Of a DNA stretch of 64,000 bases, positions 1-64,000 are shown piece after piece; within the stretch, counting starts at the first letter, position 1, and every line of letters begins with the position of its first letter. The position numbers and the translations under genes were made by a program. This stretch comes from Limnohabitans sp. 2KL-17. GTDB taxonomy: Bacteria > Pseudomonadota > Gammaproteobacteria > Burkholderiales > Burkholderiaceae_C. The notes under the pieces are model-generated. The model was not told where the DNA came from. It did not search any database and saw only the letters and a list, made by a program, of their open reading frames with translations. The stretch is taken from positions 1-64,000 of the forward strand of contig NZ_NESK01000008.1 of the NCBI RefSeq assembly GCF_003063415.1. The letters run 5' to 3'.

Positions 1-110
1 CCATACTCCTGGGCGATTTGATTGATGGTCTTCATCCCGCCGAGCGCCTCCAGCCCCACCTTGGCCTTGAACTCCGGCGGATGAACTCTGCGTTTTTTTG
101 ATTCAGTCAT
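1..110 (-). CDS. IS3-family transposase OrfA, 5' part only
   Basis: The frame starts with ATG at 110 and reads MTESKKRRVHPPEFKAKVGL, continuing to the window edge (about 36 residues). The Lys/Arg-rich start, the EFKAKVGLEAL segment and the following INQIAQEYG match the N-terminal helix-turn-helix of IS3-family OrfA proteins, which bind the element's ends. In this family OrfA is joined to OrfB by programmed frameshifting to make the transposase; OrfB is not visible here. Too short for the ORF finder, but the family match is clear. Confidence 0.75.
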   Translation of the reverse strand, partial: MTESKKRRVHPPEFKAKVGLEALGGMKTINQIAQEY

Positions 111-174
111 TGGTAACCCGTTTTTTTGGATAGTGTCCCACTTAAACACCTGTCCCAAATTCGGGGTCCACTTC
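1..174 (-). mobile_element. End of an IS3-family insertion sequence (truncated by window)
   Basis: The window opens inside an insertion sequence that runs off the left edge. The visible part is the 5' end of a transposase OrfA on the minus strand, its short leader, and the element's terminal sequence. Read on the minus strand, the end begins near TGAAGTGGACCCCGAATTTG (about 155-174), which resembles IS3-family (IS150-like) ends that begin with TG. The boundary is inferred: just beyond it the reading frame of a carboxymuconolactone-decarboxylase-like gene resumes, so the element seems to have inserted into that gene. The exact end and any target duplication cannot be fixed because the other end is outside the window. 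Confidence 0.7.
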
Positions 175-508
175 ACAGCATCAGTTCACGAATTTCTTCG
201 GGGGTCGCGCCATTGGTCAGTGCGCCACGAATATGGGCTTTCAGCTCTTGCTGCTTGCCTTGCGCGGTCAGCATGGCCACGGTGATCAGGCTGCGGGTTT
301 TCAGGTCCAGGCCGGGGCGTTGCCACACGTTGCCCCAGGCGTTGCGGGTGATGAATTCCTGCATGGGCTGGGTGAATTCGGTGGCGGCGCCCAAGGCCCG
401 GTCCACATAGTCGGCACCCATCACCTGGTTGCGGGTGGTCAGGCCGTTTTGAAAGGCCTCATCGGTGGGCCAGGCTTGGGGCGATGCAGGGGCTTTGGGT
501 GCGGACAT
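173..508 (-). pseudogene. Carboxymuconolactone decarboxylase-like protein, 3' end lost to IS insertion
   Basis: The protein (about 111 residues from ATG at 508) has the CMD/PcaC fold pattern: TRNQVMG near the start, FTQPMQEFITRNAWGNVWQRPGL, then DLKTRSLITVAMLTAQG and the GATPEEIREL segment. Intact family members of about 125-135 residues continue with a helix containing a conserved CGVPAA-type stretch; here the frame ends right after EIRELML. The stop codon TGA falls at the junction with the IS end, so the C-terminal helix is missing. The family includes 4-carboxymuconolactone decarboxylases and related peroxiredoxin-fold enzymes; substrate unknown. A TTG start six bases upstream (514) is possible. 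It is divergent from the AhpD-like gene at 565. Whether the truncated protein still folds cannot be judged. Confidence 0.75.
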
Positions 509-564
509 GGGCAACTTTCAAGTTGATGGAGAATAGCCAAAGCATAAACACTTCGAGACACGCC

Positions 565-1173
565 ATGAGCACACCCACCAAGCCCCGTTACCCCGCCCCC
601 GACATCATGGACTTGCCCGACGACATCAAAGCCAAAGTGCTCGAAGTGCAGGAAAAAGCCGGTTTTGTGCCCAACGTGTTTTTGGCTTTTGCCCGCCGGC
701 CGGCCGAGTGGCGAGCCTTTTTTGCCTACCACGATGCTTTGATGGTGCCCGAGTCGGTGGGGCGCAGCAGCGGCCTGACCAAGGGCGATCGCGAGATGAT
801 CGTGACCGCCACCAGCGCCGCCAACAAGTGCCTGTATTGCGTGGTCGCCCACGGCGCCATTTTGCGCATCTACGAGAAAAAGCCTTTGGTGGCCGATCAG
901 GTGGCCATCAACCACCGCAAGGCGGACATCACGCCCCGCCAGCGCGCCATGCTCGACTTTGCGCTCAAGGTCTGCCAGCACTCGGATGAGGTGGAAGAAG
1001 CCGACTTTGTGGCGCTGCATGCCCACGGCTTTGACGACGAGGACATCTGGGACATCGCGGCCATTACCGCTTTCTTTGGCTTGAGTAACCGCATGGCCAG
1101 CTTCAGCGGCATGATGCCCAACCCCGAGTTCTACCTGATGGGCCGCGCGCCCAAGACCCAGCCCGCTGCGTGA
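565..1173 (+). CDS. Peroxidase-related / AhpD-like (CMD fold) protein
   Basis: About 202 residues from ATG at 565 (MSTPTKPRYPAP). The key signature is CLYCVVAH near residues 90-97: a CxxC followed by a histidine, the redox centre of alkylhydroperoxidase D-like proteins. The N-terminal stretch DLPDDIKAKVLEVQEKAGFVPN and the C-terminal GLSNRMASF match the 'uncharacterised peroxidase-related enzyme' group. Members are thought to act as thiol-dependent peroxidase partners, but no substrate can be named. An upstream in-frame ATG at 484 would overlap the divergent gene and lacks family similarity, so 565 is preferred. The 56-bp space between this gene and its divergent neighbour must hold both promoters. 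Confidence 0.85.
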   Translation: MSTPTKPRYPAPDIMDLPDDIKAKVLEVQEKAGFVPNVFLAFARRPAEWRAFFAYHDALMVPESVGRSSGLTKGDREMIVTATSAANKCLYCVVAHGAILRIYEKKPLVADQVAINHRKADITPRQRAMLDFALKVCQHSDEVEEADFVALHAHGFDDEDIWDIAAITAFFGLSNRMASFSGMMPNPEFYLMGRAPKTQPAA

Positions 1174-1257
1174 TTTTTAAGTGGCCTTTTGCACGGTCTT
1201 TTAAAAACCTGAACAATACAGTTTGGTAACAAAATTGGTTATCTCTCACCCACCACC

Positions 1258-2169
1258 ATGAACACCCACCCCGCTGCCCCTTCTGAACTGACCATACGCC
1301 GTTTGAGCGTGGACCTGAGCCAGGGGTTTTCGCGCCACTGGAACGGCGGCGATGCGTTTTTGACAGCTTATGCCAACGCCTTGTCGATGAGCTTTCCGGT
1401 GGGCGAACAGTCTTTCATGGATGCGGTGAAAGCCGGGGCCACACACCTGCCCGAGACACCCGAGAATGCCGAGCTCAAACAGCTTGCCAAGGGCTTCATT
1501 GGCCAGGAAGCCACGCATCGCCACTTGCACGGCCTGTACAACGCACACCTTGAAAAGCAGGGCCTGGTCAACCGTTGGGGCCCCCGTGCCGAGCGCCGCC
1601 TGAAAAAAGGGCGTGAAGAATTCTTCAGTAAAAGCGACAAGGGCTATTTGCACGAATTGGCCATCACCGCCGCCTTTGAGCACTACACCTCCATTTTTGG
1701 CGACATCACGCTCGAGCGCATGGACCAGCCCGGCGATTGGTTTGCCCATGCCGAAAAGCCGCTGCAAACCTTGTGGCGCTGGCATGCTGCCGAAGAGTCT
1801 GAACACAAGTGCGTGGCCTTTGACCTGTACCAACGCCTGGGCGGCAACCACACCTGGCGCATGCGCTGGTTCTGGTTCGTGACCATCCAGTTCATCACCG
1901 ATGTTGTGCGCCAGACAGTCAACAATCTGTGGCACGACAAGACGCTTTTCAAGCCTTCAACCTGGTGGTCTGCCGCCAAGTTTTTGGTCGGTCGCCACGG
2001 CTTGGTCTGGCGCGTGGCCAAACCCATTTGGGCTTACACGCGCAAAGACTTTCACCCCATGCAGGTCGGGCACCCCACCCAATCGCAAGACTGGCTGCAA
2101 AGCCATGCCAACCAGTGGCGCGCTGTGGGCCAAGCCCAGGCCAGCGTGCAGGCCCCTGCACAAGCCTGA
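1258..2169 (+). CDS. Predicted metal-dependent hydrolase (PF10118-type, ferritin-like)
   Basis: 303 residues. The sequence has repeated Glu/His clusters spaced as in ferritin-like di-metal proteins: GQEATHRHLHG (near 80), the AAFEHYT helix (near 140) and HAAEESEHKCVAFD (near 180). These match the 'predicted metal-dependent hydrolase' family PF10118. A helical segment around WFWFVTIQFITDVV is hydrophobic and could touch the membrane. The reaction is unknown. It follows the AhpD-like gene by 84 bp in the same direction and is convergent with the thioesterase gene, which ends at 2170, one base after this gene's stop. Confidence 0.8.
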   Translation: MNTHPAAPSELTIRRLSVDLSQGFSRHWNGGDAFLTAYANALSMSFPVGEQSFMDAVKAGATHLPETPENAELKQLAKGFIGQEATHRHLHGLYNAHLEKQGLVNRWGPRAERRLKKGREEFFSKSDKGYLHELAITAAFEHYTSIFGDITLERMDQPGDWFAHAEKPLQTLWRWHAAEESEHKCVAFDLYQRLGGNHTWRMRWFWFVTIQFITDVVRQTVNNLWHDKTLFKPSTWWSAAKFLVGRHGLVWRVAKPIWAYTRKDFHPMQVGHPTQSQDWLQSHANQWRAVGQAQASVQAPAQA

Positions 2170-2592
2170 TCAGGGCGTGACCAGCGCCTTGACCCAATCG
2201 GGCAAGGGAACAGATTTTTGCTTGGGAAAGTCGACCCAGATCGTGGTGGCGCCGCCAGCGGCAAACACCTCGCCGGGCTGGTCGGTGCGCTCCAGCGTGC
2301 ACCAGCTTTCAAACGTGGTGCGGCCCGGGTCACTCACATACATGGTGGCCAGGATGTCCCCGGGGTATTCGAACTGTTTGTAAAAGTTACAAAACGCGTT
2401 CACGATCACCGGCCCTTCGCCTTGCGGGTTCAGGTCGAAGCCGATGTGGTCAAACCAGTCGATGCGGATGGTTTCAAGGTAGCGAAAGTAAACCGTGTTG
2501 TTGACATGGCCCATGGCGTCCATGTCGCCCCAGCGGATGGGGATGACCAATTGGTGCACCTGCTTTTTGATCTCGGGCAAAACGTACTTCAT
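2170..2592 (-). CDS. Acyl-CoA thioesterase (4-hydroxybenzoyl-CoA thioesterase-like hotdog fold)
   Basis: 140 residues from ATG at 2592. The N-terminal IPIRWGDMDAMGHVNNTVYF is the hallmark of YbgC/4HBT-type hotdog thioesterases: the Asp and the HVNN segment form the active site that hydrolyses acyl-CoA esters. The start at 2592 is chosen because GAGGGG lies six bases upstream; an ATG at 2619 would overlap the SDR gene. It sits 10 bp downstream of the SDR gene on the same strand, so the two are probably co-transcribed. Acyl specificity cannot be inferred. Confidence 0.88.
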   Translation of the reverse strand: MKYVLPEIKKQVHQLVIPIRWGDMDAMGHVNNTVYFRYLETIRIDWFDHIGFDLNPQGEGPVIVNAFCNFYKQFEYPGDILATMYVSDPGRTTFESWCTLERTDQPGEVFAAGGATTIWVDFPKQKSVPLPDWVKALVTP

Positions 2593-2602
2593 GCCTGGCC
2601 CC

Positions 2603-3385
2603 TCAAACGGCAAAACCATCGTCGGCAGCGATCACCGCGCCATTGATGAAATGGCTCTGGTCGCTGGCCAGCAGCATGAGCAGCGCATCCAGATCCTGGG
2701 GCTGCCCGACACGCTTGCGGGGCAGCATGCTGATGAGCTTTTGGCCCTGCTCGGTTTGCCAGTGGTGGTGGTTGATTTCAGTGTCGATGTAGCCGGGGCA
2801 AATCGCGTTGACGTTGATGCCGAATCTGCCCCATTCCACCGCAAAGGCCTTGGTCATCTGCACCACAGCGGCCTTGCTCATGCAATACACCCCGATTTGC
2901 GGCAGCACCTTCAGCCCGGCCATCGAGGCGATGTTGATGATGCGCCCGCCCGTGAAGCTGCCGGGGGCCGCCCCCTTGGCGCGTGCCAGCATGCGCTTGC
3001 CCACCTCTTGCGCGACAAAAAATGCACCTCGCACATTGGTGTCAAAGACGAAGTCATAGTCCTCTTCGGTCACATCTTGAATGCGCTGGGTGGTGCTCAC
3101 GCCCGAGTTGTTCACCAAAATGTCGATACTGCCCATCTCGGTTTCGGCGTGCGCCACGGCGGCCGCAATGCTATGACGGTCGGTCACATCGAGCTCGACC
3201 ACATGCGCATCGCCGCCTGCAGCCTCGATCTCGGCGCGCAGGTCTTTGAGTTTCTCGACCCGGCGGCTGGCCAGCACCACGCCCGCACCGGCTGCGGCCA
3301 GGGTTTTGGCAAATTGGGCGCCCAGGCCACTTGAAGCACCGGTGACAAAGGCCACGCGGCCAGACAGATCGATTTCGTACGCCAT
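2603..3385 (-). CDS. Short-chain dehydrogenase/reductase (SDR)
   Basis: 260 residues from ATG at 3385, preceded by a GGAAGGA ribosome-binding site. It has the classical SDR elements in order: TGASSGLG cofactor loop (near 15), NNSG (near 95), the catalytic Ser in NIASMAG, YCMSKAA (YxxxK near 165) and the PGYIDTEI segment. This predicts an NAD(P)H-dependent oxidoreductase acting on a hydroxy/keto group. Its pairing with an acyl-CoA thioesterase suggests fatty-acid or acyl-CoA metabolism (for example a 3-hydroxyacyl-CoA dehydrogenase), but that is inference. Confidence 0.88.
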   Translation of the reverse strand: MAYEIDLSGRVAFVTGASSGLGAQFAKTLAAAGAGVVLASRRVEKLKDLRAEIEAAGGDAHVVELDVTDRHSIAAAVAHAETEMGSIDILVNNSGVSTTQRIQDVTEEDYDFVFDTNVRGAFFVAQEVGKRMLARAKGAAPGSFTGGRIINIASMAGLKVLPQIGVYCMSKAAVVQMTKAFAVEWGRFGINVNAICPGYIDTEINHHHWQTEQGQKLISMLPRKRVGQPQDLDALLMLLASDQSHFINGAVIAADDGFAV

Positions 3386-3538
3386 GACAATTCCTTCCAG
3401 GGGTTCGTGTTTGCTGCTGAAAACAGCTATCCCCATTGTGCGGGGGAATGGCCCTCAAGACGCATAAAATGAGTCGCCCGCCCGACACGCTGTGTGCACG
3501 AGGCCCCAAGCATTCACAACTTCCCAAAAGAGACGTTC

Positions 3539-5230
3539 ATGAGCCCCGAAGAAATTCTCAGCACCTACGGCCCCCGCGAATCCATGCCCTACGACGTGGT
3601 CGTGGTGGGTGGTGGCCCCGCTGGCCTGTCGACCGCGATCCGCCTGAAGCAACTGGCCGCCGAAAAAGGCACCGATGTGTCGGTGGTCGTGCTTGAAAAA
3701 GGCGGTGAGCCTGGCGCCCACATTTTGTCGGGCGCCATCATGGACCCCAAGGCCCTGAGCGAACTCTTTCCCGACTGGAAAGCCATGGGCGCTCCGCTCA
3801 ACCAGCCCGTTACCGGTGAAAACTGGAGTTTCCTAAGCGAGACCGGTGCCACCCGCACACCCGACATCTTCTTGCCAGAGTTTGCACAAAACCACGGCAA
3901 CTACATCATCAGCCTGAGCAATTTCACGCGCTGGTTGGCTCAGCAGGCTGAGAACCTGGGGGTCGAAATTTTCCCTGGCTTTACCGCCGCAGAGGTGCTG
4001 TACAACGACGACGGCAGCGTCAAAGGTATTGCCACAGGCAATCTGGGCATTGGCAAGGATGGGGAGCCCACCGAAAACTTCCAGCTCGGCATGGAACTGC
4101 ACGGCAAGTACACCGTGTTCGCCGAAGGCGCACGCGGTCACCTGGGCAAACAGCTGATCGCCAAGTACAAGCTCGACGAAGGCCGTGATCCGCAAACCTA
4201 TGGCATAGGCATCAAGGAAGTCTGGGAGATCGACCCTGCCCGCCACACGCCCGGGTTTGTCATGCACACCGCTGGCTGGCCCATGAACAACGACACCTAT
4301 GGCGGCGCTTTCATGTACCACATGGAAGACAACAAAGTGGCGATTGGCTACGTGGTCGGACTGGACTACGCCAACCCTTGGCTCAGCCCGTTTGAAGAGT
4401 TTCAGCGCTGGAAGACCCACGCCAACATCAAGTGGTACTTCACCAACGACAAGGGTGAGGTCAACGCCAAACGCATTGGTTACGGTGCCCGCGCGATCAC
4501 CGCAGGCGGCCTGATGAGCCTGCCGAAAACCGTGTTCCCGGGTGGCGCCTTGGTCGGCTGCGATGCCGGTTACCTGAACGTGAGCCGCATCAAGGGTAGC
4601 CACGCCGCCATCAAGACCGGCATGCTGGCGGCCGAAGCGGCGTATGACGCCATCGTGGCGGGTCGCGAGCACGACGAGCTGAGCGCATACCCCGAGGCTT
4701 TCGAGGCCAGCTGGCTGCACACCGAGCTGAACAAGTCACGCAACTTCAAGGCCTGGTTCAAGAAGGGCCTGACGGTGGCCACCTTGATGAATGGCTTTGA
4801 GCAGTTTGTGCTGCGCGGTCATATCCCCTGGACGCTGCGCCGTGACAAGCCGGACCACGTCTACCTCAAGCCTGCCGCCGAGTGCGAACAAATTGTCTAC
4901 CCCAAGCCCGATGGCAAGTTGACGTTTGACCGACTCTCCAGCGTGTTCATCAGCAACACCAACCACGAAGAAAACCAGCCGGCGCATCTGACTTTGAAAG
5001 ACGCCTCGGTGCCCGTGGGCATCAACCTGGCGAAGTTTGGCGGCCCCGAAAGCCGTTACTGCCCGGCCGGTGTTTACGAGTACGTGAAGAACGAGGACAA
5101 CAGTGATCGCCTGCAGATCAACGCGCAAAACTGCGTTCACTGCAAAACCTGCGACATCAAGGACCCGACGCAAAACATCGTCTGGGTCACGCCCGAAGGC
5201 GGTGGTGGCCCGAACTACACGGGCATGTAA
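3539..5230 (+). CDS. Electron-transfer flavoprotein-ubiquinone oxidoreductase
   Basis: 563 residues from ATG at 3539. The FAD-binding VVVGGGPAGLSTAI loop is at about residue 20. The C-terminal domain has the iron-sulphur signature CVHCKTCDIKDP with a fourth cysteine upstream (SRYCPAGVYEY), and ends in the typical GGGGPNYTGM. This membrane-peripheral enzyme passes electrons from ETF, reduced by acyl-CoA and other dehydrogenases, to ubiquinone. The length fits bacterial family members. AAGAGA precedes the start; the upstream GTG/ATG choices add residues with no family match. The gene is monocistronic, closed by a strong terminator. It is divergent from the SDR-thioesterase pair, which fits a shared role in acyl-CoA oxidation. 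Confidence 0.95.
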   Translation: MSPEEILSTYGPRESMPYDVVVVGGGPAGLSTAIRLKQLAAEKGTDVSVVVLEKGGEPGAHILSGAIMDPKALSELFPDWKAMGAPLNQPVTGENWSFLSETGATRTPDIFLPEFAQNHGNYIISLSNFTRWLAQQAENLGVEIFPGFTAAEVLYNDDGSVKGIATGNLGIGKDGEPTENFQLGMELHGKYTVFAEGARGHLGKQLIAKYKLDEGRDPQTYGIGIKEVWEIDPARHTPGFVMHTAGWPMNNDTYGGAFMYHMEDNKVAIGYVVGLDYANPWLSPFEEFQRWKTHANIKWYFTNDKGEVNAKRIGYGARAITAGGLMSLPKTVFPGGALVGCDAGYLNVSRIKGSHAAIKTGMLAAEAAYDAIVAGREHDELSAYPEAFEASWLHTELNKSRNFKAWFKKGLTVATLMNGFEQFVLRGHIPWTLRRDKPDHVYLKPAAECEQIVYPKPDGKLTFDRLSSVFISNTNHEENQPAHLTLKDASVPVGINLAKFGGPESRYCPAGVYEYVKNEDNSDRLQINAQNCVHCKTCDIKDPTQNIVWVTPEGGGGPNYTGM

Positions 5231-5246
5231 CTGCCACTAAGATATT

Positions 5247-5273
5247 AAAAGAGGCTCACAGAGCCTCTTTTTT
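5247..5273 (+). terminator. Intrinsic terminator after ETF-QO gene
   Basis: An 11-bp stem, AAAAGAGGCTC / GAGCCTCTTTT, with a 3-base ACA loop runs straight into a T-run. It lies 16 bases after the ETF-QO stop and can work in both directions because of the A-run on the left side. Confidence 0.92.
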
Positions 5274-5360
5274 AGCCCATTGGGTTCGGCATGACCAGGT
5301 CGCCATGGCATCTGCACCCCCGCGAAAACCCGTAGTCAAACCACCCTCACTGCACCCCAT

Positions 5361-5386
5361 AATCAAACTTGTATGACAAATTGATT
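5361..5386. promoter_or_regulatory. GntR/FCD-type operator upstream of the TRAP operon
   Basis: TTGTATGACAA (5369-5379) fits the TNGTNNNACNA operator pattern of FadR/FCD-subfamily GntR regulators. It is nested in a larger near-palindrome with arms AATCAA (5361-5366) and TTGATT (5381-5386), offset by half a base from the inner centre. It lies about 50 bp upstream of dctP, where a repressor would block transcription. No GntR gene is in the window, so the regulator is unknown. Confidence 0.45.
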
Positions 5387-5426
5387 CCCGATTTGCCATC
5401 GTCCATTGATCCACGAGGAGCTACAA

Positions 5427-6398
5427 ATGAAATTGAGCAAACTGATGTTGGGCCTGAGCTTGGCCCTGGGTGTGATGACCATGGCTTCTGCGCAAATCAC
5501 CATGCGCAACAGCATTTCGATAGGACAGAACTCCCACCAGGGTGAAGCCATCGACACGCTGGCCAAAGAAGTTGAAAAGCGCACCAACGGGCGCATCAAG
5601 ATCCAGAACTTCTACTCTGGCTCCTTGGGCGGCGAGCGCGAGTCGATCGAATCGGTTCAACTGGGCACCCAGGAACTGGCCACTTCTTCGACAGGCCCCG
5701 TGCCCAACTTTGTGCCAGAAGCCCGGATTCTTGACGTGCCTTTCCTGTTTCGTGACAAGGCGCACGCACGTGCCGTACTCGACGGCCCCATCGGCCAGGA
5801 GTTGCTGACCAAGTTCGATTCCAAAGGCTTCAAGGCTCTGGCTTGGGGCGAGAACGGTGTGCGCCACATGACCAACAGCAAGCGCTCGGTGAACGAACCT
5901 GGCGACCTGAAGGGTCTGAAAATGCGCACCATGGAAAACCCCGTGCACGTGGCCGCCTACAAAGGCCTGGGCATCGTGACCACGCCCATGGCCTTTCCTG
6001 AAGTGTTCACCGCCTTGCAACAAGGCACTGTGGACGGTCAGGAAAACCCCCTGTCGGTGATCATGGCAGCCAACTTTGACCAGGTGCAAAAGCACCTGTC
6101 GCTCACAGGCCACGTGTACTCACCCGCCATCATCTTGATGAACAAGGCCAGTTACGACAAGTTGAGTGCCGCTGACAAGCAAATCTTCCTGGATGCCGCC
6201 AAAGAAGCCGTCAAGGTCAACCGTGCGCGTGTGGACAAGGACGATGCCAACGGTGTGGCCGAATTGCGCAAAAAGGGCATGAACGTGGTCGAGAACGTGG
6301 ACAAGTCCAAGTTTGTTGCCACTTTGGGCCCCATCAACGCCGAGTTTGAAAAGCAGTTTGGCAAAGCCAACCTGGACCGCATTCGCAACTACAAGTGA
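5427..6398 (+). CDS. dctP: TRAP transporter periplasmic substrate-binding protein (DctP family)
   Basis: 323 residues from ATG at 5427, with GAGGAG about 9 bases upstream. A Sec signal peptide (MKLSKLMLGLSLALGV...) ends at ASA-Q near residue 22. The mature protein has the DctP hallmarks: SLGGERESIESVQLGTQELA, the conserved LKMRTMENPVH in which the arginine binds the substrate's carboxylate, and AFPEVFTALQQGTVDGQENP. It captures an organic-acid-like ligand in the periplasm and delivers it to the DctQM permease encoded downstream. The exact ligand cannot be read from sequence. Confidence 0.95.
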   Translation: MKLSKLMLGLSLALGVMTMASAQITMRNSISIGQNSHQGEAIDTLAKEVEKRTNGRIKIQNFYSGSLGGERESIESVQLGTQELATSSTGPVPNFVPEARILDVPFLFRDKAHARAVLDGPIGQELLTKFDSKGFKALAWGENGVRHMTNSKRSVNEPGDLKGLKMRTMENPVHVAAYKGLGIVTTPMAFPEVFTALQQGTVDGQENPLSVIMAANFDQVQKHLSLTGHVYSPAIILMNKASYDKLSAADKQIFLDAAKEAVKVNRARVDKDDANGVAELRKKGMNVVENVDKSKFVATLGPINAEFEKQFGKANLDRIRNYK

Positions 6399-6413
6399 TC
6401 TGATCCCTCTGGC

Positions 6414-6447
6414 AACGCCCGACCGGTTTAGGCTGGCGGGCGTTTTT
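6414..6447 (+). terminator. Hairpin and T-run between dctP and dctQ
   Basis: AACGCCCG (6414-6421) pairs with CGGGCGTT (6437-6444), with an extra short inner pairing, and the 3' arm merges into TTTTT (6443-6447). It has the form of an intrinsic terminator. Placed inside an otherwise single operon, it probably lets most transcripts stop after dctP, giving an excess of binding protein over permease. Confidence 0.8.
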
Positions 6448-6470
6448 CAATTCAGCAATGTGACGGGCCG

Positions 6471-6965
6471 ATGAAACAACTTTTTTTACGCTTTGAGCAC
6501 TGGACCACCTCATTTTCGATGATGGTCGCCTGCCTCATGATGGCCTTGGCCTCCGGCTTTGGCATCCACCAGATCGTGACCCGATTCATCCTCGAATCCC
6601 CCGCTGAATGGACCGAAGTGCTGATCCGATTCAGTTTGATCTGGATGGTGTTTCTGGGCATCCCCACCGCTTTTCGGCAAGGCGCCATGGTGAGCGTGGA
6701 CATGCTATACCGCATGAGCGGTGAACGCATGCGCCGCGTTCTGGACAGCGTTGTAGCCATCGCGGCCCTGACGCTTTGCGGCATCATTTTGTGGTGGGGC
6801 TGGGACTATGCCCACCGGGGCAGCGTGCAGTCGATGATCGGCCTCGAGGGCGTGTCCATGTTCTGGGCTTATTTGTCCATGCCGGTGGGTGCGGTGTTCA
6901 GCATCATCGGCATCATCGGTTTTTGGCTCGACCCCATCCGCATGGAAATGGAGACTGCACAATGA
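6471..6965 (+). CDS. dctQ: TRAP transporter small permease (DctQ family)
   Basis: 164 residues with four hydrophobic helices (near 15-40, 48-72, 90-110 and 130-155), as in DctQ subunits. The family-typical segments EVLIRFSLIWMVFLGIPTAFRQGAMVSVDML are present. It pairs with the large DctM subunit in the inner membrane to form the sodium-driven TRAP permease. Its stop codon overlaps the dctM start (ATGA), showing translational coupling. Confidence 0.92.
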   Translation: MKQLFLRFEHWTTSFSMMVACLMMALASGFGIHQIVTRFILESPAEWTEVLIRFSLIWMVFLGIPTAFRQGAMVSVDMLYRMSGERMRRVLDSVVAIAALTLCGIILWWGWDYAHRGSVQSMIGLEGVSMFWAYLSMPVGAVFSIIGIIGFWLDPIRMEMETAQ

Positions 6966-8239
6966 GCTTCGTCATGCTTTTCACGATGCTGCTGTGCTTT
7001 GCACTCACCATCTCGGTGGCCGTGTCCATTGGTTTGTCGGCGGTGGTCGGCATTCAGGTAGGCAACGCCAACATGCTCATTTCCGTGAAGGAAATGTTCA
7101 ACTCGATCAACAAATTTCCGCTCGCCGCCATCCCGTTTTTCATCTTGGCGGGCAACCTGATGGAAACCGGTGGCATCTCTCGCCGACTGGTGGAGTTTGC
7201 CAAGAGCATCGTCGGCGGCGTGCAAGGTGGCTTGCCCATGACTTGCGTGTTGACCTGCATGATCTTTGCGGCGGTCTCCGGCTCTTCGGTGGCCACAACC
7301 TTCGCCATTGGCGCGATCCTGATTCCGGCCCTCATCAAACACGGCTACCCAAGACCATGGGCCACGGCCTTGCAAGCGACCTCTGCGGAGTTGGGGGTGA
7401 TCATTCCCCCCTCCATTCCCATGATCTTGTTTGGCGTCAGCGCCGAAGTCTCGATTGGTGAACTCTTCGTTGCTGGCGTGGGACCTGGCCTGCTGATTGG
7501 TTGCGCCCTCATGCTCTTTGTCTGGCTTTATGCCAAATTCAGAGGCTGGGGCAAGAACGATGGCGATGGCCGTCTGAGTTTTGGCAAAGCCACTTGGCAA
7601 GCGGGGTGGGCCTTGATGATGCCCGTCGTTGTGTTGGGCGGTATCTACGGCGGGATATTCACGCCCACCGAAGCTGCGGCCGTGGCGGTGTTTTATTCCT
7701 TCATCGTCGGCACCTTGATCTACCGGGAGATCGGATTTCGGGACATGTACAACATTCTGCGCAAATCGGTCATTTCGAGCGCAGTGATCATGTTCATCAT
7801 CGCCAATGCGGGCTTGTTCGCCTTCTTGATCACCCGTGCTGGCGTGCCTGCGGCCATTGGCCTGTGGCTGGAGGATGTGTTGAAGTCGCCCATCTATTTC
7901 CTGCTGGGCATCAACGCGGCCTTGTTCATCATCGGCATGTTCATCGAAACGGGCGCAGCCATCATCGTGCTGGCCCCGATCCTGGTGCCGGTAGCCGTGC
8001 ACTTCGGGATCGACCCGGTCCACTTTGGTATGGTGATGGTGGTGAACCTGGCCTTGGGCATGATCACCCCGCCCTTCGGCGTGAACCTGTTTGCCGCCTG
8101 CACGGTGGCCAAAATTTCGCTCGACCGGATCATCAAAGACCTGATCCCTTTCATCTGCGTGATCCTGGCATGCCTGATGCTGATCAGTTATGTGCCTGAG
8201 ATTTCCCTGGCTTTGCGCGATCTGGTTTACAACAAATAA
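6962..8239 (+). CDS. dctM: TRAP transporter large permease (DctM family)
   Basis: 425 residues from the ATG that overlaps the dctQ stop. A polytopic membrane protein with about 11-12 helices, it carries the DctM family segments IPFFILAGNLMETGGISRRLVEFAKSI in the first half, the ELGVIIPPSIPMI loop, and the GMITPPFGVNLFAAC loop near the C-terminus. It is the transport subunit that moves the DctP-bound solute using an ion gradient. The gene ends 18 bp before the first glycine aptamer, so the next promoter probably lies within or right after its 3' end. Confidence 0.95.
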   Translation: MSFVMLFTMLLCFALTISVAVSIGLSAVVGIQVGNANMLISVKEMFNSINKFPLAAIPFFILAGNLMETGGISRRLVEFAKSIVGGVQGGLPMTCVLTCMIFAAVSGSSVATTFAIGAILIPALIKHGYPRPWATALQATSAELGVIIPPSIPMILFGVSAEVSIGELFVAGVGPGLLIGCALMLFVWLYAKFRGWGKNDGDGRLSFGKATWQAGWALMMPVVVLGGIYGGIFTPTEAAAVAVFYSFIVGTLIYREIGFRDMYNILRKSVISSAVIMFIIANAGLFAFLITRAGVPAAIGLWLEDVLKSPIYFLLGINAALFIIGMFIETGAAIIVLAPILVPVAVHFGIDPVHFGMVMVVNLALGMITPPFGVNLFAACTVAKISLDRIIKDLIPFICVILACLMLISYVPEISLALRDLVYNK

Positions 8240-8257
8240 AGTTAGAATTTGCATATG

Positions 8258-8500
8258 TCAGGAGAGCGCCCGACCTGCTTCATCCCCATGAAACAGGTCT
8301 GGCCGCCGAAGGCGCAGGCGGTTTGAAAGCTGCTGAACGCTCAGGCAAAAGGACTGACAAAACGTCTTTCTTGAAGGCGTTACCTCACTGGAGAGAGGTG
8401 CCGGGCCATCGGGCCACGGCATCCACCGAAGGAGCAACCCGCAGAACGCCCTAGCATACAAGGCTTCCCGGCGAATCTCTCAGGTAAAGCGGACAGCGAG
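8258..8500 (+). promoter_or_regulatory. Tandem glycine riboswitch upstream of gcvT
   Basis: Two consecutive glycine aptamers are visible. Aptamer 1 (about 8258-8360) has GGAGAGCGCCCG, GCCGAAGG and CTCAGGCAAAAGGAC. Aptamer 2 (about 8386-8500) has GGAGAGAGGTGCC, CACCGAAGGAGCAA and CTCTCAGGTAAAGCGGACAG. These are the conserved GGAGAG, CCGAAGG and CTCAGG(T/C)AAA blocks of the gcvT class. In known cases glycine binding turns on expression of the glycine cleavage system. A TAGAAT hexamer at 8243-8248 is a possible -10 box, but no convincing -35 goes with it. Confidence 0.95.
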
Positions 8501-8505
8501 GGCAA

Positions 8506-8529
8506 GCCACAGCATGTGCTGTGGTTTTT
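8506..8529 (+). terminator. Expression-platform terminator of the gcvT riboswitch
   Basis: CCACAGC / GCTGTGG pair around a small ATGT loop (8507-8524) and are followed by TTTTT. The hairpin begins only a few bases after aptamer 2 and ends about 20 bp before the gcvT start, so it is the likely switching element: transcription stops unless the glycine-bound RNA prevents the hairpin. Confidence 0.82.
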
Positions 8530-8549
8530 CATTGCCCTTGGAGTTTTTT

Positions 8550-9689
8550 GTGAACGCTACCGACGACTTGCTCACCACCCCCTTGAACGCCCTGCACATC
8601 GAACTGGGCGCGCGCATGGTGCCCTTTGCGGGTTACAGCATGCCGGTGCAATACCCGGCCGGCCTGATGGCCGAACACCACCACACACGCACTGCCGCCG
8701 GCCTGTTTGATGTCTCGCACATGGGTCAACTCAGCCTGTCGGGACCTGGGGCAGCGGCCGCTTTGGAGAGCCTGATACCCGTTGACGTGATGGGCCTGGG
8801 CATTCACAAACAGCGCTACGGCCTGCTGCTCAACGACGAGGGCTGCATCATCGACGACCTGATGTTTGTGAACCGGGATGTGTCGAATGGGGGTGACTTT
8901 TTCGTGATCGTCAATGGCGCCTGCAAGCAAGGCGATCTGGCGCACATCCAGCAACGCATCGGCAGCCGCTGCACCCTTGAGCCGCAATTTGACCGCGCCC
9001 TGCTGGCCCTGCAAGGCCCGCAAGCGGTGACCGCCTTGCAGCGCCTCTTGCCCGGCGTCGAAAAGCTGGTGTTCATGACCGGCGCAGGCTTTGAAGTGGG
9101 CGGTGCTGACTTGTACGTGACCCGCAGCGGCTACACCGGCGAAGACGGTTTTGAAATCTCGCTGCCCGCGCACGCCGCTGAAGCCTTCGCGCGCCTCCTG
9201 CTGGCCCAGCCCGAAGTCAAACCGGTGGGCTTGGGTGCCCGCAACTCGTTGCGCCTCGAGGCCGGACTGTGCCTTTACGGCAACGACATTGACACCACCA
9301 CCACCCCGGTCGAAGCAGGCTTGAACTGGGCCCTGCAAAAAGTGCGTCGCACGGGCGGTGCCCGGGCGGGTGGGTTCCCGGGTGCGGCCAAAATATTGGC
9401 GCAACTTGACGGCACGGCCCCACCACAGCGCCTGCGGGTCGGTCTGGTTGGCCTGGAGCGCATACCAGTTCGCGAACACGTGGCCTTGCACAACGAGCAA
9501 GGCCAAATGGTGGGCGAGGTCACCAGCGGACTGCTGGCCCCCACTGCCGACAAACCCATCGCCCTGGCCTATGTGCAGGCAGATCATTCGGCCTTGGGCA
9601 CACGCCTGAACGCCATGGTGCGCGGCAAAGCCGTCCCCATGGCCGTCAGCCCACTGCCCTTCGTGCCCAACCGCTACCACCGCGGCTAA
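8550..9689 (+). CDS. gcvT: Aminomethyltransferase, glycine cleavage system T protein
   Basis: 379 residues. The GTG at 8550 is chosen because GGAG lies about 7 bases upstream and MNATDDLLTTPLNALHIELGARMV fits the family start; an ATG at 8514 lies within the terminator stem. Family motifs are GARMVPFAGYSMPVQY, AGLFDVSHMGQL (near 50-60), SGYTGEDGFEI (near 190) and ARNSLRLEAGLCLYGNDI. With tetrahydrofolate it releases ammonia from the aminomethyl group on GcvH and forms methylene-THF. The GARRTGGARAGGFPGA segment is a small variation on the usual surface loop. Confidence 0.96.
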   Translation: MNATDDLLTTPLNALHIELGARMVPFAGYSMPVQYPAGLMAEHHHTRTAAGLFDVSHMGQLSLSGPGAAAALESLIPVDVMGLGIHKQRYGLLLNDEGCIIDDLMFVNRDVSNGGDFFVIVNGACKQGDLAHIQQRIGSRCTLEPQFDRALLALQGPQAVTALQRLLPGVEKLVFMTGAGFEVGGADLYVTRSGYTGEDGFEISLPAHAAEAFARLLLAQPEVKPVGLGARNSLRLEAGLCLYGNDIDTTTTPVEAGLNWALQKVRRTGGARAGGFPGAAKILAQLDGTAPPQRLRVGLVGLERIPVREHVALHNEQGQMVGEVTSGLLAPTADKPIALAYVQADHSALGTRLNAMVRGKAVPMAVSPLPFVPNRYHRG

Positions 9690-9698
9690 AAATTAATC

Positions 9699-9753
9699 GG
9701 GGTCAGATCCCAATTAACCCCACTCATTTCCCAAACAATCGGGATCTGACTCC
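9699..9753. repeat. REP-like inverted repeat between gcvT and gcvH
   Basis: GGGGTCAGATCCC (9699-9711) is followed 29 bp later by its near-complement GGGATCTGACTCC (9741-9753), with one mismatch in 13. AATTAA/AATT tracts flank both arms. The GGGGTCAGATCCC-AATTAA style resembles the dispersed palindromic elements associated with REP-type tyrosine transposases in proteobacteria. It could fold into a long-looped hairpin in the gcvT-gcvH mRNA. Confidence 0.7.
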
Positions 9754-9785
9754 AATTCAAATACCAACCCTCCAGGAGCCCTGAC

Positions 9786-10151
9786 ATGATCAAGTACACC
9801 GAAGACCACGAATGGTTGCAAATTGACGGCGACACCGCCGTTGTCGGCATCACACACCACGCGCAGGACGCGCTGGGCGATGTGGTGTTTGTTGACCTGC
9901 CCGAGGTGGGCAAAAGCTTTGCGGCCAAAGAAGTGGCCGGGGTGGTCGAGTCCGTCAAGGCGGCCGCCGATGTTTACATGCCTGTGGACGGCGAGATCAT
10001 CGAGGTCAACGAGGCCCTGCGCGCCGACCCCTCACTGGCCAACTCGGACCCTTTGAACCAGGGCTGGTTTTTCAAGGTCAAGCTGTCCAACCACGCGCAA
10101 GCCGACGCCCTGCTGGACGAAACGGCCTACAAACAATTCTCCGCTGGCTAA
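9786..10151 (+). CDS. gcvH: Glycine cleavage system H protein
   Basis: 121 residues, close to the usual 125-130. The lipoyl-attachment region [20 protein letters not shown] contains the lysine (ESVKA) that carries the lipoyl arm. H shuttles the aminomethyl group from GcvP to GcvT. CCAGGAG lies upstream of the ATG. The gene is separated from gcvT by the REP-like repeat and from gcvP by 39 bp. Confidence 0.96.
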
Positions 10152-10190
10152 AAAATCACCCCGCGCACCCCGCATCGATCAGGAGCGAAC

Positions 10191-13109
10191 ATGCTGATGT
10201 CTACCCTCAAGCCCTTGGGCGAACTCGAAAATCCATCCGAGTTCATCGCTCGTCATATTGGCATCAGTGCCGCCGATGAGCAGCACATGCTCAGCGTGAT
10301 TGGCGAAGCCTCTCGCCGCAGCCTGATCGAATCCATCGTGCCGCGCAGCATCACCCGCGCCCGGCCCATGGATTTACCAGCCCCGGTCACCGAAGCCGCT
10401 GCGCTGGCCGAGCTCAAAAGCATGGCGCAAAAGAACCAGTTGCTCAAGAGCTTCATCGGGCAGGGCTACTACGGCACGCACACACCGGGCGTGATCCTGC
10501 GCAACATCCTGGAAAATCCCGCTTGGTACACCGCTTACACGCCCTACCAGGCCGAGATCAGCCAAGGCCGCATGGAAGCGCTGGTGAACTTCCAGACCAT
10601 GGTGACCGACCTGACGGCCATGGACATCGCCAACGCCTCCATGCTCGACGAGGCCAGCGCAGCAGCCGAGGCAATGACACTGGCGATGCGCACCGTCAAA
10701 AGCAAGAGCCGGGTCTTCGTGGTCTCGCGCGCCTGCCACCCGCAAACCATCGAAGTGATCCAGACGCGCGCCCAACCGCTGGGCATTGAGGTGCTGGTGC
10801 CGCAGAGTGCTGACGCCTTCAGTGCTGCGCTCCAAGCCGAACATTTTGCCGCGTTGGTGCAGTACCCCTGCAGCACCGGGCTGGTGGAAGACCTGAGCGG
10901 CTATGCCGCTCAGAGCCATGCGCAGTCGGCCGCGTTCATCGTGGCCGCTGACCTGCTGGCCCTCACCCTGCTCAAGCCCCCTGGCGAAATGGGTGCCGAC
11001 ATCGTGGTGGGCACCACGCAACGCTTTGGCATGCCCATGGGCGCAGGCGGTCCACACGCCGCCTTCATGGCTTGCCGCGACGCCTACAAACGCTCTCTGC
11101 CAGGCCGCTTGGTGGGCGTGAGCGTGGACGTGCATGGCAAACCCGCCTACCGCCTGGCACTGCAAACCCGCGAGCAGCACATCCGCCGCGAAAAAGCCAC
11201 CAGCAACATCTGCACTGCGCAGGTGCTGCCCGCCGTGGTGGCGAGCATGTACGCCGTGTACCACGGCCCTGAGGGATTGAAGCGCATTGCGCGCCGCGTG
11301 GCGAGTTACACCGCGATCTTCGCGCAAGGCCTGCAGAGCCTGGGGTACAAGTTGCGCAAAGAGACCGCCTTTGACACGGTATGGATCGCCATCGGCGAGT
11401 CCTCGGCCTCGCTCATCGCGCGAGCCCAGCAAGCGGGCATGAACCTGCGCAAGGCTTGCGACAAGAGCGTGTCGATTTCGCTGGACGAAACCACCACGCG
11501 CGAGGACATCACCGCCCTGTGGCAAGTTTTCGCCATCGAGTCAACTACCCAGGCCTCAACACTGCCCAGTTTCGAAGTGTTTGAAAAAGGCGTAGAGCCC
11601 CTGATCCCGACCGAGCTGCGCCGCACCAGAGCCTTTCTCAGCCACCCGGTGTTCAACCGCTACGCCTCCGAAACCGGCATGCTGCGCTACATCCGGCAGC
11701 TGTCCGACAAAGACTTGGCGCTGGACCGCAGCATGATCCCCCTGGGCTCTTGCACCATGAAGCTCAACGCCACCAGCGAGATGATCCCCATCACCTGGCC
11801 CGAGTTTGCCAACGTGCACCCCTTCTCCCCGGCAAGCCAGCTGCAAGGCTACGCCCAACTGGACCAGCAGCTGCGCGAGTGGCTGTGCCAGGCCACCGGC
11901 TACAAGGGCATCAGCCTGCAGCCCAATGCCGGCTCTCAAGGCGAGTACGCCGGTTTGCTGGTCATCCAGGCCTACCACTGCGCACAGGGACAAGGGCACC
12001 GCAACATCTGCCTGATTCCCAGCAGTGCGCACGGCACCAACCCCGCCAGCGCACAGATGGTGGGGATGCAGGTGGTGGTGACCCAATGCGATGCCAATGG
12101 CAACGTGGACATGGACGACCTGCGCGCCAAATGCGAGCAACACAGCGACAAGCTTGCCGCGGTGATGATCACCTACCCCAGCACCCATGGGGTGTTCGAG
12201 ACGCAAGTCAAAGCACTTTGTGAACTGGTGCACCAGCACGGTGGTCGGGTCTATGTGGACGGTGCCAACATGAACGCGCTGGTCGGCGTGGCGGCCCCCG
12301 GAGAGTTTGGCGGTGATGTGAGCCACCTGAACCTGCACAAGACTTTCTGCATTCCGCATGGCGGTGGCGGCCCCGGCGTTGGCCCCGTGTGCGTGGTGGA
12401 AGACCTCGTGCCCTATTTGCCTGGCCATGCCACAGGCGGCATTCAGGTCAATGGCGTGGGGGCCATTTCTGCCGCGCCCCTGGGCAATGCCGCCGTGTTG
12501 CCCATCAGCTGGATGTACTGCCGCATGATGGGCGCCGAGGGTCTGAAGCACGCCACCGAATCGGCCATTCTGGCAGCCAACTACATCAGCCAGCGCCTGG
12601 CAGACCACTACCCCACCCTGTACGCCAGCCCAACGCCCGATGGTCGCCACCTGGTGGCCCATGAGTGCATCCTCGACTTGCGCGGCCTCAAAGACAGCTC
12701 GGGAGTCATGGCCGAGGACGTGGCCAAACGCCTGATGGATTACGGCTTCCACGCGCCCACCCTGTCCTTTCCGGTGGTCAACACCTTGATGGTCGAACCC
12801 ACCGAGAGCGAAACCCTGCAAGAACTGGACCGCTTCATCGAGGCCATGATCGCCATCCGCGAAGAGATCCGTCTGATCGAAAACGGCACCTGGCCGCAAG
12901 ACAACAACCCGCTGAAAAACGCACCGCACACCGCCGACAGCCTGCTGGTTGGCGAATGGAATCGCCCCTATGGCCGCGAGGTCGGCGCAGCGCACGCCCA
13001 GCGCGTGCCCGGCAGTGTGAAGTACTGGCCCCAGGTGGGCCGTGTCGACAACGTTTATGGGGATCGCAACCTGTTTTGCAGTTGCATTCCAGTGAGCGAT
13101 TACGCATGA
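10191..13109 (+). CDS. gcvP: Glycine dehydrogenase (decarboxylating), P protein
   Basis: 972 residues, the single-chain proteobacterial form (typical about 950-970). It decarboxylates glycine with PLP and loads the aminomethyl group on GcvH. The PLP lysine is in [20 protein letters not shown] in the second half; [14 protein letters not shown] and [20 protein letters not shown] in the first half are family signatures. The start has AGGAG six bases upstream; a second in-frame ATG lies two codons later. It is the last gene of the riboswitch-controlled gcvTHP operon. Confidence 0.97.
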
Positions 13110-13118
13110 GGGGGTTCA

Positions 13119-13141
13119 CATCGCGGCCTCTGACCGCGATG
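13119..13141 (+). terminator. Perfect 8-bp hairpin after gcvP
   Basis: CATCGCGG (13119-13126) and CCGCGATG (13134-13141) form a perfect stem with a 7-base loop, 10 bases past the gcvP stop. No T-run follows, so it may be a Rho-dependent or mRNA-protecting 3' hairpin rather than a classical intrinsic terminator. It separates the gcv operon from the second riboswitch. Confidence 0.45.
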
Positions 13142-13207
13142 AATTCCTTCATAAATGTTTCTCGAATTCTAGAAATACCAGGACATACCGATTAAGATCA
13201 AACTCCC

Positions 13208-13415
13208 GCATCGGGAGAGACTGTCGAAACAACAGACAGCGCCGAAGGAGCAACCACCCCGGAAACTCTCAGGCCAAAGGACCGATGCAGGCAGGCACCC
13301 CATCCTCAAATGAGGTGCCACACACTCTGAAGAGCAACCAGGGTTCGTCACCCCGGTTCACCGCAGGAGCAAACTGAACAGCACGTTCGGTGAATCTCTC
13401 AGGTTTCAAACAGAG
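13208..13415 (+). promoter_or_regulatory. Second tandem glycine riboswitch, upstream of the oxidase-sdaA-ltaE operon
   Basis: Aptamer 1 (13208-13288) is closed by a perfect P1 stem, GCATCGG / CCGATGC, and has GGGAGAG, GCCGAAGGAGCAACC and CTCTCAGGCCAAAGGACC. Aptamer 2 (about 13325-13415) is closed by CTCTG / CAGAG and has GAAGAGCAACC, CACCGCAGGAGCAAAC and ATCTCTCAGGTTTCAAACAGAGG. It is more diverged: GGAGAG is reduced to GAAGAG, CCGAAGG to CCGCAGG, and CAGGTAAAG to CAGGTTTCA. The structure lies about 70 bp before the oxidase start, so glycine probably controls that operon too. TAAGAT at 13193-13198 is a possible -10 box. Confidence 0.9.
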
Positions 13416-13420
13416 GGGGT

Positions 13421-13449
13421 CATGCAACACGCATCCGGCGTGCCGCATG
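13421..13449 (+). promoter_or_regulatory. Hairpin after the second glycine riboswitch (candidate expression platform)
   Basis: CATGC-AA-CACGC (13421-13432) pairs with GCGTG-CC-GCATG (13438-13449) around a 5-base loop, giving two 5-bp stems with a 2x2 internal loop. It follows aptamer 2 within 6 bases. Only a weak pyrimidine stretch (CCTTACTGTTT) follows, so it could be a poor intrinsic terminator or a structure acting on translation. Confidence 0.5.
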
Positions 13450-13485
13450 CCTTACTGTTTGAGACGTTGATTTGAGAGAACTTGC

Positions 13486-14760
13486 ATGAATCATTCAGCA
13501 AAACACATGGTCATCATTGGTGGTGGCATCACGGGCGTGACCAGCGCTTATGCCCTGGCCCAACAAGGCATCCAGGTCACCCTGATCGAAAAAAACCGCT
13601 ATCCCGGCATGGAAACGTCATACGCCAACGGTGGGCAATTGTCGGCCTCCAATGCCGAAGTCTGGACCCACCCTTCCACGATCATCAAGGGGCTGAAGTG
13701 GATGCTCAAAAGCGATGCCCCTCTGTTGATGAACCCCACGCCCACTTGGCACAAAATCAGCTGGATGGCCGAGTTCATCGCCGCCATTCCCAAGTACAAG
13801 GACAACACGGTGGCCACCGCGCAACTGGCCATTGCTTCGCGCGAGCACCACTTTGCATGGGCCCAAGCCGAAGGCATTGAGTTCGACCACAAGCGCGAAG
13901 GCATTCTGCACTTTTACCGCAATAAAAAAGGCTTCGACCACGCAGGCCAAGTCTCCAAATTGCTGGCGCAAGGCGGCCTGCCCCGACGCGCCGTCACCCC
14001 CGCTGAAATGAAGGCCATCGAGCCCACACTGCATGGCGATTACTACGGTGGCTACTTCACCGAAAGCGACTCGACAGGCGACATCCACATGTTCACCTAC
14101 GGGCTGGCCAAGGCCTGTGAGCGCATGGGCGTGAAGATCCTCAATGAACACGAAGTCCTGAGCGTGGCGGCCAATGGTCAAAGTGCTTTTGTACAAGTGC
14201 AACACGCAGGCGAAACCGACACCCTCACCTTTGACGGCATCGTCATCTGTGCGGGCGTGCACAGCCGACGCCTGGCAGCTCAACTGGGCGACCGCATCAA
14301 CATTTACCCGGTCAAGGGCTACTCCATCACGGTCAATCTGCCGGATGCCGCCAGCCAGGGCGCCGCCCCCCAAGTCAGCTTGTTGGACGACGAAACCAAG
14401 CTGGTCACCAGTCGCCTGGGCGATGACCGCTTCCGTGTCGCTGGCACCGCCGAGTTCAATGGCATCAACCTGGACATTCGCGCTGACCGCATCCAGCCTT
14501 TGATCCAATGGGTTAACCAGTGCTTCCCGGACATCGACACCCGCCGCGTGGTGCCCTGGGCCGGCTTGCGCCCCATGATGCCCACCATGCTGCCGCGTGT
14601 GGGCGCAGGCAAAAAATCCAATGTTTTTTACAACACCGGCCACGGTCACCTGGGCTGGACCTTGTCCGCTATCACGGCGCATCAGTTGGCCGGGCATGTG
14701 CTGGCGTGGTCACACGCCAACTTGTCGGTTGCAGGCCCCACAAGCTTGGCGCGAGCCTGA
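13486..14760 (+). CDS. D-amino-acid dehydrogenase-like FAD oxidoreductase
   Basis: 424 residues. The N-terminal [20 protein letters not shown] is the FAD-binding fold; [15 protein letters not shown], the [16 protein letters not shown] segment and the C-terminal [12 protein letters not shown] are typical of DadA-type D-amino-acid dehydrogenases, which oxidise amino acids to keto acids and pass electrons to the respiratory chain. Placement behind a glycine riboswitch and before sdaA and ltaE suggests the natural substrate could be glycine or a related small amino acid, but that is inference. The classical role on D-alanine is the alternative. The start is preceded by GAGAGAA. Confidence 0.88.
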
Positions 14761-14786
14761 TCCCCCCCGACACCAGGAGCGTCCGC

Positions 14787-16178
14787 ATGGCTATTTCGGT
14801 ATTTGATCTCTTCAAAATTGGCATCGGTCCCAGCAGCTCCCACACCGTGGGCCCTATGCGGGCAGCACGGCTGTTTGTGCAGGATCTGCACAGCCATAAC
14901 TTGTTACAACGCACTGCACGCGTGCGCTGCAACCTTTATGGATCATTGGGCGCGACAGGCAAAGGGCATGGCAGCGACAAAGCGGTGTTGCTCGGCCTTT
15001 GCGGCTATGAGCCGGAAACGGTGCCGGTGGAAGAGATCGAGCCAGCCATTGCGCGCATCCGAGCCGGGCGGTGTCTGCCATTACTGGGTATCCACACCGT
15101 GGCCTGGCAGGAGAAGGACGATCTGCTGTTTTACCGCAACCAAAGCTTGCCATTTCACGCCAATGGCATCAAGTTGTTGGCATGGGACGCCACTGGCGCG
15201 CTCCTCGCAGAACGCACCTACTACTCGGTGGGCGGTGGCTTTGTCATCAGCCAAGAGTTGGCACAGGACGGTGAGCGCCAAAAACGCTTGATGCCAGACA
15301 GCACGGCGCTGCCCGTGGCCTTTCGCAGCGGCGACGAGTTGCTGCAACGCTGCCGCGAACACGCCTTGAGCATCGCGGGCGTGATGCGCACCAACGAGCG
15401 GCATTGGCGCAGCGATGCCGACATCGACAAGGGATTGCTGCACCTGTGGGTCACCATGCAAGACTGCGTCGCGGCGGGCTTGCGCAACGACGGCATCTTG
15501 CCTGGCGGCTTCAAGGTCAAACGACGCGCCCCCCAGCTGTGGCGCAACCTGACGCACCAGCCCGAGAAGGCCCTGACCGACCCTTTGGCCGTGTTGGACT
15601 GGGTGAACCTGTATGCACTGGCAGTGAACGAAGAAAACGCTGCTGGCGGTCGGGTGGTTACGGCGCCCACCAATGGCGCGGCAGGCATTGTGCCTGCGGT
15701 GCTGCACTACTACCGTCGCTTCGTGCCTGGCGCTACCGATGCGGGTTTGATCGACTTTTTTCTCACCGCAGGAGCCATCGGTATTTTGTACAAAGAAAAC
15801 GCCAGCATCAGCGGTGCCGAAGTGGGCTGCCAAGGCGAGGTGGGCGTGGCCTGCAGCATGGCCGCTGGTGCTTTGTGTGCGGTGATGGGTGGCTCGCCCG
15901 AGCAAGTTGAAAACGCCGCTGAGATTGGCATGGAGCACCATTTGGGCCTGACCTGTGACCCTGTGGGCGGGCTGGTGCAAATTCCCTGCATCGAGCGCAA
16001 CGCCATCGCCTCGGTCAAAGCCATCAATGCGGCCCGCATGGCGCTGCATGGGGATGGCAGCCATTTCGTCAGCCTGGACAAAGTCATCAAAACCATGCGC
16101 GAAACCGGTGCGGACATGAAGACAAAATACAAGGAAACCGCTCGCGGAGGACTGGCCGTCAACATCATTGAATGTTGA
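14787..16178 (+). CDS. sdaA: L-serine ammonia-lyase (serine deaminase), iron-sulphur type
   Basis: 463 residues from ATG at 14787, with CAGGAG upstream. The start [24 protein letters not shown] is the family signature. Cysteines in [20 protein letters not shown] and [14 protein letters not shown] hold the 4Fe-4S cluster that activates serine for conversion to pyruvate and ammonia. In this operon it would drain serine made from glycine by serine hydroxymethyltransferase. An extra in-frame extension upstream belongs to the oxidase gene and is not part of the protein. Confidence 0.95.
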
Positions 16179-16242
16179 GCCGACGCGTCTGCACATGCCT
16201 ACGCCCATTGGGCACAGCACCACACACCACACTGAGAAAAAC

Positions 16243-17298
16243 ATGCACACCACACCTCAGCAATTTGCCAGTGACAACTACGCAGGCACCTGTCCCGAGG
16301 CGCTGCAAGCCCTGCTGGAGGCCAACGCCAGCGGCCACGAGCCGGCCTATGGCGATGACCGCTGGACCGAGCGCTCCACCAACATGCTGCGCGAGCTGTT
16401 CGAAATCAATTGCGACGTGTACTACGTCTTCAACGGCACCGCTGCCAACTCCCTCGCTCTTGCCGCCATGTGCCAGAGCTACCACTCGGTCATCTGCACC
16501 CCGGTGGCGCACATCGAAACCGATGAATGCGGAGGGCCGGAGTTTTTCTCCAACGGCTCCAAATTGCTGGTGGCCGAGGGTCTGTCCACTGCGGCGCACC
16601 GCGGCAAACTCACGCCCGAGGCGATTGAAACCTTGGTCACCAAACGCAGCGACATCCACTACCCCCGACCCAAGGTGGTGTCCATCACCCAGGCCACCGA
16701 ACTGGGCACGGTCTACAGTGTGGACGAAGTCAGCGCCCTGTCGTGGATGACCCAAAAACACAGCCTTAAATTCCACATGGACGGGGCTCGTTTTGCCAAC
16801 GCCGTGGCGCACTTGGGCTGCAGCCCGGCAGAGATCACCTGGAAGGCGGGGGTGGACGTGCTGTGCTTTGGCGGCACCAAAAATGGCCTGCCGGTGGGTG
16901 AGGCGGTGGTCTTTTTTGACCGTTCGCTGTCGCAGGACTTTGCCTGGCGCGTCAAGCAAGCCGGGCAGTTGGCCTCCAAGATGCGCTTCATTTCAGCCCC
17001 TTGGGTGGGTTTGCTCCACAACAACACTTGGCTGTGCAATGCGGGTCATGCCAATGCGATGGCTCAACGCCTGTACGCTGGCATGTTGCAGGTCAAAGGT
17101 GTCCAGGTTTTGCACGCCCCCGAGGCCAACGGCGTGTTCGCCCAATTGCCCAAACCCCTGGTAGAGGCCCTGCATGCCAAGGGCTGGAAGTTCTACCAGT
17201 TCATTGCCGGGGGTGGCTGCCGCTTCATGTGCGCCTGGGACACGACGCAAGCCTCGGTCGACGCCTTGCTGGCCGATATGTACTGTTTGAACGACTGA
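16243..17298 (+). CDS. ltaE: Low-specificity L-threonine aldolase
   Basis: 351 residues from ATG at 16243, where QQFASDNYAGTCPEALQALLEANASG matches the family start; GAGAA precedes it. The PLP lysine is in LCFGGTKNGLPVGEAVVFF, and KFHMDGARFANAVA carries the aspartate that contacts the cofactor. The enzyme cleaves threonine or allo-threonine to glycine and acetaldehyde. An ATG at 16168 overlaps the sdaA stop codon but has no ribosome-binding site and gives no extra family match. As the last gene of the glycine-riboswitch operon, it links threonine to the glycine pool. Confidence 0.92.
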   Translation: MHTTPQQFASDNYAGTCPEALQALLEANASGHEPAYGDDRWTERSTNMLRELFEINCDVYYVFNGTAANSLALAAMCQSYHSVICTPVAHIETDECGGPEFFSNGSKLLVAEGLSTAAHRGKLTPEAIETLVTKRSDIHYPRPKVVSITQATELGTVYSVDEVSALSWMTQKHSLKFHMDGARFANAVAHLGCSPAEITWKAGVDVLCFGGTKNGLPVGEAVVFFDRSLSQDFAWRVKQAGQLASKMRFISAPWVGLLHNNTWLCNAGHANAMAQRLYAGMLQVKGVQVLHAPEANGVFAQLPKPLVEALHAKGWKFYQFIAGGGCRFMCAWDTTQASVDALLADMYCLND

Positions 17299-17330
17299 GC
17301 CAGGACGATCACTCCAGCCCGAGGAGCATC

Positions 17331-17423
17331 ATGGACAGTAAGCATCACGCACACCACTCGCTCATGTGCCTCAGGAGAACAAGACCGCCATGCCCCTCCA
17401 AGTCCTACCTGTTGATTATCTAA
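17331..17423 (+). CDS. Candidate 30-residue His-rich small ORF before the acetyltransferase
   Basis: ATG at 17331 has a strong GAGGAG five bases upstream. The frame encodes MDSKHHAHHSLM... and ends with TAA at 17421-17423, inside the start of the acetyltransferase gene (17390) in another frame. The good ribosome-binding site and overlap could mean translational coupling or a leader peptide, but the codons show no clear bias and no homologue is recognised. It may be chance. Confidence 0.25.
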   Translation: MDSKHHAHHSLMCLRRTRPPCPSKSYLLII

Positions 17424-17872
17424 ACCCAGCTCACCGCTCTGCCCTGGTGATGCTGCTGGATGCCTATGCCCAAGACCCGATGGGCGGGGGCGAGGCTCTG
17501 GCGCAGGATGTGAAGGCGCGCTTGTGCGATGACCTGGCCGCACGCAGAGATGTGGCCAGCTTCATCGCCTGGCTGGGGGATGCGCCCGTGGGCTTGGTCA
17601 ACTGCATCGAGGGCTACTCGACCTTCAAGGCACGGCCCCTGATGAACATCCACGACATCGCCGTGCTCCCGGGCCACCGGGGCGCGGGGGTGGGCCAGGC
17701 TTTGCTGGCAGCTGCCGAGCAGCACGCCAAGGACCGCCACTGCTGCAAGCTGACCTTGGAAGTGCTACGAGGCAACACGTGCGCTTTGAAAAGCTATCTG
17801 GGCTTTGGCTTTGAGCCTTACGCGCTCGACCCGGCAGCGGGCCAAGCCAGCTTCATGCAGAAGTGGCTTTAG
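17390..17872 (+). CDS. GNAT-family N-acetyltransferase
   Basis: 160 residues. The acetyl-CoA-binding motif A is clear: NIHDIAVLPGHRGAGVGQALLAAAEQHA (R/QxxGxG/A), followed by CCKLTLEVLRGNTCALKSYLGFGFEPY at the C-terminal motif B. The substrate amine is unknown. ATG at 17390 is chosen; AGGAG lies 12 bases upstream, slightly far. An in-frame GTG at 17366 is the alternative. Its last 20 bases overlap the 3' end of the opposite-strand J-domain-like gene (convergent). Confidence 0.85.
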   Translation: MPLQVLPVDYLNPAHRSALVMLLDAYAQDPMGGGEALAQDVKARLCDDLAARRDVASFIAWLGDAPVGLVNCIEGYSTFKARPLMNIHDIAVLPGHRGAGVGQALLAAAEQHAKDRHCCKLTLEVLRGNTCALKSYLGFGFEPYALDPAAGQASFMQKWL

Positions 17873-19010
17873 CCAGAAGCCACTGCTCTTTGAGCCAGCG
17901 CTTGAGTTCGGCGTCATTTTGAATGCGACGCAAATCGGCCGCCAGGCTGTCGGCGGTGTGACGCTGGTCGGCCTGGATGCGCTGCAGTGACAGGCTCAGG
18001 ACCTCTTCGTCGGCATCGGCGCGCACTGGCAAGCACAACTCTTGGCTCAAACGGCTTTCCAGATGATCCAGATCGTCTTCGAGCGCGGCCACCTGCTCCT
18101 TGAGCCACAAAGACATGGCGATCAGCTTGTCGTCGGCGATACGTGCCGTGCCTGCCTTATTTAGGAGGTTGACCTGCGCCACCTGCATTTGCAGGCGCAG
18201 CAAGGTGGTCAGGTCGTTTTTTTCATAAGCCGCATTGACCTCGCTCATCAGCCCGGTCTTGCGCAAGCGCTCTGATTCGACGGGCTCGCGGTCAGGATGC
18301 AAGGCTCTGGCCAACTGCCTGAATATCGTGCGGATGGCGCTTTTGGCATCGGTCTCGCGCGCCATCGCCGGAGAAATTTCGCCCTTTTCAGCCGCAGCGC
18401 TTTTTTGATTCGCTTTGCGGGCTGCGCGCTTGGCGGCCTTGCGGTCGTCGTCGGCCTTTTGCTGGCGTTGCCACTGGCGCATGCCGGCGGCCATCATTTC
18501 TTCGGGGGTCTGGTACTGGCTGGGCTTGTCAATCGGCTGGCCCAGGGCTTCTTCAATTCGTTCCCGCAGGCGCTGCGCTGCCTCAGCCTGTTCCTCTGCC
18601 GCTTCTTGTGTGTCCTCTTCGCTCACGTACAAATTGGCCAGGGCCTGCACCTGGGGGTCGGCTGTGGCGGCCAGCGCACCGAGCAGACTGCGCAACTTGC
18701 CACGGGCCATGCGTTGCTGCTGCACCGTAAAGTCTGCCGTTTGCAAGCGTTCATGCAAAAAGAACAGCAGGTTTTTCCGGTGCGCCTGGGCCTGTTGTGC
18801 CGACGCTCTCAAGGCTTGAATGTGGCTGTAACGGTGCCGGTCAGACCAAGCCTCGAGACGCTGAATGTGCCCCGTCAGCAGCTCAATCCGGGCCAGCAAT
18901 TCGTTGAAGCGCTGCTGGGCAGGCGTGAGCTTGGCTTGTGCCGTAGCCTGCACCGCCAAGGCGGACAGGAAAGACAGGGAATTGGAGGGCGTTTCTGGGG
19001 AAGATGTCAT
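17853..19010 (-). CDS. J-domain-like (HPD motif) coiled-coil protein
   Basis: 385 residues from ATG at 19010. The N-terminal half is rich in Gln, Glu, Arg and Ala and predicted largely helical/coiled-coil, ending in a very basic stretch (DDRKAAKRAARKANQK, near 200). The segment IRTIFRQLARALHPDREPVE (near 240-260) carries an HPD tripeptide after a basic helix, followed by an AYEKND stretch, the layout of a DnaJ J-domain, which stimulates Hsp70 ATPase. The Gly/Phe region and zinc fingers of true DnaJ are absent. The partner and role are unknown. A TTG start at 19031 is an alternative. Confidence 0.7.
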   Translation of the reverse strand: MTSSPETPSNSLSFLSALAVQATAQAKLTPAQQRFNELLARIELLTGHIQRLEAWSDRHRYSHIQALRASAQQAQAHRKNLLFFLHERLQTADFTVQQQRMARGKLRSLLGALAATADPQVQALANLYVSEEDTQEAAEEQAEAAQRLRERIEEALGQPIDKPSQYQTPEEMMAAGMRQWQRQQKADDDRKAAKRAARKANQKSAAAEKGEISPAMARETDAKSAIRTIFRQLARALHPDREPVESERLRKTGLMSEVNAAYEKNDLTTLLRLQMQVAQVNLLNKAGTARIADDKLIAMSLWLKEQVAALEDDLDHLESRLSQELCLPVRADADEEVLSLSLQRIQADQRHTADSLAADLRRIQNDAELKRWLKEQWLLAKATSA

Positions 19011-19128
19011 CTGAAGAGCATCGTGCGGCAATCAAACCATGCCTCTGGATGTTAACGCCTCACCATGTCGGAGCGACGCCCACGCACCCGTTGATAATCC
19101 CCCCACCGATTTGAAATCTGCCCCCCCC

Positions 19129-21054
19129 ATGCCAAGCCCCGCCCCGTTCAAGATTCTGAGCATCATCCCGCCGATGACGCAGCTGAACACGCCCTACCCG
19201 TCCACGGCTTACCTGACGGGTTTTTTGCGCGCGCGGGGTTTTGATGCTTTGCAGGAAGACCTGGCGCTGGCCACGGTGCTGGCTTTGCTCAACCGCCAGG
19301 GCCTGACCGATTTGCGCGATGCAGCGCTGGCCTTGCCCCTCGAAGACCGCTCAGGGCCGGTCAATTTTTTCCTCGACCATTTTGCAGACTACGCCCAGAC
19401 CATTGACCCGGTTATCGCCTTTTTACAAGGCCGCGACAGCACCCTGAGCCACCGCATCGCGGGGCGGGGCTTTTTGCCTGAAGGCCCCCGCTTTGTCGCC
19501 CTGGATGCCTACGAAGACGATGGCACAGGCGACCCGATTGGCTGGGCCTTTGGTGCTTTGGGGCAAACCGACCGTGCGCGGCATTTGGCCACCTTGTATT
19601 TGAACGACTTGGCCGACGTGTTGCGCGATGCCGTCGATGAGGGGTTTGAGTTCGTGCGCTACGCAGAACGCCTGTCCGCCAGCCAACCCAACTTTGACGC
19701 CTTGGCCGAGGCCCTGGCACAGCCCGCCCATCTGATCGACACCACACTGGAACGCCTGGCGCTGCAGGCCATTGACAGGCACCAGCCCCATTTGGTGCTT
19801 TTGTCCGTGCCATTTCCCGGCTCGGTTTATGCGGCGTTTCGCATCGCCCAATGCATCAAGCGCACACACCCGGACATCCGCATCGGGCTGGGCGGCGGCT
19901 TTGTCAACACCGAGCTGAGAGATCTGGCTGACGCCCGCGTGTTTGACCATGTCGACTACATCACCCTGGACGGTGGTGAGCGGCCCTTGCTCAACCTGAT
20001 CGAACACCTGCAAGGAAAACGCAGCACCCAGCGCCTGGTGCGCACCTTCATCAAGAACGACGCAGGCCAGGTGCAATACATCAACCTGAAAGAGCCCGAC
20101 ATCCCCTTTGAAGAGGTGGGCACCCCCACCTGGGACGGCTTGCCCTTGCAAAAGTACTTGTCGCTTCTGGACATGCTCAACCCCATGAACCGGCTGTGGA
20201 GCGACGGCCGCTGGAACAAGCTCACTGTGGCGCATGGCTGCTACTGGAAAAAATGCAGCTTTTGCGACGTGAGCCTGGACTACATCAGCCGCTACGAGAC
20301 GGCCAGCGCCAGCACGCTTGTGGACCGGATTGAGCAGATCGTGGCCGAAACGGGCCAAACCGGCTTTCACTTTGTGGACGAAGCGGCGCCGCCCAAAGCC
20401 CTCAAAGCCCTGGCCGAAGAACTGCTGCGCCGGGGTGTCCAAATTTCGTGGTGGGGCAACATCCGTTTTGAAAAAACCTTCACCCCCGAGCTGTGCGAGT
20501 TGCTGGCACAAAGCGGCTGCATCGCCATGTCGGGTGGGCTAGAGGTCGCGTCCGACCGCTTGCTGCAACTCATGCAAAAAGGCGTCTCGGTCGAACAAGT
20601 GGCTCGGGTGACCAAAGGCTTTGCCGATGCGGGCGTGCTGGTGCACGCCTACCTGATGTACGGCTTTCCGACCCAGACCGTGCAAGACACGGTGGATGCG
20701 CTGGAATACGTGCGCCAGATGTTTGAAAACGGCTGCATCCACAGCGGATTTTTTCACCGCTTTGTCTGCACGGTGCATTCACCCGTGGGCCTGAACCCCG
20801 ATGCCTATGGCGTCAAGCTGATGCCCTTGCCCGAGGGCCAGTTTGCACGCAACGATGTGGGCTTTGTGGACCCCACTCCGCTGGGCCAGGGCATCGACCA
20901 CGACCTGCTGGGACAGGGCCTGAAAAAGGCCATTTACAACTTCATGCACGGTGTAGGCGTTGAAAACGACGTGCGCCAATGGTTTGAGCTGCCCAAAGGG
21001 CAGTGCCCCAAGACCACAGTACCCCGCCAAAAAATCGCCAAAGCACTGGGCTGA
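19129..21054 (+). CDS. B12-binding-domain radical SAM protein
   Basis: About 641 residues from ATG at 19129. The N-terminal half looks like a cobalamin-binding Rossmann-type domain (SIIPPMTQLNTPYPSTAYLTGFLRARG start; LGGGFVNTEL). The radical SAM core follows: the cluster motif is HGCYWKKCSFCDVSLDYI, i.e. CX4CX2C rather than the usual CX3CX2C, then SGGLEVASDRLL and AYLMYGFP as SAM-binding elements. The reaction is unknown; members of this group methylate or rearrange carbon skeletons. The start is uncertain: ATG at 19039 is in frame, and neither site has a good ribosome-binding site. It is divergent from the J-domain-like gene. Confidence 0.82.
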   Translation: MPSPAPFKILSIIPPMTQLNTPYPSTAYLTGFLRARGFDALQEDLALATVLALLNRQGLTDLRDAALALPLEDRSGPVNFFLDHFADYAQTIDPVIAFLQGRDSTLSHRIAGRGFLPEGPRFVALDAYEDDGTGDPIGWAFGALGQTDRARHLATLYLNDLADVLRDAVDEGFEFVRYAERLSASQPNFDALAEALAQPAHLIDTTLERLALQAIDRHQPHLVLLSVPFPGSVYAAFRIAQCIKRTHPDIRIGLGGGFVNTELRDLADARVFDHVDYITLDGGERPLLNLIEHLQGKRSTQRLVRTFIKNDAGQVQYINLKEPDIPFEEVGTPTWDGLPLQKYLSLLDMLNPMNRLWSDGRWNKLTVAHGCYWKKCSFCDVSLDYISRYETASASTLVDRIEQIVAETGQTGFHFVDEAAPPKALKALAEELLRRGVQISWWGNIRFEKTFTPELCELLAQSGCIAMSGGLEVASDRLLQLMQKGVSVEQVARVTKGFADAGVLVHAYLMYGFPTQTVQDTVDALEYVRQMFENGCIHSGFFHRFVCTVHSPVGLNPDAYGVKLMPLPEGQFARNDVGFVDPTPLGQGIDHDLLGQGLKKAIYNFMHGVGVENDVRQWFELPKGQCPKTTVPRQKIAKALG

Positions 21055-21080
21055 AGCCCTTCGCGCCCCGGGGTATCGCT

Positions 21081-21779
21081 TCACCAGGCGATGGCTAGCC
21101 CTTGGTGGTCCACAAACTGCGCTCGCCCTGTGGGCTGCAAGCCATCCAGCGCGGCCAGCAAACGCCGTGCCGCTTCATCAGGACGCATCGCATCGTCACC
21201 TACAAAGGGCTGGCTCAAGCCCGATTGCACGGTGCCAGGCTGCAAAGCCACCACCAGCGCCAGCGGCCTGCGCCGGGCGATTTCGATGGCCGATGTTTGC
21301 AGCAGCATGTTGAGTGCCGCCTTGGCCACACGGTAGCCATACCAGCCGCCCTTGCGGTTGTCTTCGATGCTGCCCACCCGCGCCGACAACTTGCCCCAAA
21401 TAACCCGCTGACCCGTGGCCAGCAAGGGCGCAAAGTGCTTGAGCAACAAGCCGGGCCCCACGGCATTGAGGTGCAGCGCGGCCAGCAGGTGCGAGGCATC
21501 CAGTTCGTCCAGGCGCTTTTCAGGGCCGCGCCCGTTCACGGTCAAGGCGCCCGTGGCGTCCAGCACCAAATGAAACGGCCCTTGCGCTGCCAGCGCCAGC
21601 GCGCAGGCCTGGATGCTGGGCTCGCTCAGCACATCCAGCCCAGGCATGCTTTGCCGCGACACGCCCAGCACCGACGCACAACGCGGGTCGCTTTGCAACT
21701 GTTGCACCAAGGCGCTGCCAATGGCACCGCTTGCGCCAATCACCAGGGCACGGTAGCCCTCAGGCAGGGAATGCATCAT
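21081..21779 (-). CDS. SDR-family oxidoreductase (CsgA-like)
   Basis: 232 residues. The N-terminal ALVIGASGAIGSALVQQL is an NAD(P)-binding loop, and YGYRVAKAALNMLLQ holds the YxxxK pair. It resembles short SDRs of the C-factor/CsgA type. It starts at ATG 21779, overlapping the stop of the upstream SUMF1-like gene (ATGA), and ends the five-gene redox operon. The substrate is unknown. Confidence 0.85.
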   Translation of the reverse strand: MMHSLPEGYRALVIGASGAIGSALVQQLQSDPRCASVLGVSRQSMPGLDVLSEPSIQACALALAAQGPFHLVLDATGALTVNGRGPEKRLDELDASHLLAALHLNAVGPGLLLKHFAPLLATGQRVIWGKLSARVGSIEDNRKGGWYGYRVAKAALNMLLQTSAIEIARRRPLALVVALQPGTVQSGLSQPFVGDDAMRPDEAARRLLAALDGLQPTGRAQFVDHQGLAIAW

Positions 21780-22555
21780 GGTCGGGTTTTACTCGGACGT
21801 TGCTGTGCTTGGGGGTCTTGCGGTTTGAGGTCGTATGCACAGCGAAAACCGATGTACACCGCATAAAAATCGGCCGGTTTGAAGGCCTGCACATCGGCTT
21901 TCATGTTGAACGCGCCGTACCACCAGGAGCCGCCCACGGTACGGCGCTCCGGGCCACGGGCGTCGCTGGTCCATTCCCAGACATTGGCGCCCATGTCGTA
22001 CAAGCCGTTCACCCCTTGGCGGGTGTCACCGGCCGGCGCAGCGCGTGGCCAGGGGTCGGCATCGCTGGTGTTGGCCCCTTGTGGGCTGTCTCCGGTGGTC
22101 CAGGGGTAGGTACGCCCTTTCACCCAAGGGGCCGGAGGTGCATCGCGAAGCTCGGTAAACCCGGCCTTTTGCCACTCGGCGCCCGTGGGCAATCGGCCCC
22201 CGGCCCAACGGCAATAGGCTTGTGCTTCGGCAAAGTCCAGGTGCACCGCAGGCAGGTCGGCTCGGGTCGCCGCACCAGCGGCCAGGCCATCGGGATGTCG
22301 CCAGGACCAGCCGGGGCGTCGCTCCCAGCCAGCCCCGTACTCAAAGCCACCACCCTCTTTTTCTGCCCGGGTCACGGTGCCGGTGGCCCGCACGTAACGC
22401 TCGAACTGGCCAATGGTGACTTCGGTCCGGTCAATGGCCCAGTTGCCCAAAGGCACTTTGTCGCCCACCTGGGCCATCGCCCCGTGCATGAAAAAAACCA
22501 TGCCAGGCAGCAAGCCACGCAGCCAAGTCGCAGAAAAAAACGGGCCGTATCTCAA
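21776..22555 (-). CDS. SUMF1/formylglycine-generating-enzyme-fold protein, probably secreted
   Basis: 259 residues from a TTG at 22555. This start is convincing: GGGGAGGC lies just upstream, TTGA overlaps the stop of the DCC gene, and the protein then begins with a signal-like segment LRYGPFFSATWLRGLLPGMV ending AMA-Q. The core has WAIDRTEVTIGQFERYV, AEAQAYCRWAGGRLPTGAEW and ANVWEWTSD, and ends in GFRCAYDL, all typical of the FGE-sulfatase fold. The active-site cysteine pair used by true formylglycine-generating enzymes after the GGSW segment is missing (GGSWWYGAFN), so a sulfatase-activating role is unlikely. Function unknown. Confidence 0.8.
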   Translation of the reverse strand: MRYGPFFSATWLRGLLPGMVFFMHGAMAQVGDKVPLGNWAIDRTEVTIGQFERYVRATGTVTRAEKEGGGFEYGAGWERRPGWSWRHPDGLAAGAATRADLPAVHLDFAEAQAYCRWAGGRLPTGAEWQKAGFTELRDAPPAPWVKGRTYPWTTGDSPQGANTSDADPWPRAAPAGDTRQGVNGLYDMGANVWEWTSDARGPERRTVGGSWWYGAFNMKADVQAFKPADFYAVYIGFRCAYDLKPQDPQAQQRPSKTRP

Positions 22556-22959
22556 GATGACGCCTCCCCCGACCAACGCCGCACCCACTTTTGCAAGTGC
22601 GGTCGGATCGGCAAAAACAAGCGGTAAGCCCACTCAAACGCCCAAGACATGGGCGGCCAGACCGACAACCAACCCAGCCAGCGCCAGCCAGGAAACAGCC
22701 GCCACATGACAGAGAAAGCCGCGGCGCCGCTGAACAAACGCCCCTGGCTGTCGCGCACATGAAAACGGGCCATGGCCGCCTCGCAGCTGAGCCCGCCTGT
22801 GTCCTGCCCTGCACTGACATCAACCCAGGCCATGGACAGGGCTTGCGGCAAGCGTTGGTAAATGGCGATTTCGCGCCGACACAAAGGGCAGGAGCCATCA
22901 AAGTACACCGTCAAAAGTGGCAGCGCAGCGGGCAGCACACTTGGCAAGGCTTGGCTCAT
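22552..22959 (-). CDS. DCC-family thiol-disulfide protein (DUF393)
   Basis: 135 residues. The N-terminal LLTVYFDGSCPLCRREIAIY carries the DxxCxxC signature for which the family is named. A thioredoxin-like fold with a role in thiol-disulfide exchange is assumed for the family. A hydrophobic stretch near residues 85-110 (WRLFPGWRWLGWLSVWPPMSWAFEWA) is rich in Trp and may contact the membrane. Its ATG overlaps the stop of the phosphatase gene (ATGA), and its stop overlaps the TTG start of the SUMF1-like gene. Confidence 0.88.
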   Translation of the reverse strand: MSQALPSVLPAALPLLTVYFDGSCPLCRREIAIYQRLPQALSMAWVDVSAGQDTGGLSCEAAMARFHVRDSQGRLFSGAAAFSVMWRLFPGWRWLGWLSVWPPMSWAFEWAYRLFLPIRPHLQKWVRRWSGEASS

Positions 22960-23573
22960 GCGGCCAGGTCTCCACGCGCCAGCAAGCGCCCTTGGCGGTC
23001 CACCAAAAAGCCTTCACCCAGACCGGGGTAGGCACTGGTCAGCCCGGTCATGATGACCTGGTGCGTGACCCACACTTCGATGCGCCCGGCAGGCATGGCC
23101 AGCAAGCGCTCGCGCAAAGCCCGGAGCTGTGCGCTTGCATCACCCTGGCCCGCAAAGGTGCTGTTGAGGGCCGACCAATCCTCGTATTGGCCGAAAGCCA
23201 GCCGGGCTGTGTCCTGGCAACGGCACCATTGGCTGCTGCGCACGGCATCGGGCTTGAAACCATGGGCCTGCATCGAGGCCGCCAAACCGCGCGAGGCTTT
23301 GCGGCCCGCTTCGCTCAGGTTGCGCTGGGTGCTGCACTGGCCCAACACAAAACCCGGCGGGTCGCCCAAACCCGCTTCGGTCGCGGCATGGCGAATCAAC
23401 AACACGCCCCCCTCACGCCGCCACAGCCGTGCCAGCTCGGCCAGGGCACCCGTATTGGCCGCTTGCGCCCAGACCGGCAAAGCCAAAGAGGCCAGCATCG
23501 GGGCCGCCACAGCCGTGCTCAGGCTGGCCAGCATGGCCCTGCGGTGCAAAAGTTGGGCGGTGTGTTCGCTCAT
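22956..23573 (-). CDS. Exported histidine-phosphatase-superfamily protein
   Basis: 205 residues from ATG at 23573. An N-terminal RR-containing signal (HRRAMLASLSTAVAAPMLAS ending VWAQA) looks like a Tat/Sec export signal. The catalytic motif is LLIRHAATEAG near residue 60 (RHA in place of the more usual RHG), with a second histidine in VWVTHQVIM near 175. The superfamily forms a phosphohistidine intermediate on various phosphoesters; the substrate here is unknown. It lies 16 bp after the DsbA-like gene. Confidence 0.85.
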   Translation of the reverse strand: MSEHTAQLLHRRAMLASLSTAVAAPMLASLALPVWAQAANTGALAELARLWRREGGVLLIRHAATEAGLGDPPGFVLGQCSTQRNLSEAGRKASRGLAASMQAHGFKPDAVRSSQWCRCQDTARLAFGQYEDWSALNSTFAGQGDASAQLRALRERLLAMPAGRIEVWVTHQVIMTGLTSAYPGLGEGFLVDRQGRLLARGDLAA

Positions 23574-23589
23574 GACAAACGCCTGCGGC

Positions 23590-24246
23590 TCAGGACACTT
23601 CGCCCGAGGCGATGCGGCGCAAGGCCTGCTCGAACACCTCGACCGGCTGCCCACCCGAAATCAGGTGCTTGTCGTTGATGATGACTGCAGGCACCGAACG
23701 GATGCCCGCTTGCGCGTAAAACTGCTGGCGTTCGCGCACCTCGGCGGTGTGGGCATCGCTGTCCAGCACCGCTTGGGCGGCGGCCACGTCGAGCCCTGCT
23801 GCAGCCACAGCCGCGAGCAAGACCTGGGCGTCTTCGATGCACTCTGCGCGGCCTTGATAAGCCTGCAAGAACGCTTTTTTCAGGGCGTGCTGGGCGTCTG
23901 CACCCTGGCCTTCGGCCCAGTGCAGCAAACGGTGGGCATTGAAGGTGTTGTAGACGCGGCCTCGCCCGCCGATGTGAAATTCGAACCCGACCTCGGCCCC
24001 CCGCGCAGCAATCGTCTGGCGAATCTGTGTCTGCTGCTCGGCAGTCGAGCCGTATTTTTGGGTCAGGTGCTCGCCCAGATCCTGCCCGCCCGGGGGCATG
24101 TGGGGGTTCAGCTCAAAGGGCTGGAAATGCAGATCGGCCTGCACATCCCCCTGCAGGCGCTCGAGCGCCATCTCAAGGGCCCCCAAACCAACCGCGCACC
24201 AGGGGCAGGCGATGTCGGACACGAAATCAATTTTGAGGGTGGTCAT
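23590..24246 (-). CDS. DsbA-family oxidoreductase (FrnE-like)
   Basis: 218 residues. The start MTTLKIDFVSDIACPWCAVG carries the CPWC redox motif of the FrnE/2-hydroxychromene-2-carboxylate isomerase group, and VPAVIINDKHLISGGQPVE is the cis-Pro thioredoxin-fold region. No signal peptide, so probably cytoplasmic. FrnE proteins act in disulfide exchange and oxidative-stress resistance. It is the first gene of the five-gene minus-strand operon. Confidence 0.88.
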   Translation of the reverse strand: MTTLKIDFVSDIACPWCAVGLGALEMALERLQGDVQADLHFQPFELNPHMPPGGQDLGEHLTQKYGSTAEQQTQIRQTIAARGAEVGFEFHIGGRGRVYNTFNAHRLLHWAEGQGADAQHALKKAFLQAYQGRAECIEDAQVLLAAVAAAGLDVAAAQAVLDSDAHTAEVRERQQFYAQAGIRSVPAVIINDKHLISGGQPVEVFEQALRRIASGEVS

Positions 24247-24360
24247 GGGCAGGGTCTTGAAGGGCTAAAAAAATGGGGGCAAACATGGCTATTTTCCACG
24301 CGTCAGCCAATGGCCGCTGGCGGTCAGGCGCAAAAGCCCAGTGCCTGCAGGGGCTGGGCC

Positions 24361-25248
24361 TCACGCACGCAGGATGTCCAGCAATGCGGCATGGAATGGC
24401 TCTGGGGCTTCGTATTGCACCCAATGTCCGGCGGCCGGCACGGTGTGCCATTGCCCCCAACGGGTCGACAAGCCTTGCATGGCCGCTTGCAGTTCGGGCA
24501 GTCGGCCACGGTACAAGGCATCGTGCTCACCATAAATGGCACTGACCGGCACCTGCAATCGCGGCAAAGTGCGGGCCACGATGTCGGTGGACGACAGGCG
24601 GCGGCGCGGCATGCGGTCGCGCTGCACATTGGCCGCGTGCAAGGCCAAGGCCAGGGCGTCCAGGCTTTCGGGCTGCAGCAGCATCAAGGCCATCAAATTG
24701 TGCCGGTGCACCTGCTCTTGCGCCTCGGCGGTGGTCAAATGCCGCCACCCCTTGAGCGGGACGCGCTCGGACACTGTCAGGCCCATGCCCGGCGCACCCA
24801 CCAACACCAAGCGGACGGCATCCTGGGGGTAATCGGCCAGCCACAAGGCGGCCGCCATGCCGCCAAATGAAAAACCCACCAGGCTCACAAGCCCGGCGCA
24901 AAACCCACCAGCCTGCAGTTGCAACAGGCCTGCGTGCAAATGGGCGGGCAAAGCGTCCACATCGTTGCAGCCTGTGGGCAAGTCCGAGTCGCCAAAGCCG
25001 GGCAAGTCGGGCACCAGCACACGCCAGCCGGTATGGACCAGGGGGGCAATGTTGTGCACCCAGTGCGTCCAGCTGCCGCTGCCACCGTGCAACAACACCA
25101 CCGTGGGTTGCAGGGGCTCGCCCCAGGCGTGCCAGACCGTGGCAGCGCCGTTCAGGCGGGTTTCCAGACGCTGGGCTTGGGCCAGCGCCAGGCTCAAATC
25201 AGGGGGTAGAAAATTGGGCAGCACGGCACAACGCATATCGAAATTCAT
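24361..25248 (-). CDS. Alpha/beta-fold hydrolase
   Basis: About 295 residues. VVLLHGGSGSWTHWVHNI gives the oxyanion-hole region, DLPGFGDSD follows, SLVGFSFGGMAAAL holds the nucleophilic Ser (GFSFGG), YGEHDAL the acid and AGHWVQYE the catalytic His: a complete triad. It hydrolyses an unknown ester, amide or C-C bond. The start is uncertain: ATG 25248 is used; GTG at 25260 is in frame and ATG at 25236 also; none has a clear ribosome-binding site. The 114 bp before the DsbA-like gene shows nothing else. Confidence 0.85.
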   Translation of the reverse strand: MNFDMRCAVLPNFLPPDLSLALAQAQRLETRLNGAATVWHAWGEPLQPTVVLLHGGSGSWTHWVHNIAPLVHTGWRVLVPDLPGFGDSDLPTGCNDVDALPAHLHAGLLQLQAGGFCAGLVSLVGFSFGGMAAALWLADYPQDAVRLVLVGAPGMGLTVSERVPLKGWRHLTTAEAQEQVHRHNLMALMLLQPESLDALALALHAANVQRDRMPRRRLSSTDIVARTLPRLQVPVSAIYGEHDALYRGRLPELQAAMQGLSTRWGQWHTVPAAGHWVQYEAPEPFHAALLDILRA

Positions 25249-25299
25249 GGGACTATTCACGGCGAAATCGGTGGCTCAAGCGGCTGGGCGCTGAAAGTA

Positions 25300-26481
25300 C
25301 TAAGGGGTCCGCACAAGTCGCGGATGTTGCAAACGCCAAACCTTGTAAGCCGCTGCTGTGGCCACGGCACTGGTCAGGCAGCTGACCCAAAAAACGCTTT
25401 GCAGGCCCCAGCGCTCGCTGATCACGCCGCCCAGCAAGGCCCCCAATACGCCCGGAAACCCGTAAGCCGCCACGGTGTACAGCGCCTGTCCTCGCCCACG
25501 CAAACGGCCCGGAAAATGGTGTGAAATCAAGGCGATGCACACCGTGTGGTGCGTAGCAAAGGTGATGGCGTGCAGGGTCTGCGCCAGCAGCAACACCCAC
25601 AAGACATCCGCCCACGTAGCGGTCAGTCCCATGCGCAGCAACATGGTGACCGAACACAGCACCAGCCAGCCAGTCAACGAGACACGGGGCAACCAGCGCG
25701 ACTGGGTAAAAAACCACACCACCTCCACCGCCACCGACACAGCCCACAGCACACCGATCATGGTTTTGCTATAGCCCAGCGAATCCAGGTAAAGCGAGAA
25801 AAACACGTAAATGCCGATGTGCGAGAGCACATGGAAAAATGTGGAAGCGAAAAACCACTGCACCGGTTTTTGACTCAGCACGGGCCCCACCGGTACATGA
25901 ACATGCACATGGTGCGCGGTTTCCTTGATGTCCGGCATCCACCAGACACTCAGCAACACCGCCCCCAAAGTCAGGACCGTCCAGCCCGGGAAGTGCCGCA
26001 TGCCAAAAGCCTCGAACCAGGCCCCCGCCAAAAACACCGTCACCAGAAACCCCATGGACCCCCACAAGCGCACACGCCCATAGCGTTTGGTGTCAAAAGC
26101 CCCACCCTGACTGACCAGGTGGGCCATGGCCGCTTCACTCATGGGCATCATGGAACTGGTGTGGGTGAACATGACCAGCAAGACCAGGCCCAGCCCCAAA
26201 GGGCCCCAGTCCAGAAACAGCAAACAAGCTGTCGCAAAGGCCACGCCAGCCCCAATCCGCAACAACTTCACGCGCTCGCCGGTGCGGTCGCTCAAGGCCC
26301 CCCAGGCGTAGGGCGCAAACAAGCGGGTGCCCGCCTGCACGGCCGTGAGCAAGCTGATGGTCAGCAAGCTCAGGCCCATGTCTTTCAGCCACAGGGGCAG
26401 GTAGGGGTTGAAAAACCCGATGTGGGCGAAATAACTGGCCGAGAGTGCGGCAAACGGCAAGAGTTGGCGGCGTTGCGTCAT
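25300..26481 (-). CDS. MFS transporter
   Basis: 393 residues with about 12 hydrophobic helices. The loop GALSDRTGERVKLL between helices 2 and 3 is the MFS signature, and FFNPYLPLWLKDMGLS at the start resembles the HcaT/phenylpropionate-type and related MFS_1-like permeases. A His-rich segment (HHVHVHVPVG, near 190-200) lies in the middle cytoplasmic loop. The transported compound is unknown. It ends 3 bp before aroC ends on the same strand order (aroC upstream), so may be read through with it. Confidence 0.85.
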   Translation of the reverse strand: MTQRRQLLPFAALSASYFAHIGFFNPYLPLWLKDMGLSLLTISLLTAVQAGTRLFAPYAWGALSDRTGERVKLLRIGAGVAFATACLLFLDWGPLGLGLVLLVMFTHTSSMMPMSEAAMAHLVSQGGAFDTKRYGRVRLWGSMGFLVTVFLAGAWFEAFGMRHFPGWTVLTLGAVLLSVWWMPDIKETAHHVHVHVPVGPVLSQKPVQWFFASTFFHVLSHIGIYVFFSLYLDSLGYSKTMIGVLWAVSVAVEVVWFFTQSRWLPRVSLTGWLVLCSVTMLLRMGLTATWADVLWVLLLAQTLHAITFATHHTVCIALISHHFPGRLRGRGQALYTVAAYGFPGVLGALLGGVISERWGLQSVFWVSCLTSAVATAAAYKVWRLQHPRLVRTP

Positions 26482-26484
26482 GCC

Positions 26485-27582
26485 TTAAGGCTTGACAGCG
26501 GCGATGGGGGCCAATGTGTGCTCAACATCGCCACACTGGGCGCGGTGTTGCAAGGCGTGCTCCATGACCACCAGCGCCAGCATGGCCTCGGCAATCGGCG
26601 TGGCTCGGATGCCGACACACGGGTCGTGGCGGCCTTTGGTGATGACTTCGGTGGGCTGGCCATTCGAGTCAATCGAATCGCGGGGGATCAATATCGAGCT
26701 GGTGGGCTTCACGGCAATCGACACCTCGATGTCTTGCCCGGTGCTGATGCCCCCGAGCACACCTCCAGCGTTGTTGCCGACAAAGCCTTGCTGCGTCAGG
26801 GTGTCACCGGCAGTGCTGCCTTTTTGGGTCACGCAAGCAAAACCGGCGCCTATCTCCACACCCTTGACCGCGTTGATGCCCATCATCGCGTACGCGATAT
26901 CGGCATCGATCTTGTCAAACAAGGGCTGGCCCAGGCCGACCGGCACGCCACGGGCCACCACGCGCAAGCGGGCCCCGCAAGAATCGCCCGACTTGCGCAG
27001 CGCGTTCATGTAGTCCTCCAGCGCCGACACATCGGCGACCGGGGCAAAAAACGGGTTGGCCTGCACATGGTCCCAGCTCTCAAAACCAATCGGCATGTCG
27101 CCGATCTGGGTCATGCAGCCCACAAAAGTGGTGCCAAATTTTTCTTTCAGCCATTTTTTTGCCACGGCGCCTGCGGCCACCATGGGCGCGGTCAGACGGG
27201 CCGATGACCGTCCGCCGCCACGCGGATCGCGCAAGCCATACTTGCGCCAGTAGGTGTAGTCGGCATGCCCCGGACGGAAGGTCTGCAGGATGTCGCCATA
27301 GTCCTTGCTGCGCTGGTCGGTGTTCTGAATGAGCAGGCAAATCGGGGTGCCTGTGGTCAGGCCCTGGTACACGCCCGAGATGATCTGCACCGCGTCGGGT
27401 TCGTTGCGTTGGGTGACAAATTTGCTGGTGCCGGGCCGGCGTCGGTCCAGGTCGGGCTGGATGTCGGCCTCGGACAGCGGCATGCCCGGAGGGCAGCCGT
27501 CAATCACGCAGCCAATGGCCGGGCCATGGGACTCACCAAAATTGGTGACCGAGAAGAGATTTCCAAAGGTATTGCCGCTCAT
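26485..27582 (-). CDS. aroC: Chorismate synthase
   Basis: 365 residues, the normal length. It begins [20 protein letters not shown] and has the family signatures [42 protein letters not shown] and the C-terminal [18 protein letters not shown]. It converts 5-enolpyruvylshikimate-3-phosphate to chorismate using reduced FMN, the last step of the shikimate pathway. Confidence 0.98.
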
Positions 27583-27628
27583 GGGGTTGGATTATCCCAG
27601 AGCGGGGGCTTGGGCTGGCCAGGCACCT

Positions 27629-28096
27629 TCAGAGTTTGACGTCTTCAGACTCGGGGGCCGAGCCTTCGGGCCAATCGCGGATGTAGGCCTTGAGCATCTT
27701 GTTTTCAAAGTTCTGGCTGTCCACCACGGCCTTGGCCACGTCATAAAAGCTGATGACGCCCATGAGCATGCGCTGGTCCATGACGGGCATGTAGCGGGCA
27801 TGGTGCTCCAGCATCATGCGGCGCACTTCGTTGATGTCGGTGTCTCCAGTGCAGGTCTGGGGTTGGGCGTCCATGGCTTCTCGCACGGTGGTGGCACCCA
27901 CCTGGCCGCCGTTTTTGACGATCTGCTGGATCACCTCGCGGAAAGTCAGCATGCCCAACAGATCGCCGTTTGCCATGACCACCAGTGAGCCCATGTCTTT
28001 TTCGGCCATGTCGTTCATGGCCCGAGACAAAGGTTCATCAGGGTGCACCGTGAACAGTGTGCCGCCCTTGACGCGAAGAATGTCGCTGACTTGCAT
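27629..28096 (-). CDS. Tandem CBS-domain protein
   Basis: 155 residues containing two CBS domains: the first spans about 10-70 (TVHPDEPLSRAMNDMAEKDMGSLVVM), the second about 80-140 (DTDINEVRRMMLEHHARYMPVMDQRMLMGVISFYDVA). CBS pairs bind adenine nucleotides and usually act as sensors. No fused output domain. 46 bp upstream of aroC on the same strand. Confidence 0.92.
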   Translation of the reverse strand: MQVSDILRVKGGTLFTVHPDEPLSRAMNDMAEKDMGSLVVMANGDLLGMLTFREVIQQIVKNGGQVGATTVREAMDAQPQTCTGDTDINEVRRMMLEHHARYMPVMDQRMLMGVISFYDVAKAVVDSQNFENKMLKAYIRDWPEGSAPESEDVKL

Positions 28097-28212
28097 GGTA
28101 TGTCTCCTGAGGGTCGATCCGGTTTAGATGAAATTCCAATATAGCCCACAATGAATGCCGAAAGCCAGGCCAAAAGCTTGGCAAACACTTTGTATTTTTT
28201 CGGAGACTCCTC

Positions 28213-29511
28213 ATGGCTGGTTACAGCGACCCCGGTTTTGACACCTTGGCCCTTCACGCGGGGGCCGCGCCCGACCCGAGCACCGGTGCTCGTGCGGTCC
28301 CCATCCACCTGACCACATCGTTTGTCTTTGAGTCGACCGACCAGGCCGCAGCGCTTTTTAACCTCGAGCGTCCAGGCCATGTCTACAGCCGCATCAGCAA
28401 CCCGACCAACGCGGTGCTGGAGCAACGCATCTCTGCCCTGGAAGGTGGCATTGGGGCCATCACCACGGCCAGCGGACAAGCGGCCTTGCACCTGACGATC
28501 GCCACCCTGATGGGCGCAGGCTCACACATCGTGGCGTCTACCGCTTTGTATGGTGGTTCACACAACCTGCTGCACTTCACCCTGAGCCGCTTCGGCATCA
28601 GCACCACCTTTGTCAAACCCGGCGATCTGGACGCCTGGCGTGCCGCCGTGCAACCCAACACCAAACTGTTTTTTGGTGAGACCGTGGGCAACCCCGGGCT
28701 GGACGTGCTCGACATCCCGGCCATCAGCGCCATCGCGCACGACAACGGCGTGCCGCTGCTGGTCGACTCCACCCTGACATCGCCCTGGCTGATCCAGCCT
28801 TTTGACCATGGGGCCGATCTGGTCTACCACTCGGCCACCAAGTTCCTGTCGGGCCACGGCACAGTGGTCGGCGGCGTGGTGGTCGATGGCGGCAGCTTTG
28901 ACTGGGACAAGTCCGGCAAGTTTGCCGAACTGAGCCAGGCCTATGCGGGCTTTCACAACATGGTGTTCAGCGAAGAAAGCACCGTGGGGGCATTTTTGCT
29001 GCGGGCCCGGCGCGAAGGCCTGCGCGACTTTGGTGCCTGCATGAGCCCACACACCGCCTGGCTGATTTTGCAAGGCATCGAAACCCTGCCCTTGCGCATG
29101 GCCAGGCACATGGAAAACACCACCAAGGTGGTTGAGTTTTTGGCCTCACACCCCTTGGTGAGCCGGGTGGGCCACCCCATGCTGGAGAGCCACCCCTCGC
29201 ACGCGCTGGCGCAAAAACTGCTGCCGCGTGGCGCGGGCTCGGTTTTCAGCTTTGACATCAAGGGCTCACGCACACAGGGGCAAAAGTTCATTGAAACCCT
29301 CAAGGTCTTCAGCCACCTGGCCAACGTGGGCGACTGCCGCAGCCTGGTGATTCACCCGGCCAGCACGACCCATTTCCGCATGACCGACGAGGCCCTGGTC
29401 GCCAGTGGCATTGGGCCCGGCACGATCCGCCTGTCCATCGGGCTGGAAGATCCGGCCGACTTGATCGACGATCTGAAAAAAGCCTTGAAGGCTGCGGAGA
29501 AAGCCGCATGA
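28213..29511 (+). CDS. O-acetyl/O-succinylhomoserine sulfhydrylase
   Basis: 432 residues. A PLP gamma-elimination enzyme: the N-terminal DTLALHAGAAPDPSTGARAVPIHLTTSFVFE, YSRISNPTNAVLEQRISALEGG, VDSTLTSPWLIQPFDHGADLVYHSATKFLSGHGT (K in SATKF is the cofactor lysine) are the family motifs. It joins sulphide to O-acylhomoserine to make homocysteine. The length and sequence favour the OAH-sulfhydrylase (MetY) type over MetZ. CGGAGACTCC precedes the ATG. It heads a coupled operon with an alpha/beta hydrolase and a P450. Confidence 0.93.
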   Translation: MAGYSDPGFDTLALHAGAAPDPSTGARAVPIHLTTSFVFESTDQAAALFNLERPGHVYSRISNPTNAVLEQRISALEGGIGAITTASGQAALHLTIATLMGAGSHIVASTALYGGSHNLLHFTLSRFGISTTFVKPGDLDAWRAAVQPNTKLFFGETVGNPGLDVLDIPAISAIAHDNGVPLLVDSTLTSPWLIQPFDHGADLVYHSATKFLSGHGTVVGGVVVDGGSFDWDKSGKFAELSQAYAGFHNMVFSEESTVGAFLLRARREGLRDFGACMSPHTAWLILQGIETLPLRMARHMENTTKVVEFLASHPLVSRVGHPMLESHPSHALAQKLLPRGAGSVFSFDIKGSRTQGQKFIETLKVFSHLANVGDCRSLVIHPASTTHFRMTDEALVASGIGPGTIRLSIGLEDPADLIDDLKKALKAAEKAA

Positions 29512-30326
29512 AAACGTCTGTTCAAGGCCACGACCTCTACGCCTACACCGGCGGCAAGCCCTTCAACCCGGCGCAGCCCACAGCCGTCTTCATCCACGGC
29601 GTGCTGAATGACCACAGCGTCTGGATCCTGCAAACCCGCTACATGGCCCACCACGGCTGGAATGTGCTGGCGATTGACCTGCCCGGCCATTGCAAAAGCG
29701 ACGGCCCACCGCCGCACAGCGTGCAACAGGCCGCCGACACCGTGATCGCCCTGCTCGACGCGCTCCAGGTCGAAAAAGCCGCCCTGATCGGGCACAGCTT
29801 TGGCTCGCTGATCGCCCTGGAAGCCGCGGCACGCGACGCCCAGGCCCACCCCGGGCGCATCGGCCACTTGGTGATGGTGGGCACGGCCTACCCCATGCGG
29901 GTTTCGCCCGCCTTGCTGGAACAATCGGTCAGCGCCCCATTCAAGGCGATTGACATGGTCAACAGCTTTTCGCATTCCACGCTGGCACCGCCCCCCTCGG
30001 CTTTGGGCCCCGGCACCTGGCTTTATGGCGGCAGCAAGGCGCTGATGCGGCGCGTGCTGGCCAGCAACCCCCAGGCCAATGTGTTCAACATCGGCTTCAA
30101 GGCTTGCGACAGCTACAACGGCGGCGAAATGGCCATGCCACAAGTGCAATGCCCTGTGTTGTTTGTGCTGGGCGATGCTGACCAAATGACGCCGCCCAAA
30201 GCGGCGCAAAGCCTGATCGCACTGTGCGCCAAGCCCAAGGTGGTCAAGCTGCCTGCAGGCCACTCGCTGATGACCGAGGCGCCTGAAGGCGTGCTGCAAG
30301 CCCTCAAGGATTTTTTAAAAACATGA
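29508..30326 (+). CDS. Alpha/beta-fold hydrolase
   Basis: 272 residues. TAVFIHGVLNDHSVW gives the oxyanion segment, ALIGHSFGSLIALEAA the nucleophile (GHSFGS), FVLGDADQMTP the acid, and LPAGHSLMTEAP the catalytic His. It is coupled to the sulfhydrylase gene by an ATGA overlap and to the P450 gene by another. Substrate unknown. Confidence 0.87.
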   Translation: MKTSVQGHDLYAYTGGKPFNPAQPTAVFIHGVLNDHSVWILQTRYMAHHGWNVLAIDLPGHCKSDGPPPHSVQQAADTVIALLDALQVEKAALIGHSFGSLIALEAAARDAQAHPGRIGHLVMVGTAYPMRVSPALLEQSVSAPFKAIDMVNSFSHSTLAPPPSALGPGTWLYGGSKALMRRVLASNPQANVFNIGFKACDSYNGGEMAMPQVQCPVLFVLGDADQMTPPKAAQSLIALCAKPKVVKLPAGHSLMTEAPEGVLQALKDFLKT

Positions 30327-31642
30327 CCCTCAGCATCACCCCGCCCATGAGCGCCCTGCGTGCGCAACAGATCGCCCAAACACTCGACCTGCGCGCTCTC
30401 CCCCCTGATTTTTTGAACAACCCCTACGGGGTGTATGCCGCATTGCGAGAGGCCGAGCCTTTCAAACGCATGCCCGATGGCGCGTATTTCCTCACGCGCC
30501 ACGCCGATCTGGTGGCGGTGTACCGCGATGCCAAAGTGTTCAGCTCCGACAAGCAGGTTGAGTTTGGCCCCAAATACAACCATGCGCCCTTCAACCAGCC
30601 CCCCTTCGCCCCACCGGGTGGCGTGGCCCCGCTGTTTGAGCACCACACCCACAGCCTTGTTTTCAACGACCCGCCACTGCACACCCGGGTGCGGCGTCTG
30701 ATCATGGGCGCCCTGACGCGCCGCGCCATCGAGGCCATGGAGCCCGGCCTGGTGGAGTTGGTCGACAGCCTGCTGGACAAGATCGAGGCCCAAGGCGGCG
30801 GCGACCTGATCGAAGACTTTGCCTCGGCCATTCCAGTCGAGATCATCGGCAACCTGCTGGACGTGCCCCATGCCGACCGTGAGCCGCTGCGCGGCTGGTC
30901 GCTGGCCATTCTGGGCGCGCTGGAGCCGACCCTCACCCCCGAGCAAGAAGCCTTGGGCAACCGCAGCGTGAACGAGTTTCTGGCCTACCTGCGCGCGCTG
31001 GTCGCCCAGCGCCGCCAACACCCGGGTGATCCAGAGCACGATGTGCTGACCCGGCTCATCCAAGGCGAAGAAGGCGGTGATGCACTGAGCGAAGTCGAGT
31101 TGCTGCAAAACTGCGTGTTCTTGCTCAACGCCGGGCACGAAACCACCACCAACCTGATCGGCAATGCGCTCATCAGCCTGCAGGAATGGCCGGCGCAGCG
31201 CGATCAGCTCAAGGCCGACTTGCTGGCGGCCGCTTCCAACGAAGAACGAGACCAAGCCCTCAACCTGGCCGTGGACGAATTTTTGCGCTTCGAGTCGTCC
31301 AACCAGCTCAGCAACCGACGTGCGCTGCAAGCCACCCAGGTCAACGGGGTCGATCTGCCTGCGGGCGCCTTGATCACGCTGTGCATCGGTGCGGCCAACC
31401 GCGACCCCGCTGTGTACGACCAGCCCGAACAGCTCGACCTGCGCCGCACGGGCAACAAGCACCTGGCTTTTGGGTTTGGTGTGCACCAGTGCGCAGGCCT
31501 GAGTCTGGCGCGGCTGGAAGGGCGCATCGCCATCGGTCGGTTTTTGCAGCGCTTTCCAGATTACCAGCTGACCCAAGCCCCGGTGCGCGGCGGGCGTGCA
31601 CGTTTTCGTGGATTTTTAAGCGCCGTCTTTCGCACCGCCTGA
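30323..31642 (+). CDS. Cytochrome P450
   Basis: 439 residues, soluble bacterial type. The I-helix oxygen-activation motif is FLLNAGHETTTNLIG, the ExxR motif is DEFLRFESSNQ, and the haem-binding loop is FGFGVHQCAGLSLARLEGR with the axial Cys. It would hydroxylate an unknown substrate using an external ferredoxin; no redox partner gene is nearby. It shares the operon with a methionine-biosynthesis sulfhydrylase by translational coupling, an unusual setting. Confidence 0.95.
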   Translation: MTLSITPPMSALRAQQIAQTLDLRALPPDFLNNPYGVYAALREAEPFKRMPDGAYFLTRHADLVAVYRDAKVFSSDKQVEFGPKYNHAPFNQPPFAPPGGVAPLFEHHTHSLVFNDPPLHTRVRRLIMGALTRRAIEAMEPGLVELVDSLLDKIEAQGGGDLIEDFASAIPVEIIGNLLDVPHADREPLRGWSLAILGALEPTLTPEQEALGNRSVNEFLAYLRALVAQRRQHPGDPEHDVLTRLIQGEEGGDALSEVELLQNCVFLLNAGHETTTNLIGNALISLQEWPAQRDQLKADLLAAASNEERDQALNLAVDEFLRFESSNQLSNRRALQATQVNGVDLPAGALITLCIGAANRDPAVYDQPEQLDLRRTGNKHLAFGFGVHQCAGLSLARLEGRIAIGRFLQRFPDYQLTQAPVRGGRARFRGFLSAVFRTA

Positions 31643-31698
31643 GGGCCTTCGGCGAATCGCCTCACCCGGCCCCTCCCGCACCCAGGCTTCGAGGGGCT

Positions 31699-32958
31699 TT
31701 AGCGGCTGGCCTGATTTGCATCGGGCAGCAACTGCGTCACCACAATGCGTTCAAGCCCTGTTTGAAGCCACACCGGGTCGGTGGGCGATGCACGCAGCAC
31801 CAGCAGCCGCTCAGCCAAAGGTGCCACGCTGGTCTGCGCCGGGTCCATCAGCAACACTTGACGGGCTTGCCCCTGGTCGTTTTGCTCGGTCAGGCGGCCT
31901 ACCCAGTCGAGGCTTTGCAAAACATCGAGCACCTGCCGCAGCTCGATCGGCTCCACGCGCAAGCGCGATGCCAATTCGTCGGTGCTGAAACCGCGCTGCT
32001 GGGATGCTTTGGCGGCATTCAACTCGGCCAACACCTCCAGTGCCAGCCTGAAGCCCCAGCCCGGGCCATCGGGCTTGCGCCAGGTCTGGCGCCCCAACTC
32101 GGGCAGACTGGAAGCCAACACCGCACCCAGCAAGACAATCAGCCAAGTCACATAAATCCAGACCAACAAAATCGGCAGCGCTGCAAAAGCGCCGTAGATG
32201 ACCGAATAAGTGGGCACCTGCAGCAGGTAAACAGCCAATAATTTTTTGGCCAGTTCCACCCCCCCCGCCACCAAAAACCCGGCGGTGATGGCATGGCGCC
32301 AGCGCACACGGGTGTAAGGCACATAAAAATACAAACCACTGACACAGGCGGTCAGCAACAAAAACTCAAAGCTGTCGAGCAACCAGCGCACAGAGCCCGG
32401 CAACACATCCACCACATCGCGCGAAGCCGTCACCACATAAGAAGTGATGGCCAGACTGGCGCCCAAAAACAAGGGCCCCAAAGTGATGGCAGACCAATAC
32501 AGCAAGACCCTTTGCGGCAAAGGCCGCTGACGCCGTAAGCGCCAGATTTGCCCCATGGTGCGTTCGATCGTCACCATCAAGGCCACCGCGGTCATCAGCA
32601 CCGCCACCAATCCGACCGTTCCCAATCGGCTGGCCTTGCGGGAAAACTGCGTCAGGTAACTGAGCACCTGGCGGGCAATGCTCTCGGGCACCAGGCTCTC
32701 AATCAGCCAGCGCTGGATCGTGTCCTGAAATTTGCCAAACACCGGAAAGGCCGCAAAGACGGCCAGGCCCACAGCAAACAGCGGCACCAAAGCGAGTACG
32801 GTGGTGAAAGTGAGGGAACTGGCGCTCACGCCCAAACGGGCATCGCGAAAGCGTTCAGCCAAAACGCCCGCCATCTGGCGCCAGGGGAAAACCGTCAATT
32901 CTTGCCACCACAGCGAGAACTGTGCTTTCCATGTGGACTTCAAGGGGTTTGATTGCAT
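31699..32958 (-). CDS. YihY/BrkB-family inner-membrane protein with C-terminal winged-helix-like domain
   Basis: 419 residues from ATG at 32958. The first 290 residues carry about six membrane helices and the YihY signatures ARLGVSASSLTFTTVLALVPL near residue 40, PVFGKFQDTIQRWLIES, and YGAFAALPILLVWIYVTWLIVLLGAV. The rest (about 300-419) is soluble and contains FSTDELASRLRVEPIELRQVLDVLQ, a winged-helix-like segment. The open frame runs upstream as far as 33675, but that part overlaps the DUF2069 gene on the other strand and shows no family similarity. Exact function unknown. Confidence 0.9.
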   Translation of the reverse strand: MQSNPLKSTWKAQFSLWWQELTVFPWRQMAGVLAERFRDARLGVSASSLTFTTVLALVPLFAVGLAVFAAFPVFGKFQDTIQRWLIESLVPESIARQVLSYLTQFSRKASRLGTVGLVAVLMTAVALMVTIERTMGQIWRLRRQRPLPQRVLLYWSAITLGPLFLGASLAITSYVVTASRDVVDVLPGSVRWLLDSFEFLLLTACVSGLYFYVPYTRVRWRHAITAGFLVAGGVELAKKLLAVYLLQVPTYSVIYGAFAALPILLVWIYVTWLIVLLGAVLASSLPELGRQTWRKPDGPGWGFRLALEVLAELNAAKASQQRGFSTDELASRLRVEPIELRQVLDVLQSLDWVGRLTEQNDQGQARQVLLMDPAQTSVAPLAERLLVLRASPTDPVWLQTGLERIVVTQLLPDANQASR

Positions 32959-32979
32959 GCCCGGTATGATGCCACCGCA

Positions 32980-33387
32980 ATGAACACCACCACAGAAAAC
33001 ATACCCGCTGGCGTCGATTTCACCCGTTGGATGGCCGTTGGCAGTTTGCTGGGCCTGATCCTTTTGGGCCTGGCCTGGGAGCTTTGGCTGGCACCCCTGC
33101 GGGAGGGCGGCACTTTGTGGGCCATCAAGGTCTTGCCCTTGTGCATTCCACTGGCCGGCCTGCTGAAAAACCGCATGTACACCTACCGCTGGGTCAGCAT
33201 GCTGGTCTGGCTTTACTTCACAGAAGGCGTGGTGCGTGCCTGGGGCGATGCCTGGCCCTCCAACGCACTGGCCGGACTGCAAATTCTGTTGTGCACCACC
33301 TTGTTTGTGGCTTGCGCGCTGCATGTGCGCATTCGGTTCAAGGCGGCCAAGGCCACGGGCAATTTTGTGCCCGTGCCCAGAGACTGA
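32980..33387 (+). CDS. DUF2069 membrane protein
   Basis: 135 residues with four hydrophobic helices (about 20-40, 50-65, 70-85 and 95-115). TFVRIRFK-type basic C-terminal end (CALHVRIRFKAAKATG) and the SNALAGLQILL stretch match DUF2069. Function unknown. Its start codon is only 21 bp from the divergent yihY start, so the two genes share a very compact promoter region that must lie inside the coding sequences. Confidence 0.88.
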   Translation: MNTTTENIPAGVDFTRWMAVGSLLGLILLGLAWELWLAPLREGGTLWAIKVLPLCIPLAGLLKNRMYTYRWVSMLVWLYFTEGVVRAWGDAWPSNALAGLQILLCTTLFVACALHVRIRFKAAKATGNFVPVPRD

Positions 33388-33441
33388 GCACCACCGTCCG
33401 AAGACGTTGACCCCAAATTGCCTCTCCCAACAAGCCAGACC

Positions 33442-34884
33442 ATGACCGCTCCAAGCACCGCCCAAATCGCATTGATTGCTTTGTTGCGCCAAATCTGTGG
33501 CCCAAACCATGTGCTGACCCACCAAGACCCGGCCACCGACTTGAGCCCCTGGGAACAAGACTGGCGCAAACGCGTCAAAGGCCTGGCCTTGGCAGTGGTG
33601 CGCCCAGGCAACACACAAGAAGTGGCTGCCGTGGTCAAGGCCTGCGCTGCAACGGGCACGCCCATCGTGCCCCAAGGCGGCAACACCGGTCTGGTGGTCG
33701 GCGGCGTGCCTGACGGGTCAGGCAAGCAGATCGTGCTCAGCATGACGCGCATGAATGCCGTACGGGCCATCGACAAAGACAACCTCACCATCACCGTGGA
33801 TGCCGGCTGTGTTTTGCAAAACCTGCAAACTGCGGCCGAAAACGCTGGCTTTTTGTTTCCCCTAAGTCTGGGGGCCGAGGGCAGTTGCACCATTGGCGGC
33901 AACCTGGGCACCAACGCAGGCGGCACGCAAGTGGTGCGCTACGGCAACACGCGTGACCTTTGCCTGGGCCTGGAAGTGGTGACCGCCCAGGGCGACATCT
34001 GGCACGGCCTGAGCGGATTGCGCAAGGACAACACGGGCTATGACCTGCGCAATCTGATGATCGGCAGCGAAGGCACGCTGGGCATCATCACCGCCGCAAC
34101 CCTCAAGCTTTACCCCCAGCCCGCGGCACAGCTTACTGCCTGGGCCGCTGTGCCCACCCTGCAAGCCGCCGTGCAACTGCTGGGCTTGGCCCACCAGCGC
34201 CTGGGGCCTGGCCTCACGGGTTTTGAAGTCATGAACCAGTTTGCGCTCGGCCTGGTTGACAAGCATTACCCGCAACTGCGCGTGCCGCTTTGGCAAGCCA
34301 CGCCTTGGTGCGTGCTGCTCGAAAACTCCGACAGCGAAAACGAACAACATGCCCGCAGCCAGTTCGAAGCCTTGCTGGAAGCGGCCATGGAACAAGCTTG
34401 CGTGACCGACGCCGTGGTGGCCGAAAATCTGGCCCAGGCACGCGGCCTGTGGCATGTCCGCGAGAGCATCACCCTGGCCCAGGCCGCTGAAGGCCTGAAC
34501 ATCAAACACGACATCAGCATCCCGGTGTCGCGCATTCCGGCCTTTGTGCTGGAGACCGATGCCCTGCTGGCCCGCGAAGTGCCCGGTGTGCGCATGGTTG
34601 ACTTTGGCCATCTGGGCGACGGCAACCTGCACTACAACGTGCAGGCGCCTGAGGGCGTGGATGGACATGCCTTTTTGCGTGAATTTGAAGACAAGGTCAA
34701 CACCCTGGTGTTCGACCAAGTGGCCAAGTTTGAGGGATCCATCAGCGCCGAGCATGGCGTGGGCGAACTCAAGGTGGGCAAACTGCCACTTTACAAAGAC
34801 CCCACGGCGCTGGCGATGATGCGGGCCGTGAAAAAAGCACTGGACCCGCAGAACCTGATGAATCCGGGGCGGGTGCTGGGCTGA
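33442..34884 (+). CDS. FAD-linked oxidase (D-lactate/D-2-hydroxyglutarate dehydrogenase type)
   Basis: 480 residues from ATG at 33442. The FAD-binding 4 domain (GTPIVPQGGNTGLVVGGVPDG near 80, LSLGAEGSCTIGGNLGTNAGGTQVVRYGNTRDL near 150) is followed by the FAD-oxidase C domain with the HLGDGNLHYNVQAP metal-binding motif and SAEHGVGELK near the end. This family oxidises D-2-hydroxyacids and passes electrons to quinone or cytochrome. The exact acid is not certain. A TTG at 33418 is a possible earlier start but gives no match. Confidence 0.9.
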   Translation: MTAPSTAQIALIALLRQICGPNHVLTHQDPATDLSPWEQDWRKRVKGLALAVVRPGNTQEVAAVVKACAATGTPIVPQGGNTGLVVGGVPDGSGKQIVLSMTRMNAVRAIDKDNLTITVDAGCVLQNLQTAAENAGFLFPLSLGAEGSCTIGGNLGTNAGGTQVVRYGNTRDLCLGLEVVTAQGDIWHGLSGLRKDNTGYDLRNLMIGSEGTLGIITAATLKLYPQPAAQLTAWAAVPTLQAAVQLLGLAHQRLGPGLTGFEVMNQFALGLVDKHYPQLRVPLWQATPWCVLLENSDSENEQHARSQFEALLEAAMEQACVTDAVVAENLAQARGLWHVRESITLAQAAEGLNIKHDISIPVSRIPAFVLETDALLAREVPGVRMVDFGHLGDGNLHYNVQAPEGVDGHAFLREFEDKVNTLVFDQVAKFEGSISAEHGVGELKVGKLPLYKDPTALAMMRAVKKALDPQNLMNPGRVLG

Positions 34885-34892
34885 ACGCCCAG
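34875..34892. terminator. Short hairpin at convergent gene ends
   Basis: GCTGGGC (34875-34881) and GCCCAGC (34886-34892) pair around a 4-base loop overlapping the oxidase stop. It sits between convergent genes (the next gene ends at 34903) and could terminate in either direction, but there is no T-run. Confidence 0.35.
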
Positions 34893-34902
34893 CCCCAAAG
34901 AT

Positions 34903-35709
34903 TCACTTCACAACAGCCGCATCGCTCAGTTTCTTGAGCAAGGCCATGCGGCGGTTCTGGACCACGGCGGTTTGCAGCTGGTTTTTGCTCTCTTCAAAGC
35001 CAGGCACCTGGTAGGGGCGTTTGGCGAGCAACTTGACCACATGCCAGTAAGGGCCTACCTGAATCGGCGCTGCCGAGACGGCACCGGCGGCCAGATTGAC
35101 CACCACATTCGAAATCGCCGGGGCGATCTGATCAGGCAAGAACCAGCCCAACTCACCGCCTTTGTCTTTGCTCGGGTCCATCGACCGGTCCTTGGCCAGC
35201 CCATCAAAGGCCTGCCCTGAACGCACAGCCGTCATGACACTGCGGGCATCGGCCTCGGAGGCCAAAACAATGCTCGAGATCTGAAACTGCTGGAGATCAC
35301 CCGCAGACTTCAGGGCCTTGACCTGCCGTTCGTATTCAGATTTGAGTTCGGCCTCGGTGACCGGGTTTTTGGTGAATTCGTCGTTCAAAAGCAATTCGAT
35401 CATCAGGTTTTGGCGCAAGCCCTGCAGCGCATCCTGGGTGGCAGGCAACTTGTCGAGGCCACGCTTTTGGGCCTCTTGCACCATCAACTCACGGGCTATG
35501 AATTCTTGCCGCAAGGCGGCACGCAGTTCAGGCGTGTCTTTTTGGCCCTGGGCCACATTGGCTTCGATGTTGCGTGCCATCAGTCGGGCTGGAATGCTTA
35601 CCCCGTTGACCACGGCAAGGGGCGCATCGGCAGAAAATGCTGCACCGGCAAAACACAAAGACAAGGCCAGACCCAACGCGGAAACTGCCCACTTTGATTG
35701 AAACTTCAT
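34903..35709 (-). CDS. Peptidylprolyl isomerase, periplasmic parvulin type
   Basis: 268 residues with a Sec signal peptide (MKFQSKWAVSALGLALSLC... AFSA). A chaperone-like N-terminal region with ALRQEFIARELMVQEAQKRGL precedes the parvulin domain: QISSIVLASEADARSVMTAVRSG, FDGLAKDRSMDPSKDKGGELGWF, then VQVGPYWHVVKLL. SurA/PpiC-like proteins assist outer-membrane protein folding. It is convergent with the FAD-linked oxidase. Confidence 0.93.
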   Translation of the reverse strand: MKFQSKWAVSALGLALSLCFAGAAFSADAPLAVVNGVSIPARLMARNIEANVAQGQKDTPELRAALRQEFIARELMVQEAQKRGLDKLPATQDALQGLRQNLMIELLLNDEFTKNPVTEAELKSEYERQVKALKSAGDLQQFQISSIVLASEADARSVMTAVRSGQAFDGLAKDRSMDPSKDKGGELGWFLPDQIAPAISNVVVNLAAGAVSAAPIQVGPYWHVVKLLAKRPYQVPGFEESKNQLQTAVVQNRRMALLKKLSDAAVVK

Positions 35710-35802
35710 GACTCACTCCAGAAATTGATTGAACCCAGGCAAAGGCTACCAAGGCTTTTTGACAATGCGGACCGATGCTCGGTGGGCGCAATCAGCCAGT
35801 TG

Positions 35803-35869
35803 TCGAAACGGGTTGTCAGTCTGTTCATGATAGGTCAACGGACACCCACTTCGAAACCGGTTGCCAGTC
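35803..35869. repeat. Degenerate direct repeat upstream of thyA
   Basis: TCGAAACGGGTTGTCAGTC (35803-35821) recurs as TCGAAACCGGTTGCCAGTC (35851-35869), two mismatches in 19, at a 48-bp interval. A looser match continues past each copy (TAGGTCAACGGACA near 35831 against TAGGCGTTGACTGGACA near 35876). The gene-free stretch 35710-36004 holds this repeat, no open frame, and the likely promoters of thyA and the divergent parvulin gene. Confidence 0.6.
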
Positions 35870-36004
35870 AAACAATAGGCGTTGACTGGACATGTTTTCT
35901 TTTGGGTTACAGGCGACCGATTCCAGCAAGAATGTTAACAATGTCGAGCCGACAAGCGCTCCAGGGTGACTGTTTGGAATGCGCTTGGCTTAAACTTGCG
36001 CCCC

Positions 36005-36844
36005 ATGAACACCCCTGCCCGCCCCATCCGCAGCCAGTACGAAGACTTCATGCGCCACGTGTACAGCACAGGCGTGCAAAAAGGCGACCGCACGGGGACC
36101 GGCACACGCAGTGTGTTTGGCCACCAGATGCGCTTTGACCTGAACGAGGGCTTTCCGCTGGTGACCACCAAGAAGGTTTTTTTGAAGGCCATCATCGTCG
36201 AGTTGTTGTGGTTTTTGCGCGGCGACAGCAACGTGAAATGGCTGCAAGAACGCGGCTGCTCCATCTGGGATGAATGGGCGCGTGAAGATGGCTCGCTCGG
36301 CCCCGTTTATGGCGTGCAGTGGCGCAGCTGGCCCACCCCGGGCGGCGGCCACATCGACCAGATCAGCGATGTGATGAAGACGCTCAAAACCAACCCCGAT
36401 TCGCGCCGCATCATCGTGAGCGCCTGGAACGTGGCCGAACTCGACAAGATGGCCCTGATGCCCTGCCACGCTTTCTTTCAGTTCTATGTGGCCCCGCCGC
36501 AAAATCTGGGTGAAAAAGCCAAACTCAGCTGCCAGCTTTACCAGCGCAGCGCCGACATTTTTCTGGGCGTCCCCTTCAACATTGCCAGCTACGCTTTGTT
36601 GACCCACATGGTGGCCCAGCAGTGCGACATGGACGTGGGCGACTTCATCTGGACGGGTGGTGACTGCCACATTTACAGCAACCACCATGAGCAGGTGGAA
36701 CTGCAACTGAGCCGTGCGCCCATGGCCTATCCCACGCTCAACATCAAACGCCGTCCAGCTTCCATTTTTGATTACGCCTACGAAGATTTTGAAATGCTGG
36801 CCTACGAATGTCACCCCGCCATCAAGGCACCGGTGGCGGTCTGA
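36005..36844 (+). CDS. thyA: Thymidylate synthase
   Basis: 279 residues from ATG at 36005. [25 protein letters not shown], the catalytic-Cys segment [38 protein letters not shown] and [10 protein letters not shown] are diagnostic. It methylates dUMP to dTMP with methylene-THF. In-frame upstream ATG at 35966 adds a non-conserved 13 residues. A folA gene follows at 42 bp, the common thyA-folA pairing that recycles the dihydrofolate made here. Confidence 0.98.
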
Positions 36845-36886
36845 ACCTGTGGATCTGAAACCGCATGGGCCTTTGGGCCAGCCCGA

Positions 36887-37375
36887 ATGAAACTTCACCT
36901 GATTTATGCACGCGCCCGAAACGGCGTGATTGGTGCGAACAACACCCTGCCCTGGCATTTGCCAGAAGACCTGGCGCACTTCAAGCGCACCACGCTGGGC
37001 CAGCCGGTCATCATGGGCCGCAAGACCTGGGATTCTCTGCCCCCCAAATTCAGGCCCTTGCCGGGTCGGCTCAACATCGTGGTGACACGTCAGGCCGATT
37101 GGTACGCCGAAGGCGCCCTCAGAGCCAGCTCTGTCGATGAAGCCATGGCCCTGTGCCCGTCCAACGCCGATGCCTGGGTGATTGGCGGCGCAGAAATTTA
37201 CGCCCAGGCAGCAGCCCGGGCCAGCACCGCAGTGGTCACCGAAATCGAGCAGGATTTTGAAGGCGATGCCTTTGCACCCGAGTTGGGCGCTGGCTGGCAC
37301 GAAGTTCAACGCGAAAGCCATACGGCCGCCAACGGCATGGGCTTTTCATTTGTGACCTACCAACACCATTTATAG
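36887..37375 (+). CDS. folA: Dihydrofolate reductase
   Basis: 162 residues. LIYARARNGVIGANNTLPWHLPEDLAHFKRTT is the N-terminal folate-binding segment, VIMGRKTWDSLP the cofactor loop, and DAWVIGGAEIYAQA the NADPH site. It reduces dihydrofolate after thymidylate synthesis. The usual length and context support it. Confidence 0.97.
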   Translation: MKLHLIYARARNGVIGANNTLPWHLPEDLAHFKRTTLGQPVIMGRKTWDSLPPKFRPLPGRLNIVVTRQADWYAEGALRASSVDEAMALCPSNADAWVIGGAEIYAQAAARASTAVVTEIEQDFEGDAFAPELGAGWHEVQRESHTAANGMGFSFVTYQHHL

Positions 37376-37387
37376 AGAGACTTCAAC

Positions 37388-37963
37388 ATGTCAGGACACG
37401 GTTTTCACGTTCACGGTCCGCACGATCACGAGTTGGAGCATGCCACTCAAGGACACGGCGATGGGCACACCAGCAGCATCGCCCTGTTCACTGCCATCAT
37501 TGCCACGGTGGGCGCACTCTTTGGCTACATGGGTGGGGCCACACAAGCCAACGCGGGCCTTTACAAAAACAACGCAGCCATCAAGAAAACCGAAGCCTCC
37601 AACCAATGGAACTACTACCAGGCCAAGAGCAGCAAGCAAAACCTGAGTGAGTTGGCTTTGGAGTTGGCACCTGCAGCCAAAAAAGATTTCTACACCGATG
37701 AAATCAAGCGCTACAAGAGTGAGAAATCCGAGATCAAGGTGGCTGCAGAAAAACTCGAAGCCGAATCCAAGTCATGGGATGAACAGTCGGATTCGCAAAT
37801 GCATTTGCACCACCGCTGGGCCCAGGGCACCACCGTATTGCAAGTGGCCATTGCCATGGCAGCCATTGCCCTGCTGACCCGCAAAAAGTGGCTTGAGTAT
37901 GTGATGTACGGTGCGGGTGCCATCGGTGTCGTGGTCGGTGGCCTGGCCGCCTTCCACATTTGA
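37388..37963 (+). CDS. DUF4337 membrane protein
   Basis: 191 residues with a His-rich N-terminus (HGFHVHGPHDHELEHA), one hydrophobic helix (about 31-52), a long charged helical middle containing NQWNYYQAKSSKQNLSE, and two C-terminal helices (about 148-188). This layout matches DUF4337, whose function is unknown. It starts 12 bp after folA. A His-rich cytoplasmic or periplasmic tail hints at metal binding, which is only inference. Confidence 0.85.
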   Translation: MSGHGFHVHGPHDHELEHATQGHGDGHTSSIALFTAIIATVGALFGYMGGATQANAGLYKNNAAIKKTEASNQWNYYQAKSSKQNLSELALELAPAAKKDFYTDEIKRYKSEKSEIKVAAEKLEAESKSWDEQSDSQMHLHHRWAQGTTVLQVAIAMAAIALLTRKKWLEYVMYGAGAIGVVVGGLAAFHI

Positions 37964-37985
37964 TCGTTTTATTTTTTAAACCCTC

Positions 37986-38777
37986 ATGAAAATTGCCACC
38001 TGGAATGTGAACTCTTTGTCGGTGCGCCTGCCTCAGGTGCTGGACTGGCTGGCCGCGCAAAAAGCCGAAGGCGGCGTGGATGTGCTGGCCCTGCAAGAGC
38101 TCAAGCTCACCGACGACAAGTTCCCCCTCGCCGCGTTCACCGAAGCGGGTTACCAGGCGCAATGGTTCGGCCAGAAGACCTACAACGGCGTGGCCCTGAT
38201 CTCAAGTGCAGCGGGCACTGATGTGGTCAAAAACATCCCCGGTTTTGAAGACGACATGTCGCGCGTGATCGGGGCAACCTACCCCGACGGTGCGGGCGGC
38301 CAAGTGCGGGTGATTGGCGCCTATTTTCCCAATGGCCAGGCGCCCGAAAGTGACAAGTTTGTCTACAAAATGCGCTGGCTGGATGCCCTGCGTGATTGGG
38401 TGGGCAGCGAGATGCAAAAGCACCCCAACCTGGTGCTGCTGGGTGACTACAACATCACCTTTGACGAACTCGACATGTGGGACCCGGTCGGATTGGCCGG
38501 CACCATTCATTGCACCGATGCCGAGAGGGAAAAGCTGCAAGCCCTGGTTGGGCTGGGCCTGACAGACAGTTTCAGGCTGTTTGAGCAGCCCGAAAAAAGT
38601 TACAGCTGGTGGGATTACCGCGAGTTTGCGTTTCGCCGCAACCGGGGCCTGCGGATCGACCACATTTTGATTTCCGAGCCGCTCAAGACCCGCGCCACCA
38701 GCTGCGTGGTCGATCGGTCACCCCGAAAAAACGAGCGCCCCAGCGACCACGCCCCCGTGGTGCTGACGCTGACATGA
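37986..38777 (+). CDS. xth: Exodeoxyribonuclease III
   Basis: 263 residues. MKIATWNVNSLSVRLPQVLDWL, DVLALQELKLTDD (catalytic Glu), GAYFPNG, LLGDYNITFDELDMWDP and RNRGLRIDHILIS..SDHAPVVL are the exonuclease/endonuclease/phosphatase fold motifs of Xth. It repairs abasic sites and removes 3' blocks. Starts 22 bp after the DUF4337 gene and ends one base before the alpha-E gene stop on the other strand. Confidence 0.96.
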   Translation: MKIATWNVNSLSVRLPQVLDWLAAQKAEGGVDVLALQELKLTDDKFPLAAFTEAGYQAQWFGQKTYNGVALISSAAGTDVVKNIPGFEDDMSRVIGATYPDGAGGQVRVIGAYFPNGQAPESDKFVYKMRWLDALRDWVGSEMQKHPNLVLLGDYNITFDELDMWDPVGLAGTIHCTDAEREKLQALVGLGLTDSFRLFEQPEKSYSWWDYREFAFRRNRGLRIDHILISEPLKTRATSCVVDRSPRKNERPSDHAPVVLTLT

Positions 38778-38778
38778 C

Positions 38779-39756
38779 TCAGGCCGCCTGCGGCATCAAG
38801 AATTCCCGGCTGATGCGGCCACCCAGCACGTTCACGCGCTCCAGAAATTGCGTGAGGTAAGCGTGCAGGCCGGTGGCCAAAATCTCGTCAATGCGGCCAA
38901 AGGCCAGCTCCGCACGCAAGCGCCCTGCGTGGCGCAAGGTGTCGCTGTCGGGGTCGTGCGAGACCAGCTTCAAATTTGACAAGACCTCGTTCAGACTGGC
39001 ATGCAATGAGCGGGGCATGTCGGGGCGAAGGATCAGCAGTTCGGCCACCCGCTCGGGGCGGATCACATCGCGGTACACCTTGCGGTAAACCTCGAAACCA
39101 CTGACGCTGCGCAAGATCGCGCTCCAGTGGTAGAAGTCGTATTCCTGCGTGACCTCAGCTTCGGCGCCGCTGTAGTTGGGCGCCCCGAAAAAGTCGTTTT
39201 GCATGGCATGGAACTTCACATCCACCAGCCGCGCCGTGTTGTCGGCCCGCTCTAAGAAGGTGCCCATGCGCATGAAGTAAAGCGACTCGTCCATCAGCAT
39301 GGTGCCCACCGTCACCCCGCGTGACAAGTGGGAGCGGAATTTCACCCATTCAAAAAACTGCCCCGGGTCGCGCTCGAATTCACCGCTTTTGAGCATGCGG
39401 TTGACTTCCAGCCAGGTCTGGTTTTGCGTCTCCCAGACCTCGGTGGTCAGGGTGCCCCGCACGGCGCGGGCATTTTCCCGCGCAGCACGCAAGCACGAGA
39501 TGATGGACGAGGGGTTGTCCGAGTCCTTGACCATGAAGGCCATCACTTCTCGGGGGTTGATGGTTTTGTACAGCGCAAGGTAAGAAGGCAGCAACTCGCT
39601 GATGGACAAAATGCCTTCCCAGCCTGCTTCAACCGCTGCAGCGGACTGGGGCAGCAGTGAGGTTTCGTAACTCACATTCAGCATGCGGGCGGTGTTCTCA
39701 GCCCGCTCCATGTAGCGGGACATCCAGAACAGGTGGTCGGCGGTTCTTGAAAGCAT
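38779..39756 (-). CDS. Alpha-E domain protein (DUF403)
   Basis: 325 residues from ATG at 39756 with GGGAGA nine bases upstream. It begins MLSRTADHLFWMSRYMERAENTARM, the hallmark of alpha-E proteins, whose largely helical domain accompanies circularly permuted ATP-grasp enzymes. FLERADNTARLVDVKFH near the middle repeats the ERxxNTxR pattern. Enzymatic role unproven. It is 11 bp downstream of the ATP-grasp gene and so in one transcript. Together with 44148-51186 it belongs to the amide/peptide-linkage system described in the findings. Confidence 0.92.
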   Translation of the reverse strand: MLSRTADHLFWMSRYMERAENTARMLNVSYETSLLPQSAAAVEAGWEGILSISELLPSYLALYKTINPREVMAFMVKDSDNPSSIISCLRAARENARAVRGTLTTEVWETQNQTWLEVNRMLKSGEFERDPGQFFEWVKFRSHLSRGVTVGTMLMDESLYFMRMGTFLERADNTARLVDVKFHAMQNDFFGAPNYSGAEAEVTQEYDFYHWSAILRSVSGFEVYRKVYRDVIRPERVAELLILRPDMPRSLHASLNEVLSNLKLVSHDPDSDTLRHAGRLRAELAFGRIDEILATGLHAYLTQFLERVNVLGGRISREFLMPQAA

Positions 39757-39767
39757 GTGCGTCTCCC

Positions 39768-41234
39768 TTATTGGTCTTGCAATATCCAGGTGTCTTTGGT
39801 GCCGCCGCCCTGGCTGCTGTTCACCACCAAGGAGCCTTCTTTCAACGCCACGCGGGTCAGCCCGCCGGGCACCATCTGCACGGTGCGGCCACTCAGCACA
39901 AAGGGGCGCAGGTCGACGTGGCGCGGCGCGATGCCGCTGTCCACAAACGTGGGACAACTTGACAAGCTGAGTGTGGGTTGCGCGATGTAGCCCTCGGGGT
40001 TGGCCAGCAAGGCGGCCCGAAAGCGCTCGATCTCTGCCTGGGTGGCCGCAGGGCCAACGAGCATGCCGTAGCCCCCTGCACCGTGCACTTCTTTGACCAC
40101 CAGGTCTTTCAGGTTGGCCAGGGTGTACTTCAGGTCATCGGGCTTGCGGCACATGAAGGTGGGCACGTTTTTGAGGATCGGCTCCTCGCCCAGATAGAAC
40201 TTGATCATGTCGGGCACGTAGGGGTAGATCGACTTGTCGTCGGCCACGCCTGTGCCCACCGCATTGCAAATCGCCACATGACCGGCTTTGTAGGCCTCCA
40301 TCAGGCCCGCGCAACCCAGGGTAGAGCTGGGACGGAACACATTCGGGTCAAGAAAATCGTCGTCGACCCGGCGGTAGATCACGTCTACGCGCTTGGGGCC
40401 TCGCGTGGTGCGCATGTAGACAAACTTGTCTTTCACGAACAGGTCTTGTCCTTCCACCAGTTCCACACCCATTTGCTGCGCTAAAAAAGCATGCTCGAAA
40501 TAAGCGCTGTTGTACATGCCGGGCGTGAGCACCACCACCGTGGGTTCTGCCGTGGTGGCTGGACTGCTGGCGCGAAGGGTTTCCAGCAGCAAGTCGGGGT
40601 AATGCGCCACCGGGGCCACGCGGTGCTGACTGAACAGCTCGGGGAACAGCCGCATCATCATCTTGCGGTCTTCGAGCATGTAGCTCACGCCACTGGGCAC
40701 GCGCAAATTGTCTTCAAGCACGTAGTACTCGCCATGGCCTTGCGCGTCGGCAGCACGCACGATGTCAACGCCGCTGATGTGCGAGTAAATGTTGTTGGGC
40801 ACGTCCACCCCCACCATTTCAGGGCGGAACTGGGCGTTGTTCTCGATCTGTTCGCGTGGGACGACACCGGCGCGCAGGATCTCTTGGTCGTGGTAAACAT
40901 CGTGAATGAAACGGTTCAGGGCCGTCACGCGTTGCACCAGGCCCGCTTCCATGCTTTTCCACTCCTGGGCTGCAATGACGCGGGGGATCAAGTCAAAGGG
41001 GATCAGGCGCTCGGTGCCCCCTTCGTCCTTGTTGTTGTCTTCGTCCAGCTCGCCATAAACGGCAAAGGTGATGCCCACCCGGCGAAAGATCATCTCGGCC
41101 TCTTCGCGGCGAGCCGCCATGGTCTGGCTGTCTTGTGCTTGCAACCAGCGGGCATAGGCCAGGTAATGGTCTCTGACTTCACCGGTATCGCCTGCAGCAG
41201 GCAAGCGGCTGTACATCTCATCGAATTGACGCAT
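39768..41234 (-). CDS. Circularly permuted type 2 ATP-grasp protein
   Basis: 488 residues. Family-typical segments are VVVLTPGMYNSAYFEHAFLAQQMGVELVEGQDL (near 230-260), RTTRGPKRVDVIYRRVDDDFLDP, GTGVADDKSIYPYVPDMIKFYLGEEPIL and VVKEVHGAGGYGMLVGP. ATP-grasp enzymes make amide bonds through an acyl-phosphate intermediate; comparative genomics puts this permuted group among amidoligases that act on unknown peptides. GGAG lies upstream of the ATG. The alpha-E gene follows at 11 bp. Confidence 0.92.
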   Translation of the reverse strand: MRQFDEMYSRLPAAGDTGEVRDHYLAYARWLQAQDSQTMAARREEAEMIFRRVGITFAVYGELDEDNNKDEGGTERLIPFDLIPRVIAAQEWKSMEAGLVQRVTALNRFIHDVYHDQEILRAGVVPREQIENNAQFRPEMVGVDVPNNIYSHISGVDIVRAADAQGHGEYYVLEDNLRVPSGVSYMLEDRKMMMRLFPELFSQHRVAPVAHYPDLLLETLRASSPATTAEPTVVVLTPGMYNSAYFEHAFLAQQMGVELVEGQDLFVKDKFVYMRTTRGPKRVDVIYRRVDDDFLDPNVFRPSSTLGCAGLMEAYKAGHVAICNAVGTGVADDKSIYPYVPDMIKFYLGEEPILKNVPTFMCRKPDDLKYTLANLKDLVVKEVHGAGGYGMLVGPAATQAEIERFRAALLANPEGYIAQPTLSLSSCPTFVDSGIAPRHVDLRPFVLSGRTVQMVPGGLTRVALKEGSLVVNSSQGGGTKDTWILQDQ

Positions 41235-41292
41235 GGCTCTTCACTCCTGTTAATTCTTTAGCAAGATGCATACCCATCCCGACCGTCGGGCT

Positions 41293-43893
41293 TCAAGGAG
41301 GAATGACGTGGTGCCAATAACGCTTGGCCAGCACCCGCTCGCACTGCACGCGCCCGGGCGTCTGGCTTTGCCACAATGCCGCACCGCAATGGATGGACTC
41401 CACCAACACGATACCCTGTTGGCGGTAGCGCGCCACCACTGTCTCGGCCGGATGCGCATAGCGGTTGCGATAACCCGCCTGCACCAGCGCCAGCTTGGGC
41501 TCAAGCGCCTGCAAAAAGGCCAGCGTTGAAGACGTCTTGCTGCCGTGGTGAGGCACCAAAAGCAGATCAACCGGAACCAGTCCCTGTTGCACCAAGGCCT
41601 GTTCTTGGGGAGCCTCGATGTCACCCGCCAGCAAAGCCGAGGTTTGGCTGTTGCTGATGCGCAAGACGCAACTGACCGCATTGGGTTTGGGCCCTTTGGA
41701 GTCCGGCTCACCGGCTTGTGCAGCGATTGGGGCCGGCGGATGCAGCACCTCGAACAACACGCCGTCCCACGCCCAGGATTGCCCGGCTTGGCAACGTGTC
41801 CAGCCTGGCCGCAGTCGGTGCAAAACGTGCTCGTCTTCCAGCGACGACCACAAAACCGCTTGGGGCTGCATGGCCAGCACCGCCGCTGCGCCCCCCGTGT
41901 GGTCGCTGTCACGGTGGCTGAGCATCAGGACATCGATGCGCTCGCCCATCTGCGCCAGCAAAGGCACCAGCACCCGATGCCCGGCATCGCTTTCGGCCGA
42001 ATAGCGCGGCCCTGTGTCGTACAGCAAGCTGTGGGTGGCCGTGCGCACCAACACCGCATTGCCCTGCCCCACATCCGCGGCCAGCAGTTCAAACGCGCCA
42101 GCAGCAGGACGCGCAGGCGTCCAGAACAACACGGGCCACAGAAGCGGCAGGCACAGCAGCTTCCAGGACAGCGGTACTTTGAGCACCAGGCCCACTGCAC
42201 CCAGCAGCGCCAGCACCGCAAGACCCCAGGGTGCAATGGCTGTCGACACACTGGCCATCGGCCAGGCCGCCAGCCAAGCCAGAAAGCTGCTCATGGGCTG
42301 CAAAGCCCAGGCCGCCAACACCCATGCGCCAGACCAAACCACCCCCAGCATGGCCAAGGGGGTGACCACCAGGGTCACCCAGGGAATCGCCAGCAAATTG
42401 GCCAACAACCCCACCAAAGACACCTGGCCAAAAAACAGCAGCGTCAAGGGTGCCAAAGCCAAAGTGACCGTGGCCTGCTCGCGCAACAAAGCCAGACTTT
42501 TGTGCAGGACTGCATGACCACTGCCCTGAAAACTGTGCGCACCCAGTCGGTGCATCAATGACAAGCGCAGGCTGCCTACGCGCCATGCCGGTGCATCGCC
42601 CTCAGCCCGTTCTGGTGCGTCGGGCCCTTGGGCTTGGCGATGCGAGCCCGATGCCATCAACACCCCGACCGCCACAAAACTCAACCAGAAACCTGGCTGC
42701 AGCAAAGCCCAAGGGTCCCACGCAAGCACCACCGAGCCCGCCAGCAACCAGACCAGCGCGCCATGCCAATGGCGGGCCGACACCTTGAGCAAGACCACCA
42801 CTGCGAGCATCCAAAGCGTGCGCTGGGCGGGCACACCCCAGCCGCTGAACAAGGCATAAAACCCTGCCAACCCCCAACCTGAGAAAGCCCCCACATGGGC
42901 TGCTGGCCAGCGCAAAGCCCCCGCAAAACCCCACAAGGCCGATTGGCGCCAGCACCAGGCCACCAGCCCCGAAGCCAGCCAGGCGAACATGGTCACGTGC
43001 AAACCCGAAATGCTCATCAAATGCGCCACGCCTGTGGCTCTGAACACATCCCAGTCGCTGCGGTCAATCGCGGCCTGATCGCCCGTGACCAGAGCCGCCA
43101 CAATGCCTGCCAGTCTGGCGGCGTCCGGGTCCGAGACGGCCCCTGCGCCAGACAAATGGGTCAACAACCGGTCCCGCACCGACTGGCGCCAGGCCTCGAT
43201 CGGGTGCGCCCATGTGGACGCAAGCCGCACCGGTGCTGGGTCTTTGGCACCCGAGCGCACATAGCCCGTGGCGCGAATGCCCTGCTCCCACAACCACAAC
43301 TCGTAGTCAAAACCCCGTGGGTTCATGTTGCCGTGCGGCGCCTTCAGGCGCACCCGCAAGCGCCAGCGCTCACCGGCCTTGACGGGCTCGGGCAAGGGGG
43401 ATGTGTTCCAGCCGCTGTCGTGCGTGCCGTCCTGCCCATACCAGCCCAAATACACCTGCGAGGGCAAAGAGGTGGGCAGGTTCACCACGTGGGCCATACC
43501 GGTTTTATCGACTCGCCAGGCTTGCTCGACCTGGAAGCGAAAGCGCCAGCCCAAATCTTGGCGCTGCGGCATGGCCTGCACCACGCCAACCACATCCAGG
43601 TCCTGGCCCTCCAGCGCAGGGTCAATGGCGGCCGACCGGGTGTGTGCGTGCAGTCCGGTGAAGGCAAAAGACGCAGCGGCCCAAACCAGGCACCAGGCCG
43701 TGGCGCCCAGCCAAGCAGGCTTGGCCATTCGGCGCAGCAGCAGCCCAAAAACCAACGACAAGGCCAGCATGACCGCATAGCCCATGGCAGACCCAAGCGC
43801 CTCTTGCTGCAACTGCAGTGCCACACCCGCGCACCAAGCCAGCAAGCCCAGCCCCAAACCCCGGGCCCAACCCATGCTGGCCATCGACCTCAT
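41293..43893 (-). CDS. comEC: ComEC/Rec2-type DNA uptake channel protein
   Basis: 866 residues from ATG at 43893. The N-terminal part has DUF4131-like membrane helices, then the competence domain with DVFRATGVAHLMSISGLHVTMFA (near 270) and many helices, and a C-terminal metallo-beta-lactamase domain with ADVGQGNAVLVRTATHSLLYDTG (near 650) and LMLSHRDSDHTGGAAAVL (near 690). It forms the inner-membrane channel for single-stranded DNA uptake in natural transformation. It is flanked on both sides by the alpha-E/ATP-grasp/transglutaminase gene clusters. Confidence 0.95.
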   Translation of the reverse strand: MRSMASMGWARGLGLGLLAWCAGVALQLQQEALGSAMGYAVMLALSLVFGLLLRRMAKPAWLGATAWCLVWAAASFAFTGLHAHTRSAAIDPALEGQDLDVVGVVQAMPQRQDLGWRFRFQVEQAWRVDKTGMAHVVNLPTSLPSQVYLGWYGQDGTHDSGWNTSPLPEPVKAGERWRLRVRLKAPHGNMNPRGFDYELWLWEQGIRATGYVRSGAKDPAPVRLASTWAHPIEAWRQSVRDRLLTHLSGAGAVSDPDAARLAGIVAALVTGDQAAIDRSDWDVFRATGVAHLMSISGLHVTMFAWLASGLVAWCWRQSALWGFAGALRWPAAHVGAFSGWGLAGFYALFSGWGVPAQRTLWMLAVVVLLKVSARHWHGALVWLLAGSVVLAWDPWALLQPGFWLSFVAVGVLMASGSHRQAQGPDAPERAEGDAPAWRVGSLRLSLMHRLGAHSFQGSGHAVLHKSLALLREQATVTLALAPLTLLFFGQVSLVGLLANLLAIPWVTLVVTPLAMLGVVWSGAWVLAAWALQPMSSFLAWLAAWPMASVSTAIAPWGLAVLALLGAVGLVLKVPLSWKLLCLPLLWPVLFWTPARPAAGAFELLAADVGQGNAVLVRTATHSLLYDTGPRYSAESDAGHRVLVPLLAQMGERIDVLMLSHRDSDHTGGAAAVLAMQPQAVLWSSLEDEHVLHRLRPGWTRCQAGQSWAWDGVLFEVLHPPAPIAAQAGEPDSKGPKPNAVSCVLRISNSQTSALLAGDIEAPQEQALVQQGLVPVDLLLVPHHGSKTSSTLAFLQALEPKLALVQAGYRNRYAHPAETVVARYRQQGIVLVESIHCGAALWQSQTPGRVQCERVLAKRYWHHVIPP

Positions 43894-44040
43894 GGAAACA
43901 CCGGCCACTGGCCTTGCTCGGCACAGGCACACGCCCGCCAGTCACCCTGCGTGCAGCTTCGCTTCATGGACAGCCTCCCTGATTTGGCTGATTTTGTGAA
44001 CTGTCAATTCGGCGCTCTTTTGTAGGGGGCGGGCCATCCA

Positions 44041-44065
44041 TCACTTCAAGTGACTGTTCTTGACC
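44041..44065 (+). promoter_or_regulatory. Palindrome next to a candidate promoter before the transglutaminase-DUF2126 gene
   Basis: TCACTT-C-AAGTGA (44041-44053) is a perfect 6+1+6 palindrome, 6 bp before TTGACC (44060-44065), a possible -35 element. At 17 bp spacing the hexamer TTGCTA is only a weak -10. The 254-bp gap (43894-44147) between the divergent genes comEC and the transglutaminase gene holds no clear gene. Confidence 0.3.
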
Positions 44066-44147
44066 GCATCCTGGCGCGTGTCTTGCTAGTTTAGAAGGCC
44101 CAAGCTGCATTTGTCATGCGTGCAGCCCCTGTTGCGCAATTAAAGAT

Positions 44148-47100
44148 ATGTCGATACAAGTTGCCCTGCACCACGTTACCCACTACGAATATGACCGCTC
44201 GGTGCAACTCGGGCCCCAAGTCATCCGCTTGCGCCCTGCCCCGCACAGCCGCAGCCGCATCCTTTCTTACAGCCTCAAGGTCGAGCCCGCAGAACATTTC
44301 ATCAACTGGCAGCAAGATGCCTTTGCCAATTACCAGGCGCGACTGGTCTTTCCTGGCAAAACCACCGCCTTCAAGGTGACGGTGGATGTGGTCACCGAAA
44401 TGGCCGTGTTCAACCCTTTTGATTTTTTTCTCGAGCCCTCGGCCGAAGAGGTGCCTTTCAAGTATTCGGACACCCTCAAGGAAGAGCTGCAGTCCTATCT
44501 GGACAAAGACAGCAAAACCCCGCTGTTCAAAAAATACCTGGCCAGCATGGACCGCAAGCGCCAGCGCACCATCGATTTTTTGGTGCAAGTCAACCAGCGC
44601 CTGCACCAGGACATCAGTTACACCATCCGCATGGCGCCGGGCGTGCAAACGGCAGAGGAAACTCTGACTCTGAAAAGCGGCTCCTGCCGCGATTCGGCCT
44701 GGCTGTTGGTTCAACTGTTTCGCCACATGAACATGGCGGCCCGCTTCGTCTCGGGCTACCTGATCCAGTTGGCCCCCGATGTCAAATCGCTCGACGGTCC
44801 CAGCGGCACCGAAGTCGACTTCACCGATCTGCACGCCTGGTGCGAGGTCTATTTACCCGGCGCAGGCTGGGTGGGGCTTGACCCCACATCGGGCCTGCTG
44901 GCGGGCGAAGGCCATATTCCGCTGGCCTGTACGCCCAGGCCCTCTGCGGCCGCCCCCATCGAAGGCGCGATGGACCAGGCCGAGGTCGAGTTTCAGCACG
45001 AAATGAGCGTGACGCGCATCCACGAATCGCCCCGTGTGACCCGCCCCTACAGCGACGAGCAATGGGCCGATGTGCTGACACTGGGCGAACAGGTCGACGC
45101 GCAACTGGTGGCGCAAGATGTGCGCCTGACCATGGGGGGCGAGCCCACCTTTGTGTCCACGCAAGACCGGGACGGCGCCGAATGGAACACCGACGCCTTG
45201 GGCCCTACCAAACGGGGCTTGGCCACCGAGTTGGTGCACAAGCTGCGCCAGCAATACAGTCAAGGTGGTTTTTTGCATTTTGGCCAGGGCAAGTGGTACC
45301 CGGGCGAACAACTGCCGCGCTGGGCACTCAGCATTTATTGGCGCGCCGATGGCAAGCCGTGCTGGCAAGACCCCGCCGTGTTTGCGGACGAGCGCGAAGC
45401 CAGCCACTGCACCCCTGACGACGCCCTGCGCTTCATGCAAGAACTGACTGCCCAATTGGGCCTGCCGGACGACACGGTGCTGCCTGGTTACGAAGACACT
45501 TGGTATTACCTTTGGCGTGAACGCCGCCTGCCCGTGAACGTGGACCCGTTTGACGCCCGGCTGGACGACGAGATGGAACGTATTCGCTTGCGCCGCATCT
45601 TCAGCCAAGGGCTGTCACAGGTTGTGGGCTATGTCTTGCCGCTGCAGCCTGTCGACACCGACAACCCGCAAACCAGTACCTGGAAAACCGGCCGCTGGTT
45701 TTTGCGCGACGAACGCATGTACCTGATGCCCGGCGACTCGGCCATGGGCTGGCGCTTGCCACTGGATTCCCTGCCATGGGCAGCACCGACCGAACGCTGG
45801 CACATGATCGAGCAGGACCCGTTTTCGCCGCGCAACGCATTGCCTGCTGCCCCAGTGACCTTGCAACCGCGCTCGAGCTCCGGCAAGCCGGCAACACCGG
45901 CTGCCCAACCAGCCGCCAAATTCGAGTCCGACCCGACTGTTGTGCGCACAGCCTTGTGCGTGGAAGTGCGCGACCCGCGCCGAGCCAATGGCCCCATGGC
46001 CGAAGCCGAGGCACAAAACCAAGGCCAAGCATCCGGTGTCCTCTACGTTTTCATGCCGCCACTGGCCAAGCTGGAGGACTATCTGGCACTGGTCAGCGCC
46101 GTCGAAGCCACCGCCAGAACACTGGGCATGAAAATCGTCATGGAGGGCTACCCGCCGCCACGCGACCCGCGCCTCAAGCTGCTGCAAGTCACGCCTGACC
46201 CTGGGGTGATCGAGGTCAACATCCACCCAGCCCACAACTGGAAAGAGCTGGTTGATCACACCGAATTCCTCTACCAGGCGGCGTTTGAAACCCGCCTGTC
46301 GGCTGAAAAGTTCATGACCGATGGCCGTCACACCGGCACAGGAGGCGGCAACCACTTCGTGCTGGGGGGTGCCACACCCGAGAACAGCCCGTTCTTGCGC
46401 CGCCCCGAGTTGTTGGCCAGCCTGATCCTTTATTGGCACAACCACCCGAGCTTGAGCTATTTGTTCAGCGGCATGTTCATCGGCCCGACCAGCCAGGCCC
46501 CGCGCGTGGACGAAGCGCGCAATGACCAGGTCTATGAGCTGGAAATCGCCTTGCGCGAGATCGTTAAAAACCGGCAAAAATTGGGCGCCGACATGGCCCC
46601 CTGGGTGGTTGACCGAACCCTGCGCAACATTTTGGTGGACGTCACTGGCAACACCCACCGCAGCGAGTTCTGTATTGACAAGATGTACTCGCCTGATTCC
46701 TCGACCGGGCGCCTGGGTCTGCTGGAGCTGCGCGCCTTCGAGATGCCGCCCCACGCCCGCATGAGCATCGTGCAGCAACTCTTGTTGCGTGCGCTGGTGG
46801 CCCGATTTTGGGACGAGCCCTATTCGGCACCCGTGACGCGTTGGGGCACAGAGTTGCACGACCGGTTCATGCTGCCGCACTGGATCCACAAGGACTTTGA
46901 CGATGTGCTGACCGAACTGGGCGATGCGGGTTTCCATTTCGACCCAAGCTGGTTCGCACCGCATTTCGAGTTCCGCTTTCCGAGGGTGGGCGAAGTGCGC
47001 GTGGATGGCACGGTGCTGACGCTGCGCAACGCGCTGGAGCCCTGGCACGTGATGGGCGAAGAAAGTGGTGCGGGTGGAACCGCCCGCTATGTGGACTCGT

Positions 47101-47537
47101 CCCTGGAACGCATCGAGGTGCATGTGTCCGGCATGAACCCCTCACGCCACACCGTCACCGTGAACGGCAAACCCCTGCCCCTGCAACCGACTGGCGTGGT
47201 GGGCAACTACGTGGCCAGCGTGCGCTTCAAGGCCTGGAACCCGCCCTCGTCATTGCACCCCAGCATTGGCATGCACGCCCCGCTCACGGTGGACCTGGTG
47301 GACACCTGGATGAAGCGCTCGCTGGGGGGTTGCCAGTACCACGTGGTGCACCCGGGGGGCCGCAGCTACGACAGCTTTCCGGTCAACGCGTACGAGGCAG
47401 AAAGCCGGCGACTGGCGCGCTTTTTCCGGATGGGGCATACCCCGGGCGACATGCGCAAGCTGGCCGCACTCGGCCCCAACGCCACGCTGTACGCCAGCCC
47501 GGAGTTCCCGTACACGCTCGATCTGAGGCGGGTCTGA
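44148..47537 (+). CDS. Transglutaminase-like protein fused to DUF2126
   Basis: 1129 residues. Residues about 1-280 form a transglutaminase-like domain: the N-terminal [25 protein letters not shown], then [22 protein letters not shown] (catalytic Cys in GSCRD), [23 protein letters not shown] (catalytic His). The long DUF2126 part follows, with [19 protein letters not shown] (near 320), [25 protein letters not shown] and [12 protein letters not shown]. The fusion is a known COG1305/COG4196 arrangement associated with alpha-E and ATP-grasp genes, and thought to be a thiol peptidase or amidohydrolase. Its product overlaps none; the next gene starts 17 bp after its stop. Confidence 0.93.
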   Translation: [1129 protein letters not shown]

Positions 47538-47554
47538 TCAGCGACAATGGTTTG

Positions 47555-50260
47555 ATGAATGATTCCTCGCCCCACCAGGACAGCGCGCTCGAAGCCGAAG
47601 CCATGACATGGCTCCAGCTTCAGCAAGAGCGCGCCCCTGCCGGGCATTGGGACGAGCTGCGGGGAGAGCTCACCCCCTCGATCAAGACACAGACCCCAGG
47701 TCAAAAATCAGGTGGTCCCGAGTCGATCAGTAGCCTCTGGAAAACCTTCATTGAACCCTTGGGTTCGCAAAGCAAGGGTCAGTTGTCAGACCTGAACACC
47801 CGCATGGCCAACCTGCAGCGGCAAGTCCGTGACAACGGCATCACCTACAACGTGTATGCCGCCGCTGACCAGCCGCAACGCCCCTGGTCGCTCGACCTGT
47901 TTCCCCTCATGTTGGGGCCAGTCGACTGGCAACAAATCGAAGCTGGTGTGATGCAGCGCATGGAACTGCTCGAACGCATCATGGCCGATGCCTATGGGCC
48001 GCAACAACTGGTGCTCAGTGGCCAGTTGCCGGCGGCCTTGGTGCAAGGCCACCCAGCCTACTTGCCCGCCATGCACGGTGTCGCACCGGTGGGCGGGCGC
48101 TATTTGTCTTTGGCTGCGTTTGATTTGGCCAGAGGCCCTGACGGTTGCTGGTGGCTGTTGTCGCAGCGCACACAAGCGCCATCGGGTCTGGGTTATTTGC
48201 TAGAAAACAGGCAAATCGTTTCACGGCTTTTTCCGCAAGCCTTCGAGGCTTTACCGGTGCAACGGCTGGCCGAAACCTACAGCACGCTGATCGATGGCAT
48301 CAAGGCCCGCAGCCCCGCGGGTGCCTCGGCCCACATTGCCCTGCTCACACCCGGACCCTACAACGAAACCTATTTCGAGCACGCTTATTTGGCCCGCTAT
48401 CTGGGCCTGAGCCTGGTACAGGGCAATGACCTGACTGTGCGCGACGAAAAGCTTTACCTGAAAACCTTGCAAGGCCTGCAACCCGTGCACGGTCTGCTCA
48501 AGCGGGTCGACGACGACTGGCTTGACCCGCTGGAGCTGCGTGCCGACTCGACACTGGGTGTGCCAGGTCTGTTGCAAGCTGTGCGCAGCGGCAACGTGCT
48601 GGTGGCCAACACGCCGGGCTCGGGTTTTCTCGAATCGAATGCGCTGCTGGGTTTCATGCCTGCGCTGGCGCGAGACTTGCTGGGCGAAGAACTGCAGCTG
48701 CCCGCCATTCCGAGCTGGTGGTGTGGCGAATCGGCGGCCCTGCAAGATGTGCTGCCTCGCATTCACAGCTGCGTGATCAAGCCCACCTACCCCTACAACA
48801 CCGACCGCCAAAGCTTTGAACCCGTGCTGGGCCATCGCTTGTCGCGCAGCCAGAAAGACGAATGGGCCGAGCGCATCTTGCGCGACCCCGATGCCCACAC
48901 CCTGCAATCGTGGTTGCCGCTGTCACACCAACCCACCTGGCAAACTGGACAAAACGGGGACGATGGGCACGATGGGGGTGCACCCAGCATCCAGTCTCGC
49001 CCCGTGGTGCTGCGCGTGTTTGCCGTAGCCGATGCCCAAGGCGGCTGGCAAGTTTTGCCCGGTGGCCTGGCCAGGCTGGGCACCCGCGAGGGCATTGCCT
49101 CCATGCAGCGCGGTGGCAGCAGCGCCGACGTCTGGGTGCAATCGACGAGCCCTTCTCAGTCTCAGTCTCAGTCTCAGTCCCAGTCTCAGTCTCAGTCCCA
49201 ATCCCAATCGCAAAGTCAAAGTCAAAGTCAGTCTGGGAGCGACTCGGCATTGCAACGCCAGCGTCTGGTCACCAGCCGCGCCGCTGAAAATCTGTTCTGG
49301 ATGGGCCGCTACACAGAACGCACTGAAAACACCTTGCGGCTGGTGCGGCTCTGCCTGGAAATTCTGGGCAGCGAAAACCAGCGCCTGCCTTGCCTGCTGG
49401 ATTTCATCACCCGCATGGCCACGCGCCATGGTCTGGTGAGGGCGGGCGTACCCGCCGCATCGCAAGCGCATCGGGTGTTCGAGCGCTCACTGGTTGCGGG
49501 TCTGTGGGACAAGGCGCTTGCCACCAGTGTCGGTTTCAATTTGCGCTCGGTGCGGCTGTCGGCTGCTTCGGTTCGAGAACGTCTGTCGCCCGAACACTGG
49601 CGGCTGCTGGAGCAGGCAGAGTCACGCTTCTTCAATGCCAGCGACCTCGGCGAAGGCCCGCAAGATACGGTGCAAGTACGAGGTCTGCTGGCCGATACCA
49701 GCCAGATGCTGGCCGCCCTGACCGGCGCGCAAACCGACCGCATGAGCCGCGACGACGGCTGGCGTCTGCTCTCGATGGGCCGCCACATCGAGCGTCTGGA
49801 ATTTTTGTCTGGGGCCTTGAGCGAGTCCGTTCAACTGGGCCTGCTCGGTGAGCAGGCCGGGTTTGATGCTGTGCTCGACCTGTTTGACAGCACCATCAGT
49901 TTTCACGCCCAGTACCAGCAAAGTCGCACACCGCAAGCCCTGGTCGATTTGTTGGTGACGCACTCCGACAACCCGCGATCACTGGGCTGGGTAGCGCACA
50001 CCCTGCGTTCACGCTTGCTGCGCCTGGGCCATCTGGCTGAGGGCGCCACTTTGCCCCTGGCCGAACGGGTTCCGCAACTGATTGACCTGTCGCCCGAGTC
50101 GTTGTGGCCGCTGTTCCAGAACGCTGCGCCCCCCGACAGCAGCTTGCCACTGCACGCCACACTGAAGCATTGCCAGACTGCGGCCCGCGAGGTGTCTGAC
50201 GAACTGTGCGGTCTGTTTTTCACCCACAGCGGCGAAGCCCGTTACAGCGTTGGCGCCTGA
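47555..50260 (+). CDS. Circularly permuted ATP-grasp / alpha-E fusion protein with Ser-Gln linker
   Basis: About 901 residues from ATG at 47555. Residues about 60-520 are the permuted ATP-grasp domain (ALLTPGPYNETYFEHAYLARYLG; KRVDDDWLDPLELRADSTLGV; CVIKPTYPYN). Residues about 570-890 are the alpha-E domain, beginning LVTSRAAENLFWMGRYTERTENTLRL. The two are joined by 13 consecutive Ser-Gln dipeptides (near 534-559), coded by TCTCAG-like hexamers. This is the fused form of the two genes found at 38779-41234. It lies between a transglutaminase-DUF2126 gene and a second transglutaminase gene, so all three probably form one operon. An earlier in-frame start would overlap the preceding gene. Confidence 0.93.
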   Translation: MNDSSPHQDSALEAEAMTWLQLQQERAPAGHWDELRGELTPSIKTQTPGQKSGGPESISSLWKTFIEPLGSQSKGQLSDLNTRMANLQRQVRDNGITYNVYAAADQPQRPWSLDLFPLMLGPVDWQQIEAGVMQRMELLERIMADAYGPQQLVLSGQLPAALVQGHPAYLPAMHGVAPVGGRYLSLAAFDLARGPDGCWWLLSQRTQAPSGLGYLLENRQIVSRLFPQAFEALPVQRLAETYSTLIDGIKARSPAGASAHIALLTPGPYNETYFEHAYLARYLGLSLVQGNDLTVRDEKLYLKTLQGLQPVHGLLKRVDDDWLDPLELRADSTLGVPGLLQAVRSGNVLVANTPGSGFLESNALLGFMPALARDLLGEELQLPAIPSWWCGESAALQDVLPRIHSCVIKPTYPYNTDRQSFEPVLGHRLSRSQKDEWAERILRDPDAHTLQSWLPLSHQPTWQTGQNGDDGHDGGAPSIQSRPVVLRVFAVADAQGGWQVLPGGLARLGTREGIASMQRGGSSADVWVQSTSPSQSQSQSQSQSQSQSQSQSQSQSQSQSGSDSALQRQRLVTSRAAENLFWMGRYTERTENTLRLVRLCLEILGSENQRLPCLLDFITRMATRHGLVRAGVPAASQAHRVFERSLVAGLWDKALATSVGFNLRSVRLSAASVRERLSPEHWRLLEQAESRFFNASDLGEGPQDTVQVRGLLADTSQMLAALTGAQTDRMSRDDGWRLLSMGRHIERLEFLSGALSESVQLGLLGEQAGFDAVLDLFDSTISFHAQYQQSRTPQALVDLLVTHSDNPRSLGWVAHTLRSRLLRLGHLAEGATLPLAERVPQLIDLSPESLWPLFQNAAPPDSSLPLHATLKHCQTAAREVSDELCGLFFTHSGEARYSVGA
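49154..49231 (+). repeat. Hexanucleotide tandem repeat encoding (Ser-Gln)13
   Basis: Thirteen 6-bp units: four TCTCAG, TCCCAG, two TCTCAG, two TCCCAA, TCGCAA, two AGTCAA and AGTCAG. The tract is perfect only at the 5' side; the rest is diverged at synonymous positions. Each unit adds one Ser-Gln pair to the linker between the ATP-grasp and alpha-E domains, so unit gain or loss keeps the frame. Confidence 0.9.
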
Positions 50261-50277
50261 CCGACCGTCCCTCACCC

Positions 50278-51186
50278 ATGCGCCTGGCCATCACCCACGA
50301 AACCCGCTACCGTTACAGCCCGTCGGTGCAAACCGCACAACATGTAGCCCATCTGCAACCGTCACAAACGCCTTGCCAAAAAGTCATCCGCCACTGGATG
50401 CACGTCGAGCCTGCCGCCTCGGTCCATCACAACATCGATGCTTTTTTCAACCACCGGGCCTACTGGTCGCTGACGAATCCGCACGACGGACTGGTGGTCC
50501 GGGCACACAGTGAAATCGTCACCTCGGCCCTCCCTGTAACCGGGGCCACGAACACGAACAGCCAAAGCTGGGAATCGGTGCGCGAGCATTTCCGCTACCG
50601 GGGTGGGCATGCGGGTGACGTGCACAGCGGGCTTGTTTTTGGATCGCACCATGCGCCTGTGAACGAAGCTTTCTTGGCCTATGCGCAAAGCAGCTTCACG
50701 CCCGGCCGTCCGCTGATGCAAGCGGCGCAAGATCTCAGCGCACGCATGCACCGCGACTTTCGCTACGAATCAGAAAGCACCGACATCAACACCCCCGCAC
50801 TCGAAGCGCTGGAAAACAAACGCGGCGTGTGCCAGGACTTTGCCCACATCCTGCTGGCCTGCCTGCGCTCGCTGGGCCTGCCCGCCCGCTACGTGAGCGG
50901 CTACCTGCTCACCCAACCGCCCCCGGGCCAGCCCCGTTTGGTGGGCAGCGATGCCTCGCACGCCTGGGCTGCCGTGTACCTGCCCGAACTGGCCAGCCAT
51001 GCCTGCCAGGGCTGGCTGGACCTGGACCCCACCAACAACCGAAGCGGCCTGGCCAGTCCGGGTGAAGACTATGTGCAACTGGCTGTGGGCCGCGATTTTG
51101 CCGATGTGTCGCCCCTGCGCGGGGTGTTGCAAGGCGGCGGTTCGCACACCCTCGAAGTGGCGGTCACTGTCGCCCCACTGGCGTAG
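50278..51186 (+). CDS. Transglutaminase-family protein
   Basis: 302 residues from ATG at 50278. An N-terminal ITHETRYRYSPSVQTAQHVAHLQP resembles the bacterial transglutaminase N domain; the core has ALENKRGVCQDFAHILLACLRSLGLPARYVSGYL (catalytic Cys in GVCQD), SHAWAAVYLPEL (catalytic His) and LDLDPTNN (Asp). These thiol enzymes cleave or make amide bonds. It follows the ATP-grasp/alpha-E fusion by 17 bp and is the last gene of the cluster. An in-frame start at 50206 overlaps the preceding gene. Confidence 0.93.
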   Translation: MRLAITHETRYRYSPSVQTAQHVAHLQPSQTPCQKVIRHWMHVEPAASVHHNIDAFFNHRAYWSLTNPHDGLVVRAHSEIVTSALPVTGATNTNSQSWESVREHFRYRGGHAGDVHSGLVFGSHHAPVNEAFLAYAQSSFTPGRPLMQAAQDLSARMHRDFRYESESTDINTPALEALENKRGVCQDFAHILLACLRSLGLPARYVSGYLLTQPPPGQPRLVGSDASHAWAAVYLPELASHACQGWLDLDPTNNRSGLASPGEDYVQLAVGRDFADVSPLRGVLQGGGSHTLEVAVTVAPLA

Positions 51187-51361
51187 GTGCGCTGGTCTCA
51201 CGCTGGCCTGAACTGGCCCCAACCACTTTCCGCTCACCAGAGCAGCCGAAAGAAACCGCCTGGCCACGCAGCTGCCAGCGCCCGGATTCAGCGACAATTC
51301 GATGAGATTTTTTTCTCGCCCCCTGCGGGAGTCCTTTTTCAACCCACCCAAGAGACATGCC

Positions 51362-51820
51362 ATGAGCGTTTACGACAAACTGAAATCCCTCCACATCGAA
51401 CTGCCTCCCGTGGCCATACCTGCCGCGGCTTATGTGCCCTTCGTACAAACCGGCAACCTGGTTTTTCTGTCTGGCCACATCGCCAAAAAAGACGGCAAGG
51501 TCTGGGCAGGCCAATTGGGCAAGAACATCAGCACCGCCGAAGGTCAGCAAGCCGCACGCGCTGTCGCCATTGACCTGATGGGCACACTGCATGCCGCCGT
51601 GGGCGACCTGAACAAAATCAAGCGCATTGTCAAAGTGATGAGCCTGGTCAACTCGACCGGTGACTTTACAGAACAGCACTTGGTGACCAACGGCTGTAGC
51701 GAACTGCTGGGTCAGGTGTTTGGCCCCCAAGCAGGGGCCCATGCCCGCAGCGCTTTTGGTGTGGCTCAAATCCCGATGGGTGCGTGCGTCGAGATCGAGC
51801 TGATCGCTGAAATCGGCTGA
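51362..51820 (+). CDS. RidA-family protein
   Basis: 152 residues from ATG at 51362. VQTGNLVFLSGHIAKKDGKVWAGQLGKNISTAEGQQAARAVAIDLMGTLHAAVGDLNKIKRIVKV is the YjgF/RidA fold. The arginine used by true RidA enzymes to bind the 2-aminoacrylate carboxylate lies in a conserved C-terminal R-S-A pattern, here GAHARSAFGVAQIPMGACVEIE. RidA proteins hydrolyse reactive enamines. The 175-bp gap before it shows no gene. Confidence 0.9.
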   Translation: MSVYDKLKSLHIELPPVAIPAAAYVPFVQTGNLVFLSGHIAKKDGKVWAGQLGKNISTAEGQQAARAVAIDLMGTLHAAVGDLNKIKRIVKVMSLVNSTGDFTEQHLVTNGCSELLGQVFGPQAGAHARSAFGVAQIPMGACVEIELIAEIG

Positions 51821-51861
51821 ATCTTTTTAACCCCTTTCATCCACCTTCAAAGAGATCCCCG

Positions 51862-52377
51862 ATGACCATTTCCATGTCCAGCGCCTGTTTGCCCGTGAGC
51901 ACCCGCATGCTCACCAACCTGAGCCACATCCTGGCCAAGGCCGAGCAATTTGTCGAAGCCAAAAAGATCGACCCCACGGCACTGACCACCTACCGATTGG
52001 CCCCCGACATGTTTCCGTTCACGCGCCAAGTGCTGATCGCCTGCGATGCGGTGAAAAACGGCGTGGCCCGCCTGTCCGGCATCGAAGCGCCCAAGTTTGA
52101 GGACACCGAAACCACGCTGGCCCAATTGCAAGAACGCATCCAGAAAACCTTGGCCTTCATTGCCAGCGTGCCTGCTGAAAAGCTGGACGGCACCGAAGAC
52201 AAAGAGATCACCTTCCCAGCAGGCCCAGGTAAAACCCGCACCCTGAGCGGCCAGGCCTACCTGTGCCATTGGATGCTGCCCAACCTGTATTTCCACATCA
52301 CGACGGCTTACACCATCCTGCGCCACAACGGCGTGGACGTGGGCAAAGTGGACTACCTGATGGGCGCGCAGGGCTGA
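51862..52377 (+). CDS. DUF1993 family protein
   Basis: 171 residues. The start SMSSACLPVSTRMLTNLSHILAKAEQF, the middle RLAPDMFPFTRQVLIACDAVKNGVARLSG and the C-terminal CHWMLPNLYFHITTAYTILRHNGVDVGK are typical of DUF1993. The fold is likely DinB-like helical; function unknown. It follows ridA by 41 bp. Confidence 0.9.
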   Translation: MTISMSSACLPVSTRMLTNLSHILAKAEQFVEAKKIDPTALTTYRLAPDMFPFTRQVLIACDAVKNGVARLSGIEAPKFEDTETTLAQLQERIQKTLAFIASVPAEKLDGTEDKEITFPAGPGKTRTLSGQAYLCHWMLPNLYFHITTAYTILRHNGVDVGKVDYLMGAQG

Positions 52378-52398
52378 ACGGCCTCAGGCAGGACAGCA

Positions 52399-54776
<2,378 letters not shown>

Positions 54777-54780
<4 letters not shown>

Positions 54781-55652
54781 TTTTTGGGCGCGTTCTTGGG
54801 TTTGCGTTCAGGTGTTGTTGGCAGTTGGGCGGGCATGGATTGGCCGGGCGGCAAAAAGTTACTGCCCGTCACCACTTTCTGCCCGGTGCGTTTTTCCAGG
54901 TCGTCTTTGGCGCGTTTGGCCACTCGGCCACCTTCTTTGCCGGCTTTGGCGTTTTGTTTCAGGCCTTGGGCTTCTTCGGTTTCAGCAATCTGGCGGGTGG
55001 ACAGTTCCGCCAATGCGGTAAAAATGAGCTCCGCCTCGCTCATGTGGTCACGCAGGTTCTGTGTTTTCAATGACTTGAGCGACTTGTGTGCCTGCACGCT
55101 CAGGCCTGTCCATTCTTGATGAATGATGTTGGTCAGCAGCGCGAATTCATCCGCCTTTTCCACACCGCTTTCTTTCCAGTAATCGGTCAACTTGTTACGG
55201 GTTTCTTGCCCCGTCATGCGCTGCTGAATCCACTTGGTGCTGCGTCCCAATTTTTGCCAGTTTTCACGGGCGCGGTCCAGGCTTTGCGCGGGGTCTGCAA
55301 TTTCTTGCATCCGTTCATGGCCAACCTTGGCCAGCCAGCGCTTGAACGGTTCGGCCTTGGGCGAGGGGATGGACTGGATCAGGCGCAAGAGTGTGGGCAC
55401 ATCGGCGGCCAGGGTTTTGCGCATGACCCCCGACTCACTGGGCATCGCTACCTGGGGACAGTTTGTCCCCAGGTAGCTGCCCAACGCTGCATCGCGCTTT
55501 CGCAGTTTTTTCAAGTAGTCGGTGGGGTTGATGCTGTCTGTCAGCACCTGCACCACATCCACCACCGAGAAATACCACTTCTCCTGCGCGGCGTCCCAAT
55601 GCGAGCGCACACGGGTGGACTCAAACAGTTTGACAGGTTGGGATGTGGTCAT
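54777..55652 (-). CDS. BRO-N / DinD-like protein
   Basis: 291 residues. The N-terminal [43 protein letters not shown] is a BRO-N domain, found in phage antirepressors and in the LexA-regulated E. coli DinD. A long charged helical middle follows, and the C-terminus is basic and Pro/Lys-rich ([26 protein letters not shown]-type end). Function is uncertain; DinD modulates RecA. It is coupled to parC by an ATGA overlap and follows the restriction-modification gene by 54 bp. Confidence 0.8.
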
Positions 55653-55706
55653 GGCTTGGCAAAGGCGTGTGGATGCGTGCTCAAAGAGCGGTATTGAGGC
55701 TGCTGC

Positions 55707-58700
55707 TCATAAATACTTTTGCAAAATTGCCTGCTTTTGCGCGGGAGCAGCAGCAATGGTGGCTTGGGCTGCGGTGATGGTTTGCTCGATTGCCCTGATT
55801 TGCGAGGCAATTTTTTGCTGCACAGCAATAGGAGGAACTGAGACCATCAAATCCTCCAAACGTTTAACAGACAGTCCCGGTTGGGCAAGCCCAGTTGCAT
55901 ACTGATTAAGATTCAACTCCATGAGTTTGTGATACAGCCAAAAGGCATCTACTTGGGCAAATGCATTTACAACAACAGCATGTTCTGTTGCATGAAACTT
56001 GCCATGTACCAAACATACATTTCCGCAAAGTGCTCCCTGCCTGCCAATTAAAGGATAGGTTCCTTCGTGTGTGAATGTTTTTGTGTAACCACGAAGACCA
56101 TTTCCACCGTAGCATGGGTAAAGATCAGTTGCTGGCACGTCCTTAATATCTGACGCAGAAACAAATTTACCCGCATTCATTTCACAAATAGCACCCAATT
56201 TTTTATTGATTACAGTTCCATTTGAATAATGCGAAATCGCATCGCCGATTTCATTTTTTGCTTGTTCAATTTTTGCCTTAGCCGCATTTACCAACTGATC
56301 GATAGCCTCGCATTCGGCAACGATTTTTTGCTGGATATTAAAAGGTGGGAGCCCAAAAGTGAGGTCTTTTAAACGTTCAACTGATAAACCTGGCTGCGCC
56401 ACACCCGTCGCGTACTGATTCAAGTCAAGCGAAATGAGTTTGTAGTGAAGCCATTTTTTATGGGCATTTGGGTTTGCAATTACAACTACCGCATGCTCTG
56501 TTGCATGAAATTTTCCTTTTGCAAAAAATACGTTTCCGCAAAGTGCGCCTTGACGACCGATCAAGGAGTATTCGCCTTCATGCGTGAAGGACTCAACATA
56601 GCCACGCAGGCCATTACCGCCATAGCAAGGATGAGTGCCTTCAAAAAATTCGGGTTTTATTGCATTGGCAGAAACAAATTTACCAGCCCGTAGCTCACTA
56701 ATATCGGCTAAGCGGACTAGTGGCCATTGACTCGCTACTGTCAGCGATCTCTTGACAGATAACGACAGAACAGCATCAAATTCCACCCGCCCAAACTCCA
56801 ACAAGTCAACTAGCGGGGCCTGCGTCACGTATCCTTGCAATTCACTCGGGATTTGCAGCACCTCACCAGAAAACGCCTGCCGAATGATATGGCTGATTTT
56901 GCTGGGGTTGTTACGGTCTTTGGGGTCAAACAAAGGCGTGGCAATGTCACGCACAGACTCACCATCGAGGTAGCGTATGCCTTCTTTACCTTTTCCCCCG
57001 GTCCATTCGTAACCCAAAAACTGCTGCTTATACTTGTTGTCGCTAGGGCCTTTTATCAAGAGCACGGGTGTTGGGTTGTTGGCGGCCAAGAGGTAATAAA
57101 ACAACTTGTTTTGCTCGCGCTCACGGCAAAACTCCGTGAAGCGCTGAGTCAGTTCTATTTGCTGACTCTCAGGGCTTTGCTTTTGAAAATCTTTGCTGGT
57201 GATACGTTTTTTAGTGTCGGTCGCTTCGTCAAAAGCACGGCGATAGTCTTTGAACATGTCCGTTGCCAGCAACTCGGCGCTGGGATGGCCTTGCAACAAG
57301 CTGGTGTAGTGGTCAAAAGCGACACCAATATGAGCACAGTACTGGCGCACGGTGTCCAGGTCTTGGTATTCACCGCCGCCAGTTTGGGCTTCGGTGGCCC
57401 AGTCTTCAAAGTAATCCTGCACCCGATTAGTCAGATGCTCTGCCGCTTCGGGGCGCAGGCTTTTGCGGCGCATAAAAAGCACAACGGTCTTGGTCTCCGT
57501 CTTGCCAAAGGTGCTGCCACCCAGTTCGGTGATGGCCACAAAGTCAAAATATTTAAGCAAAATTTGCCGAGTGGCCACATGCATGCCATCTTTGTTGCTG
57601 GGAATGGAATTGGGCACGATAACGCCCATGACGGCACCTGGCTTTAAAAGTTGCTGCGCCCGTTCTAAAAAAAAGCACTCGACATTTTTGTTGCCTAGGT
57701 CGTTGGCATTGGCCAACAAGGTGTAACGCTCGCGCTGGTCTTCGGGCACGGTTTGCAAAAAGTCTTCCACTGCAAACGGGGGGTTGGCCACCAAAATATC
57801 GTGGCCTGCTTCGGTGATGTCGGGGTGACGTACTAAAGCATCTGCATCCAGGATTTGGATGTCGTTGAAACCGTACATAAAAGCCGACACCTTGGCCACT
57901 TTGGCCAAGCGGTCTTCTTTTTCAATGCCATAGATTCCCGCATACCATTTGCTGGTGTTGGCCTGTTGCTTGTGGGCCTGCAAGAGCGCTGGCAATTGGG
58001 CCGCGTATTCGGTCAAAAAGTGGCCCGAGCCGCAGGCGTAGTCAATGACTTTGAGCGGTTCACTGGTGTTGGCGATGAGTTGCTCCAACGGCAAACTGCT
58101 CACAATGAATTTGCAAATGGGCACAGGGGTGAAAAACTGGCCTTCGCTTTGCTTGATGCCGTTGTCCAGAAAGTACTCAAACATGTCTCCCAAAAATTGG
58201 TTTTGGCTGCTGCCAGTGAGGCGGTAACCCTGCCACATTTGGATGATTTCAATCAGGATTTTGGCGTTGCGGTCAAAGTAGGTTTGGTTAAAAACTTTGA
58301 TGAATTCAAAATCCATGCCTTTGAAAAATTTAAGCTCTCGGAACAGCCGCTTGATTTCGTCTTTGACGGCGTTGCGTTTTTTCTTAACTGGCCAAAAGGC
58401 TTGATCAATGTCGGCATTGCTGACATACACGATGTCTTGGTCCAAGAAGCGTTGCATGCCGGTTTTGTAAAGGGCTTGCAGACGGTCGACCAAGTCGTAG
58501 TAGTTGTCGTAGGCAATGCCCTTCCAGTAAAACCGCAGGTCGTCAGGGTGCTCCATTTCGTCCACGATTTTGCAGACGAAGAGATTGACCAGCACCTCAA
58601 AGGCGTTTTCACGGCGCGACACATTGTGTTTGCGCAAGATGGTGCGAAAGTGGTGGTATTTGCCTTTGATGTCGTTGGCATCCAGTGGCCTTGTATCGTC

Positions 58701-59423
58701 AGCAAAGGTGTATTTGCTTTTGCCAATTTGGTAAGGCTGTATGTTGTCTTCAAAAATACCGACTTCGGTGAACTCTTGGCGGTACGTGTCTTTCCAGGCT
58801 TTGAAACGTTCCTTGGCGTTGGTGGCCTCTTTGAACGATTGCGCCTTGGGCTGGTCAAGCAAAATTTGCGGGTTGTCTTTGACGCTGATGATGCGTTGAC
58901 TGGTTTTGACTTGGCCCGCTTTGCCATCAAGCTCGCTGGCATAAAGGCAAATAAACTGTGTCGCCTTTTCTTGCTCGACATAGCTGATGAGTTGAGCACC
59001 ATCTTCAAGCGTGTCTTTCCAAGCTTTTTCAAATTCACGCCCAGCGGTTTTGCATTCAATGATCAGCAGGGCTGCGCCCTGCTGGTCCCGCACCAAAATG
59101 TCTGCCCGTCCGCTTTTGCCGCCATGCCCCAGTTTCCACTCGGGCTCTAACTCAATGTGCTGGGGCTTGTAGCCTTTTTCTAACAGCCGATGGACGCATT
59201 CCAAAACCACTGCGTTTTCAGACGACGAGAAGTTGCAGGTGTCATCACGGTTGACCTTGAAACCATGCAGTTTCGGGTAATCAATGCTTAGCTTGCTGAA
59301 ATCAATGCGGATGACCTCACCGTTTTCACCATAGATTTTGTGCAAAACGTCACTGACTTCTTGGGGGTCTGCCGAAAAACCCAAATGCAAGGCCAAGGCG
59401 CGGAAATTTTGTGCATCGATCAT
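55707..59423 (-). CDS. Single-chain restriction-modification enzyme (nuclease, N6-methylase, two recognition domains)
   Basis: About 1238 residues from ATG at 59423. Residues 90-130 hold a PD-(D/E)XK nuclease motif (RADILVRD, D108, then IECK, E123-C-K125). Methylase motifs follow: QFFTP (429), motif I DYACGSGHF (461-469) and motif IV NPPF (547-550), an N6-adenine type. Residues about 900-1030 and 1070-1190 are type I S-subunit-like recognition domains, very similar to each other (each has PCYGGNGLRGY, LIGRQGALCGNV, GKFHATEHAVVV). This is the layout of type IIG/IIB-like enzymes such as BcgI-type fusions. The AT-richer codons than the flanking parE and parC support horizontal arrival. The start is the ATG that gives MIDAQNFRALALHLGF; the long upstream frame overlaps the next gene. 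Confidence 0.92.
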   Translation of the reverse strand: MIDAQNFRALALHLGFSADPQEVSDVLHKIYGENGEVIRIDFSKLSIDYPKLHGFKVNRDDTCNFSSSENAVVLECVHRLLEKGYKPQHIELEPEWKLGHGGKSGRADILVRDQQGAALLIIECKTAGREFEKAWKDTLEDGAQLISYVEQEKATQFICLYASELDGKAGQVKTSQRIISVKDNPQILLDQPKAQSFKEATNAKERFKAWKDTYRQEFTEVGIFEDNIQPYQIGKSKYTFADDTRPLDANDIKGKYHHFRTILRKHNVSRRENAFEVLVNLFVCKIVDEMEHPDDLRFYWKGIAYDNYYDLVDRLQALYKTGMQRFLDQDIVYVSNADIDQAFWPVKKKRNAVKDEIKRLFRELKFFKGMDFEFIKVFNQTYFDRNAKILIEIIQMWQGYRLTGSSQNQFLGDMFEYFLDNGIKQSEGQFFTPVPICKFIVSSLPLEQLIANTSEPLKVIDYACGSGHFLTEYAAQLPALLQAHKQQANTSKWYAGIYGIEKEDRLAKVAKVSAFMYGFNDIQILDADALVRHPDITEAGHDILVANPPFAVEDFLQTVPEDQRERYTLLANANDLGNKNVECFFLERAQQLLKPGAVMGVIVPNSIPSNKDGMHVATRQILLKYFDFVAITELGGSTFGKTETKTVVLFMRRKSLRPEAAEHLTNRVQDYFEDWATEAQTGGGEYQDLDTVRQYCAHIGVAFDHYTSLLQGHPSAELLATDMFKDYRRAFDEATDTKKRITSKDFQKQSPESQQIELTQRFTEFCREREQNKLFYYLLAANNPTPVLLIKGPSDNKYKQQFLGYEWTGGKGKEGIRYLDGESVRDIATPLFDPKDRNNPSKISHIIRQAFSGEVLQIPSELQGYVTQAPLVDLLEFGRVEFDAVLSLSVKRSLTVASQWPLVRLADISELRAGKFVSANAIKPEFFEGTHPCYGGNGLRGYVESFTHEGEYSLIGRQGALCGNVFFAKGKFHATEHAVVVIANPNAHKKWLHYKLISLDLNQYATGVAQPGLSVERLKDLTFGLPPFNIQQKIVAECEAIDQLVNAAKAKIEQAKNEIGDAISHYSNGTVINKKLGAICEMNAGKFVSASDIKDVPATDLYPCYGGNGLRGYTKTFTHEGTYPLIGRQGALCGNVCLVHGKFHATEHAVVVNAFAQVDAFWLYHKLMELNLNQYATGLAQPGLSVKRLEDLMVSVPPIAVQQKIASQIRAIEQTITAAQATIAAAPAQKQAILQKYL
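55850..56720 (-). repeat. Duplicated target-recognition-domain coding regions
   Basis: The DNA for recognition domain 1 (about 56340-56720) and domain 2 (about 55850-56210) is a diverged direct duplication; blocks such as those coding PCYGGNGLRGY and LIGRQGALCGNV align between the two copies. Such pairs can recombine, and the similarity implies similar half-sites. Confidence 0.75.
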
Positions 59424-59466
59424 GTGGTTTTTCGTGTTGACGGTGCGTCTGCCTGAGTGTGCGGAT

Positions 59467-60060
59467 TCATTTGGCCCGGCGCAATTTGGGTTGCAACTTG
59501 ACCACCGCTTTTTGCAATGCGTCGAAGTCCAGCCAACCCGGTTCGTGTTCACCAAACATTTGCAAGGCCATGTCACGTTCGTGGTGTGATTTGTCGTACC
59601 ACACGCTGGTCCAGTATTCGGCACCGGGTGGGCCGCCGCAGTCTTCAGGCGGGCAGCCTTGCTGGGCTTTGAGCAAGTGCGGCAAAGGAAGTTCAGTCTC
59701 CACCACCGCTTTGAGCGTGATGACATGCTCCCAATCGTCGCCAAAGTCATATAAATAAAGCAACTTGTCTTTGGGTACGGCCATCACATCTTGAAGCTTA
59801 AAGCGCGCTTCGTTATGAGCCGGTTCACCCCAATTGACCGCGTTGGGTTTTTCAAAGCGGCGGCTGGCTGGCACACGGTAATAGCGCTCGTTTTTAAGGG
59901 GCACCGCAAAACCGTGCATGTGCTCATCTTCCCAACCCATCGCAGCTTGAATCAGCTTGTGCAACTTTGGCAAGGACGTGGCCGGATCGACCAATACATC
60001 GCGGTAGATAGCGGGTTTGAAATCGCGCAATTCAATGCGCAACTGGAAAGCGGTAGTCAT
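59467..60060 (-). CDS. Plasmid pRiA4b ORF-3-like protein
   Basis: 197 residues from ATG at 60060. AFQLRIELRDFKPAIYRDVLVDPATSLPKLHKLIQAAMGWEDEHMHGF and LLYLYDFGDDWEHVITLKAVV match PF07929 (pRiA4b ORF-3), found on plasmids and mobile islands. Function unknown. It lies 43 bp upstream of the restriction-modification gene and 25 bp downstream of parE on the same strand. Confidence 0.9.
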   Translation of the reverse strand: MTTAFQLRIELRDFKPAIYRDVLVDPATSLPKLHKLIQAAMGWEDEHMHGFAVPLKNERYYRVPASRRFEKPNAVNWGEPAHNEARFKLQDVMAVPKDKLLYLYDFGDDWEHVITLKAVVETELPLPHLLKAQQGCPPEDCGGPPGAEYWTSVWYDKSHHERDMALQMFGEHEPGWLDFDALQKAVVKLQPKLRRAK

Positions 60061-60085
60061 GGTCTGTTCGTGTTTGCAGTCACCA

Positions 60086-62068
60086 TCACACGTCGATTTC
60101 AATCGAGTCACCGTGCAATTCCATCAGCTCGCGGCGCGCTGCAGCTTCGCCTTTGCCCATGAGCTGGGTCATCAGGTTTTCAGTGCCGGCGTTGTCCAGC
60201 GGGCCCAACTCGATGGGCAGCAGGCGACGGGTGTCGGGGTTCAGCGTGGTGTCCCAAAGTTGCTCGGCGCTCATCTCGCCCAAACCCTTGAAGCGGCTGA
60301 TGCTCCAACCGCCTTCTTTCACACCGTCTTTGCGCAATTTGTCGAGGATGGCGGTCAGCTCACCGTCGTCCAGCGCGTAGGCTTTGGAGGCGGGCTTTTT
60401 GCCGCGCGCAGGCGCATCGACCCTGAACAGCGGGGGCCTGGCCACGTACAGGTGCCCAGCTTCAATCAGCTTGGGGAAATGCCGGAAGAACAGCGTCAGC
60501 AGCAGCACCTGAATGTGCGAGCCGTCCACGTCCGCATCCGACAAGATGCACACCTTGCCGTAGCGCAGGTTGCTCATGTCAGGCGTGTCGTTGGGGCCAT
60601 GTGGGTCCACGCCGATGGCCACCGAAATGTCGTGGATTTCGTTGTTGGCAAACAAGCGGTCGCGGTCCACTTCCCAGGTATTGAGTACTTTGCCGCGCAG
60701 GGGCAAGACCGCTTGGCATTCCTTGTTGCGGCCCATCTTGGCGCTGCCGCCGGCCGAGTCGCCCTCCACCAGAAACACCTCGTTGTGCAGGATGTCCTTG
60801 CTTTCGCAGTCGGTCAGCTTGCCGGGCAGCACAGCCACACCGGAGCTCTTGCGCTTTTCGACTTTTTGGCCTGCTTTTTGGCGTGTTTGCGCAGCCTTGA
60901 TGGCCAACTCGGCCAATTTTTTGCCGTAGTCCACATGTTCGTTCAGCCAGAGTTCGAGCGTGGGGCGCACAAAGCTGGAGACCAGACGCACCGCGTCACG
61001 TGAATTCAGGCGTTCCTTGATCTGGCCTTGAAACTGCGGGTCGAGCACCTTGGCGCTCAGCACAAAGCTGGCACGGGCAAACACGTCTTCCGGCATGAGC
61101 TTGACGCCTTTGGGCAGCAAACCGTGCAGCTCAATGAAACTCTTGACGGCGGTGAACAAGCCATCGCGCAACCCGCTGTCGTGGGTGCCGCCTGCACTGG
61201 TGGGAATCAGGTTGACATAGCTCTCACGCACAGGGGAGCCGTCTTCGGTAAAGGCCACGGCCCAGCTGGCGCCCTCGCCCTCGGCAAAGCTCTCGTGGTT
61301 GGCGTCGGCAAAACCTTCGCCTTCAAACAAGGGAATCACGGGCTCGCCGTTCAGCGTTTGCATCAAATAGTCGCGCAAACCGGCTTTGTATTGCCATTGC
61401 TGGGTTTCTTTGGTTTTCTCGTTCACCAAAGTCACCGTCACGCCCGGCATGAGCACGGCCTTGCTGCGCAGCAGGTGCGTCAACTCGTTCATGGGCAAGG
61501 CGCTGGATTCGAAATACTTGGGGTCGGGCCAGGCCCGCACAGTGGTGCCCTGTTTGCGGTCGCCCTCGATTGCGGCGCGGGCCACCAGGGGCTCAGTCAC
61601 GTCGCCTCCCGAGAACACCAGACGGGCTACTTTGCCCTCGCGGTAGCTGGTGGCTTCCAGCCGCGTGGACAACGCATTGGTCACGCTCACGCCCACGCCA
61701 TGCAAACCGCCAGAGAAGCTGTAGGCGCCACCCTTGCCCTTGTCGAACTTGCCGCCCGCATGCAAGCGGGTAAAGACCAACTCAATCACAGGGGCATTTT
61801 CTTCAGGGTGCAGGCCAAAGGGAATGCCCCGGCCATCGTCTTCGATGCTGACCGATCCGTCAGCGTGCAGGATCACTTTGATCTTTTTGCCGTGACCCGC
61901 AAGCGCCTCGTCGGCGGCGTTGTCCAGCACCTCCTGAATGACGTGCAGCGGGTTGTCGGTTCGGGTGTACATGCCCGGACGTTGCTTGACAGGCTCCAGG
62001 CCTTTCAGGACGCGGATGGAGCCTTCGGAGTACTCATTGGAAGTTTTGACGGTAGATTGGGTGGCCAT
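60086..62068 (-). CDS. parE: DNA topoisomerase IV subunit B
   Basis: 660 residues from ATG at 62068, where MATQSTVKTS gives a normal start. The GHKL ATPase elements are EVLDNAADEALAGHGKK, DDGRGIPFG and GLHGVGVSVTNALS; the toprim domain has LVEGDSAGGSAKMGRN and DADVDGSHIQVLLLTLFFRH. With ParC it resolves linked chromosomes. In-frame sequence upstream runs on but overlaps the MFS promoter region. Confidence 0.96.
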   Translation of the reverse strand: MATQSTVKTSNEYSEGSIRVLKGLEPVKQRPGMYTRTDNPLHVIQEVLDNAADEALAGHGKKIKVILHADGSVSIEDDGRGIPFGLHPEENAPVIELVFTRLHAGGKFDKGKGGAYSFSGGLHGVGVSVTNALSTRLEATSYREGKVARLVFSGGDVTEPLVARAAIEGDRKQGTTVRAWPDPKYFESSALPMNELTHLLRSKAVLMPGVTVTLVNEKTKETQQWQYKAGLRDYLMQTLNGEPVIPLFEGEGFADANHESFAEGEGASWAVAFTEDGSPVRESYVNLIPTSAGGTHDSGLRDGLFTAVKSFIELHGLLPKGVKLMPEDVFARASFVLSAKVLDPQFQGQIKERLNSRDAVRLVSSFVRPTLELWLNEHVDYGKKLAELAIKAAQTRQKAGQKVEKRKSSGVAVLPGKLTDCESKDILHNEVFLVEGDSAGGSAKMGRNKECQAVLPLRGKVLNTWEVDRDRLFANNEIHDISVAIGVDPHGPNDTPDMSNLRYGKVCILSDADVDGSHIQVLLLTLFFRHFPKLIEAGHLYVARPPLFRVDAPARGKKPASKAYALDDGELTAILDKLRKDGVKEGGWSISRFKGLGEMSAEQLWDTTLNPDTRRLLPIELGPLDNAGTENLMTQLMGKGEAAARRELMELHGDSIEIDV

Positions 62069-62100
62069 GGTGGCGGATTGTAGTGGGATTTCCCGACGTT

Positions 62101-62120
62101 TACTGGATGAAAAAACAGTG
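62101..62120. promoter_or_regulatory. LexA-like box upstream of parE
   Basis: TACTGGATGAAAAAACAGTG fits the SOS-box core CTG-N10-CAG and differs from CTGT-N8-ACAG at one position (CTGG). It lies 33 bp upstream of the parE start and 72 bp upstream of the MFS start, so it could serve either or neither. Confidence 0.45.
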
Positions 62121-62191
62121 ATTGACGCTGAGGATTGACATTGGATATCTGCGCGACCCCGTCCATCTGCGACATTGGTTAAAGTCCGAGG

Positions 62192-63403
62192 ATGCAACAC
62201 AAACCCCTTTCCTTGACCCAATTGCTGGCCTGTGGCGCGGCCATTGTCACCCTGTCCATGGGCATTCGCCATGGCTTTGGCCTGTGGCTACAACCCATTA
62301 CCCAGGCACAAGGCTGGGGACGCGAAGAGTTTGCTTTTGCCATGGCCATCCAGAACCTTTCCTGGGGCTTTATGGGCATTTTTGCCGGCATGGTGGCGGA
62401 CAAGTTCGGCGCGTTCCGGGTCATCGTGCTGGGCGCCCTGATCTATGGCGTTGGCCTTTTGGGCATGGCCTGGGCCACAGACCCCTGGGTGTTTGCCTTG
62501 TTCACCGGGGTCATCATCGGCACCGCCCAAGCCGGGACCACTTACGCCGTGATTTACGGGGTGATTGGCCGCAATGTGCCTGCCGAACGCCGTTCGTGGG
62601 CCATGGGCGTGGCGGCGGCGGCAGGCAGTTTTGGCCAGTTTTTGATGGTACCCATTGAGGGGCTTTTGATCAGTCAGATGGGCTGGCAGACAGCGCTCGT
62701 CATTTTGTCGGCAGCGGCTTTGTTGATCATCCCCTTGGCCTGGGGCCTGCGCGAACCGGCCTTGAACACGCCCGGTCAGGTCAAGCGCGACCAGACCATT
62801 GGCCAGGCCTTGAAAGAAGCCTTCAAGTACCCGAGCTTTCAGTTGCTGATGGCCGGTTATTTTGTCTGTGGCTTTCAGATCGTGTTCATCGGCGTGCACA
62901 TGCCCAGCTACCTGAAAGACCATGGTTTGGCGCCCCAGGTGGCCAGCTATGCGTTGGCCTTGATCGGCCTGTTCAATGTGTTCGGCACCTACATCGCCGG
63001 CACGCTGGGCCAAAAAATAGCCAAGAAAAAGATCCTGGCTTTCATTTACGCTGCGCGATCGGCGGCGATTGTGCTTTTCCTGTGGGCGCCTCTCACGCCC
63101 ACCAGCGTTTACATTTTCTCGTCTGTGATGGGTTTGCTCTGGTTGTCCACCGTGCCCCCTACCAATGCGGCCGTGGCTCAGATTTTTGGCATTTCCCATT
63201 TGTCGATGCTCAGTGGGTTCATCTTTTTCAGCCACCAGATCGGCTCGTTCATGGGGGTCTGGCTCGGGGGCTATCTGTACGACAAAACCGGCAGCTATGA
63301 CATCGTCTGGTATTTGGCGGTTGCCTTGGGCGTTTTTGCGGCACTGGTCAATTTGCCGGTTCGTGAAAGCCCGATCCGCCGCCACGCCCCGAACGCAGCA
63401 TGA
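62192..63403 (+). CDS. MFS transporter (oxalate/formate antiporter-like)
   Basis: 403 residues, 12 membrane helices. GAAIVTLSMGIRHGFGLWLQPIT and QNLSWGFMGIFAGMVADKFGAFRVIV give helices 1-3 with the MFS loop between 2 and 3; VIGRNVPAERRSWAMGVAAAAGSFGQFLMVP follows. Similar to monocarboxylate-type OFA/MCT permeases; the solute is unknown. Divergent from parE, with 123 bp between the starts. Confidence 0.88.
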   Translation: MQHKPLSLTQLLACGAAIVTLSMGIRHGFGLWLQPITQAQGWGREEFAFAMAIQNLSWGFMGIFAGMVADKFGAFRVIVLGALIYGVGLLGMAWATDPWVFALFTGVIIGTAQAGTTYAVIYGVIGRNVPAERRSWAMGVAAAAGSFGQFLMVPIEGLLISQMGWQTALVILSAAALLIIPLAWGLREPALNTPGQVKRDQTIGQALKEAFKYPSFQLLMAGYFVCGFQIVFIGVHMPSYLKDHGLAPQVASYALALIGLFNVFGTYIAGTLGQKIAKKKILAFIYAARSAAIVLFLWAPLTPTSVYIFSSVMGLLWLSTVPPTNAAVAQIFGISHLSMLSGFIFFSHQIGSFMGVWLGGYLYDKTGSYDIVWYLAVALGVFAALVNLPVRESPIRRHAPNAA

Positions 63404-63519
63404 ACATCCCCAAAAAAAGTTGGCTGTTGCTCGCGGCGGCCCTGGGCCTGACGTTTTGGCTTTACGCCAAACCGGAAGTGGTGATCATGCTGTCCGAGCA
63501 GTTGTGGTCTTGCTTCTGA
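63400..63519 (+). CDS. Membrane miniprotein of 39 residues
   Basis: Starts at ATG overlapping the MFS stop (ATGA) and encodes MNIPKKSWLLLAAALGLTFW followed by a short tail ending in SCF. The basic N-terminus plus a hydrophobic stretch (about 8-22) predicts one membrane helix. Coupling to the transporter suggests that it is translated. It has no recognised family. Confidence 0.6.
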   Translation: MNIPKKSWLLLAAALGLTFWLYAKPEVVIMLSEQLWSCF

Positions 63520-63540
63520 TTTTTTTTAAAACCACGACTC

Positions 63541-64000
63541 ATGCACGGTACCGAAAACCCCTCTGCCTGGCTGCAACGCTGGGCTCACTTGATCGCCCCT
63601 GGCAGCCGCGTGCTCGATGTGGCTTGTGGTGCCGGACGCCACATGCGCTGGCTGGCCGCGCAGGGCCATGAGGTCACCGGGGTGGACCGCAACCCCGATG
63701 CCGTGGCCCTGGCGCAGGCTTTTGGCGATGTCACATGCGCCGACATCGAAAACGGGCCTTGGCCTTTCCCTGGGCAAAGCTATGGCGCCGTGATCGTGAC
63801 CCACTACCTGTGGCGCCCGCTGTTGCCCCTGATCGTGCAAAGCATTGCCCCCGGTGGCGTGCTGATTTACGAGACCTTTGCCGCAGGCAACGAGACCGTG
63901 GGCAAGCCTTCGCGGCCAGATTTTCTATTGCAACCGGGCGAGCTGCTGCGGGCTACAGAAGGTTTGCACACGGTGGCCTACGAAGACGGGTTCGAGTCCC
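63541..64000 (+). CDS. Class I SAM-dependent methyltransferase, cut by the window edge
   Basis: 153 residues visible. APGSRVLDVACGAGRHMRWLAAQGHEVTGVDRNPDAV is the SAM-binding motif I region and YGAVIVTHYLWRPLLP is the motif around post-I; it resembles TehB-like or general class I methyltransferases. The 3' end lies outside. It follows the miniprotein by 21 bp. Confidence 0.88.
   Translation, partial: MHGTENPSAWLQRWAHLIAPGSRVLDVACGAGRHMRWLAAQGHEVTGVDRNPDAVALAQAFGDVTCADIENGPWPFPGQSYGAVIVTHYLWRPLLPLIVQSIAPGGVLIYETFAAGNETVGKPSRPDFLLQPGELLRATEGLHTVAYEDGFES

What the first reader, a model, noticed from the sequence alone, without database searches (positions are those of the whole stretch)
55850..59423. 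Single-chain restriction-modification enzyme with two near-identical recognition domains
The two S-like recognition domains share long blocks (PCYGGNGLRGY, LIGRQGALCGNV, GKFHATEHAVVV and others), unlike most type I/IIG S subunits whose two domains read different half-sites. This predicts a recognition site with identical inverted half-sites, i.e. an interrupted palindrome. Nuclease, methylase and both recognition domains lie on one chain, so no separate S subunit is needed.
Basis: partly seen in the sequence, partly recalled or inferred. Interest (0 to 1): 0.7.

Follow-up and report, generated by a model that had tools for sequence, protein, structure and literature searches.

The report
Restriction enzyme with twin recognition domains
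A bacterial gene encodes a one-piece DNA-cutting and DNA-marking enzyme whose two DNA-reading modules are of the same kind, which suggests that it reads a mirror-image DNA site; the enzyme family is known, and this doubled arrangement is uncommon in it.

Summary
The gene at 55707-59423 (-) encodes 1238 residues: PD-(D/E)xK nuclease, gamma-type N6-adenine methylase and a full S module (TRD1-CR1-TRD2-CR2). It matches a PADLOC Type IIG model end to end; BsaXI RM (Type IIB) is the nearest solved structure. 'Near-identical' overstates the repeats: 55% identity overall, 62% over the TRD cores, synonymous sites at chance. They are an old, selected pair, not a recent duplication. Of 42 two-TRD chains compared, 38 carry different TRDs (identity 0.17-0.34) and 4 carry two of one type (this one, L014, L054, L067); 5 further chains have one TRD. 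The predicted S module superposes on Type I S subunits, in which the TRDs are inverted, so two same-type TRDs should read inverted identical half-sites. Published experiments support that inference (BsaXI with duplicated TRD1; H. pylori JHP1422). Half-site, gap and cut positions are unknown, and TRD1 is the more diverged copy, so a near-palindrome is possible. Single-chain Type IIB enzymes and symmetric Type IIB sites are already known. This is a new member of a known kind, useful for the open question how one catalytic head serves two half-sites.

The parts
55707..59423 (-). single-chain restriction-modification gene, 1238 aa (RMS)
   Evidence: open frame; PADLOC PDLC03624 Type IIG full length, 1303 bits; one match in the own genome
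59049..59102 (-). PD-(D/E)xK nuclease residues D108, E123, K125 in the N-terminal HSDR_N_2-like domain
   Evidence: Pfam HSDR_N_2 at its cut-off; GRAD in 32 of 32 and ECK in 33 of 33 of the 36 family rows that cover it; that these are catalytic is recalled motif knowledge
58017..58040 (-). methylase motif I (YACGSGHF, residues 462-469)
   Evidence: Pfam N6_Mtase 1.3e-24; conserved in the family
57774..57785 (-). methylase motif IV NPPF (residues 547-550), gamma-class N6-adenine
   Evidence: NPPF in 34 and NPPY in 1 of the 35 (of 36) family rows that cover it
56325..56738 (-). TRD1 (residues 896-1033)
   Evidence: Pfam Methylase_S, two stretches in the protein; predicted fold
56214..56324 (-). 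CR1 spacer helix (residues 1034-1070)
   Evidence: helix 189-229 of the S-module model
55812..56213 (-). TRD2 (residues 1071-1204), same type as TRD1
   Evidence: identity 0.62 to TRD1; type also found as TRD2 of L006, L033, L072
55710..55811 (-). CR2 spacer helix (residues 1205-1238)
   Evidence: helix 360-398 of the S-module model
59467..60111 (-). flanking gene: plasmid pRiA4b ORF-3-like protein
   Evidence: Pfam PRiA4_ORF3 1.8e-44
54777..55652 (-). flanking gene: Bro-N / DinD-like protein (PADLOC candidate PDC-S13)

Best explanation
It is a single-chain Type IIG enzyme with the two-TRD, Type IIB-like build (as in AloI/TstI) that carries two recognition domains of the same type. Shown: the domain order, intact motifs, the same-type TRDs, and their rarity among the relatives compared. 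Predicted from models: the C-terminal part folds as a full Type I-like S module, which would hold TRD1 and TRD2 in opposite orientation on the CR1/CR2 helices. Inferred: each TRD reads the same short half-site, one per strand, so the site is an interrupted palindrome (or nearly so). The methylase marks an adenine in each half-site. [quoted passage not shown] The gene is a defence cassette against phage and foreign DNA, placed between parE and parC.
For: Family: PDLC03624 over residues 1-1238. BsaXI RM is the best PDB match by sequence (8e-33) and by fold (8w0p_A, Z 27.2, rmsd 7.4 over 563 residues; 8w2p_A Z 27.5). S module: model pLDDT 84.6; matches across both TRDs are 1ydx (Z 25.8, rmsd 5.9, 335 residues), PacII S (Z 23.0, rmsd 2.9, 325) and EcoR124I S (Z 18.6, rmsd 3.5, 331). 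Same-type TRDs: 0.62 identity against 0.17-0.34 in 38 of 42 two-TRD chains. Both TRDs kept under long selection: 55% aa identity with third positions at chance. Precedents (passages): BsaXI S with duplicated TRD1 reads AC N5 GT, and a 59%-identical TRD2 homologue keeps the specificity (PMC9159934); identical TRD2/TRD3 of JHP1422 read AAG N5 CTT (PMC3936762); Type IIB enzymes with symmetric sites exist: AlfI, BplI, FalI (PMC1892151 Table 1).
Against: No methylation or cleavage data; the half-site is unknown. TRD1 keeps 63 of 74 residues (0.85) that are invariant in the other four TRDs of its type, while each of those keeps 0.95-0.98 in the same test, so TRD1 may read a variant half-site. The tree of this TRD type is unresolved and gives TRD1 a long branch. 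Not every TRD makes a palindrome work: TRD1 of JHP1422 alone did not modify its palindromic site (passages, PMC3936762), and BsaXI 2xTRD1 was only partly active with variable cuts. The full-chain model has pTM 0.59 and a monomer model cannot show the assembly. Cleavage on both sides was not tested.
Confidence: 0.75

Rival explanations
1. The two TRDs are of one type but have drifted to read related, non-identical half-sites, so that the site is only a near-palindrome.
For: TRD1 departs at 11 of 74 type-invariant positions, three of them adjacent (T-K-T to V-E-S just after the GGNGLRGY block); 0.62 identity leaves room for a changed contact.
Against: The blocks GGNGLRGY, LIGRQGALCGN, FHATEHA and AQPGLSV are the same in all five TRDs of the type. 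A 59%-identical TRD2 homologue kept BsaXI specificity (passages, PMC9159934).
Confidence: 0.17
2. Only one TRD per chain is used, and two chains pair so that the working site is read by two copies of the same TRD, as described for HaeIV; the other TRD is spare or structural.
For: Five relatives have one TRD only (L016, L026, L027, L030, L060), so one TRD per chain may suffice. HaeIV is described as a homodimer using two copies of one specificity domain (passages, PMC4081073). One catalytic head for two TRDs is called a mystery for AloI and CjeI (passages, PMC3874165).
Against: Both TRDs keep their protein sequence while third codon positions are at chance. The S-module model is complete, with both TRDs matching Type I S subunits. 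It too predicts a palindrome and differs mainly in assembly.
Confidence: 0.06
3. A decayed or unexpressed gene, or a repeat made by misassembly.
For: The neighbouring DinD-like gene is broken or fragmentary in several related genomes.
Against: Full open frame with intact motifs; the repeats differ too much at the DNA level to be an assembly artefact; a 97%-identical N-terminus (residues 1-267) lies behind the same pRiA4b gene in another MAG, L038.
Confidence: 0.02

Closest known systems
AloI / PpiI / TstI / CjeI (single-chain Type IIB, R-M-S with two TRDs)
   Same: R-M-TRD-TRD on one chain of about 1250 aa, as described in PMC3874165 and PMC4081073 (passages)
   Different: Their two TRDs read different half-sites (e.g. 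AloI GGA and GAAC); here both TRDs are of one type. Their sequences were not at hand, so no direct comparison was made.
HaeIV (single-chain Type IIB, symmetric site GAY N5 RTC)
   Same: One chain; symmetric site (only predicted here)
   Different: Listed with a single TRD, acting as a homodimer (passages, PMC3874165, PMC4081073); here two TRDs are on the chain
BsaXI and its engineered 2xTRD1 form
   Same: Closest solved structure to the RM core; a duplicated TRD gave a palindromic site (passages, PMC9159934)
   Different: S is a separate subunit in BsaXI; the duplication was engineered and only partly active
H. pylori JHP1422 (Type I S with identical TRD2/TRD3)
   Same: Two same-type TRDs read a palindrome, AAG N5 CTT (passages, PMC3936762)
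   Different: Type I S subunit with three TRDs and a separate methylase, not a fused RM enzyme
AlfI, BplI, FalI (Type IIB, symmetric sites)
   Same: Symmetric interrupted sites (PMC1892151 Table 1)
   Different: BplI has two polypeptides; the numbers for AlfI and FalI are given as not known in that table

Membership tests
Type IIG restriction-modification enzyme (PADLOC REase_MTase_IIG) | N-terminal PD-(D/E)xK nuclease fused to gamma-class N6-adenine methylase | tested here: met
   PDLC03624 over residues 1-1238; HSDR_N_2 and N6_Mtase; ECK 33 of 33, NPPF/Y 35 of 35 covering rows
Single-chain (RMS) Type IIB in the wide sense | S module TRD1-CR1-TRD2-CR2 fused at the C-terminus of the RM chain | tested here: met
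Single-chain (RMS) Type IIB in the wide sense | cleavage on both sides of a bipartite site | not testable with these tools
   biochemical property
Single-chain (RMS) Type IIB in the wide sense | sequence homology to AloI, PpiI or TstI | not tested
   I found no record of their sequences in the tools I used; the PNAS 2007 paper is not held
AloI-like in the narrow sense | two TRDs of different type reading different half-sites | tested here: not met
   TRD1-TRD2 identity 0.62 against 0.17-0.34 in 38 of 42 two-TRD chains; usual for, not required of, Type IIB, since AlfI, BplI and FalI sites are symmetric
HaeIV-like (one TRD, homodimer) | one TRD per chain | tested here: not met
   two TRDs on the chain; one-TRD relatives exist: L016, L026, L027, L030, L060
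Type I R-M system | separate HsdM, HsdS and an HsdR with ATP-dependent motor | tested here: not met
   single chain; no motor domain among its 8 Pfam matches at E up to 0.1; flanks are pRiA4b ORF3-like and DinD-like genes

The most novel reading that the evidence does not exclude
Twin-TRD single-chain enzymes are a recurring natural state of this family: 4 of 42 two-TRD chains, in four different TRD types, beside 5 one-TRD chains, made by drawing from one shared pool of exchangeable TRDs. In the twin state a chain is pseudo-symmetric and can dock on its palindrome in either direction, so one catalytic head can serve both half-sites. This would make the unsolved '1 RM : 2 TRD' question of AloI-type enzymes directly testable by comparing twin, mixed and one-TRD chains built on the same core.
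Probability: 0.3. Interest if true: 0.55.

Novelty: new member of a known kind. Interest (0 to 1): 0.38.

Why it matters
The rule that two like TRDs give a palindromic site is known for S subunits. I found no natural single-chain Type IIB enzyme with two same-type TRDs described (paper searches; only listings and some passages were seen, and only open-licence papers are held). If true, it gives a natural set of experiments. A twin-TRD chain should work with either TRD alone, and L034/L038, apparently the same island in a related MAG, carries two other TRDs on a near-identical core. Together these could show how a chain with one nuclease and one methylase handles two half-sites.

Tried and rejected
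Recent in-chain duplication was rejected: fourfold sites are at chance (12 of 38 against 11.2 expected), and TRD2 is as close to TRD2 of L072, L006 and L033 (0.66, 0.65, 0.63) as to its own TRD1 (0.62). TRD1, however, is closest to its own TRD2 (0.62, next 0.57), so an old duplication is not excluded. The tree of this TRD type does not resolve it.

Recent import of the TRD block because of its low GC3 (0.32-0.37 in TRD1-CR1-TRD2, against 0.59-0.65 in the three stretches of residues 1-880 and 0.53 in CR2) was rejected as specific evidence. The control showed the block below the core in 41 of 42 two-TRD chains by rounded values, so it is a family-wide trait.

Naming the half-site led nowhere. 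The same TRD type is the C-terminal TRD of Type I S genes on E. coli, Klebsiella and Comamonas plasmids (L108, L044, L109, L045; 48-60% identity), but the annotation seen there names no specificity. One paper search for a host methylome, using a guessed genus name, showed nothing relevant in the 8 of 475 papers listed. A k-mer avoidance test was considered and not run, as too weak.

Other collections: of 362 plasmid records with a match, 2 cover 80% or more of the query, both Lactobacillus gasseri at 27% identity (40 of 362 listed). Of 22 phage records, none covers 80% and all are under 60% identity. In viral contigs 8 stretches matched a pattern and none was confirmed.

Excess of twins over random pairing of TRD types: 4 observed against 1.07 expected, permutation 0.0175. 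I do not lean on it: it ignores kinship, and L067, only about 33% identical to this protein, has a type found nowhere else in the set. L054 and L067 come from the sample of the order of L014, so three of the four twins are from one order.

Rows dropped before the counts. One search used 29 two-TRD chains of the 36 aligned; L037, L038, L039 (fragments), L040 (own copy) and L041 (matches the TRDs only) were left out before. One search used 51 chains after removing 12 duplicates and the broken or short frames L064, L071, L073, L074. Of the 51, 42 have two TRDs (L010, L022, L062 and L070 run off their stretch and L018 ends early), 5 have one, and 4 are incomplete in the S module (L008, L009, L029, L063). 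The TRD type cut-off (0.45) sits in a thin zone: over all pairs of the 89 TRDs, 11 lie between 0.40 and 0.50.
Full report
What is there. The gene lies at 55707-59423 on the minus strand and encodes 1238 residues. A DNA search of its 3.5-Mb genome gave one match, the gene itself. Pfam finds HSDR_N_2 (at its cut-off), N6_Mtase and two Methylase_S stretches. PADLOC gives a Type IIG restriction enzyme-methyltransferase model over the whole length, 1303 bits. Nuclease and methylase motifs are intact and conserved: of 36 family rows, GRAD is in 32 of the 32, ECK in 33 of the 33, and NPPF/NPPY in 35 of the 35 that cover them.

The repeats. Over the complete repeats 92 of 166 residues are identical (55.4%); over the TRD cores the figure is 0.62. 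Third codon positions agree at only 34%, and the 38 comparable fourfold sites agree no more than expected by chance (12 against 11.2). The pair is therefore old and has been kept alike by selection on protein sequence. 'Near-identical' is too strong, but both are clearly of one TRD type.

How unusual. A scan of genome contigs gave 38 loci encoding relatives. In the first set, 29 chains had two TRDs: L014 0.68, own 0.62, the other 27 at 0.17-0.31. After adding loci from searches of 369 genomes of the class (3 matches, own included) and 301 of the order of L014 (27 matches), 51 different chains were compared. Of these, 42 have two TRDs, 5 have one (L016, L026, L027, L030, L060), and 4 are incomplete in the S module. 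Same-type pairs: L054 0.78, L014 0.68, own 0.62, L067 0.53; the next is 0.34. L014, L054 and L067 come from one order. Across chains, 41 of 1722 TRD1 x TRD2 pairs reach 0.45 and none lies between 0.40 and 0.50. The 89 TRDs fall into 32 types at 0.45, and several types occur in both slots. This TRD type is also TRD2 of L006, L033 and L072 beside TRD1s of other types, and the C-terminal TRD of Type I S genes on Comamonas, E. coli and Klebsiella plasmids. In L034/L038, two contigs of one Comamonadaceae MAG that appear to hold the same island (pRiA4b gene at 90% and DinD-like gene at 85% identity on the flanks), residues 1-267 are 97% identical (L038). Residues 557 to about 880 are 80-100% identical per 40-residue step (L034), while both TRDs are of other types. 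That the two contigs are one gene is inferred; the middle is missing.

Fold. The S module (residues 840-1238), modelled from a 27-row alignment, has mean pLDDT 84.6 and shows much the same strand-helix order twice, each followed by a ~40-residue helix. It superposes over both TRDs on Type I S subunits: 1ydx (Z 25.8, rmsd 5.9, 335 residues), PacII (Z 23.0, rmsd 2.9, 325) and EcoR124I (Z 18.6, rmsd 3.5, 331); and less tightly on BsaXI S (Z 16.9, rmsd 7.1, 317) (Foldseek). Residues 40-1238, modelled from another 27-row alignment (pLDDT 81.4, pTM 0.59), match the BsaXI RM chain best (8w2p_A Z 27.5, 8w0p_A Z 27.2 with rmsd 7.4 over 563 residues; Foldseek). [quoted passage not shown] Two same-type TRDs in that frame should read inverted copies of one half-site.

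Precedent, from passages of papers seen here. [quoted passage not shown] In H. pylori JHP1422 the identical TRD2/TRD3 read AAG N5 CTT, and the authors write that S subunits with two identical TRDs were commonly held to read palindromes; its TRD1 alone, however, did not modify its own palindrome (PMC3936762). A half S in a fused methylase gave ACC N5 GGT (PMC6158711). Symmetric Type IIB sites are known: AlfI, BplI, FalI (PMC1892151) and the single-chain HaeIV, described with one TRD acting as a homodimer (PMC3874165, PMC4081073). Single-chain enzymes with two TRDs are AloI, PpiI, TstI and CjeI. How AloI and CjeI act with one RM for two TRDs is called a mystery (PMC3874165), and TstI was found to be a tetramer (PMC4081073, PMC4027205). 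A 2025 study modelled 16 sequenced Type IIB enzymes; its text does not say whether any single-chain one has like TRDs (section 29 read, PMC11997821).

Mechanism, with status. Shown: domains, motifs, two same-type TRDs, selection on both. Predicted from a model: Type I-like, inverted TRD geometry. Inferred from precedent: identical half-sites, adenine methylation in each, and cleavage on both sides by an oligomer. Not known: the half-site, the gap, the cut distances and the assembly.

Evidence against. TRD1 keeps 63 of the 74 residues invariant in the other four TRDs of the type, while each of those keeps 95-98% in the same leave-one-out test. Three of the changes are adjacent. TRD1 also has the long branch in an unresolved tree. 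So an almost-symmetric site is a live rival.

Context. The gene sits in an island between parE and parC. In the genus sample, 51 of 59 genomes gave a parC match at the limit used, and flanks of the 30 best, own included, were read. By the match ends, parE and parC lie within about 150 bases of each other in 20 of these 30. Others carry a DinD-like gene alone (L076), pRiA4b plus a broken or fragmentary DinD-like gene without the RM gene (L077, L078), or DinD-like pieces (L081, L082, L093); L080, L086 and L100 hold other or unread sequence. The pRiA4b gene is in 3 of 59 genomes including this one. The RM gene was found in no other genome of the genus searched: in 100 relatives, 2 matched at E up to 1e-30, the own genome and, in another family, one S-like gene that matches the TRDs only.

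Verdict. The architecture is a known kind; the twin TRDs are an uncommon state of it, seen 4 times here. The palindrome prediction is well founded but untested.

Noticed in passing
54777-60111: The parE-parC interval is a small variable island in the genus: pRiA4b ORF3-like, RM and DinD-like genes here; DinD-like only, pRiA4b plus a broken DinD-like gene, or nothing in relatives; a different ORF (RhuM-like by eye, recalled) sits before parC in L086. In L002, of another Comamonadaceae MAG, the RM gene abuts parC directly.
   Followed up: partly
55812-56738 and the same region of 41 other two-TRD chains: Third-position GC of the TRD1-CR1-TRD2 block is below that of the RM core in 41 of 42 chains (rounded values), with the largest gaps mostly where the core is GC-rich; one reading is a shared AT-rich pool of TRDs that keeps being imported.
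   Followed up: partly
L016, L026, L027, L030, L060: Relatives with only one TRD on the chain and no S gene among the longest same-strand frames of the next 1.5 kb (shorter where the locus ends); possible HaeIV-like forms within the same family.
   Followed up: partly
L014 (2476-6186), L054, L067: Three further chains with two same-type TRDs, each of a different TRD type.
   Followed up: partly
54777-55652: DinD/Bro-N-like gene next to the RM gene matches PADLOC candidate defence family PDC-S13 (1.4e-119); broken or fragmentary in several relatives.
   Followed up: no
L044 3254-5543: On an E. coli IncY plasmid, a Type I S gene whose C-terminal TRD is of this type is annotated in two pieces with an ISApl1 transposase gene between them.
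   Followed up: no
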